Shown here one piece after another: positions 1 to 64,000 of a DNA stretch of 64,000 nt; the first letter of the stretch is position 1, and each line of letters begins with the position of its first letter. The notes under the pieces were generated by a model. It searched no databases. It had not been told where the DNA came from and was given only the letters and a program-made list of their open reading frames with translations. The stretch is from Clytia hemisphaerica. Its lineage: Eukaryota; Cnidaria; Hydrozoa; Leptothecata; Clytiidae. The translations under genes and the position numbers were made by a program. The DNA lies in the NCBI GenBank assembly GCA_902728285.1, contig CACVBU010000247.1, positions 1 to 64,000 of the forward strand, in the 5' to 3' direction.

Positions 1-605
1 TTTGCCGAAAAAAAAATTTTTCCGGTGTAGAACCGGAAAATGTGCCGGAAAATCGTCGTTTTTTCACATTTCCGTCACATTTTTTCAACTTATTTAATTG
101 TTTCTTTACAGAAAAATGTCTTTATGATGATGCTCAAAACTTCGCATCGTTTGATTTCCAAAAAAAATCATCCTTTGAATCCGGAACTCCTTTTAAAAAT
201 CGCCGGAACAGCCGAAAACCGGCCGTTTTAAAACGGTTTTTTCCTTCATTTTTTCAACTTGTACTCGACAGATTTTTCATGATTTTTGCACAATGATGTA
301 AAATGGCAATGCCCAAAATGTGACAGAGCCCAATTTTCGAAAAAGAAATTTTTCCGGCCGCTAGAACCGGAAATGTCCCGAAAAAAGCGGTTTTTTGAGA
401 TTTTCTCAGTTTTATTTTCTCTGAATGATTGATTAAAGTGTCGATATTATTTTTCTTTCACCGTTAAACATCGATGTGTTTCTTAATTGCTTTCTCCGTT
501 CCAATAGATATATAAATCGAAATTTAAAATTATACATTACTTCCATTAAATTCTAATTATTCGTTTTATAAATAGGTAGGTCCATTAAAGTATTACTTGT
601 TTATT
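1..605 (+). repeat. Truncated copy of a dispersed repeat (family A)
   Basis: AT-rich non-coding sequence sharing blocks with 10047-10648 and 31313-32940. The shared parts are a block reading 'ccaaaatgtgac(a/g)gagcc' followed by 'attttcgaaaaa', and a terminal block 'aggtaggtccat(a/t)aaagtat' (here at 574-601). This copy also has inverted CCGGAAAA/TTTTCCGG motifs. The left end lies outside the window. No coding potential seen. Confidence 0.6.
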
Positions 606-911
606 ACAAAATTGTTAACATTTAAACACAAGTAACGGATCTGAATAATAGAGGTATATAATTATTTTTACAACTCACAACTCACTTTTTATCACATTAA
701 TCGACATCTTGACATTTAAGTCATCTTGTTAGATGTTTTGTTTCAAGAGTTCTTGTAATATAGTTGATTGTTCAACTTGGAGAGGGAATGTTTGTAAACA
801 TAGAATTTTTTTTCATAGCAGTTATTTGGGGTCGGATTCAGGCAGGGGTGTCGGAGATTTAGGGCCATTCACGGTATTGTACTTCGATCACAATCGAACG
901 TTCGATTAGTA

Positions 912-2119
912 CCGTCTGGACTGCTCTAACTTGGGACTATCTGATAAAACATGGGAAGTCATTTGATTTGAGTTAATGAACGACGTATAAAGAAATACAT
1001 GATTTCTCTTTCGCATCGAGTAGGCTAGTTCTAGTTCTAGTTTTATATTTGCATAAGACAAAAAAATGCCTAATCTCGCAAATTCTACGTAAAAATACAA
1101 AAATGAAAAGGTTTAATAGCTAAGATAAAGATATAAAAAATTAGAATAAATAGGTAATTTATACAATTTTAAATTACATTTATTAGATTGAAATTCATAA
1201 AAATGTAAAAAAGTTCAAAAATATTACAGTAATAAAAAGTGTGTTAAAAATAGTACACTAATAGAGGATGCACAATTAGCATGGTTTTAAATCGAAATAA
1301 GAAAAAAATATGTAGTTGAAAACACACGCAAATGTGTGGAACGAAGAAGATTAAATTAGTGGCAAAATGATGGAGCGTTTGACGTCACTCGTGTGGCAAG
1401 TTACACACTCGTTATTTGATAATTCCATCGGCCGATAGGCGGTTAGGCGGCAATCACATTTATCTTCATTTTGCGTCCTCCTTGGGTCTAAAAAGTGAGT
1501 TGGTTGGTCGGTTGTAAAAATTTTTGGGTTTTTTTACCTCCATCATCCATTTTCCGAGTGTATTCTTGAAGGAAAGTGCCAGCCAGCCAACAGCCAAAAG
1601 AACCGCGTGTTATGGGTCTTTTCAAATTATGACCTTCGAACACTGTGACCTCTGACCCAAAATGGCGCATGTAATGATAAACAAAGTCAAAATGCCGTAA
1701 ATGCGCTAGAAATCGCTCGCAAAAAATTGGCAATAATAAAATTTTTGAACGAAGAAAAAGTCATTGACAGAAAGAATCAGACAAATTTACTGACTCACAG
1801 ACTCAATTCTACTCAATTTTTGAGAGTTGTTCAAGCGACGCGAAACGAAGATATTCGTGATTGCCGCCTTAGGCAGCGCCCGTTCTTCAATTCTCTTATC
1901 GTCGTCCAGTCATTTTGAATGAAAACAAAAAAGTTAAAAAGGGCGCGCTATCAGTGAAAGTTATCGTGACATGTTATGACAGAAAGTATGATTGATAAAT
2001 TTGGTGGAGTTATCAAAACAAATTTGTTGTCAAAGAAATTTAACAGTAAGTGAAAATACAGGCCAGATATCAACAGTCCCATGTTTCGACTAATTGTCCT
2101 AAGTTAGAGCAGTTGGCGG
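912..2119. mobile_element. Tc1/mariner-like non-autonomous element, copy 1
   Basis: A 1208-bp segment with terminal inverted repeats. The left end reads CCGTC, a variable stretch, then CTGCTCTAACTTGGGAC. The right end reads GTCCTAAGTTAGAGCAG, a variable stretch, then GGCGG. It is flanked by TA on both sides, as expected for the Tc1/mariner superfamily. The interior is shared with copies at 24332-25380 (inverted inside) and 55930-59565. No transposase frame is visible, so it is non-autonomous. Confidence 0.75.
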
Positions 2120-3030
2120 TAATCAATTTTAATTCACAATCTTTTTCACATTGATTTGACACGAATGTGGAGCAAGATTGGTCAGAAAGAGGAATAGAAA
2201 AGCAATTTTTTGCTTATATAAGCATAATATAACAATAGACAGACACTGTCCTGATATAAAAATAAAATGTGTCTGATATGAAATGGGAACACTTATGTAA
2301 AAATAAAACCTTTAAACTGTATAAACTTAACTCTTCATACAAAAATTACAGGAAAAGCATATTTGGACTTTGTACCCTATGCTGCACGCAAGCTCTTAAG
2401 CAGGACAAAAATCAGCTTTTTGAAGTTTGCAAAAAAACGCCACATAGAAGATCTTTCAAATTCATTATGTAAATAGAGCAGTAAAAAAACTTTTCCATTT
2501 TCCCTTTTTTTGCAAAAGTTCTAGTAATGAAAATAAAAGGATAATGATAATTGAATTCTATCCACCGATGATCCACGGCACTATCTTAAAGCTAGAATCG
2601 CTTCGCGTACCCAGCGCTTGAGAAAATGATTGACAGATTAAAGTTTTTCACCTGCGCGGGAGCTCAGGGGCGTTCTGCGTTCTGCGATAGAGTTCTAGGC
2701 TCAATCCTCGGACCAAGCTAAAATGGTAGACTTAGCTGTGACAGATCATTTTGTCAAGTTGTTGGAATGTTTATAAGGCTCTTGACAGAAAATCTTTGTT
2801 TTATTGTCAATGATGACAGTGCCGTTATTCATTTTGTTAGATCTGACATATTGATGTTTGTAAGTGCACTTTTTAGTTTTGATTCATATTGAAGAATCAT
2901 ATTCTGGTTTTCATGTTATCATGATTATCATGTTTTCATGTTTTCATTAGATGCTGTTTTAGAGCTTTCAGAGCTAGCCTGATTAAAAAGAAATTGTTTA
3001 CAAAATTCCCTCTCCAAGTTGAACAATAAT

Positions 3031-3396
3031 CAGTGGCGTATTTAGGGTAGGTCAAGACATTTAGGTAAATTCAAGACATAAGAAATAATCTTAGGGGTAC
3101 AAAATCAACAAACTCATCTATATTTCTTATTTTGTGGAAACAGACATTGCTCCACATCAGTATCTATTTTTTCACCACAAGCGGTTAATTAGCAAAAAAA
3201 CGTACTCAAAACGTGAGAAGGGTATTCGTTGAGTAAAAAATTCTCATAAATTGCAAAGTGTGATACAAAATACACGTAAGCAAAGCTGAATCCCGAACGA
3301 GATGAAAAGAATATCAAACCTCTCCAAGAACCAGAATTGGAACCACTCAGCTTCAAATTTTTGACCTACTTGGCAAAATTCCTAAATACGCCACTG
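3031..3396. mobile_element. Small MITE with CAGTGGCGTATTTAGG ends
   Basis: A 366-bp element bounded by the inverted pair CAGTGGCGTATTTAGG (3031) and CCTAAATACGCCACTG (ends 3396). The flanks carry a 5-bp direct repeat ATAAT on each side. No coding sequence. CAGTGGCG-type ends are common in short hAT-like or related DNA elements, but superfamily cannot be fixed from a 5-bp duplication. Confidence 0.7.
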
Positions 3397-3417
3397 ATAA
3401 TGTAGTAGGGTGGACAG

Positions 3418-4480
3418 GGCAAAATTTTCCTCTCAATTTTTGAAAACCAAACTAATTTTATTTGAAAGTCCTTACCTTTGTGAGAAAAATGAAGAGTCAT
3501 TTATTAAAATTGGTTAAGTATTTCCAAATCAAAGTTATTCCATATTCAAAACACAAAAAAACACCTTTCCAAAGAATCATCTGCTTACCCCGCGCCAGCA
3601 AGAAATAATTTTTCGAAAGCACCAAAAATGGCGGACAAAATTTAGCCTTCCGCATGACTAGGGGTGCAGAGTTTGGCTGACGCGGTCTTAAAATCAGCCC
3701 GATGACTATTAAACTTTGGCTTATTGTTAATGAGCTGGAAATGATAGCTAAAAACAAATTTTAGCACTAGAAAGCTGAAAACCTCAGCTTTCAGATGGTG
3801 TATGCTGCTAACATGAAAAAATTCACAATCTTGTCGTAAAATAGCAATTTCTTCTATATTTCAAAATTCCAGACAGCCTGTAGATTTTCAAATAAAGCAG
3901 CATGTGATTAACCTGAGATCAGATTGTGATTGTTTTCTGCCCACCACGCTGAAGCTCTAAAGGGATGGATGAAAACAAACAATTATGACAAATATGCTAT
4001 CTCAAAATCGTAAGGTCAGCTTTAAGTTGTGTTTTCACCTTGACGTTGAAAAACATCAATATCTTTGGAAAGAAAAGATATTTAAATGCAGTTTTTTTTA
4101 TTTGTTCCCCTGGTAATTTCTTTCTGATTGATTAAAAAAAAAATGAAAAGATTTGAATGATTTAAAGGTAAGTACTAATGCATTAAGTTCATTTTGATAA
4201 ATTCTTCCTTGTTCCGTGCCAAAAATCCTGACGAGTGCAAACCCTAATAGGCAAGATGGCCATGGGGCAAAATTTTCCCCTCAATTTTTGAAAACCAAAC
4301 TAATTTTATTTGAAAGTCCTTACCTTTGTGAGAAAAATGAGGGGTCATTTATTAGGATTGGTTAAGTATTTCCCAAGTTATTCCATATTCAAAACACAAA
4401 AAATACCCTGCATCAGCAAGAAATAGTTTTTCGAAAGCACCAAAAATGGCAAATGAAACCTAGCCTTCCACGTGACAGTA
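3418..4480 (+). repeat. Direct duplication of a ~240-bp repeat block
   Basis: The block at about 3418-3660 (beginning 'caaaattttcctctcaattt') recurs at about 4262-4480 in the same orientation. Shared landmarks are 'gaaagtccttacctttgtga', 'aaaaatga(a/g)gggtcatttatta'-like text and 'gcaccaaaaatggc'. A more distant relative is at about 56220-56530. Intervening DNA has no recognisable gene. Confidence 0.6.
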
Positions 4481-6340
4481 CCATTTTGGGTTATTGAACT
4501 GATCGAACGCAACCCATTAATCGAACTTGACCAAACACTCACAATATTTTAAAATATCTTAGAATACAATGAATTTTTTACTCAAACTTTAATCCTCAAT
4601 GGAGTTCAATTAGTTTGATTTTGCGATTGGTTCGACAAGCTCGGTTGATCAGGTCTGGTTTCACGCACTAAAATTCCATTGCTACTTTTCTACTAGAAAA
4701 AGACCAGAACTTCGAGTAGTTGAAAAATGACTTGTCTACCTTTGTTTTGGAGATTAGCATATGGTATCCACTTAAATTCCTCAATTCTTTTGGAAGGGAG
4801 TTGAACAAGATTGGCCAACCGGTCAACAAGAAATTATATTGGATAGTCTGTAAGCAGAGGAGTGTAAAGTGATGGAAAAACAGCTTTTTTAAAACAATGG
4901 AAATACGACTCGTCATATACCAGGTTCTTTGCCCTTAAGGGAGTTTGTTTCAGGCAACAAAATGGTGTAAAAATCTTTACTTCACACTGAAAGTTTAGAG
5001 AGCAATCTGTCAAAAATGAAAAACGCAAATCCACTTTTGTAATCATAGTATATAGAAACCAGCCAATTTTTAGGACAAGCAGACAAGCCGTCTTTTCTTG
5101 AACTTTTTCTAATCAAAGCTAAAACAAAAACGTTTTCAATACAAACAATCAGAACAATTTGGGTAATAAAAGAAGCTGGTTTTCTATTCCATCCCATATC
5201 TCTGCTGTAAGGCAGCTGATGCTCTAGGAATTTGGACTTAGACAAATAAAAACAAAATCTGCCAAGTCTGGGTTGAAAAAAACAGGTGTTAAGCTGTCTA
5301 ACAGGTTGATGTTTGGCATAAGGTTTTCAAGGATCTTTCATGTTTAGGCAACCATGCATCTTTCTCTTCTTTGTTCCAGCAAGAGTTTGAATGCCTTCAA
5401 TCTTGACCAGTATGTCTTTTCGCTACTTTTCAGGGTGGTGGATTTTTCGAATTAAGCTCCATTGAACCATTGTTATCTACACCTTTGATGAGTCTTGTTT
5501 CATCGGCAAAACTTTCCACCAATTCCAATATTTTGAACTTTGGTGGGTGCCAGGTTTAAGTCAACTTTATCAAAAGCCTTGGAAAAATCAAGGTAGACAA
5601 CATCTGCATTTTTGCCTTGTTCCAATATGGACAGAATTTCGTCATAGTGTGATAATAGTTGGCTGAGGTAGTATCTCAGAGTTGGTTTGGACTGAACATG
5701 AGATGGGAATATTCAGGGACAGACCACTTTGAAATCTTGTAACTGAACTAAATAATTCACTTGAGAAGAAAGTGCTTCTCTAAATTTGCCACTTTTTCTT
5801 GATCTTTGTTTGTCAAAAATAACAGTGAGATGCAACAGAAAAGGCTATGAGTAATCTAGTATGCCGTAGTTCGAACCCTCCTTTCTTAAGAGGGGTGATG
5901 CCTTCTGGAAAACTGAAGAATAGAGGTTGTCAAAAATCTTCCTGGAAAAAGGGGGGGTAGCAAAGAGAGGAAATTGTTTAATAAGAAGGGGTTATTGCAG
6001 ATATTTTCACCAGAAATGTTGTGGAATTTTTGGTCTGAAAGGAAAGGACATTTGCATTTATAGGCATTTTGGAAGATTGGTGGATGCCAAGAATAGGGGG
6101 ATCTATTATGGGTAGCATACCCTCTTGGTGTAAACTTCTTGAACATTTCGATCCAAAATTTTTATTCTCATCTCACCTGCCCTTGAATAACAAAAAAATG
6201 TCAAATGTTGTACATATGTAGCTGTCTGGAAAAGAATTTGGCAAAAAAATACTTTTTGAGAGATAGAGGAGGTATCTTTAGGCAAAAATTATCAAGCCAT
6301 ATGATTGCCCCTTTCAAAAGTTCTCCTTTTTTATGTTTTT
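4481..6340. other. Intergenic, no gene recognised
   Basis: AT-rich sequence upstream of the RCC2-like gene. Short open frames on both strands show no family resemblance. At about 6320-6342 there is a good splice-acceptor context (ttctccttttttatgtttttag) just before the RCC2 start, so a 5' UTR exon of that gene may lie somewhere in this stretch. Confidence 0.4.
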
Positions 6341-6365
6341 AGTGATTCACTGATTGGTCATCAGA

Positions 6366-7823
6366 ATGGCTGAAAATGAAGGGAAGCGAAAACTGAGTGA
6401 AGATGAAGAAAGACCATCTGAAAATGGTGACATCAAACGATTGAAAGTCTGTGAGCCACAAGAGCTTGGTACTTTACTGTATTCAGGATTGACAGATTAT
6501 ACTGAGAGAAATGACGGTGCAATCTCCAAGAGTCCTGCACTTCAATGGTCACCTTTTCAATATGAAAGCCTCAAGGGAATCAAAATACGCAAGGTTTCGA
6601 CAGGACCCGTATCTTACCACACCCTTGCCATATCAGAGGATTACAAAGTTTATAGTTGGGGTTATAACAACAAAGGACAACTTGGACATGGTGACTGTAG
6701 GAATCGGCGAAATCCTACTTTAGTGGAATCACTATCAGGATATAAAGTTGTAGATGTGGCAACAGGCCGCATGCATTCCCTTGTGTTGACAGATGAAGGT
6801 CAGGTCTTTGCTTTTGGTGACAATAGCAGTGGCCAATGTGGAGTTGGTTCTAAGGATAGCCAAATGTCCAACCCTAAGCGTATCGATTATGATGGTGCAT
6901 CAATCGTCAAATTTGCATGCGGTTCTGAATTCAGTTTGATTCTTGATGACTTAGGAACTGTTTACTCCTTTGGCCATCCAGAGCATGGTCAGCTTGGCCA
7001 TGGAACTGATAGCAGAGAAATTGTTGCTGGGAAGGGAGAGGTCTTTCACTTCGAGCACTCACCCATTCCAATCACAAGTTACCGAGAAATCGATGATGGA
7101 GAGGTGATTTTTCACGGCCAGCCCAGAATTGTCGATATTCAATGTGGAAATAATCATTCTTGTGCGATTGACGAGAAACAGCGTATTTTTACATGGGGAT
7201 TTGGTGGCTATGGTCGTCTTGGACACAACAGTACCCAAAATGAGATGGTTCCACGACTGATGAAATGCTGGTATCGAATCACTGGCCGAGCAGATGGTGG
7301 TATTATTAGAGTTGCATGTGGCTCACAATTCAATATTGTTCAAACTACTGTTGCAAAATGTTCATATTACTTTGGCCAAATCAATATGAACGGAGAGGCA
7401 GCAATGTATCCTAAATCCATCGATGATTTGCAAGGCTGGAATGTACGTCGCGTTGTTTGCAGCATGCGTGGTTGGGCAGCTTTGGCTGATGATTCGGTTA
7501 TTGCTGCTCAATGCAGTCCTGGTTTTGGTCAACTTGGAATGGGCTTTAATAAGAAGTCATCAGCTCGACCACTTCTTGTGGAACCATTTGAAAAAATGAA
7601 GGTTCATCATCTCGGTCTTGGTTACATGCATGGTGTTTTTCTTGTTCGCAATGAAACAGAGAAAGATGAGAAAGAAATGGAAAAGTTCGAAATCCTCTCA
7701 TTTGAAGACAATGACAAAAAAGTTGAAGAGGCTCCTCCAGCCAAAGGAAAAGGGAGGGGTAAAGCAGCTTCTAAAGGAAAAGCAACTGCTAGAAAAGCTG
7801 CACCTGGTCGCAAGAAAAAGTGA
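6366..7823 (+). CDS. RCC2: RCC2 (TD-60)-like RCC1-repeat protein, intronless
   Basis: Encodes 485 residues in one exon. RCC1 repeats form a seven-bladed propeller: WGYNNKGQLGHG near residue 98, FGDNSSGQCGVG near 150, FGHPEHGQLGHG near 203, WGFGGYGRLGH near 277. The specific blocks (PTLVE.LSG, ACG.EFS, WGFGGYGRLGH followed by EMVPRL, MYPK...L.GW) match RCC2 rather than generic RCC1. RCC2 is a chromosomal passenger and cortical protein linked to Rac1 and RalA and needed for mitosis. The N-terminus is charged and the C-terminal ~35 residues are Lys/Ala/Gly-rich, consistent with a nuclear signal. The frame is open from a TTG at 6354, but the first ATG is 6366 (tcagaATGg). A likely 3' splice site ends at 6342, so an intron may lie in the 5' UTR. 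The lack of coding introns contrasts with its neighbours and could reflect retroposition. Confidence 0.94.
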   Translation: MAENEGKRKLSEDEERPSENGDIKRLKVCEPQELGTLLYSGLTDYTERNDGAISKSPALQWSPFQYESLKGIKIRKVSTGPVSYHTLAISEDYKVYSWGYNNKGQLGHGDCRNRRNPTLVESLSGYKVVDVATGRMHSLVLTDEGQVFAFGDNSSGQCGVGSKDSQMSNPKRIDYDGASIVKFACGSEFSLILDDLGTVYSFGHPEHGQLGHGTDSREIVAGKGEVFHFEHSPIPITSYREIDDGEVIFHGQPRIVDIQCGNNHSCAIDEKQRIFTWGFGGYGRLGHNSTQNEMVPRLMKCWYRITGRADGGIIRVACGSQFNIVQTTVAKCSYYFGQINMNGEAAMYPKSIDDLQGWNVRRVVCSMRGWAALADDSVIAAQCSPGFGQLGMGFNKKSSARPLLVEPFEKMKVHHLGLGYMHGVFLVRNETEKDEKEMEKFEILSFEDNDKKVEEAPPAKGKGRGKAASKGKATARKAAPGRKKK

Positions 7824-8265
7824 CTCTGTTAAGAGGGCCTCCTTCTCTGTATGAACTTTATTCATATTTTTTTTTCATATTTCGTTTTTCAACATAGGGA
7901 TGTAACTAACTAGAAACTTTTAATTTGTTTTTTGTCATTGCTGCACTTCAACTTTTGATGGATAATTATATCCGTTTTTGGATTCTTACCCCCATCAATC
8001 CCACCTCCTCCCCCACCCTAGTTCGACATTGAATTTAATCCTGAAGAGCCTTCCTATTTTGTATCTATAAGCATCCTCCCCTTCAGTGTTTAGAAACAAT
8101 CCATAGTTGATGGTTACATTTGCAACGTTTGCTCCGATTATATCTTACAACTTTTCCGGCTTCCATAATACTCTTTGCTAGTCTAAGCCCAACTAAAAGA
8201 CGAAACGACATTTTTTATTTGTAATATATTTTCTCATCGTAAGATTGGTATTTCTTCTACTAGAG

Positions 8266-8271
8266 AATAAA
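8266..8271 (+). terminator. Probable polyadenylation signal of RCC2
   Basis: AATAAA about 440 bp after the RCC2 stop codon, followed by an A-rich run. It is the first canonical signal downstream on this strand and lies before the first carboxypeptidase gene. Confidence 0.5.
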
Positions 8272-8742
8272 AAAAAAGAACATTTTTGTAATAGTATTTC
8301 GATTTTATTATAAGTTAGAAATTATTATGCGACAATACTTCGCTTTGTTTTTTTCATAACCCAGCATTCTCGTTGACAAAGCAGGGCAAAGATATATTTC
8401 CAAGCCTTAATATTTCCACATTTCTTTTTTTTATGATAACTTGTCGTTTTTTTTGCTTCGGAGCATAGCTCAGCTTGATTCTTATTTACATTTTTCAATT
8501 GTTTTTAGATAGGACACTCGAAATCTCTGCCTCGTAACTTCCCACACAATGTTGTTTGTTCATCTGAATTTTTATAAAAATAGAGACCACCCTGAGCAAA
8601 TAAATACTCATGAAAAAGTGAAAGATAGGTGACACGAAGGACATCATTATGACATCCTAAAGACGCCACAACGAATGCAAGGTACTCTATATCTTTCACA
8701 AAATCTTCCTACCAAGAGTTAGTCTATCAATTTGATGCAAAG

Positions 8743-11700
8743 ATGAAGATGAAAATATTCTTCTGTTTTATAGTTTCGTTTTTCATTGTAAAAGCGTACG
8801 AAGAATTCAGAGGGTAAGGCTTTAATCTTTTCAATGTTTGACGAACAAGACATCTTCTTGAATCATTGTAATCTTTCTTTGACCTCAACATTTCCAGGAA
8901 CCAAGTGCTTCGTATCATCCCATCCAATGATGTTCAACTAAAAGTTCTCAAGAAATGGATTTCAAGCAACCCTTTGGTGAGTGTCCTTGTTTTATTAGAA
9001 AAGAAGAGAAGAAAATGGGAATAACGAAGGAACTTGATTTTTACAAAATTGATTTGCAGGGGGCGAGAGTGTCCTAGGTTATAAAATAAAAAAAAATGCT
9101 TATTAGTTTCCTGCAAGATCTTTTCTCTTACATACCTTAGGTTGATCTTTGGAAAGAGCCAAGTGCACCTGGCCACGTTGTAGACATCCACATGCCAAAA
9201 GGAAAGATATCATCTTTCGAGAAATTGTTAACAGCCCATGGAATTTCTTATAATATCATGGTCCCTGATGTGGAAGATCTTTTGAATGAAGAAGAACTCT
9301 CCAACATGAAGAACAGCTTCTCAGCATATGCTTTCAACGCATTTGATTACAACAAGTTCAATGATTGGCCGGAAGTAAGTAGCCTTCATATTTTATTCAC
9401 CCACACAAGTTTACTGACATGGTTTGTTAAAGAAAAAGCCAATTAAGCCTGAGATTTAAATTAACCTTATTTTTACGTCTTATCAACTCATATTTTCATT
9501 TTTTTAGATACGACGGGAACTGGAAAATTTGGTATCAATCTACAGTTCAAAAGCTTCTTTGTTCAACGTTGGTAAAACTTACAAGGGAGAGGAGCAAATC
9601 GGCATCAAGGTTAAAATCTCTTGAAAGATCGATCGAATCGTTTATTCCTCTAAAATAAATTTTCTTAACCTTGTCAGGAAAATTCCCTTTTAAGGAATGA
9701 TCTGAATATTATGAATAAAATTTCTTATAGAAGAATTTCAAGACACAAACATAGGCGACAGAGTTTAACGACTAAACTACTACCGACGGCAATTTTTTAC
9801 TAACCTATCACCACACCTTATTTTTTTTGACAGGTGACAAACGGTGACGGGCGATCAAAACCAGTTGTTTGGATTGATGGAGGTATCCATGCAAGAGAAT
9901 GGATTTCACCCGCCACTGTCATGTACTTCATGAACAAGGTCATATTTCTTTGGACCATTTTGGAATACACTTCTTTCCTTGTTTTCCTTAAACACTTAAA
10001 AAATGATTAAATTGGAAATCGCCAAAGAAAATCTTCCATTTTTGGACCTACCCCGGTGGGGTGGAGGTCCTATAAATTCATCTCTGTCCGTTCGTCCGTC
10101 CGTCCGTTCGTTACCAGCTTTTCTCGAGATTGAATCATAGGAATCATTTGATTTTTGGTGCAAAGGTGCAAAACGGTGGTGGCCAAAATGTGACGGAGCC
10201 CGATTTTCGAAAAAAAAATTTTTTGGGCAAATTTGGGCCAAAAAACGGCTAAAAAATTGGATCATTAATTTTTTCTGATTTTTTGCATGAAAGTAGGTAA
10301 AAGATGGGTCAAGCAGATTTTTGTAAAAAACTTTTCAGCTCAAAAAACGCATCTTTATCTATAAGAATCACTATTATTAAGATACATCAATGTCCTTAGC
10401 CAAATTACTCAATTTTTTGATGAGATAGATGTCTTTTTGTGTTCACGAAGTCTTGAATATGAAAGAATATTTCGAGAGCATGAAATTTTGGTTTCTAAAC
10501 GTTTTTTTTATAAGAAACAAACGACTAATTTTAATAAATGGTCACTATTTGTGTTCTGAATGATTGTTTAACGTTCATGCTCACGTAGATATCAATTATA
10601 TAAGTGTTAAATGCATAACCAGGTAGTTCCATAAAAGTATCACTTGTTTTCATAGATGTTGATTGACCAAACTGACCGTCGTGTGTCACAAGCCTTAGCC
10701 AAATACGATTTCTTCTTCATGCCCGTGTTTAACATTGATGGGTACAAATACACTTTCACTGGAAGACAAGCACGTTTATGGCGTAAAACACGAAAACCAT
10801 ACTCTTGGTATCAGTTTCCATGTAAAGGAGCAGATCCCAACAGAAATTGGGACAGCCATTGGGATGAAGGTTTGAGATGTTATTATCTTTTCAGGAATTA
10901 ATGTTTTTGCAATAAGGTCTCTACCGAATGCTCGAATAAAAAAGAACATGGATTTTGCGTGTTGACATTTTTTTTGAGAATCGGGAATACCTAACGTCTA
11001 GTTCCATTTGAATTAATGAGAAAAACTTTCGATGTAAGAAGGATATTCTCTTTGTTGTTATTCAGCAATTGGGACCAGCGATTTTTGTATGTACGAAAAT
11101 TACCGCGGCCCGAAACCGTTCTCGGAAGTGGAAGTGGCCAACGTGGCAAGGTTTCTGAAAACGTTGAACTTGAAGTCTTATTGGAATGTCCATGCTTACG
11201 GTCAATATGTTTTATATCCGTGGTCCTGGACCAAAAAGCCGGCACCTGAAGCAGCTCAAATGGTAGGTTATCATTTCGAATGGATTCTGTATAGTGAAAA
11301 GTTTTATAAATTCTATTTGTTATTTATTTTGTTGATTTGTAATGCGTTCTTCCAGAAAAAAACTAGCCGGGATATATTTTCCGGGCCTATTAAAAAAATG
11401 TCATAAACTTGTCATGTCTGGCGGAGGTAAATTTAGAGTTAAAGTTTTTCCTATTCCAAGCTTTTCTTTTCTTTCAGAAAAACGTGGGTGATGTTTTTGC
11501 AGCAGCTGCTCGCTTACGGTATGGAACACTCTATCAAGTTGGACAACCTGCAGACATCTTGTGTGAGTTTTTTTCATTCCTTTATTACATTAAAAATCTT
11601 TTAAAAAGTTAAGTTAGATGTCTAAGAAGGCTGTGAAGTCAAAATATTGTTCATAAGAAATGTGTTATTGTTTTAATGGTTAAATGCAGAAGAAAAAATG

Positions 11701-13630
11701 ATAAATAAATGTTACAAGGAACAACCTTGCGAGAAAAGTCTTTCACTTTTTTCATTGTAATACATACTAAGTTGGTTCATTCACTTGTTCACCTTTGAAT
11801 ATTCATCTTTATCAAGAACGATGCGTTTCTCATGCCAAATTTTTTCAGTGTCATATCTAAACAAATAAGCTTTTTATCCGCAGTCCGCACGGGTTTGCGC
11901 CATTTGTTTCTTGGAACATTGAAATACCACTTAATCGTGCTTTCGAAAGGAAGGTTTAATATTTTCTGTTCCTCACTTTCTAGTTGCACTGTCTTATTTG
12001 AGTCTCCAAATGAATTTTTCAAACAATCACTATAAATCACCAACTCTTTAGAATCCTCAGATAACTTTAGATAAAACCAGCGCATACTGAATGGTTCATA
12101 GAGAACTCTCAATCAAGAGAGTGACCAAGAAAAATGCTTGGCTTCAAATCTGAACGCTTCCCTAACCAGCTCACCTTGTTCAAGGTAAAAAACCTGTACG
12201 GCTATTGTGAAATATTCTTCAATAAAAAGCCTACAATTACTGCGTGGTGGACGAAAAATTGTGCTGAAGTTTTTGCCGGTATGATCGAACCCCGCCGTAG
12301 AATATTCGAAGGGTGGTTTTTCGCCGACCATATCCACATGATTTTCTTGTCGCCATTTTTCAGTTATCTTAAATTCCTGCGTGTCAAATTGATGGAAGAA
12401 AGAACTGTTTTTGTACTTTCTTCGAAGAAGCCATTTTTGATTTGTTTTGAATTGAGAGGGATAAATTGGAACGTCGATGATTTAATCATGTAGCCCTGAT
12501 CATGGGCTTTCAGAAAATTATATGGTTTAGTATGTTTAAACCAACCGTTGGCGAGATATAACGATTTTAAAATCGAAAAAGAAGTGCTGACTCGGCAAAA
12601 ATAAGCGTTTTAAACGATTTTAAAATCGTTATATCTCACCAACGGCTGATCTAAACATTTTACACCATACAATTTTCTGAAAGCCCATGATCAGGGCTAC
12701 ATGATGAGCATGTCGATGTTCCAATTAGTAAAAATGCTGACGTCATCAAAATTGTCATTTTTTGGACTTTAGAGGTTATATCTCGGGACCACGTGGTCCA
12801 AATTTCAAAAGTGACCCCATTTTCTTTATATACTCATCGAAAGGAATCTCCCTGTCTAATTATTTTTGACATTTGAAAACCATTAAAAATCAGTTATCAA
12901 GGGTCCCCCCTTGATTAATTGTAGAAAAAAGTACCGTCCGCCATTATGGATTTGAGGGTGTTCCCATCTTCCTGGGGGTGGGGCTTTTCTTTGGTGATTC
13001 CTGACCTGTTCCTTGACCTCTGCGCAAAATTTCATCTCTACACCATTTTTGTCCGGGTATTTATGCAATTCTACCTGACTATACCACTGGTGTAAAAATG
13101 AACGTTGTAGCATAAGTAGAAAAAAAGCTCAATTTTTGCAATCGCAAATTCAACCGCTAAAAATTGCGAATTTTTCAACCAAAAATAAATTCAAATATAG
13201 CGCTTTTGATCCTCTAAAACAAGCAAAAAAAAATTTCGCAATTATATCGGACTATCAAAAGTTACAGGCATTCTTGTTTCCACTGCCAATTATATCTTGA
13301 TACACTTTAGCGATTTTCTTTAAAAAACTTAGAAAAAATGACCGTGGCACTTAAAGAGTTATAGCCTCGCTCAGTTGAAATAGCTTTGCTTTGATTGTCC
13401 AACAGTTTTTGTCAGCAATTTACCCCACTGTTGATTTCTGTTTTTTTGCAGACGCTGTATCCGGAGGAAGTATCGATTATACTTATGAAAAATTGGGTGT
13501 CGTCTATTCGTATGCTTTGGAACTTCGTGATACTGGTCGCTATGGTTTCGTCCTCCCCGCCAATCAAATTCAACCAAGTGGAGAAGAGACTAGTGATGCT
13601 TTCTTAGCCGCTGTCCTCGCTATGAAATAA
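8743..13630 (+). CDS. Procarboxypeptidase A-like, copy 1 (M14A)
   Basis: Secreted zinc carboxypeptidase zymogen, 421 residues. Exons: 8743-8813, 8898-8976, 9141-9374, 9508-9609, 9834-9938, 10656-10869, 11066-11262, 11478-11562, 13452-13630; all introns GT-AG and phases join. Residues 1-18 are a signal peptide, followed by a propeptide (to about residue 125) with [11 protein letters not shown] and a conserved [10 protein letters not shown] block. The catalytic domain has HAREW (zinc ligands His181 and Glu184), RLWRKTR, DPNRNW, the third ligand in WNVHAYGQ (His311), YAVSGGSID and [10 protein letters not shown] with the catalytic Glu386. The residue equivalent to position 255 of bovine CPA is Ile, suggesting preference for aliphatic or aromatic C-termini. 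Two cysteines (in FPCKG and DFCMY) fit the C138-C161 disulphide. Introns 5 and 8 are enlarged by repeats. First gene of a three-gene array. Confidence 0.92.
10047..10648 (+). repeat. Dispersed repeat (family A) in CPA-1 intron 5
   Basis: Begins 'ggacctaccccggtgg' and ends 'ccataaaagtatcacttgtt'. It matches the long copy at 31313-32940 in order and orientation, including a run of (gtccgttc) motifs near the left end. It enlarges intron 5 to 717 bp, against 193 and 94 bp in the paralogues. Its right edge is 7 bp before exon 6. Confidence 0.75.
11789..12485 (-). pseudogene. Unrecognised minus-strand open frame with one in-frame TGA, inside CPA-1 intron 8
   Basis: Reading from about 12485 down to a TGA ending at 11789, one frame stays open for about 230 codons except for a single TGA at 12113-12115. 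Composition is protein-like, rich in aromatic and charged residues (for example [29 protein letters not shown]-type context, [14 protein letters not shown]). There is no convincing ATG at its start; it begins next to the edge of the hairpin at 12487. I do not recognise the family. It could be an exon of a nested gene, a transposon-borne gene fragment or a captured pseudogene. The TGA suggests it is broken, unless it is spliced out or read through. Confidence 0.4.
12487..12703. repeat. Long hairpin (inverted repeat) in CPA-1 intron 8
   Basis: A 217-bp near-perfect inverted repeat. The outer arms start CATGTAGCCCTGATCATGGG and end with its complement. The inner arms are 'gagatataacgattttaaa' and its complement around a ~40-bp loop. 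It has the structure of a foldback MITE. No target duplication was clear. Confidence 0.8.
12704..13451. other. Remainder of CPA-1 intron 8
   Basis: AT-rich non-coding DNA between the hairpin and exon 9. The last ~20 bases before the acceptor (tgatttctgtttttttgcag) are identical to the corresponding end of CPA-2 intron 8. Confidence 0.6.
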
Positions 13631-14931
13631 TTTGTTTTTTTGTGAGAAAGAAATACAACTAAGAGATTGAATTGAAAATTATTTTTCATTTTTATTTGAT
13701 ATATGCAGTAAGATTTGATATTAGCAAAATCATTAGATGCCGAGCTAACGAAAATTTTAAGTAATTTTACGGTCTTTAGTTTGTAAAGATCTTAAAACAT
13801 TATCTCGGGAAGTTCGAAGCTTAGCAAAATCTTATTTAGACTACTTTACTTAATCTTATTTAGACTACTACGCTTTATTTTAAAAGAATCTGCTTTATAA
13901 GAATATTTGTGATGAAATTGGCCAAAAAATTAAGAATATGGTAAGAATACCATATACCATTATGAAATAGGATACTGAACCTAAGATTGCCAATTTTCAG
14001 AGCATTTACCGTTAAATTGCATATTGCATCATATTTCCCAGCATTGCTAAAAAAGGTTTAACAAAAATGCCAAATTATTGCTTAAGGTGTGTATTAATGC
14101 CATATTTTTGGCTGGGATGTAAGAATATTTCAGGATGATATTTCTCAAAAAGTTAAGAATATTCATAATGAATTGAAAAAACACCATTCTTATAAAAAAA
14201 CGTGTGTGCGAAACAAAAAATGAGTGTTTCACCCCTTCTCTTCACGAGGTGTTTTACTTTTTAAAGTTTCGAAGATTTAATAATATTTCATCATTGTTTG
14301 AGCTTATTACTTTTAGATTAAATTTCCAATAAAATGTCAACAATTTGTTCACCTTTCGAAAAAGAGGTTAATGAATTCGAATCATGAGCAAATTTTGCAC
14401 CCCACCACCACCCCCTACATGAAGCTGATAAACGTTACGTAAGGTTATGTGTTCTTCAAAGGAGTTGTGAAACTTTCATCCTTTTCCTTTCTGCTTTAAC
14501 ATGATACCTCACGCGACTTTCGAATTACAGCCCCAGCTGAATAAGCTTCTCATGTAAACTTTCATACGTCAAATTGAGTTTGATTCAGAAAGGTCAAATG
14601 TTGAAAAGTTTGTTGGTCCCTTTTATATTGAAAGTTATACCAAGATATCTGATGATTACATAACGTCTGCACTTTGCACATCAATGTTCGTCTTGAGATA
14701 TTTCAGGCTTTTCTAACTGAAGATATGACCCGATGATAAACCCTCACAGAAAGCCTCCCGAGATAACAAAAGAGGTTTGTATGTTTTTAATTATTGATGT
14801 TTGCAAAAAAATGCTTTCGACATTTATTGATACAGATTTAGTAAGAATCAAATTGATCTTCTTCATTTTCATTTCAAATTGGTTATTTTATTTATGGCAG
14901 CTGAGTCAAAGTTTTCTTCATCTCTGACTAC

Positions 14932-14939
14932 TATATAAA
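14932..14939 (+). promoter_or_regulatory. TATA box of CPA-2
   Basis: TATATAAA 60-67 bp upstream of the CPA-2 ATG, placing a transcription start about 30 bp downstream with a short leader. Inferred from sequence and position only. Confidence 0.55.
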
Positions 14940-14998
14940 TTGTTACAACCCCATTTACTGAAATACATTTTGTCGTTGGGTATCAAGGGAGAGAGAAA

Positions 14999-17852
14999 AT
15001 GAAGACCCTCATTTCTCTCGCGTTTTTTGTCTTGGCTGTTGCAGCTTATGAAGAATTCAGAGGGTAATGAAATTTTTCCTTTGTTTTTTCTTGTGTGTTC
15101 TTTGGGTTGGGAAGCACTAAATTTAACCTCCCTTCTTTTTGCTTTTTAGAGACCAAGTCATCAGAATCGAACCAAAGAGCGTGGCTCATCTCGTCATCTT
15201 GAAAAAATACATCCAATCTAATAATGACGTGAGTTTTGTTTTGTTTTGATTTTCCAGTCTTCTCCAATTCTCTGATCATTTGGTTAGCATAGGGAAGCTT
15301 GAAGTAAAACTGAGAATAAGCCTAAATTATTTTTGTTCTTTGAAAATTACTTCAAACCTTCTTGTAAGCGCTATTTAATTCTTGTCTGTGCAAGAATAAT
15401 ACAATAGCTGGTCAAAAATTTGATTTTTATCTACATAGTTGGACGTATGGAAGGAGCCAAGTGCACCCGGCCACGTTGTAGACATCCACATGCCAAAAGG
15501 AAAGATCTCATCTTTCGAGAAATTGTTGACAGCCCATGGAATTTCTTATAATATCATGGTCCCTGATGTGGAAGATCTTTTGAATGAAGAAGAACTCTCC
15601 AACATGAAGAACAGCTTCTATTCTTCTTTTGATTACAATAAATACAACCGTTGGTCTGATGTAAGTCGAAGTGTTCTTATGTTCTTATTCATTTTATGAG
15701 AAATTAAAAGAACAAAAATTATTTCAAGTAAGCAGACTTTTTGTTTCAATAATCAATACATCGAAAAAATTTCGAATTTAATTCTTGTCATTTTCTTTTT
15801 TTAGATCAAAATGGAATTACAAAACTTGGCTCGTTCTAACCGAGGAATAGTCTCTTTGTTTCAAGTTGGACGAACTTATGAAGGAGAAACTATGATCGGC
15901 CTTAAGGTTAGTTTCCCTTCGAACAGTTTTCGCTTCGCAACACCAATCGGTGACATTAGACCACTGTCTGGGCAGTAAATAAAGCTTTTGGTAAAAGGAC
16001 GTACAAAAGCCAAGCTTCTATCTTATAATAATCTGAGCTCAACACGGTGTTTTTGCCCTCATCGGACCAATTGAGCTCCTTTATATGAACTAACCTACCA
16101 CCACACCTTATCTTTTTTGACAGGTGACAAACGGTGACGGGCGATCAAAACCAGTGGTTTGGATTGATGGAGGTATCCATGCAAGAGAATGGATTTCACC
16201 CGCCACTGTCATGTACTTCATGAACAAGGTTAGAGGTTTTAATTTTGAAAAATGAGAACTTTTTCTGGACTATTGCAGCCTTGTTGCCATGACTCTTATT
16301 TGATAAACTACGATTGTATCTCTATCTAACTTCAGCTTCAAAATTTAGGGCTGCGTGTTTCTTATGTAAGAAAGCTAAACTTCAACATTTAAACATTCAT
16401 TGAAAAATATATTTCTTGTAGATGATTACTCAACAACGATCAGACAATCGTGTCGCACAAGCCTTAGCCAAATACGATTTCTACTTCATGCCCGTTTTCA
16501 ACATTGACGGATACAAATACACTCACACCGGCCGACGTGCCCGTTTCTGGCGTAAAACACGTAAACCTTACGGATGGTACTGCTACGGAGCTGACCCTAA
16601 CCGTAACTGGGACAGTCACTGGGAAACTGGTATGGGTTATCAAAAATTATTTTCCAGTGCTTGGGGTGACCATCAAAAACTTGTATCTCTCCTTTATCTG
16701 AATGGACTTACCACATTGACACCTTTCTAAGAAACTCCGAGAGCTATTTCCAAAACCTTTCATTAGCTTAAACGATTTCTACACTTCTTTGTAAATCTAA
16801 AGTAAAGAAAATAGGAAATCGTTGAAATCATTAACCCGAAATATTTCAGACAATATTTTTTACATCTCCAGGTGTCGGAACAAGCTCCAACTGTCAATCC
16901 GATGTTTACAGAGGCCCACAACCAGCCTCCGAAGTTGAAGTTCAAAACGTTCAAAGATACCTTGGAGCACTGAACTTGAAATCATACTGGAACGTTCACG
17001 CTTACAGCCAACTTGTCTTAACACCATGGTCGTGGACCACCACTCTCCCAAGAGATTACTCGGAAATTGTAAGTTGTCATGCCCTTACGCCCCTCAAATA
17101 AAACAATTTTAATCCAATTTCAATCTCCTTAAAAATTGAAGTGACCATCTTTCTATCACAAAAATTCTCCCAGGTAGAGTCGACAAGTTTGTCCTTTTTT
17201 AATATTCTTTGGAAATGTTAGGCTATGTCATATTGTTTTAAACTGTTAAATCAGGTCCAAATCGTTGAACTGTCCATAGTTTATGCTACAGAAATACGAT
17301 TCCAAACAATCACTATAATCTTTGGTTTTAATTTTTCCAGAAACGTGTTGGAGATGTTTTCGCCAATGCTGTCAGTCGACGATACGGAACTCAATACAAG
17401 GTCGGACCTCCATCAAGAATCTTATGTAAGCTTCCGTAATTTTATATAATCTTATGTTCGAGCATTAACATGCTAGTTTCGTGATCAATGATTTCTGATC
17501 ATACTTTAAGCTACTTTTAGTAAACTTGTCGTCGAGAATTGAACTTAAGTAGATCTGGATGTGGATAAATTTCTTGATCTTTAAGTATGACGTGCGTTAA
17601 ATGCCGTGATTGAGAGACGTGCTGCTTATTTCGACCCTTAGATGGAAATATTTTGATTTCTGTTTTTTTGCAGACGCTGTATCCGGAGGAAGTATCGATT
17701 ATACTTATGAAAAATTGGATGTCGTCTACTCGTATGCTTTGGAGCTTCGTGATACTGGTCGCTATGGTTTCGTCCTCCCAGCCAATCAAATTCAACCAAG
17801 TGGAGAAGAGACTAGTGATGCTTTCTTAGCCGCTGTCCTCGCTATGAAATAA
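14999..17852 (+). CDS. Procarboxypeptidase A-like, copy 2 (M14A)
   Basis: Secreted zymogen of 413 residues. Exons: 14999-15063, 15150-15228, 15439-15660, 15805-15906, 16124-16228, 16422-16629, 16872-17068, 17341-17425, 17674-17852, with the same phases as copies 1 and 3. The first 16 residues are a clean signal peptide (MKTLISLAFFVLAVAA). The propeptide carries [11 protein letters not shown] and [10 protein letters not shown]. The catalytic domain shows zinc ligands His175, Glu178 and His303, the substrate-binding RKTR and NRNW (Arg235, Asn251, Arg252), Tyr355, Ile362 at the specificity position and Glu378 in [10 protein letters not shown]. Cys245 and Cys268 fit the conserved disulphide. It is the most compact copy, with short introns and a clear TATA box, and may be the best-expressed. 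Exons 3, 5 and 9 are almost identical to copy 1, while exons 4, 6, 7 and 8 differ much more. Confidence 0.94.
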
Positions 17853-18488
17853 TTTTCAAAGCTTCTTTTCTTCAGAAATATACTCTAAGTAAACGAAACT
17901 ATTTTTGACTTTCAATTATCCTTATCCTTGGCAACGATTCTTGTGAATTCATTTTCGATGTTTAAATATATAATCAATTGATATTCGAGTAGCTTTTTAT
18001 TCACTCCAACATTAATTATGATTACAGCAAACATAAAGTTGTTTCTTATGGTTCCTTCAAATCAAATCAGGAAGGGAAATAATTCGAGTGAATGAAAATA
18101 AACATTGATTTTTTTCATAAGCATTATTTGTTCTGACGAATGTCACTTGCTCTTCAAGGACTATTTACTCAGCAAATAACGAGAAGCTTGGAAATAGGAT
18201 TATAACCAAGAAAAGATCTTCTTATGATTCATGAATGCTTTTGATAGAAATAGAGTTAGCCATGTCATCATAGGGATTAAATTATTTACACTCTCTGCCT
18301 CCTCAAAATGCAATCTCAAATATTTGCAATGAATACTTTCACAAGTTTCAAACAGCAAACATCTAACCACAATTTCTTATAAAAATCTCATCATATTTTT
18401 TTTTGATCAGTTCTACCAAAATAAAGTGGAAAATGGGTCATTTTTTTAAAACGGTGACCAATTTTTTTATGGGATAACAAGAACAAGA
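17853..18488. other. Spacer between CPA-2 and CPA-3
   Basis: Holds the CPA-2 3' UTR, with an AATAAA near 18098, and the CPA-3 promoter region. No other gene seen. Confidence 0.5.
18378..18385 (+). promoter_or_regulatory. Possible TATA box of CPA-3
   Basis: TATAAAAA about 104-111 bp upstream of the CPA-3 ATG. Spacing would give a leader of about 75 bases. Supported by motif and position only. Confidence 0.4.
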
Positions 18489-21400
18489 ATGGAGACTTTA
18501 ATTGCGTTTTCTGTTTTGGTGTTGTTCGTCTCTGGCTATGAAGAATTTCGAGGGTAAAACATAATTTTCACGTAGTTTTGTTTGACCGGCTAAAGAAACA
18601 ATCGGATATAATCGTTTTTGCTATTATACCCGAAAAACCTTAAGGTTCTTTTTCCCTTTTTTAGAGACCAAGTTGTTCGAGTGAAGGCGAAAAGCCTGGC
18701 CCATCTCACCTTGTTAAAGAAATACATCGAAACAGAGAAAAATGTAAGCACGTTTACAGAGTGGTGTACGGTAATGTACGGTAATGTACAGATTGTCCCG
18801 TTTCCTCATGACTGTGGCTATTCTTTTTCAATGAGCACAGCCCTTTCTCACAACCCCGATAGAATTTTCCACAGAGGGGATATAAAAATTTCTAACGTAA
18901 TCCCTATGGAGATGACAAATTGATTGTTCCAAGCTAAAAATCCAGTTCCGATGATTTAAAGTCATATTTTTTTACATTGAATTTGGAATGGGGAAGAAAA
19001 GTCAATTTCCCAGTAGGGCTGAAATCGTAGGGTATTTTACCAACCGGACCGAAATTTGAGCAAATATTCCAGTGGGTTGGGGATACCACCAGATCGATGA
19101 CACAGAGGTGTATGAGTTCAGCTAGCTGTAAAAAATTACCTATTTTTACGAATTCACTATTTCCCAAAGATTCCTGTATCATCATTAATTGTTAGGTCGA
19201 TGTTTGGGGCGAGGGCGAGGAGTACGAATTTCACCTTCCATCGAAGCAAATCTCATCTTTCGAGAAATGGTTGACAGAAAATGGAATCTCTTATGAAGTT
19301 TTGGTGTTTGATTTGGAAGACTTACTTAACGAAGAAGAGGTTTCGAACACCAAAAATTCTTCCACTTTCGATTATAACAAATACAATGATTGGTCTGAGG
19401 TACGATTTTATTTGCTTTAAAGGGCTAATAGAGCCGTTTAAAATATTACCGTGATTGGCTTTATGAAACGAAAAGAAGGATTGCCGATTTTTATTTTTTA
19501 TTTCACTTTACCAGATCAAAGAAGAGCTGCTACATTTGTCACGGAAACATTCCTCAAAAGCTTTTTTGTTCAACGTCGGCAAAACTTACGAAGGAGAAGA
19601 TCAGATTGGCATCAAGGTTAGTGTGGAGTTTTTTGGAAGTGTAGATTCAAGAGATAGTACCTTCACTATTTAACTTCCACCACACGTTATCTATTTGACA
19701 GGTAACAAATGGTGACGGGCGATCAAAACCAGTGGTTTGGATTGATGGAGGTATCCATGCAAGAGAATGGATTTCACCCGCCACTGTCATGTACTTCATG
19801 AACAAGGTGTGTTTTGGGTATTAGGTGTTGTTTTTCTTCTTCTTTCCATGTTCACGATGATCGATGCGGAAAAGTTTTTCTTATTTTCTTTCGTTTTCAG
19901 TTGCTTACAAACAAAGCGGATGATCGTGTGTCACAAGCCTTAGCAAAATACGATTTCTACTTGATGCCCGTTTTCAACATTGATGGGTACAAATACACTT
20001 TCACGAATCGATCGACTCGATTGTGGCGCAAGACAAGGACAAAATACAAAGAAAGTAAACCACCTTATAAAACGTGTTACGGAGCAGACCCTAACAGAAA
20101 TTGGGATAGTCATTGGGAAACAGGTACTCTATAATACCTTTCCAACTTTTTATTTCCGTGCCTTGTAAAGGAAATTACTAGTGACTAGTTTGGGGAGATT
20201 AAAGTAAAATGTAGGGTTAGGGTTAGTGTACCCCTGTTTCAGTGACACTGAATTTATTTTAAGTTAGTGAGGGTAGAGTAGTGTCGTAGTTAAATACCAA
20301 TTGACTAAACATCGCCATACGTGGGATGAATGGGATGTAAATTTTAGGGGATCTCGGAACACCAGGTCCAGATCTCCTTTAGCCAGTAAGGAAGAATGGG
20401 AAGACAAAGCGAAGTAAGTGACGTGGTGCTAATCTGATAGTTAATAAGTGTACTTTATTAAAAGCATCAATGTAAACTTTCAAACCTTATTTTCTAAGTA
20501 TGATACCCCTCTTCAAATCATGGTATTGGGCACTGTGTTGAGTTCAAAGTCAGTTGAACAATAAATTTTCAAACCCACGTTCCCTTGTTCAGGTATCAAC
20601 GCCAGTGACAATTGTACAACAGATTACTACAGAGGACCTTTCGCAGGATCTGAAAAATGTGTTGCAAACGTCCAAACGTTTCTTCGTCAACTGAAAAACT
20701 TAACTTCGTATTGGAATATCCATGCTTTCAGTCAGCTTGTCCTCACAACGTGGTCTTGGACGAGCGCCCTATCGAAAGATTATCCAGAAATTGTAAGCCT
20801 TTTAATTATTTGCAACACTCTAAATCATAAATTCAAACAATATTGACAAAGACGTGTTGTTACGCGTGTTACAAGCATCTTGTGTATTAACATTCTATTC
20901 TTCCTGACATTCTTTCTACTTGTCACATTTAAGTAAGTTGCTCTCATTCTTCATTCATGTTTATTGGACTTCCAAGAGACGGTAACATTGGTCGCAGATC
21001 AATGAATCAATCGCCCATAACCATCCTTAGCAACCTTCACCTTACTAAATATTTTCTTCCTTTTTATGTATAGAAGCGTGTTGGAGATGTTTTCGCCGAA
21101 GCCGTCAGTAAAAGATATGGCACACATTATAAAGTTGGTCCACCTTCAAGATTTCTGTGTAAGTATCCTTCAATGTTTCAAAAGCCTGGTTTAGACATTT
21201 CATACATGAATCAGGCCAACTTAAATCAATTTGACTTGAGGAGTTGGTGAGTCAAAACTTGAGAACGAAGTTAATAATCAACCATCACCTCTCCATCTCT
21301 TTCGTTCAGACCCAGCTTCAGGTTGCAGTATTGATTTCGCACATGATGAGCTGAAAGTCGTCTACTCTTACGGTCTAGAACTGAGAGATAAAGGCCATTA

Positions 21401-21605
21401 TGGTTTCATTCTCCCAGCCAATCAAATTCAACCAAGTGGAGAAGAGACTAGTGACGCTCTACTAGCCGCTGTCCTCGCCATGAAACCAGAATATCAAATG
21501 TCTTCCTCTTCGAGAGCAACCAGGATACGATTCCTCAATGATCCAGCAGTTTTGTTTATTTTAGTATTTCTATCTAATCTTTTCATATATAGAAATTGTT
21601 CATAA
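18489..21605 (+). CDS. Procarboxypeptidase A-like, copy 3, with C-terminal hydrophobic tail
   Basis: M14A zymogen of 452 residues. Exons: 18489-18553, 18665-18743, 19196-19399, 19515-19616, 19702-19806, 19901-20123, 20593-20792, 21074-21158, 21310-21605. Signal peptide of about 16 residues; shortened propeptide region (exon 3 is 68 codons against 78 and 74). Zinc ligands His169, Glu172 and His303, the NRNW block, Tyr355, Ile362 and Glu378 are kept. It is the most diverged copy: the third ligand sits in NIHAFSQ (Phe replaces the Tyr after HA) and SGGSID is SGCSID. Where copies 1 and 2 stop after AMK, this frame continues for 39 residues: a Ser/Arg-rich linker, then a hydrophobic stretch at about 434-448, ending YRNCS. 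This resembles a GPI-anchor signal or a tail membrane anchor, or it is a stop-loss extension. The stop at 21603-21605 was checked in frame. Confidence 0.9.
18835..19112 (+). mobile_element. Diverged MITE in CPA-3 intron 2
   Basis: Shares order and spacing of blocks ('gaaaattt..cacagaggggat', 'attgtttccaagct', 'gaaatcgtagg(g/a)tattt', 'gacacag(a/g)ggtgtat') with the copy at 45269-45556, in the same orientation. It lengthens intron 2 of this copy. Diverged, so probably old. Confidence 0.6.
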
Positions 21606-23995
21606 ATGTAAATATTTTTTGAATTATCTTACCTTAGGGTTCAGAAATACAGGCTTGAAATAACCTGATCTACACATACCCATGTCCTTTGTACCTATCC
21701 CCTCTGAGTATAACACAAGGGTTTGGGATAAATTTTCATCAAATCTGCTGTTGTCAACAGAAAATTCATAATTGACAAAGTAGTCAAGAGCGTCCTGAGC
21801 TTTTGTTTTGTTTACTTACACGAGGCGTTCGCACTTATAATAAATCTTTATATTAGGTGGAAGATAAATACGAACTAACTTGATCCCTTTGTAATGAGGG
21901 GGGACGGTATAAAGCAAAGTTGACATGTCTCCAAAATCACCGTCCACTTTGCTCGACGACGGTAAAACACCTAAATACCGTCGTATGTTTAGGTGAGCAA
22001 AGGCGATATAGAGCCGTACATCAATTATCCGACTTTGTTTTGTATTATTTCACTTACCATCGTCCTCGATATCCTCCGATACATAAACTCGGTATAATAT
22101 GATGAAGTGCGATTGTGTGATTTAGGCTACTTTTACAACAACCCCTACCGGATTTTAAAATCTGCGCAACGCGCAACACAGCAGAAATTTGTCATTCACA
22201 ATTACTACCGTGAAAAGCAAAGGCCGAAATCATATATCGACCTGTGCCGACCAATCCAGACCAATCCAGATTCTATTCAGCGCGCAATCAACACAGAGAA
22301 AAGTAACCATGACGACAATTATCGTCCGTATATATAATATATTATTATGATATAACATAGTTTGTATATTATAAAACGTAATATGTTTCGCGGCGGATAG
22401 AGTCTGTGTTTAGACAACAGCTACCACCGAAAAAATTCCCGTCTTCACGTTTGTTCCTCTTAGATGAAACTCGTCTTAAACTATAGCATAGTCTACGACA
22501 ATCCAAGATCTTGCCTTGGATTAAATTCAAAGTTGATATATTTCGCGTCGTTGAAAACATAACTCAGAAATGTCATCAAAGCTTTTTAAAAAGAGTCAGT
22601 GATAGAGAATCATAACATAAAAATTTGTCTATTCGAAACCACCGTCAGATTGAAAAATTTCACTTGGATTCTGAGGGATGATATCGTTTGCCAACCCTAT
22701 CTTGGCGCTGTAAGCTCCCGCCCCTGCCCGGGTGCACCCCCGGGTTATCTGGCACCCGATGTAGAAATTTTCTTCCGACACGCTAAAGCTCTGAAGGTCG
22801 GGAAAATTTTCAACATCTGGAAGAAATACATTACGGAATTTCGCCTGACCGCGTAATTTTTTAGAAAAATGGGCCCGAGTGCAATTTGGACAGGGAAGGT
22901 GTCATTGCCGACAAAATTTGGGTCAGAAAAAACTTCAAAAGGTTTCACGAAATAAATTCAAATACAAAACTTTTTGGAGAAGGAATCATGCAAAATATTA
23001 TCATTCTTTTCACAAGGAGGGCATGTAGAAATACTCAAATAAGTATTTTTCCTTCTTTAAACTGATCACAGAAGCAAAAACAAAATAGAAATAACATTGT
23101 ACACAAAAAAGCTTGAAAGAAGAGAAAAGTCATAATCAGCATCTATAAATAACACTAAAAGAAAAACTAAAGCTATAGAAAATGAATACCAACCCTAAAT
23201 GAACACTTTGGTGAAGTTTAATAAAGATTTTATCCAAAAAACTTCAGTTCTGGAATACTGAAGTCGGTTTGTCGGTTGTCTCGGCCGGTGGACAACAGTT
23301 ATATTTGGAGGACGGTCTAAGATAACAACATGAAAGTTACTCATAAAGCCTAAGCCCATAGGAACATACCTGCTTTAGTTTCTTTGGTCTTTGAATGGTA
23401 TAACATTTGAGAAAGTGCAGAAAAATCAGCCATCAAAACAAACAAAAACAAAAGTTATGATTATCAACTTTTCTGTGGTAGAAACACATTTTTTGGGTTG
23501 GTGCACATACAAAAATTACACTGGATACTAAAACTAATATTCAGGGAGTGATAAGTACAGTTAAACTACAAAAAATCCATCAAAAGAAACCAAAAACAAC
23601 CATTACAGCACACATTTTTTGAAAATTACATCAGCCATGTTGTTTGTAATTTTTGCCGACATACTCATGACGTGGTAACTAACGACAGTGATTTGACGGT
23701 CTTTTTGAGGCGCCAGATCTCAAAAAAACAATTTTTGAGCGTTCAGCACGGCCCCGAAAATGAGGGCTAAACTTATGTCAGCACATCAATGGATGACTAC
23801 TATTTCTCTCCGATGGTATATTGGCCCGCTCCTTTAGAGCTTTAGCGTGGGCGGCCGCCAATACGCCATCGGAATATCAGATAAACCCCCGGGTGGCGCG
23901 GTGGTGGAAGTCGAAAAAACGAGAAAAAAACAGATCCGCGGACGAATAAATATTCATTCAGGTAATCTTGGACGCTTGACCAGACCAGAATCAAA
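21606..23995. other. Intergenic, repeats but no gene recognised
   Basis: Contains the CPA-3 3' UTR and AT-rich DNA. The segments near 22715-22810 and 23825-23900 share, in inverted orientation, a CCCCCGGGTTATCT-like block and the string CACGCTAAAGCT, which suggests a degenerate ~1.1-kb inverted-repeat element between them. The open frames here show no family resemblance. Confidence 0.35.
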
Positions 23996-26900
23996 ATGGC
24001 GTCGCAAGTGGCAAGAAATGTCAGGAGAGTTGGCAAAGGTTACATTACTCGTCCGAGAGTCAAGACTCCAGCTGATTATGGTGGTCTTATTGTAAGTCAA
24101 TATCTTGATGAATATTTCTTCTAAGAATTACAGAACTTTTTTAACCTGAATATTGTTTACTTTTTTAAATTTGAGACTTTCTTTCACAGCCTCACTATAT
24201 ATATTCCAGTTGTAATCGTTGATTGATTAAAATCGATAGCTAATCAATATTAATCGATGAATTAGATATCGATTAAAATTTATAATCGATAGCTAATCAA
24301 TATTCACAATTTTTTTGTCCTCAATTAGCTACTGTCAACTGCTCTAACTTGGGAGGATTGGTCAAAACATGGGACTTGTTGATATATCTGGTGTCACTGG
24401 TCTGTATTTTCACTTACTGTTAAATCTATTTGACAACAAATTTGTTTTGATAACTCCACCAAGTTTATCAATCATACTTCTTCGTTCCTCTTAGAGTGCA
24501 CAGACACTCGCGTGTGTTCCACTACGGATTTTTTTTATATTTCGATTTAACAGCTTACTCAGTCCATTCAGTTAGGAACATTTGGCGAGTTCCTGTACGC
24601 GGCCGCAATCAAAAAAATCATAACCACACTCATAAAAAAATTGTGTTTGTGTCTTTTTTTACCGTTTTTTGCCTAGATGAGATAGCAAACATAGTAAGTA
24701 TAAGCATACTGTGCCTTTAATTGGCTGTAAAAAAATTATGCGTCGGTAGAAATTTCTTCAACTTTCAACAATGATAGAACACACCTATTTAAAAAAAATT
24801 AACCAGCGCATTTTTCATCTTTCTACTTCTTCATCTTCCATGAAGCTCTCAAAGTCAAATAGAATTAAGCACATAAGATATTCTTATAATTGTGAAATGT
24901 CGTTCGCGCTTTCGCTACGGTGGAGTGCATGACGTAACTCGCGCGGCAACAAACTCGCCTTCTGTTGGCTGGTCATATTGGGCGTTTTGGCGTTACCACC
25001 CTCGAAGCAGTGGGCGCCTTCGTCATTTCGCAACTCTGTCCACCATTTTAAATGAGTTAACAATAGATCCAAAAGGGCGCCCTCACCAAGAAAGATCATT
25101 TGCTTTGGTCTCCGGCTTCGGGAAGTAGTAATGTTTTCGATTGTTTTCGATGGAAAATGGTAAGAAACTTAAGTTTACAAGTGTCATTCAGTTTTTGCTG
25201 GCTGAAAGAATGGCAGGATCCTGGATAGTTTCCCTAACTGCCATTGCGAAAGAGAAATCGTGTATTTTTTAATACGTCGTTCATTAACTCAAATCAAAAT
25301 GACTTTGGAGGTTCGGTGAAATGGTGGCTGAATTGCCATCCCATGTTTTGTCAGATAGTCCCAAGTTGGAGCAGTTGACGTATCGATTGATATCGATCCA
25401 AATCGATATCGATTATTAATCGAATATGGAATCGATACCATAAGGCTGATGGAATTTAATGTTATGTTTACCGTAAGCCGCCCGCATGTTCAAAAACCAT
25501 GGCTGGAACCCCCCCCTGGCCGCAGGGGGGGGGCTAAAAGGTCGAGCAGCGATTGGTACCTGATTTTAGCCTGTGGCTAGGGGGGACTAACCATGTTAGG
25601 GGTCACCTAAATTTTTTCAGATGGACCTGGGGGCTACATTCTATGTTTGGTGATTGAATTATAAGCAGCCTACCAGACCATAGGTTGGCATTTCTCAACT
25701 TATATTTTAATCTAAGCAATGCTCAAAAACTGACAATTTGGTATCTAATATATTATCTGCAGTGCCGTAGCATGGGGGGCATTTTCAAGCAATCTAGAGC
25801 TCAAATTTTCAAAATTTCCCCCCTCGGGCCAAACCATGGTTGGCCCTCGCGGTATCACTAAACTTCAGCCCCCTAATATAAAAATGCTTCCTACAGCACG
25901 GATCTGTAAAAATTCTTTAATCTTTAATCATGTTGCATTTACTTAGATAAAAAATCTGTTGGCAAGGGATCTGCACCCTGACTTGATAATCTGGCAGTAA
26001 CCTTCAGTACTTAACTTATCTCTAATTTCTTAGGGCATTTATTCTATTTAGCAATAAGCTAAACTAACTGTTGTATTTGTTTGATAGTTTGAGAAGGATT
26101 TTCGAAAGAATTTGACGTGTCATTGGCTTAGGGGTCACCAAAAATATTTGGCAACCAGGGGTTACCTAAATCTTAGGGGTCACCTGAATTCTTAGGGGGC
26201 ACCTAAAACCTGCTGCCAAGCCATGAAAACCTGCCGCATGACGTTGTCATTAGTTGTGATTTTTTTGAAAAGTTGTCATTATTTTCCCTTCGTCCTGCAC
26301 GAGAGAGAAAATTTTATCTTTCAAACAAGCTTTTGACTGTTCAAATCAAAACAAACAGCCCAAGGCCTTTTAAACTGGACAGGCGAACGGCCCTTAGTAT
26401 TTGCTGACACCTTACGCAATCAGTTTTATAATATTGCGGAGATAAGATTGTATAATTTCTAGACGGAAAGAAAAAGCTTTTCATCTCTTTTAACCTCATT
26501 AAAACGGGAATCCAAAGAATGGATTAAAAACACACGAGAGGTCATCAAATTCGGAAAGTGGATCTTACGATAAACTTGAAATCCAATTCCATCGGCCTAA
26601 GGGATCCTTGACAAAAAACTTTCGAATTTTTTATCGGCATTGCCCAATTAGGGGGTGGGGGGTCCAACTACATACCGATAAAAAAACAAGTATTGAGACG
26701 AAAATCCTTTCAGCCAATTTCTTTCTGATTTCGTCCACAAACTCCACTAATCTCAACTCCAGAAGATTTTTCAAATTTTAATATTTTTTTCAAAATCTAT
26801 CCTATCTTGTAGAGCTTTGAAAAGAAAGAAAATGAGGGGCCGTAGGCCTCTAGAGGATAAGTGGTTGTAAAGATATTCAATTTTTAGTGAAAATTTGACT

Positions 26901-29900
26901 AAAAGTGTCAAAAAAAAGGTTAGGATAGGAAATAGCTTGGAAAAATTCGAAAAATGTGTATCTTTGTATTTCTTTTTTTGAAAAAAGAAGACATTGTATT
27001 GTTTTATTTTTGTTTTTGAAAAAAATAGCTTGGAAAAGGTTGAAATGAGTCAAAAAAAGGTGGTAGGACCCATTTTCAATGGGTCTCTGGGAATGGAGGA
27101 ACAAAGTTATAGTTATAAGTAACTTAAGTAACTAAGTAGTAAGTCGGTCAGTCATTTTATGAAAAAATTCAAAGAACAGCTTTGCAAGATCCCTTATTTG
27201 CTTATTACACTCCTGAAATATCCTAAAGACTTAACTGGGTTTTTGTATACATTCTTTCGAAATATAACCATTTTTCAAACTATATGTCAGATTTCAACAT
27301 TTTACTCTTTAAACTAAGTAAACAATTGATTGAATCTTGACTGTTTGACTACTCTCTAACTGAAAAAAGGCAAAAAAAGAGGGTTTTAAATCTATTGTAG
27401 GACAGAGACACAAATGTTGTTTATTCAGCACTTATTTATGCGATTTTTAACCATTCCTGTAAAGTGTTTCAAATTATTTTAGGGTCGAGATTAGCTGCAA
27501 CATTTCTGATTGAAGCTTTCAATTGATCAAGGGTTGCAAATTTGGGGTTGCTCCCGGATCTGTTGTTTCCTGTAACCCCACAAAAAGAAATCACATTCAG
27601 TGAGATCAGGCAATCTTGGGGACCACTCAACATCTCCTCCATTGTAGATGGCCTTTGGAAATTGGATACGAAGAGAACGAAGAAACTTTGATTGTTAATA
27701 AATTGATAAATGCTTTTTTATGATGATTTAATGCCCTTGTTTTTCGCCTTTTCTTAACTTTTTTGAAAAGTAATGTTTTAGCATTTAAAACATAACTTTT
27801 GATCTAGTTGACCAATTTTGACAAATAACCCCTCATAATTTAAGATTATCCTTCCTTTTTCCAATGCTAAAGGATTGACTCTTTAACAGTTGATAGAACT
27901 CGAGAAAATCTACTTAAAAGNNNNNNNNNNNNNNNNNNNNNNNNNNNNNNNNNNNNNNNNNNNNNNNNNNNNNNNNNNNNNNNNNNNNNNNNNNNNNNNN
28001 NNNNNNNNNNNNNNNNNNNNNNNNNNNNNNNNNNNNNNNNNNNNNNNNNNNNNNNNNNNNNNNNNNNNNNNNNNNNNNNNNNNNNNNNNNNNNNNNNNNN
28101 NNNNNNNNNNNNNNNNNNNNNNNNNNNNNNNNNNNNNNNNNNNNNNNNNNNNNNNNNNNNNNNNNNNNNNNNNNNNNNNNNNNNNNNNNNNNNNNNNNNN
28201 NNNNNNNNNNNNNNNNNNNNNNNNNNNNNNNNNNNNNNNNNNNNNNNNNNNNNNNNNNNNNNNNNNNNNNNNNNNNNNNNNNNNNNNNNNNNNNNNNNNN
28301 NNNNNNNNNNNNNNNNNNNNNNNNNNNNNNNNNNNNNNNNNNNNNNNNNNNNNNNNNNNNNNNNNNNNNNNNNNNNNNNNNNNNNNNNNNNNNNNNNNNN
28401 NNNNNNNNNNNNNNNNNNNNNNNNNNNNNNNNNNNNNNNNNNNNNNNNNNNNNNNNNNNNNNNNNNNNNNNNNNNNNNNNNNNNNNNNNNNNNNNNNNNN
28501 NNNNNNNNNNNNNNNNNNNNNNNNNNNNNNNNNNNNNNNNNNNNNNNNNNNNNNNNNNNNNNNNNNNNNNNNNNNNNNNNNNNNNNNNNNNNNNNNNNNN
28601 NNNNNNNNNNNNNNNNNNNNNNNNNNNNNNNNNNNNNNNNNNNNNNNNNNNNNNNNNNNNNNNNNNNNNNNNNNNNNNNNNNNNNNNNNNNNNNNNNNNN
28701 NNNNNNNNNNNNNNNNNNNNNNNNNNNNNNNNNNNNNNNNNNNNNNNNNNNNNNNNNNNNNNNNNNNNNNNNNNNNNNNNNNNNNNNNNNNNNNNNNNNN
28801 NNNNNNNNNNNNNNNNNNNNNNNNNNNNNNNNNNNNNNNNNNNNNNNNNNGTGGCTGAAACTCAAGGTAATCAATTTTTGAAACCTGTTAGTACCCTGGG
28901 GTTGACACTAACCTTGGTAATTTTTCTCTATTTGATTTATAACAAACACAAAGCCTAACATATATATGATACAAAGCTACTACATAGTGTCCTAGTAGCT
29001 TGGTTCCCCTCCCTTGAAAATTGAAAAAAAATTCTATTTCCCCCCTTTTAGTCCCCCTCCAATTCAAAATTCAATTCAATTCAAAACTTATTTATTCGCC
29101 TGCATATCATTAAAAATTTACATATTTAAGTTTGTATAAATTAGGGGAGGGGATGCAGGCCAGGAGTCCATCCAATAGACGTTTCCGTCTAATCATATGG
29201 AATGGCTACCTGGACGCAGATTTTTTTTCTGTGGGGTTGATATAACTATTAGAGTAACAATATTTCAATATTCCAAACAAAGTAAAAAAAAAAAAAAAAA
29301 CTCAACGTAACTATCGACAAAAAAAAATATAGTTATATAAGTAATCTTTTGTTTTAATAAATAAAATTAGAGTATTTTATATCTATATGGACTTTCATTT
29401 TTCTGGTATGCAAGAGGTCAATTTTGAAGGAACTCGCTTATCTTTTTTTTGATCATATATCCAGATAATGGTTGTAGATCGATTTTAGTATGTAATATTA
29501 GCTGGTTCCAGTTTAAAAGAGATTGGTACTTAATCGATTTCAATCCATAGTTTAATGTTTTGGCTTTTGGGCGCTCCAAAGTTTCAGTTCGTTATTTCTA
29601 GTAAGATAATTATGAGACAGAGTTTTGAAGTTTAAAATGTTCGTAACAGCTTCAGGAGAAAGATTAGTGAGAGTTTGATGTACGAGTCGGATATTGAACT
29701 TTGTTACAGTATGTGGCAAAGTTGGAATATCCAGGTTAATGAAAAGAGGAGCAGATTCTGCATTAAAATCTGAAAAAGTCAAGATGCGCACGCATCTTTT
29801 TTGAAGTTTGCCTATTCTAGAGTTTTGAGTGAGACTTTGCCCCCATACGATTATTGCGTATGACAAATGAGAGTGAAAAATAGCATAGTATAAAGTTTTA

Positions 29901-32900
29901 AGAATGGTCTGTGGAACAAAGTGACGCAGTTTGGATAAAATGCCATTTGACCTTCTAAGTTTTGCGGATAAATGATCAAAATGGAAAATTCCACGCTAGA
30001 CATTCATCGAGAAAAAGACCAAGATATTTGACACATTTCGAAAATTTCAAGACATGCCCATCAAGATTGAGATTCATTGTATATGGTACAGGTTTATTTT
30101 TACTTCTAAACAGGATAACCTCAGTTTTTGTAGTATTAAGAGAGATTTTGTTGGCACGAAGCCAAGAGGAGAGTCTGATTAAGTCAGAATTCACTTTCGT
30201 CTCAAGTGAATTTAGATTCGAATCGGAAGAGAGAAGACAGGTGTCGTCAGCAAAGAGGTTTGTTTCGCTATTCAGAATGGCTTCAGGAATGTCATTTATA
30301 TATATTAGAAAAAGTAGAGGCCCTAGGACAGAGCCCTGGGGGACTCCGTGTCTGATAGATCGTTTTGAGGAATCATGCCCAGAAATTGAAACATATTGTT
30401 TCCTCTCAGTCAGGTAAGATCGAAACCAGAGGTTCGCAACGCCACGTTATAGTTTATGCCATAGTGATGAAGTTTGATAGAAGAATTTCATGATCTACTG
30501 TATCGAAAGCTTTTTGAAGATCAATGAATACCCCGCAAGAATACAACCCTTTGTCAATATTTGACCGAATTTTTTCTGTTAGATTTATTAATGCGTGAGA
30601 AGTAGAGTGTTTAGTACGGAATCCAAATTGGTTTTTGAGGATGCTGTTGTTAATGTTAAGAAAATTTACAACTCTGAATTTAATTAATTTTTCAAAAATT
30701 TTATCAATATTAGAGAGGAGCGAAATTGGTCTAAAGTTGTTAGGATCGTATGGGGAACCTTTATTTTTATACACGGGTATTACTTTTGCTACTTTAAGAG
30801 TTGTTATGAACTTGCCTGTCTGTATTGATAAATTGAAAATTTTAGCAGGAGTTGAGCTACCTCACCAAGAACCGATTTTAAGATTTTTGGTGGAATGCTG
30901 AATGGTCCATTTGCCTTAGGTTTAAGAGCATTGATAATTTTTACGATTTCCTCAGCTTGTATCTCCTCGAAAAACAGAGAATTTATTGGTGAATTTACAA
31001 GAGTTTGATGAAAGTTCGCTTCCTCATTATTAACATTTATAGTTTGACGTATTTTATCCGCTATTGAAGTAAAATATTTATTCAATTCCTCGCTTGTTAC
31101 TTTAGGATCAGATGTTACTTGTCCGTCAATATTTAGAGATATTGTTGTGCTACTACGGCATTTTTTACTTTCGATCAATTCGTATACGCCTTTCCAGATA
31201 TTTTTACTGTTCTTTATATTTGTTTGAAAGTACTTTTTATAATGGTTATTCTTACTTCTTCCCTCCCTAAGGTTTTTAAAATAATCCCTCTCCCCTTGAA
31301 ATTTTTTTTTGATTTTTTGGATCTACCCCGGTGGAGGTCCTTTAAATTAACCTGTGTTTGTTCGTTCGTCCGTTCGTCTGTTACCAACTTTTCTCAGGAT
31401 TGAATCATAGGAATCTTTTGATTTTTGGTACAAAGGTGCAAAATGGTAGTGGCCAAAATGTGACGGAGCCCGATTTTCGAAAAAAAAAAATTTTTGGGCA
31501 AATTTGGGCCAAAAAACGGCTAAAAAACGGGTTTTTTGGACTTTGTGAAAATTGGATCATTAATTTTTTCTGATTTTTTGCATGAAAGTAGGGTACCATC
31601 ATAGGTAAAAGATGGCTTAAACTGATTTTTGCAAAAAAATTTTGTTGGCGCAAAAAACGCATGTTTATCTATAAGAATCACTATTAATAAGCATACATCA
31701 ACGTTCTTAGTCAAATTACTCAATTTTGTTATGAGATAGATGTTTTTTTTGCTCATGAGGGCTTACTTTTGAAGAATATGTGTGTTTAGACATGAAATTT
31801 TGGTTGCTTGGCGTTTTTTTATAGAAAAGCTGGCCAAATTCGATATTTTTTTATAAGCACATTAACAATTACTTAGGTATTAGCTTTTCTCGAGATGGGC
31901 TCTTTCATTCTTTATGATTTTTTGCACAAAGATGCATAACTATAAACCCTCGAATGTGATGTAGCCCAATTTTCGAAAAAAAAGTTTTTTGGGAAAATTT
32001 GGGCCAAAAAACGTCTAAAAAACAGGTTTTTTGGACTTTGTGAAAAATTGGATCATTAATTTTTTCTGATTTTTTGCTTCAAAGTAGGGTGCCATCATAG
32101 GTAAAAGATGGCTGAAGCAGATTTTTCCAAAAAAAAATTGTTGGCTCAAAAACCGCATGTTTATCTATAAGAATCACTATTAATAAGCATACATCAATGT
32201 TCTTAGTCAAATTACTCAATTTTTTTTATGAGATAGATGTTTTTTATTGCTCATGATGGCTTACTTTTAAAGAATATGTATGTTTAGACATGAAATTTTG
32301 GTTGCTTGGCATGTTTTTTTAGAAAAACTGGCCAAATTCAATATTTTTTATAAGCATATTATCAATTACTTAGGTGTTAGCTTTTCTCGAGATTGGCTCT
32401 TTCATTCTTTATGATTTTTTGCACAAAGATGCATAACTATAAACCCTCGAATGTGACGGAGGTCATTTGTTGAGAAAAAAAAATTTGAGGTAAATTTCAG
32501 CTAAAGAACGGCTAAAAAAGGGTTTTTTGGACTTTGTGAAATATTGGATCATTGTTTTTTTCTTTTTTCTGACTTTTTGCATGAAAGTAGGTAAAAGATG
32601 GCTCAAGCAGATTTTTGTAAAAAAAGAATTTTTCAGCTCAAAAAGCGCATCTTTATCTACAAGAATCACTATTAATAAGCATACATCAATGTTCTTAAAA
32701 TTACTGAATTTTTTGATGAGATATGTTTTTTTGCGCACGAAGTCTTGAATATGAAAGAATATTTCAAGATCATGAAATTTTGGTTCCTAAACGTTTTTTT
32801 TATAAGAAACAAACGACTAATTTTAATAGATCGTCACTATTTGTGTTCTGAATGATTGTTTAATGGTCACACTCCCGTAGATATCAATTATATATGTGTT

Positions 32901-33659
32901 AAATGCATAACCAGGTAGGTCCATAAAAGTATCACTTGTTGCTCATAACATAATACTGCTTCTATTCATGTTCTCTCGTCCCTATAATATGATAAAACAC
33001 TATTACATGTTTTTAGCTTGAAGTTGAACAGATATGTTTTATGTTTGACACCAGAGAACAGAAATTTTTTTCCTCAGATTTTTCCTCCCCACCCTTGACT
33101 TTTTGGAGCTATTTTTTCTCCCCCTCCTTTTGATTGCGGGCGTCCCCGAGCCTCCTTTTGATTGCGGGCGTCCCCGAGTCTGTGACATGGAGATGTTTTT
33201 TGATTATCAAGCTTTTTGGTTGTGTTTTCGTATTATTTATAGTCAGCTAGGATGATCAATATGTTTTCGAAACTCCCACATGAGAAAACAACAAAATCAT
33301 AGTTGTTCGTTTTGGCCAATTTGAAGGTTTAAAATAAATTGTTAATGAGAAAGGTCGAATGTAAAGTGTTTCTGAGTACCTCGAGAAAGCAGCCGTTACT
33401 TATGTAATTTATGGTGATTTTTTCAACAGGCGAATACCTTTTCGTTCGCTCTGCAGTTCTCCTTCTTTTTTAGTACCAGAACTAGAATAAAGAAACTGCT
33501 TTGTAAAACACTTAACTTTCCTTTTTACCTTTCCAGAAAGACAGACTGGAAGCTGAAGGAAAAGAAGCCCGTTTTTTCCCTTTCTCCGACGAAATGCCAT
33601 CACGTAGACCGGATCCGTTACCTCCCCGTAAAGCGGGCGTTCAAATCGACCATTTTTAA
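23996..33659 (+). CDS. Tentative small multi-exon gene, middle exon lost in the assembly gap
   Basis: First exon 23996-24091: good start context (caaaATGGCG), 32 codons with a basic, amphipathic beginning (MASQVARNVRRVGKG), then donor GTAAGT in phase 0. Last exon 33537-33659: acceptor ctttttacctttccag, phase 0, 40 residues (KDRLEAEGKEARFFPF, then an Arg/Pro-rich stretch) and a TAA. AATAAA follows near 33807. The sequence emerging from the N-gap at 28851-28866 could be the end of a phase-0 exon (..WLKLK, then GTAATC) that joins in frame to the last exon. Basic N-terminus, small size and a possible membrane segment in the lost exon resemble a small mitochondrial protein, but I recognise no family. 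That the three pieces belong together is inference. Confidence 0.35.
24214..25440. repeat. ATCGAT-rich repeat split by a Tc1-like insertion
   Basis: Stretches rich in ATCGATA/TATCGAT occur at about 24214-24310 and 25383-25440, on either side of the element at 24332-25380. They look like two halves of one AT-rich repeat interrupted by the transposon. Confidence 0.45.
24332..25380. mobile_element. Tc1/mariner-like non-autonomous element, copy 2
   Basis: A 1049-bp copy with ends CTGTCAACTGCTCTAACTTG and its near-complement (CCAAGTTGGAGCAGTTGACG), flanked by TA on both sides. The interior matches copy 1 in inverted orientation (for example a 'tccgtag..acacacgcgag' block). It lies in the first intron of the tentative gene at 23996. 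No transposase frame visible. Confidence 0.72.
25441..27429. other. Long non-coding stretch
   Basis: AT-rich with local G/C runs. Short repeated phrases of the type 'aggggtcacctaaat' occur near 25600 and several times near 26120-26200. No supported gene. Confidence 0.35.
27430..27665 (-). pseudogene. Fragment of a DDE-type transposase
   Basis: On the minus strand the frame reads PRLPDLTECDFFLWGYRKQQ, which matches the conserved SPDLTP.DFFLWG block near the last catalytic acid in DDE superfamily endonucleases of mariner-like elements. It continues, after a shift, as ATLDQLKASIRNVAANLDP, the family's usual C-terminal helix. At least one frameshift and stops interrupt it. Only the C-terminal part is present; it looks like a dead relic. 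Confidence 0.7.
27921..28850. other. Assembly gap (930 N)
   Basis: A run of N. Frames drawn across it are meaningless. A coding exon end may emerge at 28851-28866. Confidence 1.
29059..31300 (-). mobile_element. Decayed non-LTR retrotransposon (CR1/Jockey-like LINE)
   Basis: Minus-strand reverse transcriptase in broken frames. In order from 31280 down: an upstream region (YELIESKKCRSS), NNFRPISLLSNIDKIFEKL, FIDLQKAFDTVDHEILL, GVPQGSVLGPLLFLIYINDI, the catalytic FADD (codons at 30243-30254), KTE..LF and YLGLFLDE. Frameshifts are evident near 30465-30485 and near 29990, so it is not functional. The 3' end is followed by an A/T-rich tail and ends in TTGAA-type microsatellite repeats near 29059-29085, typical of CR1/L2/Jockey-group LINEs. 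The 5' part, including any endonuclease, is missing: the copy abuts another repeat at about 31313. Confidence 0.85.
31313..32945 (+). repeat. Long copy of dispersed repeat family A with internal duplication
   Basis: Starts 'ggatctaccccggtggagg' and ends 'ccataaaagtatcacttgtt' (32913-32940). The middle is built of at least two or three diverged repeats of a ~500-bp block that includes 'aaaacgcatgtttatctata', 'attactcaattttttttatg' and 'gtgacgga'-type text. The shorter copy in CPA-1 intron 5 shares both ends. No coding frame of interest. Confidence 0.7.
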
Positions 33660-35239
33660 TATTCTGATATTAATTTTTTTTTTCTTAATTGTATATTTTT
33701 ATGAATATGAAAGACGTGTAGTTTTCCCAAAAAATAATATCCTTTTTCTTAGAATTTCTGTTGATGATGAGCTTCATTTACTGTCTTTTTCATAAGACCT
33801 TGTTAAAATAAAATGGAAAAAATGGAGTCCATCTAAGCAAGTCAAGGGTTTTGACCATATGTTCAACTTGTTATCTATCATATCTATCATATTGTCAACT
33901 TGTGAACAAAGGTGTTTTCGTGTGCATTTTCAGATTTTGTTTTTGTAACAGCAGTGTAATGAATCATTCTTATTTTTAAAAGAGATAAAACGGTTTGGGA
34001 ACTTTGGCCTACAGTTGCCTTCTATGGATCTGATCTTTTTGTCCTACTCCCTTCAAAAGTCTAGGCATTTAAGTTACAAATTTGAACTTTTAGCAAGAAA
34101 ATGATTTACTTTCAACGTAGAAACCCTGTAAGAGCACGTTTTTCACTCATTACTATTATTGCACAGTAGGTTTTTAAGGCCAAAAACTTGAAATCATTTG
34201 ATTATCCTTTGAAGCTCTTTTTCTCTATTTCCAGTTTAATAAATATTTTAAAATGAAAAATTTTGACAACGCAGCATTGTTTCAAGCCATGTCGGAAGAG
34301 ATGGCTGATCTGGGAAATATTGTTGTCTTAGAGTCAGTTATTTGGTCCAAAGGTATTTTTAATTTTCTCTCATTCCCCGTGAGTATCTATTTCGCCAATT
34401 AGAGCGATTTCATTCGTTTTTTCTCTTGTCTGCAACAAACCCGATATTTGCAGGAACTGCTGAATTAATTTCTATAATGTATAAGTGTTTGCTGTTTTTT
34501 GTCAATTTATCATAGTTTAATTTATCGAGCTTTTTTTTTTCTTCTCCTCGAACAGTATTTAAATACTTCGGTTGACAAACAAGCAAAAGAAACGATATTT
34601 TCCTGTTCGCCGATAAAAAGCAAAGTATCCGCTCATTAATTATTGACTTTGAAAAAGTTCAAGCAAGAAAACATTTTTTTGTTATTTTTCATTTTGGATA
34701 CAAAGTATCAGAGGGGAAAGATTTTCTTCTTATTTCTACCAATATTGCAGTCGAAGAATCATGAATAATTGAAGGTGCAGCTTTTGTTGTTTTGCCTTTT
34801 TCTCCTCAGCTTCATCTCTTATTTTCGCATCTCCTCTTTTCTTTTTCTTCGTCGTTAAAAACATTTTGATGTGATTGGACTTCATCTCAACTTCATGTCG
34901 TGAAAAGGTAAACGAGGAAAATGGACAACGTTTTTAATTTAAAATTCCAAAGTCTGTATTCTAGCTCTTTCAATCTAATGTCGAATCTTTGCATTAGCTT
35001 GCTTCAGATATGCTCGCATTCATGTTTTCCCCAACATTCAACTCAGTTGTATTAGTTAATATAACCCTCCCCCATTTTGACAGCTTTCACAACTCATCTT
35101 ATTTCATTTTGGATATGGAATTTTTTTCAAACCTGGGGAAACTGGGGTCAATTCTCACTGTGATTATTTTTAGGATATCGTAAAAATCAAAATCATAAAA
35201 TTCAATTGCAACGATTCTAAAATATCACTCCGTTTTCAG
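33660..35239. other. Spacer upstream of the GPCR
   Basis: AT-rich. At 34254 an ATG opens a 33-codon frame (MKNFDNAALFQAMSEEMADL...) ending at a donor-like GTATTT (34354), preceded by an acceptor-like ttatttccag. If spliced to the GPCR leader at 35240 it would stop after four codons, so it would be an upstream ORF in a 5' UTR exon. This is weak evidence. Confidence 0.3.
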
Positions 35240-35249
35240 CAAACCTGTG

Positions 35250-36520
35250 ATGACGTCATTCAATGCCACGTTGTTGCATAGGAACCAAACCTTCTTCATG
35301 AGCACCCTGCTTCCACCATCAGAACCGCCTACCGCCCTCAACCATTCATTATCCTTCGTCAATGTGGTCAGCCTTTTGATGCTGGGAACGTTGGTGATTT
35401 GCATCATCGGAGGGAACGTTCTTGTCATCAGTGCTTTCATGACCAACGGGAGGAAGATCCAGACTATCACAAACTATTTTGTCGTCTCACTGGCGGTCTC
35501 TGATATTTTGGTGGGAGTATTCTCCGTACCTTTTTGGATGCTGGTCGAAATAAGTAAGATTTTTTTTATGTGAATGAAAATGAAAGTTCTGTCAAGGATA
35601 TTTCGAGTGTGAAAGTTTATCAGTGATTTGCGTTTATTGTTTATTTCCAACAATTCAAAATATCCACAAGTACCCATTTACCATTACTCTACCATTATTG
35701 CTAGAATTCGCAGCTAAGCATGCTTTGATAATTGAATAAGCAGATCTCGTCATTTTCTTTTTTCTTTTTTTCAGACCACGAACAGTCATCTAGTCTGCCA
35801 CATATCGTCTTTCTTGCTTTGGACGTCATGTTAGGTGTGGCATCGATCGTCCATCTAACTGTCATTAGTTTAGAGAGATTGTTTGCCGTCATCCGCCCTG
35901 CCACCCATCGCAACTTATCCCGTCAAACGCACTTGGTTCGTATCGCTGTCTTCGCTGTTTGGGGCTTCGCCATCGTCAATTCTGCGTTATCTTTCGTGAA
36001 AACGTACTACGGGTGGAAGGCGTATAATATTTACATCGTGGTGATTGGCTTTGTGGTCCCCGCCCTCATTATTGTCTGTTCGTATGTGGCTATCTACCGC
36101 GTGGCCCAACAACATATCTCCGAACAAAAGAAATTGAAACAAGAAATGCGATTGGCTGGAATGATCGCTATTGTTATTATTTTGTTCATAGTTTGTTGGT
36201 TCCCATTCTTCCTCATTAACATTTTGTACGAATATTGTTACCCTCCAGAATGCAGTCACGTCATTATCGAAAAATCGATCCCTTTCGTCAAGTTTTTGCA
36301 TTACTCCAACTCTATGATGAACCCCTTGGTTTACGCGTACCGAAATTCGGACTATAGACAAGCTTTCAAGAATCTTCTCCTTTCTTTGTTGAAAAGACAA
36401 GCATTGAGAAAAAGATCAGCTTCGGGTCTATCTTCGGGCACAGGACGCTCAGATCTTGATGACTTCATGGACTCGGTACAGAATTTGAATCAAATGAGCA
36501 AGCATGAATCTGCCGTGTAA
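35250..36520 (+). CDS. Class A (rhodopsin-family) GPCR, amine/adenosine-like
   Basis: Seven-transmembrane receptor of 349 residues from two exons, 35250-35553 and 35775-36520 (GT-AG). An acceptor at 35239-35240 just upstream suggests a 5' UTR intron. Three N-glycosylation sequons lie in the N-terminus (N5, N12, N31). Motifs: GGNVLV in TM1, SLAVSD in TM2, Asp118 at the aminergic position 3.32, ERL (135-137) in place of DRY, proline in TM5, CWFP (242-245) in TM6, NPLVY (284-288) in TM7, then an amphipathic helix and a Ser-rich tail. ECL3 has a CYPPEC pair like adenosine receptors. Unusually, position 3.25 is His111 and ECL2 has no cysteine, so the common TM3-ECL2 disulphide is absent. Ligand unknown. 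Confidence 0.93.
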
Positions 36521-36824
36521 AATCTCTCCAAACAACCTCTCATGAAGTAGAAGGAGGAGGAGATGAAAGAGAAAACTTTCTCTTTAAACATTTTTCAAAC
36601 ATTTCAAACTGACTTCTCTTTTTTTTGTGAAGGTTTAATTTGATTATAAATCTAAGGTGCAATTTTAAGAAATATAAGAATATCTAACCAAGGCAATCCA
36701 TGATCCAGGGTCTAAAGACCGAATCAATCAAAATCACCTAATTCGTAGTTTCGAAGAAGAATTATAAAAAGTATATAATCGTATGATTTGCTTAAGCTTA
36801 ACAGGAGGATATGTGATGAAGGTA

Positions 36825-37145
36825 CTTTAGACGTACAAACTTTCGCGAGCAGAAACTTTCGCGATTTTTGCGAATTTTGGCCTTTTTCGCGATAAAGTAA
36901 ATTTCTTTGAAAATTCTTAACAGGGCAATTCGTGAAAGTTTATGCTCGCGAAAAATTCTCAAAAAAATTGGATATCTATAAAACCTCGAAATCGTGATAA
37001 ATATCAAATTTCGGCATATTATTATCTTTTAATGCCTTTTCCAACCGTCTTTAGCGGATTTAAGGAATATTTTTCACTTTTAAGGCAATTTTTACTCGAA
37101 AATTCTCATTTTTATTCAACGATTCGCGAAAGTTTATGCTGATCT
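36825..37145. repeat. Short interspersed repeat rich in TTCGCGA
   Basis: Contains several copies of AAACTTTCGCGA and its complement TCGCGAAAGTTT at both edges and in the middle, in inverted arrangement. Consistent with a small MITE; boundaries approximate, no clear target duplication. Confidence 0.5.
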
Positions 37146-37414
37146 CAAACATGGCGTTTGGTAAGAGCTTATTGAACACGAAATGTCCCGAGCGCAGTAT
37201 TAATAGTAGAAAATGCCGTATTTCTAGTATTCAGACCAACTTGTTGTATACCAGATCTGTAAAGTGTAGAAGAGGCTTTCTGGGGGAAATTGTATACTCT
37301 TCGGAATAGGACCTTTCTTCCCCTCATCATGAGTAACCCTTTTTGGAAAGCCTTTTGGCGAAACAGTCGAGCGTGCGCAACGCACTGGGATCATCTACAG
37401 ATGCTTCAAATTAT

Positions 37415-37660
37415 TCATAGGCCCGACTGTAGCAAAAAAACCAAAATAATAGTGCCCAGGCCCTGAAAAGTGAAATGAAATAAACACCCCCAGACATTCA
37501 CCCAAGGAACAAGTGTACCAAATTTCAGCCAAATCCGACCATTTTTGAAGTCTCCAGGCTGCCCCAAAGATTTAGCTTCGTTTTGGCGAAAACTCGTCCA
37601 CAAGCCCAAAAATCAAAATTTTTGAAAAATGAAAAAAACACACCCCCAGATATTCACCCA
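37415..37660. repeat. Dispersed repeat with 'cacccccagatattcaccca'
   Basis: Two adjacent versions of a block with 'caca/cacccccagacattcacc' and 'ccaaatttcagccaaat' occur here, with a further relative at about 54430-54570. The foldback element at 37669 is inserted in it. Confidence 0.5.
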
Positions 37661-37668
37661 GAAAATCT

Positions 37669-39585
37669 GGTACATTCGCTGGAGTTAGGTATTCGGTATT
37701 CGGGATTCGGGATTCGCATTCGGGATTCGAAAAAGCTCAATAAAAACTTAACGAAAAAAGATATTAACTTGAAATAAAAAACGGATGCAAGCACACATAC
37801 TAAGGAATAAATCACAATAAAAAAAATTCAGAATATGAGCCCAGTTGTCACGTGACTATGGGAAATTCCCCTATTCGGGATTCAAATCATGTCAGGGACC
37901 TTTCTTCAAAAGCTCGCCAGTCGTCAGTAAATGGTTGAATTGACTTCAAATAAAAAACGGATGCAAGTTCACATGTCAAGGAAGATATTCCAAAAAAAAA
38001 TTCAGAATATGAGCTTAGTTGTCATGTGACTACGGGAATTCCCCTATTCGGGATTCAATTATTTCAGGGACCTTTTTCAAAAGCTTACCAGTCATCAGGA
38101 AATGGTTGGATTGACTCAAATAAAAACGGATGCAGTTCACATGTCAAGGAAAATATTCTAAAGAAACAATTCAGAATATGAGTTTAGTTTGTCACGTGAC
38201 TATGGGAAATTCCCCCCCCTATTGGGAGTTATTTCAATTTAGAGACTATTTTTATAAAGCTTACCAGTCATCAGGAATGGTTGGATTGACTTCAATAACA
38301 AACGGATGCAAGTCACATGTCAAGAAAAACATTCCAACAAAAAATTCCCAATGAGCCTAGTTGTCACGTGACTATGGGAAATTCCCCTTTTGGGGAGTTA
38401 TTTCAGTTTAGGGACCTTTTTTTAAAAAGCTCATAAAACTCAAGTAGAAAGGTATCGACTTCCAAATAACAAACGGATGCAAGTTCACATATCTGGGAAA
38501 ATATTCCAAAAAAAATTATTCAGATATGAGCTTAGTTGTCACGTGACTATGGGAAATTCCCTTTTCAAGGGTTCAATTAATTAGGGACCTTTCTTAAAAA
38601 TGATTTGATTGACTTCAAATAACAAACGGATGCAGTTCGCATGCTAAGGAACAAATTCCTAAAAAAATATTCAGAATATGAGCTTAGCTGTCACGTGACT
38701 AGGGAAATTCCCCTTTTTGGAGTTCTTCAGTTTATGGACCTTTTTTTGAAAAGCTCATAAAAACTCAGGAAGAAAGGTATCGACTTCAAACAACAAACGG
38801 ATGCAATTTCACATATCTGGAAAAATATTCCAAAAAAAATAATTCAGAATATGAGCTTAGTTGTCAAGTGACTACGGGAATTCCCCTATTCGGTTCAAAA
38901 TATTTCAGGGGACCTTTTTCAAAGCTTACCCGTCATCAGGAAATTGTTGGATTGATTTCAAATAACAAACGGATGCAAGTTCACATGTCAAGTAAGATAT
39001 TCCAAAAGAAATAATTCAGAATATGAGCTTAATTGTCAAGTGACTACAGGAAATTCCCCTATTCGGGATTCAAATTATTTCAGGGACCTTTTTCAAAAGC
39101 TTACCAGTCATCAGGAAATGTTTGGATTGACTTCAAATAAAAAACGGATGCAAGTTCACATGTCAAGGAAAATATTCCAAAGAAAACAATTCAGAATATG
39201 AGTTTAGTTGTCACGTGACTATGGGAAATTCCCCTATTTGGGAGTTATTTCAATTTAGAGACTATTTTTATTAAGCTTATCAGTCATCAGGAAATGGTTG
39301 GATTGACTTCAAATAACAAACGGATGCAAGTTCACATATCTGGGAAAATATTCCAAAAAAAATTATTCAGAATATGAGCTTAGTTGTCACGTGACTATGG
39401 GAAATTCCCCTTTTCAAGAGTTCAATTATTTTAGGGACCTTTCTTAAAAATGATTTGATTGACTTCAAATAACAAACGGATGCAAGTTCACATGCTAAGG
39501 AATAAATTCCAAAAAAATAATTCAGAATATGAGTTTAGTTGTCACGTGACTATGGGAAATTCCCCTTTTTGGGAGTTATTTCGAT
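37669..39585 (+). repeat. Left arm of foldback element: 11 tandem ~170-bp units
   Basis: Begins with ATTCGGGATTCGG-type short repeats, then 11 units. The anchor palindrome GTCACGTGAC (or one-base variants) sits at 37847, 38021, 38191, 38363, 38538, 38690, 38863, 39034, 39210, 39385 and 39541, giving spacings of 152-176 bp. Four bases later most units carry GGGAAATTCCC. Each unit also has AACGGATGCAAG and GATTGACTTCAAA. Confidence 0.9.
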
Positions 39586-42500
39586 GAAAAAAAGAAAACA
39601 AAAACAAAAACAAAAAAAAATATATTAGGTCAGAGTACTGCCGATAAGATTTATAAAGAAATAGAGACCTTAAGCTGTAACAGGGAGATAATGTAAATAA
39701 CGAAGTCAGATTTCTGAAGGTCAAAGAAGTCAAAAAATCGAGATGTGAATGAAATAGTTTTTTATTTCTATGATTTGGTACAACAGATAATATAGTTTTA
39801 TGGTTTACAACCCATTATCTTCTTGGATTATTGAGATTTTTTAAGATAATGTTTTTATATCAGATAATGTTTGTTGTTGTATGTCATGGATTTTAAGGAT
39901 CATCTGCTGCGTTTTGTTAGATTGAAGAGCTTTTAGGAGGTCATCAGTTGACTCAGATCAAAGACTTACAACCAAAACAAGACGTCTAAGCGCATAATTA
40001 TGCAAAATTATCTCATTGTTCGAACAATAAAAATAAATTTCCTTTGATCCGCACGTTAGTTGCCGACAAGAGTTAAAAAAATGGCCGCCAAAACTCGAAG
40101 GCCACCAAATTTGGAACTACTTGTCCATGTAATTTTGCTAATTATGGTCTAATTATCATGAAATATGTCAACAAATTGGATTGGTTTGATTTTAGAATAA
40201 TTATTCTTTGCATTTCTGCTCTTTGAACCTTGAACTTTGGCCAGAAGGAAGGAATTTCGCAAAAACAAAATGGCTGACTGGTTTCTGTGTATTTGCTTTA
40301 ATGACCCAAAGAATGGCTTTGAAATACTATGTTAGAGAATTTTTTGATGGTTAAAAATAATTTTCTAGCATTGTAATATGACCAAACTTTAAGTCCATAC
40401 CATTCTTTTTTGTGGCCTGGCTCTTATCAGACTGGCCTGGCTCAATGTTTTTGTGCTATTTTTTGTTAACTGTCAGACTGTGTTTTGTTGGAAATTAAGG
40501 TTTTCATTAGTTAGTTTACCTGGCTTTATGTTTGTTCAGATGAAAAGTATTCGGTTTAATATCGCTCATTTGATTTCGATATAACTTTTTTCAATTTATT
40601 TAGGTGTAAAATATATATAAATATAAAAAAACATCTAAATAATCAACCATAAATTCTGTATATATCCCTGCTCCTTGAAAAGGCATTTCAAAAACAGATG
40701 GGCGACTTCAAATCAAGGATATCTTCAACAGACAAGATGTATTGTGATTAGAATTGAAATATATACATCTAACACCCAATGCTGAAAAATATTTTGTCGC
40801 AATGATGGTTTTTGAATCATAACTTTAATTTTCTGGCTATTTTATTATAACATCGAATCAATTTGTCACTGGATGGATTCTTTGGATATCTTGATATATG
40901 TGGCTTGGCTGGTAGACTTGGTAGATTAGAATTATCAACAGCGATGATGAAAAGATTGCTACTAACACTAACAATATTTGGAATATCTTAAAATTTGGAT
41001 AATGTATTGTTCACACTGTCACTAGAGACAGAGCTCACAGCAGGCTACAAACTGAAATTGTGAGGGTTATTGCATCAGTATATATATGAAAATATTTGGT
41101 ACCCCAACCGTAAAATTGTGATGTATGTCATTTGTAGAAAGTGGATTAAAATATACAATTGATTATGCCTGGGTCATTGACTAAATAAGCGCCATCTGCC
41201 ATCTCATGGACAGAATCTGAGATTTACAAAAATAATGTACATTCAATTGGCTAAAAATGGAAAGAGTATTGAATGCTTGGATATTAATTTTAAAACAGTG
41301 TGCCAGATTTTTAATTTGGCAAGACTGGTTTCTGGCAAATGAAAAAACTATTGCTTGTAGATAATTTTGAACAAATTATAGAAAGCAAACAGAAGCAAAC
41401 TATATAAATTAATCAGTCAGTCATCATAATTAATTTTGAGAGGTAATTCTGGAGGTAGTTCTTAATATTGTGAAATGCTCTGACTGTTAATACCAAAATT
41501 ATTTGTTTGTGTAACTATTTCAATGTAGCGTAAGGGACTTACTGTCTATACTTTGTCATCTAAGTATCATTTTCAATCGTCAATTAATCCTCAGAAAAAA
41601 ATAAATCGGTCATCTATTTTCAAAAGAATAATTGCCTATTTTTGTCTATTATTGTATTGTTGATTGTGTATTTGAAAATTGTTTTTTGTTTGTTTCTCAG
41701 TATTACCAAACAATAAATTAATGATTTTGTATTTTTTGAATAGATTGTGTTATGCCAGTTAACTAGGGTCCTGGTTAAAGATATGTTACATGAATGAGTT
41801 ACTTTGTTCATTTGTGTCCAGACATTTTTTTTACAAATCTCGAGACTGATAGTTGTTAACAAAAATTACGAGTATTTTTGTGATTTTGGTCTTGATTGGA
41901 AATTGTTGACAAATTCTGAAAATTTTCAAATACTTTGAGGGAACCTTTTCTGGCGGGAACTAATTTTGGCAGGCAGCAAATATCCTAAATTTTTTTAATT
42001 TTGGTCGGAACTTATTTTGGCGAATAGTGAATTTTTTTCATTTTGGCGAATGACAGCGTAAATCTCTTCTATTTTGCCTTATTTTGAGCAATTTTGATGA
42101 ATTTCAGGGTTATTTAGGCAAGGAAACAAAAAATTTAATTTTGGCGGGAACTTATTTTGGCGAGTGAGCAAAATATTTAATTTTGGCAGGAACGAACTTT
42201 GGCGAATTTCGTCTAAATTCCCAAAATTAGTTCCCTTAAAGGTACTTATTTTCAAAATAGGAAGTGATGAGTCAAAACAATCCCATCATTTTTCATTAAA
42301 TTTTTCACATTTTTATGGTACTGTAATTTTTATCAAAAGGTGTCATAAAAAAGTGAAATGATCAAACAGGCATTAAAAATAACAGGAGACTTGTTAAAAT
42401 TTTATGTCAGAATCTCCTCAAAAGTTTGGATCAAAATATTGAAAATTGAGTGAAAAAAATTCTTTAATTTTTCAATTCAATTATCAGTCTTTGACCCAAA

Positions 42501-42638
42501 CATTGATTCTATCTTTTCAAAACAATATAATTAAAAAAAATTTTAGAATAAAAAAAACTTATACACTGGGCAGTATCTTTGTTTAAAAGAAAAATTTAAA
42601 ACTTTTAATAAAATAAGGTCCATAAAAGGCTCTAACTA

Positions 42639-42733
42639 CTCTTGGGTACCTAAATAAATGGGGGTTTGGAATAAGCCAGATAGGATAATTTATTTATTAG
42701 CGAGGGTGGGGAAGCTTATTAGGTACCCAAAAG
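42639..42733. mobile_element. 95-bp MITE, TA-flanked
   Basis: Ends CTCTTGGGTACCTAA and TTAGGTACCCAAAAG are inverted; TA lies on each side. Related to the element at 53565-53837, which has the same ends. Confidence 0.65.
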
Positions 42734-44098
42734 TACAGTTTTATATCGTAGATATAGTTTTAGTAAAATAGAGTTTAAAAAATGTTTGTATGTCATTCAA
42801 GTCCATCGTAAAATATCACGATTCCCTCTAGTTGAGTGTCTACTACCATGATTATTATTTCTCCATTCCAATATTGATATTAACACATATAGGTATATTA
42901 AAATAGTCAATCAACATCTTGTATATATGTACTATGTCATTCAAAATACCAAAAATATTCTCAAGTTTCCAATCAATTTAATTGAATGTCAAGAGTATGA
43001 ATTCAATAAGATTGGGTTAATCATTCCACCATTCAAGAAATCAGCCTTTTTAGAGTTTCATATATCTGCAAGTTTTGCAAACACCAAAGTTAAGTAGAAA
43101 AGTGATCAGCCATAATAAATGATAATCAAAACATTCACAACATATTAGTTCTTTAACTCATGTGTCTTTTGGTACTGTAGGCCAGGTCGTCCTCAAAAGT
43201 TTAAAAGTGTCCTAAAGTCTTTGAAGCTCATCATTTGATCATCTTTGAGTACATCTTTCTGGTTTCCAATAGTTGTTGACGATCAACTGTTAGATATGAA
43301 GGCAGTTTGATGTTGATATATCAGGCTGTCGGGTTTCCTCTAGCACTTGAGTAGAGGAGCCCATATCATAAAACTTCAATTTGTATCTTTCTGTTACGAA
43401 GATGATTTGATTGCCAGTAAAACATTTTCACATTCAGAGTTTCTAATTTTCTAATCAAAGTTTTTCTGCTTCAGCCATTTTGAAAATTTCGACGAAAATT
43501 CTGAGAAATTAGTAATATTGATTATTTTTGTTGACTCGGCAAAACAATTGTTTTTATTGCTGACGCGGCAAAATTGATTGTTTTCGTTCACTAATTATGC
43601 GGAAACCATGTAGATATAGTTTATTGTATTAGAAAAACAATAACACGCTATCTGATGAGATCTAACTAAGGTGAAACAATGGTTAGACGTCTTGTTTTGG
43701 TTATAAGTCTTTGCTCAGATCTACTCAGATAAAGTTTTCGACCCTTTAATTCAATAACTTCTCGTAGATCAGCGGGCCATGTAGTATCAATATTATGTAA
43801 GATACTACATCCTCAAGCTCAGTAGTTATTTTAAAAGTATCTCTAATTAAATGGTTTCATAAATTATTTTGATTACTCTATTTGTTGATGTAAAGGTCCT
43901 TAATTGGTATAGTCTAAAATAAGATAAAGATATATTCGTACCATCTAACATTTTTTCAAAGTGATGTCCTTCTTCTTCTACAGCAATTTTTAAAAAGGAT
44001 GATGATATTTTCATGCCAGAATTCAGGCACGTTTACAAGGGTCGTTCTGTGGTCCTTGTAATTCTATTGTTTGATGTTTTAGGAAGACGTAATGTTTT

Positions 44099-45993
44099 AG
44101 GGGGCGTACGGGATATCGGTACATCGGTATTGGCCTTTTTTTAGACCGGTAAATCGGTATTAGAGGAAAAAATTGATCGGTAATCGGTATTTTAAGACAA
44201 TCTCGGTATCGGTAAGAGACCTTTTTTATCTCGGTATTTCGGTATTTTTGGTCAACTATCGGTATCGACCACCTCCTTGGTATCGAAGATCATGAGCCAT
44301 TGCGCTCCTTCACCAATTTTGGTGAATACACTATATTTAAAACAAAATATCTCAAATTATTTGCTCGCTTCGCTCGCACTAGCCTCTTCGAATTCTTCTT
44401 GATAAGTATCAAATTCTCATCGCTTTTTTAGGGTTTATGCTCTATGGTTGCGGATGACTTTAAAAAATTGTCCATACGGCCAAAGCCTCCTTTTCCATGT
44501 GAATATATGAACGATATGTTCTAAGCACTCACACGTAAATTAGTACAAATTAAGGAACACTCGGAGACGCCAATTTTAAGAATCGTGGCTGCAATTTTCA
44601 TAAGGCAAGAGTCTCAGCCTGGGGTCTGCTTGACACATTTCCTGCCGTGAATACAGTTGACGCTCTCTAAACGATCTATTTTGGCGTTTTGGCAGGGGGT
44701 CACGCCTCCCCAAGTGGAGTTTTGAACGCCCAACTCTTAAAATTACCCTAAAATGCGCTTTAAATTGCGCCCAAAGACCAGAAATAACTTGAAAAATCAT
44801 GATTTTTTTTTTGCTCCCTTCGCTCGCAATAAAGTTATAAGACAATTTTTGAAGGAAGATCTAACTGCGCCCCACGACCAATTTGGTGAAAACAATATTC
44901 AAAACAAAAACTCACAATTTTTTTCTTGTTTCATTCGCACGCACTAGCTTCCTTCAATTTTTTGATCTAGAGATTATTAAAGAGTATTAAATTTGTATCT
45001 TTATTCGTTACTTTCTACTATTCGACATTCTATCACTCGATAAGCTCCCATTTTCGATGAAAGTTCGAGGTTCCTTGATGGTTTTCCGTTCTCTTATTCA
45101 ATTTTTAGCATCTTGCTAAACTTTTGGTTATATTTAAGCTCTGTTTTGGAAAAAAATCGCGTCAAACAGAGTTAACTTTTTCCACTGACTAATAGAGAAA
45201 GCATGACCATGGTCGTGTTTTTTGTTCTTTTTTGTTCAATGTCATTATACTGTAATTGGCTTCACTCAATACACCCCTGTCTCAGTGCCCCGGTAGAACT
45301 TTTTCCCTCAGTGGGGATGAAAATTTCTATCAAAATGCCAATGGGGATAGAAAATTTATTGTTTCCAGCTCGAAAATTCCAGTGGGGATGGTTTTGGAGT
45401 GCAATTTTTTACATTTAGTTTTCAATGGGGATAAAATCATAGAGCAATTTCGCAGTGGGGTTGAAATTGTAGGATATTTTTCCACCGGGGACGATTTTTT
45501 GGCCTATTTTTCCACCGGGGTGGGGGGTCCACTGGGTCTGTGACACAGGGGTGTATCAATCCATCTCGATGAGCAATGTCGCAATTTTTTCTTGCTCGCT
45601 TCGCTCGCGTATTTCCTAAATGTTTCTAAAATGACCTGAATTTTAACTTCAATTTTTGGTATACGAATGCAACCAAAAAATGGGCGCCAGAATAAGCATA
45701 CAAGGCGCCTTAAGCCAAAATTCTACTTTTACCTGCCCATCCTTGATCTACCCACCACGCTACTGTTTGGTAATCGTCATAGAGACTTTGGATGGTGACA
45801 AACCCAACCTTTATCGTCCACACGTACCCAGCACCCATATTTGCCTAATTCCCCCCTCCGGGAGATAAGTACCTGAAAAATTGGGAAAAATTGACCGGTA
45901 TCGGTATTTGAACGAAAAATTTATCGGTATATCGGTAATTGAGAAAAAAAGTGATCGGTATATCGGTATTACGAAGGCCCGTACGCCCCCCAC
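44099..45993. mobile_element. Nested CGGTAT-rich element flanked by a 22-bp direct repeat
   Basis: Ends contain the inverted pair GGGGGCGTACGGG and CCCGTACGCCCCC. Outside lie identical 22-bp direct repeats, 44077-44098 and 45994-46015, which begin TTTTAGGAAGACG and end AATGTTTT. Both subterminal regions are dense in (AT)CGGTAT repeats. The string CTTCGCTCGC recurs inside (near 44365, 44818, 45600). It harbours a further MITE at 45269-45556. No coding frame recognised; superfamily unknown. Confidence 0.7.
45269..45556 (+). mobile_element. MITE with ATACACCCCTGT ends
   Basis: 288 bp with perfect inverted ends ATACACCCCTGT and ACAGGGGTGTAT, and internal repeats of (cag/aat)TGGGGAT. Related to the diverged copy in CPA-3 intron 2. 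Confidence 0.7.
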
Positions 45994-46654
45994 TTTTAGG
46001 AAGACGTAATGTTTTGCTTTCGCTATTCTTATTTGTTCGCTGTAATTTGATTGGCAGTTGCCCATCTTCTATTTATTCAACTCTCCGATTGTAGTTGTTG
46101 ATTGCCAGTTGTTATGTTTGATTGACAGGGAGTTTTTTCAGGTTCGGAGGGAGTTTTTCCGAGAATTTATTATGAATTATTTTTTACTTATGGTAAGTGA
46201 TTAGTTGGTTAATTTAGTGGAGGGTCTATGCGTGTATATGAAGAGAAGGAAGGGGCGTTAAAAAGGTAGCTTGGGCGTAGAGAAAAATGAGACAGAATAA
46301 TAGTGGATGAAATAGATGATGATGTATGAGACACAAAAGGGGGTAAAATGATCTATGGGAAAATTTGAAAGATTTGACGTTCTGATGTTGAGACAACATT
46401 GTTTGGACGTTATAACAACGTTCATTACCTGTTGGGTTTATTACGGTTCACTCGAGACAATGCATTTCTTTTGTTATTTGGACCCATATATAGGAACATT
46501 AACAAGAGCATCTAAGGCTGAAAATGGTTGAAAAAAAAGAACATTCAGCCTCAATCAAAATTTAGGTGTTCTAATAAAAGAAACATGAATGTCCTTCAAA
46601 GAAAAATAAGAAAACGCTAATGAAGTAAATCCATGATCAATCCATGGTAATCTT

Positions 46655-48791
46655 TTAAAAAAGGTCTCTAAATTGAAATAACTCCAAAAAAGGGGAACTT
46701 CCCATAGTCACGTGACAACTAAGCTCATGCTTTGAATAATTAATTTTGGAATACTTTCCTTGACATGTGAACTTGCATCCGTTTTTTATTTGAAGTCAAT
46801 CCAACCACTTTCTGATGACTGGTAAGCTTTTTAAAAAAGGTCTAAAAATTAAAATAACTCCCAAATAGGGGAATTTCCCATAGTCACGTGACAACTAAGC
46901 TCATATTCTGAATAATTATTTTTGGAATATTTACCCAGATATGTGAACTTGCATCCGTTTGTTATTTGAAGTCGATACCTTTCTTCCTTGAGTTTTTATA
47001 AGCTTTTCAAAAAAGGTCCCTAAACTGAAATAACTCCCAAAAAGGGGAATTTCCCATAGTCACGTGACAACTAAGCTCATATTCTGAATTATTTTTTTTG
47101 GAATATTTTTCCAGATATGTGAACTTGCATCCGTTTGTTATTTGAAGTCGATACCTTTCTTCCTTGAGTCTTTATGAGCTTTTCAAAAAAGGTCCCTAAA
47201 CTGAAATAACTCCCAAAAAGGGGAATTTCCCATAGTCACGTGACAACTAAGCTCATATTCTGAATTATTTTTTTTGGAATATTTTCCCAGATATGTGAAC
47301 TTGCATCCGTTTGTTATTTGAAGTCGATACCTTTCTTCCTTGAGTTTTTATGAGCTTTTCAAAAAAGGTCCATAAACTGAAATAACTCCCAAAAAGGGGA
47401 ATTTCCCATAGTCACGTGACAGCTAAGCTCATATTCTGAATTAATTTTTTTGGAATTTGTTCCTTAGCATGCGAACTTGCATCCGTTTGTTATTTGAAGT
47501 CAATCAAATCATTTTTAAGAAAGGTCCCTAAAATAATTGAACTTTTGAAAAGGGGAATTTCCCATAGTCACGTGTCAACTAAGCTCATATTCTGAATAAT
47601 TTTTTTTGGAATATTTTCCCAGATATGTGAACTTGCATCCGTTTGTTATTTGAAGTCGATACCTTTCTTCCTTGAGCTTTTATGAGCTTTTCAAAAAAGG
47701 TCCATAAACTGAAATAACTCCCAAAAAGGGGAATTTCCCATAGTCACGTGACAGCTAAGCTCATATTCTGAATTGTTTTTTTTGGAACTTGTTCCTTAGC
47801 ATGCGAACTTGCATCCGTTTGTTATTTGAAGTCAATCAAATCATTTTTAAGAAAGGTCCCTAAAATAATTGAACTCTTGAAAAGGGGAATTTCCCATAGT
47901 CACGTGACAACTAAGCTCATATTCTGAATAATTTTTTTGGAATATTTTCCCAGATATGTGAACTTGCATCCGTTTGTTATTTGAAGTCGATACCTTTCTT
48001 ACTTGAGTTTTTATGAGCTTTTCAAAAAAGGTCCCTAAACTGAAATAACTCCCAAAAAGGGGAATTTCCCATAGTCACGTGACAACTAAGCTCATATTCG
48101 GAATTTTCTTTGTTGGAATGTTTTTCTTGACATGTGAACTTGCATCCGTTTGTTATTTGAAGTCAATCCAACCATTTCCTGATGACTGGTAAGCTTAATA
48201 AAAATAGTCTCTAAATTGAAATAACTCCCAAATAGGGGAATTTCCCATAGTCACGTGACAACTAAACTCATATTCTGAATTGTTTTCTTTGGAATATTTT
48301 CCTTGACATGTGAACTTGCATCCGTTTTTTATTTGAAGTCAATCCAACCATTTCCTGATGACTGGTAAGCTTTTGAAAAAGGTCCCTGAAATAATTTGAA
48401 TCCCGAATAGGGGAATTTCCCGTAGTCACATGACAACTAAGCTCAAATTCTGAATTTATTTTTTTGGAATATCTTCCTTGACATGTGAACTTGCATCCGT
48501 TTTTTATTTGATGAAGTCAATTCAACCATTTAGTGACGACTGGCGAGCTTTTGAAGAAAGGTCCCTGACATGATTTGAATCCCGAATAGGGGAATTTCCC
48601 ATAGTCACGTGACAACTGAGCTCATATTCTGAATTTTTTTTATTGGGATTTATTCCTTAGTATGTGTGCTTGCATCCGTTTTTTATTTCAAGTTAATATC
48701 TTTTTTCGTTAAGTTTTTATTGAGCTTTTTCGAATCCCGAATGCGAATCCCGAATCCCGAATACCGAATACCTAACTCCAACGAATCTACC
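46655..48791 (-). repeat. Right arm of foldback element: 12 tandem ~170-bp units
   Basis: Inverted relative to the left arm. GTCACGTGAC or close variants sit at 46707, 46883, 47059, 47235, 47411, 47567, 47743, 47899, 48074, 48250, 48425 and 48604 (spacings 156-179 bp), each preceded by GGGAATTTCCC-type palindromes. Ends in CGAATCCCGAAT short repeats that mirror the left end. Confidence 0.9.
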
Positions 48792-49218
48792 AGAAAATCT
48801 TTGTACATTGTGGGTGGAGGATAAATTGGATATTTTGTCCGGGGTTAGAAAAGTCTGCAAAATTTTACTTGCTTTATGGGCAAACTTGCTCTGTTTAACA
48901 ACAAAATTAGATAAAAATTGCATATAACTCACTCTAGCTTCTTGGTTGTCTGTACACAAACCCGATTCTACGGCTAATTTCAAAATTCATTCCCGTACTT
49001 CGCTACGATAATCGTGAGATACACTCTGGTACAGAGTAGCTTCTTGGATATTGAAAATAAGTTATGAAAATGGGGTATAGGAAACTTTCTACACCTAATA
49101 CCGTTCAGAAAAATGCAGATACATCTGTGACTTTAGAGGATGGGTAAAAGATATAGCATCTTTAAGGTCAACCCGTATTTTTAGTGTGGTCGTGTAACAA
49201 AAATACAGGCTGTTTGTA

Positions 49219-49826
49219 GGAAAAAAATAAGATCTCCAGACCTTCTCTATAGGATGCTTATACCTCAGGAAAAAATCCCCTAAAATCCCACTGGTGGAAA
49301 ATCCCTTTTTTGGGTTATTTCTATTTTCCCCAGGCAAAATCCTAAGGGCGAAATTTTTTGAAAATTTCAAACTCATTTTTAGACATTATCCTGCATTATC
49401 AAGTATACCATTCGAAAGCTCTCGAAAACTGTATAAAAGACTTTTAAACGGTTATAGCCGATTTCCTTACCTAACTCGAGATATTTCATGCGCAAGTTCC
49501 ACTTTTCGTCACATTTTGGTCTAAAATTGACCATATATAGCATCTTCTGCGTGAATTATCTTGAGTTAGGTAATGAAATCGTCTATACCCGTTTGAAAGT
49601 CTTCTATATAGTTTTTCGAGAGCTTTCGAATGGTATACTTGATAATGTCTGAAAATGAGTTTGAAATTTTCAAAAAATTTTGCCCTTAGGGTTTTGCCTG
49701 GGGAAAAAAGAAATGTCCCAAAAAAAGGATGTTCCACCAGTGGGATTTTAAGGGATTTTTTCCTGAGGCATAACCATCCTATAGAGAAGGTCTGGAGAAA
49801 GTTTCAGCTGGATCTTATTTTTTCCC
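49219..49826. repeat. 608-bp hairpin element
   Basis: Near-perfect inverted repeat with ~260-bp arms and a loop near 49475-49560. The left arm includes CCAGACCTTCTCTATAGGAT and 'cctcaggaaaaaatccc'; the right arm has the complements. Apparent coding frames are mirror images on the two strands and so reflect the palindrome, not genes. Foldback MITE structure. Confidence 0.85.
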
Positions 49827-51164
49827 TTAAATTATACTAGACTATTTGGGACCCTAGAATCAGCATTGATAAAACCGAAAATTCTAAATATGAGAAACAG
49901 CAAAAAATCTTGGAATTCCATTCCTATCAGCTTCAGTTAATAGCTTATAACAAAAAAATTAACATTATATATAAATTTTTTCGCTGAATCAACAAAAACG
50001 GCAAATCCTGTCATTTTTTTGCAAAATATAGGAAAAAAATACCTTTGTAAAGCTTAATATTTTCAGTTTCAGTTAAGCTTTTTTTCTAAAACTTTCACAG
50101 CTTATTCCATACATGAATTGAACTATTTTCAAAAGAGATTGGTTTTCAGAAACTTGATTAAGACGTTGTTAAATAAAATTTCTAAATTTTCAGTTTGGAC
50201 TTTGCAATATCGAAATAATCATAAATCATAATCATAAATTTTATATCCATCGGGTCATAAATTCAAGGGTAAACACAAATATGTTCATAGTTTTTCCCCT
50301 ATTACCACTGGGCTTAATAATTTGATTTTAACTTCACCTACGTTTTGGGGGCCCCCAAACCTGAGTTTTGACAACCAGGGGTATACTGTAAAAAATTTAT
50401 CAAACAAAATTATGCCCAAAACCCTCTAAATCTAATTTCCAAACTATGGTCAAAATTTTGTATTCATATCTTAAAGATATCTCGAGAAATCGCTAAAATT
50501 GTAAACCTCCGTTTTGGGGGCCATTAGAAAAAAGCTACCTATCTTTAAGCGATTGAAAAATATTGTTGAAATTGAAAATTTTGAAAAAGAACTTCCGGGA
50601 AATAAAGTAGAGATATTAAAGTTTTTCATGCTCTCTTCTCAAAGCTCTCTAACTTTTTCTATTTGTACTTTTGCTGGCCAAAAGTTCGAATACAAATGCT
50701 AGAATGCCAAGCGAATACATTTATGAAATCTGGTGTGAGAAAAACATCATTAGACGAGTAAAATCAAACAAAATGCTTATAATGACACGAAATTTTGAAT
50801 TGGGAAAATCTTTCCAATATTTCTCCGAGAAGAGCTGAGACTGAGATATATTAGACGTGCGTCTCTCACGTGGGGGGGGGGGGGGCGTTTATTTGGAATC
50901 TAAAAGTTATAAATGGCGATTGCCAAAGTTAAGCCTCGTTAAGTTCAGACTACTATACCTGGATACACTCGAAACTTCCCGAAGATAAATAACTCCTTAA
51001 TTTTTTTCGTTGCTTTTCCACAACGTCTTTCCCCCCAGATGAGGTAGCACTAACAAGGGGTCAAAAGGCAAAAAACTACACGATGATTTCATCAACTGGT
51101 TTTTCCTATGCATGTATAAATAAGAATATGTACAAAAAACTAAGAGAAAAATTTATAAAACAAA
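49827..51164. other. Intergenic stretch downstream of dUTPase
   Basis: AT-rich, with a G14 run near 50872. No gene recognised on either strand. The dUTPase 3' UTR should occupy the right edge. Confidence 0.4.
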
Positions 51165-54100
51165 TCACCTCCCAGTGGAACCAAAGCCACCACTTCCACG
51201 CTCCGTTTCGTCCAAAGTCTAAAAGAAATACAGGCATAAAACATGACTAGATGGAAAGATTAAGATCAAAACAGGCCTTTTCATAAATTATCTTCAACGA
51301 CTGCCTCGTTTTGAAATCAAAGTGATGAATTATATAATCACACTTGAGTCTCCAAGTCTTCAAATTTCTAAATAGTGTTGTTACTGGTTATTGTTTGTTT
51401 GTAAGTCAATAAATGATAAATGATTTTCTCTTTTAATTTTTGTATACCCATTAACGTCATTAATATTTTAATAGTACGTTCGTGAAGACAGCGTATCTTA
51501 ATAGGGAAAACAGGACAACGGAAAACTCTGACTGCATATGAATTCAATTGTACTTACATCGACTTCAACCAATTCTGGCATGAAGATTTTCTCGATAACA
51601 AATTGAGCGATTCTTTCTCCTTTCTTGACAACGAAATCTTCATCCAGATGATTAAAGAGAACAACTTTGATATTTCCACGATAATCATAGTCTACAACGC
51701 CTGCTCCTACATCGATCCCCTTTTTGACCGCTAGGCCAGATCTAAATGGAACAAGTGATACTTTTATGGACATACCTGTTTAATCAAAATAAGAAATAGT
51801 TTAGCTATTGGTGTTAACTTCAAACCTAATTTTAAGCAAATACCTAATGCTGGATAAATAAATCTCAACAAGAATAATGATAGATATTTTGTTTAGTGGA
51901 CCATTTGAAAAATCCTGTATTTGTACTTTAGATGCACCGATCTTATTTAAAAAAGCACTCGAATTCACGGCGATCTTGATTGGATTAATCGGATTCAAAT
52001 TTCCTTGTTTTAGCCAAATTTTAGTAAAATAACTGAGAAGAAATGCTTTCTTTTTCTTTTATCCTTTAGAGGACAAATATAAGTACATTATGTAAAAATT
52101 TCAAGTCTCTAGCACTTTCCTATCCGGAATTATCTTGATTCCGATTTAGAGGGATCTCAACCGGGATGAGGGCGGGATAGAGGGATCTCTCGAAAACGAA
52201 AGTTCCCAATAACTGGTGAACAGTTTGATGTATCAAAAAAAATTTTTCCTACTTTTACATTGCTATAAGGAGACTTTTTATACCAAATTTCATCTCCTTA
52301 TGAGCACTACTTAACCCTTTCCGTGCCGATGTCGTATATATACGACATGCAAATTTTCACTCTACTTGCCAATGTCGGATATATCCGACATCTAATTTTT
52401 TTACCTAATTGCCGAGGCCTTTAAAAAAGAGGAAGCTCTATTGCCGAGAAATCAGCTTTTAGGAAAATGGTTTTCTTATTTGCCAATGTCGTATATATCC
52501 GACATAAAAAAATCCATAGTACTAGTAGTAGTGAAAGTATACATTAAGTGCTCAAAAGATTTATTTCAGGTTTATTTTAGTCTATCATAAAATATATATA
52601 AAACAAATGTCAAATACAAATGTCAAACATTGGCAAATAGGAATAAAATATCCTTGTCGTATATATACGACATGCGGCAACACGAGTTAAAATTTGCATG
52701 TCGTATATATACGACATCGGCAAATCAGGTTACTAAAAAAAATTACCCCTCGGCAAATGGATTGGGGTACAAAAACAAGGTACCGGCACGCAAAGGGTTA
52801 AGAAAATACAATTACAAAATTCCAATGAAAGATCACTGTGATTGTAAATAATTTGAAATGGTCATTACCTTGGTGCAACACGACCATAGCTTCCTTTTGG
52901 AATAGCTACTGCTATATCCGTACTAACCATATCATGCTTTCTACCACAAATAGTTTTCTCTTCAGCGCTGTATAAGTCAAACCCTAATAATAAGAACATT
53001 TTGAATTAAACTTCCCATTCATATAATAAAAGAGAAAGTCCAACTCAAAAATCAAGGGATTCTTTCACAACTTTTTTACTAACTGAGAAAATAGTGGAAA
53101 CTCAACTCAAACTCAATTTGTAAAACTTTACTTTGTGATAATGAAATCTGAAAACAAAAGCAAAAAGCAATAAAAGGTTTTCCTCTGGCCCTTGTTTAAC
53201 CCCATTATTATTAACTCCAGGGTGTAGAATTTACACAAAAACATGATAGCAAAAATGTAAGTTTTCCTCTGTCACTCAACAAAACTCAAGTTCTGGAGGA
53301 AAACAGTGGTAGGGTAAAGAGTTTGGAAGAACCCCTAAAAGACTGGACTCAAATTTTACCTGCTGCATTTCTTGAGCCTCTCAATGGTGTCGTGGCATTC
53401 TCAGACAGCTTTTTGAAATATAATTTTGATCCATCATCACTGAAACTATTGAAATCAACTGTTCCAACTTCTGCTTGTTGTTGCATTGGTTTCTTTAAAT
53501 TAGCCACTGAAATGATTTAATGTGAATTAATTAACTTAAGGGAAATTTTGGATTGTTATGGGTACTCTCGGGTACCTAATAGCCGTCCCCCCCCCGCTAA
53601 TTAATTTTTCGAAAATTTTCCACCCAGGACATTCTTATTCCAACCCCCCCGCTTATTAAATTTTGGGAAAATGTTTTTGAAAGTTCCCTTTTTTGTCTTA
53701 ATTCTGCTGTATTAGCCTCCTTTCAAACATTTTCCACCCAGGACATTTTTATTCCAACCCCCCCGCTTATTAAATTTTGAGATTTTTTCCAACCCCCCTG
53801 CTTATTCCAACCCCCCCGGCTATTAGGTACCCGAGAGTAAGTATATGGTATGGGTTATAAAGATAATTAATTCTGAGAGCTTGGTAACATTATGAAAGGA
53901 GGTGGTGTTACTGATAAATACAAAATATAATTGTTAGCTTTTTGCCAACTAGCGAGATTCATCAGGATTTTCTACCAGAACCTAATTTCCTAATTTTTAC
54001 TTTTGATTTTCTTTGAGAAGTTTCTCATTACTTCATCTTTTTCTGATCCAATAGTCGTTTATGACAAAAATCCTTGAGATTTTAGGAATGACAAGAACAA

Positions 54101-57100
54101 AGAGTCACTTCAAAAAGTTTATTTCCCTCGACTCTCCAAACTTTTCTGATTGTTGACTAATCGATAAGGTTGGATATTGTATTGGCCATCATCTTCAGTC
54201 AAACATTCACTAATGTCCATACCTTAAGTAGATTAAATTTCAGGTGGATTAAGTTTTGTGATTTACACAAATTTTGGCCCTTTTTTCAAAATTTAATCCT
54301 TATGAAAAAACTTAAATCCAAAATTTGGGCAAAACCCCTAAAAAAAATAATAGAAAATTAGGTCAAATTGAGGCTGATTTGCAAACCTTAATTCACGCAA
54401 AAATTTTGGATTTTTAATTTGCAAAAAAAATTTGCTTTGAGACAAAAATCTTTTTCAGCTGATTTCTTTCTCGTTTTGAGGCTAAAACTTGTGGACACGC
54501 CCCTAATAATCAAAATTTTGAACAAATGAAAAAAAGAGCCCCAGATATTCACCCAAGGAACTAGGCTGGAGATCCATGCTAGGACCATCCCGGTGCTTCG
54601 GTACCGGTAACGCCCGGAGGAAAAAGTGCTGTTTTTTCATGTTCTGGAACAGCCAAAGATTCCGGAGCACTTATGGTGTTCCGGAGCACAATTTTTGGCG
54701 ATTGGTCTGAACCGGAACTCCGGAGTTCCGGAGCAAGATATCAACGATATATATATTATGATAGCGCTTGCTGTGCTTATCATGTGAACTGCATATGCGC
54801 ATATTTTTTAATATTAGTATTTTCGATATTTCGAATATGGCTGAACCATCCTCAAAGACTAATTCAGAAGTTTTCCAAATTCAAATTTTCTCATTTATTT
54901 TTATGGCTTTATATTAAAAATTTCCAGAGAGAAAAAGAGTGTCTTTTTCAGGGGTACAGACACAGGGTACTGACCCATAGCCAGGTGGTGGAGTCTATTT
55001 TTGTATTTCAAAAAAGTTAGTACCCAGTACTACTTTGGGGGTGGGGGGTGTGTATTTTTTCACTCTTCAAGCAAGTACAGGATACTATTTGGGTACTTTT
55101 TCACAGAATTTTGCTGTTTTTCAATAAAAAAAGTAGTTTGTTGTAATATTTTGACTTTTTTCAAATATTAATTTTTTTGATTTGAAATTTTCTTAATTGA
55201 AAATTTTTTTTTACTCTTTTGAGAATTTTTTTGATTTTTTTGGAGATAAAACTTCCAAAATGGTCAAGAAGCGTGATGAAAATCAAAGGACAAAAGCTTC
55301 TGACTCCATTATTGATAGTTTGCTTGAATTATCTGTCAATTTTCAGTCTGAAAAACTAACAATAGTACCCCTCTTTTGGTCTAATCTGTAAAATTTAAGA
55401 TTTTAGGGGTGGTGTCCCTATTTTTTACAGCAAAAATGAAGTAGTACCCGGTACTAAATATTTAGTAAAAAGTCAAGTTAGTTTCTTAGAGAAAAGGCAA
55501 TTTCCAAAATTTGGTTTTTATTTTAGTAAGTGAGGACGGCGCTAAATTAGAATTTCCCACTGTAAATTTTTGTAGCTCGTACCTGTCCTGTTAGCCTGGG
55601 AATCCATGCTATGATTTCTTCTTTGATAAACTGATGGCGAAATGTATAGCATGGTATGGGACTGAGAGTTTGAATTTCTCAGATCCTAATAACGGTTGAA
55701 CACATAGCCAATCAAATTTTGTTATTCTTTTACTGGTAACACTTTCTTAGAGAAAGCACAACTTCCGAAATTTGGTATTTTATTTTAGTAAGTGAGGACA
55801 GCGCTAAATTCAAATTTCCCACTGTAAATTTTTTGAGCCAATCAGAGCGCGGAACACACGACGGGTCTCCTGTTTACCGTCCTGTATACCTGATGTATCA
55901 TGAAAATACAGGGGTGAGTCTCCTGTCTACCGTCAACAGCTCTAACTTGGGACAATCTGACAAATCATGGGATGGCAATTTGACCACCATTTCACCCAAC
56001 CTCCAAAGTCGTTAATTTGAGTCAATGCGAAAGGGAAATTATAAAATACATGAATTCGATGTTGCACCGAGTACCGTAACTTGGTTTAACGTCGACACCC
56101 CTCTAATTCCGACACCCTTTTTATCAGCTGAAATTTATAGAAAGGTTGAAACTGTTTTTCTTTGCTTAGTAAGAGAGGAATAATCCTGTTTCAGTTAGTG
56201 ATTCAAGCTTTCATATTATTAGGGTGGTCAGTCGAAATTTCAAACTGATTTGCAAAATGTCAAACCAAGTTTAATGAAAAGCCCTTATCCTCAGAAAAAA
56301 AATCAGGGGTCACTCATCTTTAAACTTTTAGTAGTTTTCCAGATATTCCATTTTGAAGTTCCATTTTTTGAAGATTTATGTGCAAAAACCTCCCGCCATC
56401 TTGTAAACTCTTCACGGCACTGAAATCGAAAGTGTTTCACAAAAAAATCCTTGCGAGAAGTTTGGGGCGAGTGGGTTTTTCCGTATCACAAGCTACAGAC
56501 GGGGTCACCATACCATTAACTTTCCCTTAGCGCTTTCCACCCGAATCTATTTGATTAAAGATTTTTTCAGATTTGGAAAGAAAAAACATTTATCTTGTTA
56601 AAATAATAACGTTAGTTGAAAAATATTGTAAATCTAATGGAAATATTTGCAGTTTAAGTGCTTATTTTAACTTCCTGAAAAAAGTAGAACACTCTAGTCA
56701 ACCAACGTGGTACGTTTCGAAAGCTAAACTATTACGGGGGAAAATGTAAAAAAATTCAGGCCGATAGCTGACTCGAGTGCCTAGCGCTTTTGATTTTAGT
56801 AACCCCCGGTAAAAAAATTTCCTGTGCCGTGAACAAGACGTTTGAAAAAGTGCACCCGCGAGTACTCTTTTTCAAATTTTGAAAGAACGAAAAGACATAT
56901 CTTGATAATTTCTTTTGCAAAAGAAAGCTGAATAAATTCTCTTGAAGTTGGAAAAAGAATTTGTGCTAGAAAACTTTTCCTTCCTGGATTTATGTAAGTT
57001 TGAAGTTTTTTTTTCAAAAGTCCTGCTTTTGTTACTGCCGCAGGCGCGAGCCTCAACCTCCCTAATATTATTCCTTTCTCTAAAGAAGGGTGTCGGAATT

Positions 57101-59775
57101 AGACGAGGGATGTCGATATTAGACCAACTTACGGTAGGCTTTTTAAATCGAAATATGAAAAAAATCCGTAGAAGAACAAATTAGTGGCAAAACGATGGAG
57201 CAATTGATGTCACTCGCGCGGCAAGTTACACGCTCGTTATTTGTTAATCCCATCGGGCAATAGGCGGCAGACGTTCCCTAATTCTCCAATCGGCGTCCGG
57301 TCATTTTGAATGTAATCAAAAAAGTTAAAAAGGGCGCACTATCAATGAAAGTTATCGTGACACGTGCGTTTGCGTAGGGTAAAATGGCGAAATGCGAAAA
57401 TCGAATTTGGCAAAAAATTTTTGAAAAATGACCCTACAAGATTTGACTATATCTTTTTATTCCATGAAGAGATTACTTTCAAATAAAAAATGTATTAACA
57501 ATGAATGGGTAAGCTTTCTAGAAATCCAAACATAAATTGCATAGCTTTTACCAAAAAATAGCACTTTAGGATCAGAAACAGTCAAAAACCAGCTTTTTCC
57601 AATTTTCTTCGAGTTACAGGAATTAATTCCTTGTTTGTTTTGATCTGAAATTTTCAGTAAGGGTGGCCATCATGGTTCCCTTGCTCATATCCGGGGGGGG
57701 GGGGGCGAGACGGGGGTAAGAGAATAAAAGTTTCTATGTAAAACCTTAATTATCACCCAAAAAAGTGCCTTTTTTATCGGTTTGTGTAAACCGCAGGTTA
57801 CAGGTCACAGGTTACAGGTTACAGGTCAGTGATGACAGGTTGACTCTAATCAATGTCATTGCAGAGGAAAATGTTTGGAAAACACAAAGAATTATCAAAA
57901 ACATAATTCTCAAGCAATTTCATCCATATAAAACCATTTCAAACATCAAAATTTAACTATGTGCTTTTATCGATCTTTCGCAGTTTGCGCCGTGTATAAC
58001 GCAGACCAGAAAATATTTGAAACCTTATTATACGTATAACAGGTATATTACATATTGTAATGTTTGTAATGTTATATGATGGTTACATATTATAAAACAC
58101 ATCGCTCTAAAACTACCTTCTCGGAGAACTCACGAGCTTCTGATTGGTGTAATTTTATATCCAGCCATATTGTTATCATCACATTCGGTATGCTAAATAT
58201 TTTTGGTGTTTTTCTCTTGTAAGACATGATATTTTGTGATTCTGTCAATATTTTTGTCAAAAATTGTCATTAAGTCATTAAAATAACAATTGAATGATTA
58301 ATTAGTTTCATCCTTCTAAAACCACTCTCTTAGGGACCTCACAAGCTTCTGATTGGTGCCGTTTTATATCCATTCACACTATCAACATCACATTCTGTAT
58401 TATAAATATTTTTCGTGTTTTTGTCTTGTTAGGCATCATATTTAATGATTTTGTCATTATTTTTGTAAGTAAGTGTCACTAGGTTGTTATTCTATTCAAT
58501 TGTCATTTTATAATATCTAAATAACATGTATTACTTTTTTGTAATTTAATGCGTTATGTATTGATGTTATGTTATGTATATGTTATGATCTTATTATCTT
58601 TTTTCCGGTCTGCACTTTGTTGACCTGTAACCTGTGACCTGTAACCTGTGACCTGTAACCTGCGACCTGTAACCTGCGGTTTACACAAACCGCTTTTTTA
58701 TGTCCATATCTTTTAAATAGATTGTCCCAGCCTTATCCCTCTTTCAATAAAGCTTCCTATACCTTTTGTCCTTCAGAAAAACCAAAAATATTGGCCTTAA
58801 TTGCTTGCTTTCAGTTCCTGTAGCCAGTAGTGTGACCCCCTGTATTTCGCGCGGGTTTTTAATAGAGATGTCACATGACTCAAATCCCGCAGTCTTATTG
58901 GACTAGAGAAAGCGAAATCGCGCGATCTGATTGGATGAAAAAAGACCGCGGGAGCTGGAAACGAATGGAATTCTCTAGAATTCTCATTCGGAAACAAAAT
59001 GGCGGCGAGAAAATCACGTCTTTTTCTTTGGACAAAAGGTTGTAAATTCTGGTTGATTTTAAGGTTTTATCTTATCTTATCTCATTTACTTTAATTAGTA
59101 GAGGCTTCTTCAATGTTTGGGGAAGGTAAGTCTGTAAAAGTTATTTTTTTTTCAGTGGAAAATAGTGTTTAAAAAAGCATTTTTTGTGCTCAAGGTTTAT
59201 TTTTCTTCGCAAATTTTTGTCTTCAATCTTAAATAGATAAACGAGTATTTGACTGATGCTTATGATTTTTTCATAGGACATAGTAAATAAAACTATTCAG
59301 GAACTTAGACCTTTTTACAGAATTTCAAAAAATCTGTTAGTTCTGGAGATATATTGAAAAGTTTAGACATGGGTAGTTTGCGTTCGTGTTTCGCGTTCCC
59401 AAACCAAACGCACGTGGTGACATGTTATGAAAAAAAGTATGATTGATAAACTTGGTGGAGTGATACGTAACTCAAAACAATTATCAAAACAAATTTGTTG
59501 TCAAAAGATTTAACAGTAAGTGAAAATACAGGCCAGATATCGTCCCAAGTTAGAACAGTTGACGGTATGAAGGAACAAGTGTGCAAAATTTCAGCCGAAT
59601 TCAACTTTTTTTTTTTAAGTCTTGAGGTGACAGACAGACATTCTCAGATTTTAGCTCAACTGAAGTTGAGAATATAAACCTTTTATTATAAATATATACC
59701 TGTGTTGTCTGTGGTGCTTGAAATTGTATCAGATCCAGTCATTTTAGCTACTTTACTTGGAGGCTCCGTTGACAT
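51165..59775 (-). CDS. DUT: dUTP diphosphatase (dUTPase)
   Basis: Hydrolyses dUTP to dUMP and pyrophosphate, keeping uracil out of DNA; trimeric nuclear/cytosolic enzyme. Five exons on the minus strand: 59775-59700, 53506-53360, 52983-52869, 51741-51558, 51218-51165. All splice sites are GT-AG, phases join, total 191 residues. All five family motifs are present: AGFDLYSA (from residue 74), [15 protein letters not shown] (crossing exons 3 and 4), [27 protein letters not shown], and [10 protein letters not shown] at the C-terminus. The N-terminal ~65 residues are Ser/Thr/Gln-rich and not conserved, as in other animals. Intron 1 spans 6.2 kb and is filled with nested transposons; intron 3 holds a piggyBac-like MITE. 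The first exon starts (ATG at 59775) about 300 bp from the divergent rhotekin gene. Confidence 0.95.
52315..52797. mobile_element. piggyBac-like MITE in dUTPase intron 3
   Basis: 483 bp flanked by TTAA on both sides (52311-52314 and 52798-52801), with ends CCCTTTCCGTGCCG and CCGGCACGCAAAGGG. TTAA target and CCC-start ends are the piggyBac signature. It carries five near-identical palindromes ATGTCGTATATATACGACAT or variants (52329-52348, 52372-52391, 52486-52505, 52655-52672, 52698-52717), symmetric in the element, plus several 'cggcaaat' motifs. No coding sequence. Confidence 0.88.
53565..53837. mobile_element. MITE with CTCTCGGGTACCTAATAG ends, in dUTPase intron 1
   Basis: 273 bp, TA-flanked. 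Perfect inverted ends CTCTCGGGTACCTAATAGCC and its complement. The interior contains repeats of 'ccacccaggacatt(c/t)ttatt' and C-rich runs. Same family as 42639-42733. Confidence 0.75.
53838..55482. other. Part of dUTPase intron 1
   Basis: AT-rich. Includes a repeat relative at 54430-54570, a CCGGAGTTCCGGAGCA-rich patch near 54590-54740, and a patch of 'gtaccc(a/g)gtact' motifs at about 54955-55460. No gene recognised. Confidence 0.4.
55483..55838 (+). repeat. Direct duplication of a ~93-bp block
   Basis: The block at 55483-55575 recurs at about 55745-55838 with a few differences; both contain 'attttagtaagtgaggac' followed by 'agcgctaaatt' or 'ggcgctaaatt' and 'tttcccactgtaaattttt'. Confidence 0.7.
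56074..57134. mobile_element. TA-flanked element nested in Tc1-like copy 3
   Basis: 1061 bp with inverted ends: CCGTAACTTGGTTTAAC then CCCCTCTAATTCCGACACCC on the left, and complements on the right (GGGTGTCGGAATTAGACGAG ... CCAACTTACGG). TA at each end. Copy 1 of the host element shows the uninterrupted site at about 1016-1026 (catcgagTAggct), which confirms insertion with TA duplication. Confidence 0.82.
57778..58692. mobile_element. 915-bp element with tandem ACAGGTT/ACAGGTC ends
   Basis: 9-bp direct repeat CTTTTTTAT at 57769-57777 and 58693-58701. Inverted ends begin CGGTTTGTGTAAACCGCAGG, itself containing a 6-bp stem palindrome, followed by 3-6 tandem repeats of ACAGGTTACAGGTC. The interior has two diverged ~225-bp direct repeats (starting near 58093 and 58318). 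A 9-bp duplication suggests a Mutator-like element; no coding sequence. Confidence 0.82.
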
Positions 59776-60154
59776 TGCTGGCTTGTGCACTGCAAATGAA
59801 TGACATTCCCGCCAAAAATGTGCACGTGTTGTTAAAAGAAAAGGCGGGAAAAAGCAAGAACGTTTAAAGGTCAGTGGAGGTTTTTCAAATAATGTTATTT
59901 TTATTAAATTACATATTATTAATTCATAAAATTCATCTTATTGCTTGAAAATAGGTAAGGAGGTATATTTTTAACATTAAATTTGCACTAAATACTATTT
60001 TCTAGTCTAGGATATTGGTTGTACCTAAAGTATATCAACTATGACATCGTTCTGTAAAATAGCTAAAATCGCGTTCTATCGTTCTCAAATCAAAACAAAA
60101 ACAAAGGCGAAACGAAAGAGGAAGAAACCTGTCCGAATGACTTTAATTTTCGAG
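59776..60154. promoter_or_regulatory. Divergent promoter region between dUTPase and rhotekin-like gene
   Basis: About 300-380 bp separates the dUTPase ATG (minus) from the probable rhotekin leader (plus). It contains GGCGGGAA/TTCCCGCC motifs near 59807 and 59844, which match E2F sites. dUTPase is a known S-phase, E2F-regulated gene in animals, so this is plausible but untested. A leader exon for the rhotekin gene would end at a donor at 60155. Confidence 0.45.
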
Positions 60155-60243
60155 GTAATTTGAAACCAATCTACAACTTTCTTTCAATGTTCTTTTCCCT
60201 AGATGATACGATTCAAATTTAATTTTCTAATTTTCCCTCTAGA

Positions 60244-63200
60244 ATGAACAATCGCCTTCGTTCATCGTTTAGAAAAACAAATGAATTGCAAACCAAGCAC
60301 ATTAAAAAGTTCAAATTTCGCGGTACTGAATCAAATGGCGGTGTTTTGTTTTCAGAAGGATTTACGAGGCGAAATGTAAACAACAGCGCTGATAACAAAT
60401 TCTTATCGTCAAAAAGGCAAAGTAGTAATAGGAAAAGAAAAATGGTCAGTCGAGTTGACTACTCACGCTCCTCATCCAAGGTAAAAGATTTGAAATAATT
60501 TTTTTTAAATCCCTATACCAAAGAATAGAAAAAGAAAGTGAGCTTAGCTATGGCTTTTTTCTTGATCAGTATGAACTTTATATTTTTTTCTAGTTATTTG
60601 TATGTGTATACTAGAAGTGTGCCCTAAAAAAAGATATGAAAGTCACGATTTAGTAGTGACTGACATCATTAACTTTAAAAAGCACAAAACAGATAAACGT
60701 AATAATAGGCTTATAATTTGCGTCACATATTCCATTGTTGATATTGTTTTAATAATTGCCAGTCAGTTATTGCAAATGATAATGCATGATTGATATCAAA
60801 CCAAACGAATAAGGATTAGCTTTGAGAAAGCATTTCATTTGAATCTGTCTAACATTAATATATCAGTGGAAGGTTTGATTGAGCAGGAATAAAGAAATTC
60901 TGGCGATTATTTTTGGAGCAAACTTGAAATGAGGATTGAGCAACTTAATAATAGTTTTAATGTAGGTATTTCTCATGCATTCTTTTTATCTAATATATCT
61001 AGTATACTTTTTATTGGTAATATCCTTTTGATAACAAGATAAAATTTTTCAGATATAAAAAAATCACAATCATGGCATCTATGCTCGAATGGATTACTAT
61101 ACTGCTATAAACAGTTCATCTAAGATAAAAATCATAAGTCTTGTCCATTCTGATAGTTTTGATTATAAACATTTCAAGGATATGGAGTGATGAATAATGC
61201 ATCAACCTTAACATGTTTTTCATTAGATATTCAAGCTCTCTTTTCAATGTTAATATTTTTTAAACAAATCTTTAAATAACTATTCATGCTAAGATAGAAA
61301 CTAGAGAAGCATTTTTCTTTAGAATCAATTCTAAATCAGTTATAATTTTCTTTGCTTCTTGATTATTTTGAAGAAAACCTATTGTTAGAGACAGCCAGAG
61401 AGACAGATGTTTCATGTTCAAACTCTTTCATTTTATGACTTTTCTCTTTGGTTTTGCTATATCTGAAACTTGCTTTATTAGAAAAAGAAGATCCAAAGAC
61501 TTTGAAGGCTGGAATGAGATGAGAAAAAAACTTTTGAGAAACTAGTCACGATCTTTGTAGACAGTTGTCTTGTAATAATGTACTTTATATAAAGTAATCA
61601 TTAACATTATTATTAAACTTTATCTCTCATGAATCAAATAGTTTAAAAGAAGAACAAAAGGCTGGTATATAAATCCATGACATGTTAGAAAAGTCATGAA
61701 AAAGTAAACATTAAATGAACAGTAGTGTCAAAATGTCATGTTACATCAACTTGTTGGTTTTGAAGACATTATAAAGCTTAAAAATTGAGAAATATCTTGG
61801 AGATTTTAAAAGCCAAAATGACATCGGTTTATGTCAAAACTCGTGATGCTAATAATGCCAACAAGTTCAGTAAACGTTATCACAGCATGTATATTTCAAA
61901 TGAGGTATATATTTTTTTTAATATTATATCTCAATTTACTGGTGTTTCTGTAGATAAGTTATTTTTGAATTAATTAATTCAGACTTTTAATTTAGACTTT
62001 TAAAAGTTAAGAATATTTAATCAGCTTAGATCAACTCTAAAAATTATTTTTATGATTAAGTCAGATAGATTCACTAATTGACCAGTTGTCATCATTCAAA
62101 GGATTTCCTTTTTTAATGGTAATTGCCAATATGTTACATCCTTTGTTAACGAAGGAAAATGTTTATTTATTTCTAAGTACCCATTTGTCATGTTTATTTT
62201 GTCAATAAACTTTATAAAAACTTGTTTCACATTCTGTTTTGTAGACCCTCTTTTCATTTTATTTTGTGTTGTGATAGTTTTGTTTGAAGGTTTTATAGGA
62301 CTTAAACCCAACCTTTTAAGTAGCTTTGTTTTCTGTTTTGTTTAGTTCTTTTTTTCATTTGATTTGTTTCACAACCCTCAATATTGTCATGACATTTTTG
62401 TTGAATGTTTGAAAAGTCTTTAATTACAAAGTCCTGGCTAAAAAGATTATTTTCTTCTGTTTCATTAATCTTTTTGATTTAAATGTGTGCAACATAACAT
62501 TTGAAAAAGATTTTGGTTGGTCCTCAATTTTGAGTGCAGTGATTGTACAGAGCAAAATGAGAAGGACAAAGTTTTCAATTTTTCAGGCCCCCAAGATGGA
62601 TTTGGCTGAGGAGATTCAACTTCAAATTGACGATCAAATCCGTATGAGGGAAGGGGCGATGAAATTGATGTCAGCCAGTAGCACTTTAAATCAAGCTTTG
62701 GAGACAAGTAAAAATTTGCTGACAATCAATGCTCGTATTCTTGGCTTAATGTCAGCTCTACAGAAAAAGAAGCAGGAACGTGTCTTGCAAGAATATAATC
62801 GCCAAAGGAGGTAGGATTACATTTCAGTCAATTGCATTTGTTCAAATTCCATTGTAAAATACCCTTTGCTAACTTTTTTGCTTTTCAATTCAATTTCTAG
62901 TTCGTCGGTTACAGAATCCCCACAAGATGCTTGCACTGGTAGAATAGCAATCTCAGGTATTGTTAAATCTTTTACAATAATGCTAATTTCCAATTAAACC
63001 ATTGTTTACTGTTGAAATTCATTGAAAACGTGTCACCATTTTCAATACCAGTTTTACAGTAATAACTGCTCACATAGCTTCCTTATAATGTAATGAGAAC
63101 AACCATGATCAATCAATTCAGGCCTTTGATCAACAAGTAATTTTAAATCATAACTTTTTAGATATGAGGATTCCCTTGATGTGGCGAGATAATGTCCATT

Positions 63201-63446
63201 TCACTGGCAAAACAGGAGGTAAGACAATCTGAAAAAGAACACTTTGTTTCATTAATTACATTTCTTTTATAGATTTGAGAAAAAATAGATAAAGAAGTAT
63301 TAGGTTGAAAGGTTTATCTTCTGTTTTCTAGATCAGTCATATTATGCATTTGCTTTGATTCGATGTGGTGATCAAGTGCGAGATACACCGTTGTATGAAA
63401 TTACAAGCGCTGATACTGATATGTATTTTGACCTGGCTATTCCGTT
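60244..63446 (+). CDS. Rhotekin-like Rho effector, 5' part (continues beyond window)
   Basis: Five coding exons: 60244-60480, 62587-62810, 62901-62956, 63162-63218, 63332-63446; all GT-AG, phases join, 229 residues visible, with a donor GTAAGT at the end. Exon 1 encodes a basic, Ser/Arg-rich region. Exon 2 is an HR1/REM helical domain (EIQLQIDDQIRMREGAMKLM, QALETSKNLL, NARILGLMSALQKKK) as in rhotekin, which binds active Rho. Exons 3-5 (GRIAISDMRIPLMWRDNVHF and ALIRCGDQVRDTPLYE) start the conserved rhotekin/anillin-type domain. The PH domain should lie downstream. A likely leader exon ending at 60154 would place a 16-codon upstream ORF (ATG 60137) overlapping the main ATG. Intron 1 is 2.1 kb, AT-rich and without recognisable features. 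Confidence 0.85.
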
Positions 63447-64000
63447 GTAAGTTGAATACTTAACTTCTTAGAATATTCAATGCGACGATGAGTTGTGTGG
63501 AAAGTAATTATCAGTTTCCTCATTAAATGTATCTTATTATCTATATTTAACTTTTCTCCTTCTACTGAAGGGGGAATCAGAAAAATTATTTTAAAAAAGT
63601 ACTGTAATATTTTTTTGTGTTTTTGGGATTAATGGAGTTGATAAAAGGTGGCTTCCGTCCACCAGAACTTAATAGAAACACCATTCTAAACTTTAGTTTG
63701 TTGAGCATAAGAATTAGTGAATAAGTCAAAGCGAACTAAAAAGAAAAAGAAACTAAAAAAAAAATTATAAAATACACTACAACAAGACAAGTTCCTGGTT
63801 TGGAACTGACAGACTGGACGAGGAAATCTGGCCAAGTGTCCAATACAAACGAAAAAGCAGAATACTACTGAGGTCTCGGCAAATAACCAAGGACCAGCTG
63901 TGCGTGTGATTGGATCCACGTGCAGCTGAGCAGGTACCTCTTATTCTATCTTATTCTATTGTATTACCTTCTCAACTAATCTTTTACAACAATGATTCTC
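63447..64000 (+). other. Intron of the rhotekin-like gene, truncated by the window end
   Basis: Follows the donor at 63447. AT-rich; no further exon was recognised before position 64000. Confidence 0.5.

Follow-up and report, generated by a model that had tools for sequence, protein, structure and literature searches.

A non-coding foldback transposon with arrays of paired blocks in its arms, and its coding relatives, in Clytia hemisphaerica

The element in the window and its arms

The window (the whole stretch of 64,000 nt of Clytia hemisphaerica DNA that was analyzed) contains a DNA transposon of 11,123 bp at positions 37669 to 48791, the parts of which are collected in Table 1. An initial annotation, made from the sequence alone, had described a foldback element with inverted ends and a flanking 9-bp duplication, and both features hold: the two arms converge, the outer 292 nt of both ends are 97% complementary, the tips read GGTACATTCG.. 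on the left and ..CGAATCTACC on the right, and the duplication (AGAAAATCT) is exact on the two sides. Because of this target duplication, we infer that the element was inserted by a cut-and-paste mechanism.

Table 1. Positions of the transposon, its target duplication, and its parts in the window
Feature	Position	Strand	Remark
9-bp target-site duplication, left copy AGAAAATCT	37660..37668	.	exact match to 48792-48800
Left terminus GGTACATTCGCTGGAGTTAGGTATTCGG with short ATTCGGG repeats	37669..37751	+	
Left arm, 11 tandem units with AAACGGATGCAAG and GTCACGTGAC-TAT-GGGAAATTCCC	37752..39585	+	inner edge approximate
Later nested insertion, outside family core	39960..43713	.	missing from C928, C355, C545, C592 copies
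Family core	43714..46644	.	no Pfam family in frames scanned
Older nested element inside core, GGGGGCGTACGGG inverted ends between 22-bp direct repeats	44099..45993	.	read by eye
Right arm, 12 tandem units in mirror orientation	46645..48708	-	
Right terminus, ending ..CGAATCTACC	48709..48791	-	
9-bp target-site duplication, right copy AGAAAATCT	48792..48800	.	exact match to left copy

In the window, Pfam was run on six open frames in the center of the element, of which the later insertion contains two, as well as on four outside the element. None of the six central frames matched a Pfam family at E values up to 0.01, and Rfam and tRNA searches gave no match; the window copy is non-coding, and no transposase was found in it. 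The window also holds open frames for RCC1, a rhodopsin-type receptor, and a reverse transcriptase.

The arms had been said to enclose a 7-kb center. Such a center exists, but not all of it is original: one segment is absent from the four other copies with which the core was compared (Table 1) and is a nested insertion with a flanking repeat of 7 to 8 bp (CTCAGATC) and inverted ends (AAAGACTTA../..TAAGTCTTTG). Long core pieces shared between the window and the same four copies are 93.8 to 97.9% identical, and about 2.5 kb of the center outside the later insertion is common to C355, C928, and C545 at 94 to 98%. The older nested element sits in core that other copies share.

A recount of the arms gave the 11 and 12 units in mirror orientation that the annotation had reported, and its unit spacing of 152 to 179 bp is likewise borne out (152 to 176 bp in the left arm and 156 to 179 bp in the right), the unit length in the window arms being about 176 bp. 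Among the elements read (n = 202 spacings), 86% of spacings fall at 170 to 180 bp (176 bp in 98) and 13% at 150 to 160 bp (156 bp in 18); the repeat measures mostly 174 to 177 bp and at times 155 to 157 bp. As the criterion for the foldback (FB-type) class, we used long inverted ends that consist largely of tandem repeats, with an arm length that differs between copies. All 10 elements read agree with it: they have forward and then reverse units, with 1 to 23 in the forward and 5 to 16 in the reverse orientation.

Within the units, GTCACGTGAC with at most one mismatch has 24 matches in the window, 23 of which lie inside the arms, versus 0.47 expected by shuffling; chance cannot account for this count in the window arms. 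The corresponding numbers for GGGAAATTCCC are 44 strand-counted matches in the window versus 1.46 expected. The two had been presented as perfect palindromes four bases apart. Pairs of GTCACGTGAC and GGGAAATTCCC are real, but the latter is of odd length (5+1+5) and its center base is not self-complementary, and the spacing needs correction: the true gap is three bases in 257 of the 260 exact pairs in the stretches read (TAT in 221 of these 257). A pattern with a four-base gap has no match in the genome, versus 436 exact places for the pair with three free bases (reversed control, 0); the pair has no match in the virus collection.

The outer five units of the window arms (L1 to L5 versus R1 to R5) match in order at 97 to 99.4%, the best unit matches within the left arm score below these, and L8, L9, L10, and L11 resemble a second copy of L2, L3, L5, and L6. 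Given the match in order and the copy-like units, the arms seem to grow through block duplication, with the two sides kept alike. Conservation of the palindromes within the subfamily of the window was read from 310 distinct units, drawn from 360 matches of which 339 gave long rows, with GTCACGTGAC intact in 259, GGGAAATTCCC in 266, and both in 226. The palindrome block ranks second in conservation among 151 comparison windows (first place goes to the one shifted by a base) within a conserved stretch of about 46 bp, a ranking that is weak evidence, as homogenization can produce it.

Family members and coding relatives

The genome searched comprises 417 Mb in 951 contigs. A genome-wide search with the end of the element had been proposed, and a 28-base end pattern with up to two mismatches was found at 72 places (reversed control, 0), which form 20 convergent pairs on the same contig. 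All 20 were examined for target duplications, and 14 (the window copy included) have an exact one of 9 bp, so that other genomic copies with the same ends and 9-bp duplications do exist. These pairs are C177 (the window), C928, C753, C41, C355, C545, C250, C380, C869, C33, C154, C782, C796, and C564, the last counted as exact after its right end was re-read by one base (TACC end; duplication CAAACGTTG, 9 of 9). The duplication matches at 8 of 9 positions in the C780 pair and at 7 of 9 in the C558 pair, and none was found by script at C592, C228, C187, and C547. Placing the right end of C547 11 bases further out would leave ATGCCATGA on either side of the element, a case that was counted as a miss.

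With the outer 182 bp as the query, the genome has at least 345 matches (40 of 176 first-look candidates scored), and at least 40 places cover the entire query or all but one base. A joint pattern of the AAACGGATGCAAG and GGGAAATTCCC blocks occurs at 428 exact genome places (control, 0).

Two relatives of 22 to 25 kb, C187 and C558, have the same ends and units and enclose a DDE-like transposase gene. C187 measures 25.2 kb between its ends, with 14 and 12 units, and its transposase match (C187:140732-142090) lies between convergent ends. In C558, the match (C558:512751-514100; 97%, 89%, and a short piece at 71%) is flanked by convergent ends at 501147 and 523326, and four units were seen per arm within the outer kilobase read on each side. 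C41 has the appearance of a C187-like element that lost internal sequence by deletion.

Three open frames follow one another on the minus strand of C187: one of 861 aa that contains 42-bp coding repeats, one of 453 aa, and one of 667 aa. They stand in three different reading frames and thus point to introns or to a broken copy. The 667-aa frame continues without a stop into L063:9513-9998; its 667-aa part contains a ubiquitin carboxyl-terminal hydrolase (USP) domain (PF00443, E = 8.6e-21), and the part after it contains a ULP1 protease domain (PF02902, E = 1.1e-6). We infer that these frames together form one gene. The transposase match of C558 holds one stop, and neither copy looks intact. 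Frames L062:7744-8130, L064:2849-3367, and L063:4696-5217 matched no Pfam family.

A genome search with the 453-aa frame gave 33 matches (all 41 candidates scored); C597 (71%) and C472 (60%), which come next as transposase matches, have no end among the 72 places of the 28-base pattern. An alignment of six homologues, each with a long open frame, shows invariant D, D, C-x2-H, and E, and a C, C, C, H set lies ahead of this DDE core; the order D-D-CxxH-E is the signature of MULE transposases. The annotation had envisaged autonomous relatives with a MULE transposase between matching arms, and of this the DDE-like gene between matching arms was found, but the Pfam MULE transposase domain (PF10551) has no match at E values up to 10 in the four proteins scanned. 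A profile of seven sequences finds WRKY transcription factor 1 as its best PDB match (E = 0.014, profile positions 406 to 454); from the C/C/C/H set, this match includes the His (452) and the second and third Cys (426 for the latter, 421 for the former), with the first Cys (393) outside; PHD-type chains follow in the same search at E values of 0.044 and weaker. A PHD finger scores 22.0 to 23.5 bits (24-bit cut-off; E = 5.6e-5 to 1.7e-4) in three of five homologues (L079, L082, and L084) and is absent in Pfam scans of the C187 pieces; a THAP domain was found neither in the C187 pieces nor in the five homologues. By sequence, the 453-aa frame has only two PDB matches (E = 0.26 and 0.33) and the 667-aa frame has none at E = 0.01, and an NCBIfam search returned nothing over the cut-off. 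Searches for the transposase in the virus and prokaryote collections gave 22, 94, and 76 pattern stretches, none of which was confirmed. From these features, the transposase resembles the Mutator/Rehavkus type.

Candidate recognition sites and rival explanations

A diverged subfamily, whose ends carry GAGTTCGG where the window type has GAGTTAGG, was sampled in four arm stretches (C564, C780, C604, and C107), the C564 units being oriented opposite to those of the window arm. These stretches contain nine GGGAAWTTCCC places at up to one mismatch, six of them exact, and no E-box palindrome GTCACGTGAC within two mismatches. From the window and C187, eight units in which the two palindromes are mostly intact were chosen by hand and compared with five of the nine diverged units (the first C780 unit was left out, as were three whose sequence was too short on one side). 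Identity between subfamilies is 53.5% overall, and among separate windows of 11 columns the highest values belong to GGGAAATTCCC (0.982) and ACGGATGCAAG (0.970), all units having been cut at the GGGAAATTCCC block, a choice that favors that block. The GGGAAATTCCC and AAACGGATGCAAG blocks (11 to 13 bp), about 81 bp apart, show 97 to 98% identity between subfamilies; the E-box columns have an identity of 0.48 and rank 85th of 147 windows. In a re-test that starts from the other block, five of eight AAACGGATGCAA anchors are accompanied by GGGAAWTTCCC, with one mismatch at most, at offsets of +77 to +82, for which the chance at a single anchor is about 0.00025 by simple shuffles.

Because AAACGGATGCAAG and GGGAAATTCCC are kept at about 81 bp while the sequence between them drifts, we read them as candidate transposase recognition sites in an array whose repeat is the size of a nucleosome. 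The palindrome pair as a whole had been suggested as transposase-binding sites; its GGGAAATTCCC half is indeed kept between subfamilies, but the E-box half GTCACGTGAC is gone, and AAACGGATGCAAG, which is kept, had been missed. On the basis of this comparison, it is plausible that the arm units are transposase-binding sites.

As a non-autonomous copy, the element in the window probably depends on a transposase that acts in trans. We favor, with moderate confidence, the reading that it is a non-autonomous foldback transposon for which relatives of the C187/C558 type would supply the transposase in trans, with the arm blocks loading that transposase. Supply in trans, most likely from large relatives such as these two, is suggested because their ends and units match those of the window element and lie round a DDE-like gene, the evidence being one of co-location. 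The N-terminal zinc-binding region of the transposase, weakly WRKY-like, would bind one or both of AAACGGATGCAAG and GGGAAATTCCC, many units would load many transposase molecules per end and so aid the pairing of the two ends, while block duplication and conversion would lengthen the arms and keep them similar. Several observations count against this reading. Of the 20 pairs, 6 are without an exact duplication, both coding relatives among them; neither coding copy looks intact; C597 and C472 are without a listed end; the window core has little in common with C187 except the arms; and the Pfam MULE model has no match. In addition, three of the eight AAACGGATGCAA anchors have no partner block, the first C780 unit has only AAACACAGATG where the block would be expected, and no unit array is present in a 451-base stretch behind a related end at C75.

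It is conceivable, if unlikely, that the blocks are conserved passively, the arms being inert, homogenized by duplication and conversion, and on their way to satellite DNA as in Tetris. The outer five units matching in order (97 to 99%), L8 to L11 resembling a copy of L2, L3, L5, and L6, and the varying number of units in the 10 elements read all speak for such a process, but homogenization leaves unexplained why two blocks of 11 to 13 bp are 97 to 98% identical between subfamilies that share 53.5% overall. We are more skeptical of a role in which the arm blocks mainly bind host factors (bHLH-zip proteins of the USF/MITF/TFE type and Rel) that drive or time transcription of the element. GTCACGTGAC fits the E-box consensus of such bHLH-zip factors and GGGAAATTCCC the kappaB consensus of Rel, and both lie inside the best conserved stretch of the unit within the subfamily; we know of no factor that AAACGGATGCAAG fits. 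Against this role, the diverged subfamily is without the E-box and yet keeps AAACGGATGCAAG, and copies in which no gene was found also keep the blocks. Host factors stay a rival mainly for the subfamily-specific E-box.

We give very little credence to the arms as a chromatin-tuned docking array, on which a transposase with deubiquitinase and SUMO-protease domains of its own would read and remove chromatin marks of the host while pairing the ends. A distance of 81 bp is about one turn of DNA round a nucleosome, and with blocks 81 bp apart and units at about 176 or 156 bp, the two sites of each unit would come to lie side by side on the wrapped arm. That the inverted arms are an artifact of assembly is scarcely credible given exact 9-bp duplications, differing in sequence, at 14 of 20 pairs, and for the window copy it was rejected in view of that copy's own duplication. 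At C187, however, one flank repeats the other in inverted orientation (97.7% over 1389 bp), a pattern that an assembler reversing within an arm would produce, and C228 and C355 have the same right flank. Assembly probably does go wrong at some arms.

Comparison with known systems

The diagnostic features of this family can be set against several superfamilies. Mutator/MULE elements have duplications of 8 to 11 bp, mostly 9 bp, and exactly 9 bp is found here in 14 of 20 pairs; the PF10551 match that also marks them was absent, as described above. Elements of the P/Galileo group have 7- to 8-bp duplications and a THAP domain, and KDZ/Zisupton elements have a ULP1 domain and an 8-bp duplication. 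The family differs from the former in that Pfam scans of the C187 pieces and five homologues gave no THAP domain, and from the latter in that the duplication measures 9 bp rather than 8 bp at 14 of the 20 pairs.

Published accounts of Tetris, Tm1, and Muta1, cited below, already describe foldback elements that combine tandem units with 9-bp duplications. Nor are the protease domains new in kind, since Mutator elements with ULP1 and a different transposase with USP are described in the source cited (PMC2836005). A literature search, with Repbase outside its reach, turned up no published report of USP and ULP1 together behind one DDE core, nor one of the arm-unit sequence and the two-block footprint kept between subfamilies. 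The combination of the two domains in one frame behind a DDE core fits the role of ubiquitin and SUMO in transposition that has been put forward in print (PMC2836005). According to Marzo et al. (2013), a binding-site function of the tandem repeats in Foldback and Phantom has yet to be tested (PMC3688188). By pointing to two short candidate sites through comparison, the Clytia family makes the role of foldback tandem repeats testable, to which many natural copies with differing unit numbers and coding relatives with matching ends in the same genome also contribute.

In Galileo, tandem repeats of the long terminal inverted repeat (TIR) hold extra transposase-binding sites, established there by EMSA, as we propose here for the arm units; the account cited places Galileo in the P superfamily, with a THAP domain (PMC3688188). 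ULP1-bearing Mutator elements are named for hydra, lancelet, and plants, and a Trichomonas transposase has a C19 (USP) domain; in the same source, Mutator elements with ULP1 and Ginger1 elements carry ULP1, in some cases with PHD, behind the DDE transposase, as here (PMC2836005). Ginger1 differs in its 4-bp duplications of the CCGG/CCGT type, as opposed to 9 bp in 14 of 20 pairs here, and in its Gypsy-type integrase (PMC2836005).

Closer likenesses are found among foldback elements. Tetris of Drosophila virilis has TIRs with tandem units of about 220 bp and duplications of 8 to 10 bp, and it shares with the window element long tandem-unit TIRs and a variable middle without apparent coding capacity (PMC4079207). 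In the description cited, an autonomous copy of Tetris was not found, which sets it apart from the Clytia family, where a transposase gene lies inside two relatives whose ends match (PMC4079207). Muta1 of Aedes, a foldback-type MULE, has subterminal repeats in tandem, and its non-autonomous derivatives, which vary in their cores, are moved by the Muta1 transposase in yeast; it differs in its 12-bp repeats and 504-aa transposase (PMC5225508). Tm1 of root-knot nematodes likewise has composite tandem-repeat TIRs, mostly 9-bp duplications, and coding and non-coding groups, but its repeat unit is 13 to 15 bp (176 bp here), and its transposase is Phantom-like, of 496 aa, and without a protease, a word that is absent from the paper cited (PMC3169594). 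Rehavkus likewise has 9-bp duplications; it also has a minisatellite and, in the transposase, a PHD finger, which here scores just below the cut-off and in distant relatives only (PMC6446971). Its minisatellite stands before the 3′ TIR, whereas the candidate counterpart here, the 42-bp coding repeats, lies ahead of the transposase core, and its arms measure 26 to 400 bp as opposed to kilobases here; the text cited mentions no protease domains for it (PMC6446971). Taken as a whole, the window element resembles a foldback element of the Mutator/Rehavkus type.

Flanks, ends and arms of the family copies

At C187, a contig whose copy encloses a DDE-like transposase gene, the two 1.4-kb flanks (stretches L051 and L052) are inverted copies of each other (97.7%), so that the contig probably turns back within an arm. 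The right end of the C547 copy (L054) carries 11 additional bases past the usual end, the last five being TTACC, and a possible 9-bp duplication, ATGCCATGA, can be read beyond them. The right arm of the C355 copy appears to be interrupted by ~5 kb that is either different sequence or unread, bringing the copy to 18.9 kb. The transposase relative on C597 (71% identity) is part of an open frame whose reported length is 3818 aa and which contains coding repeats and a masked part.

Repeats and insertions within the window

Coordinates of features in the window and on other contigs
Feature	Location	Ends or repeats
Insertion, 3.75 kb	window 39960-43713	inverted ends AAAGACTTA../..TAAGTCTTTG; flanking repeat CTCAGATC, 7-8 bp
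Nested element	window 44077-46015	inverted ends GGGGGCGTACGGG; internal CGGTAT repeats
Inverted repeat, 158 nt	window 49233-49390 and 49641-49798	93% complementary; 250 nt between
Tandem repeat	window 31457-32732	496-bp unit, 2.6 copies
Apparent right-arm interruption (L062, L043)	C355:611150-616200	
Transposase relative (L074)	C597:505034-506311	

The 158-nt inverted repeat sits just beyond the right end of the window element, and the nested element in the core is flanked by unusually long (22-bp) direct repeats, TTTTAGGAAGACGTAATGTTTT. The 3.75-kb insertion in the centre is missing from all four sister copies with which the core was compared (C928, C355, C545, and C592); by the size of its flanking duplication it is hAT-like.
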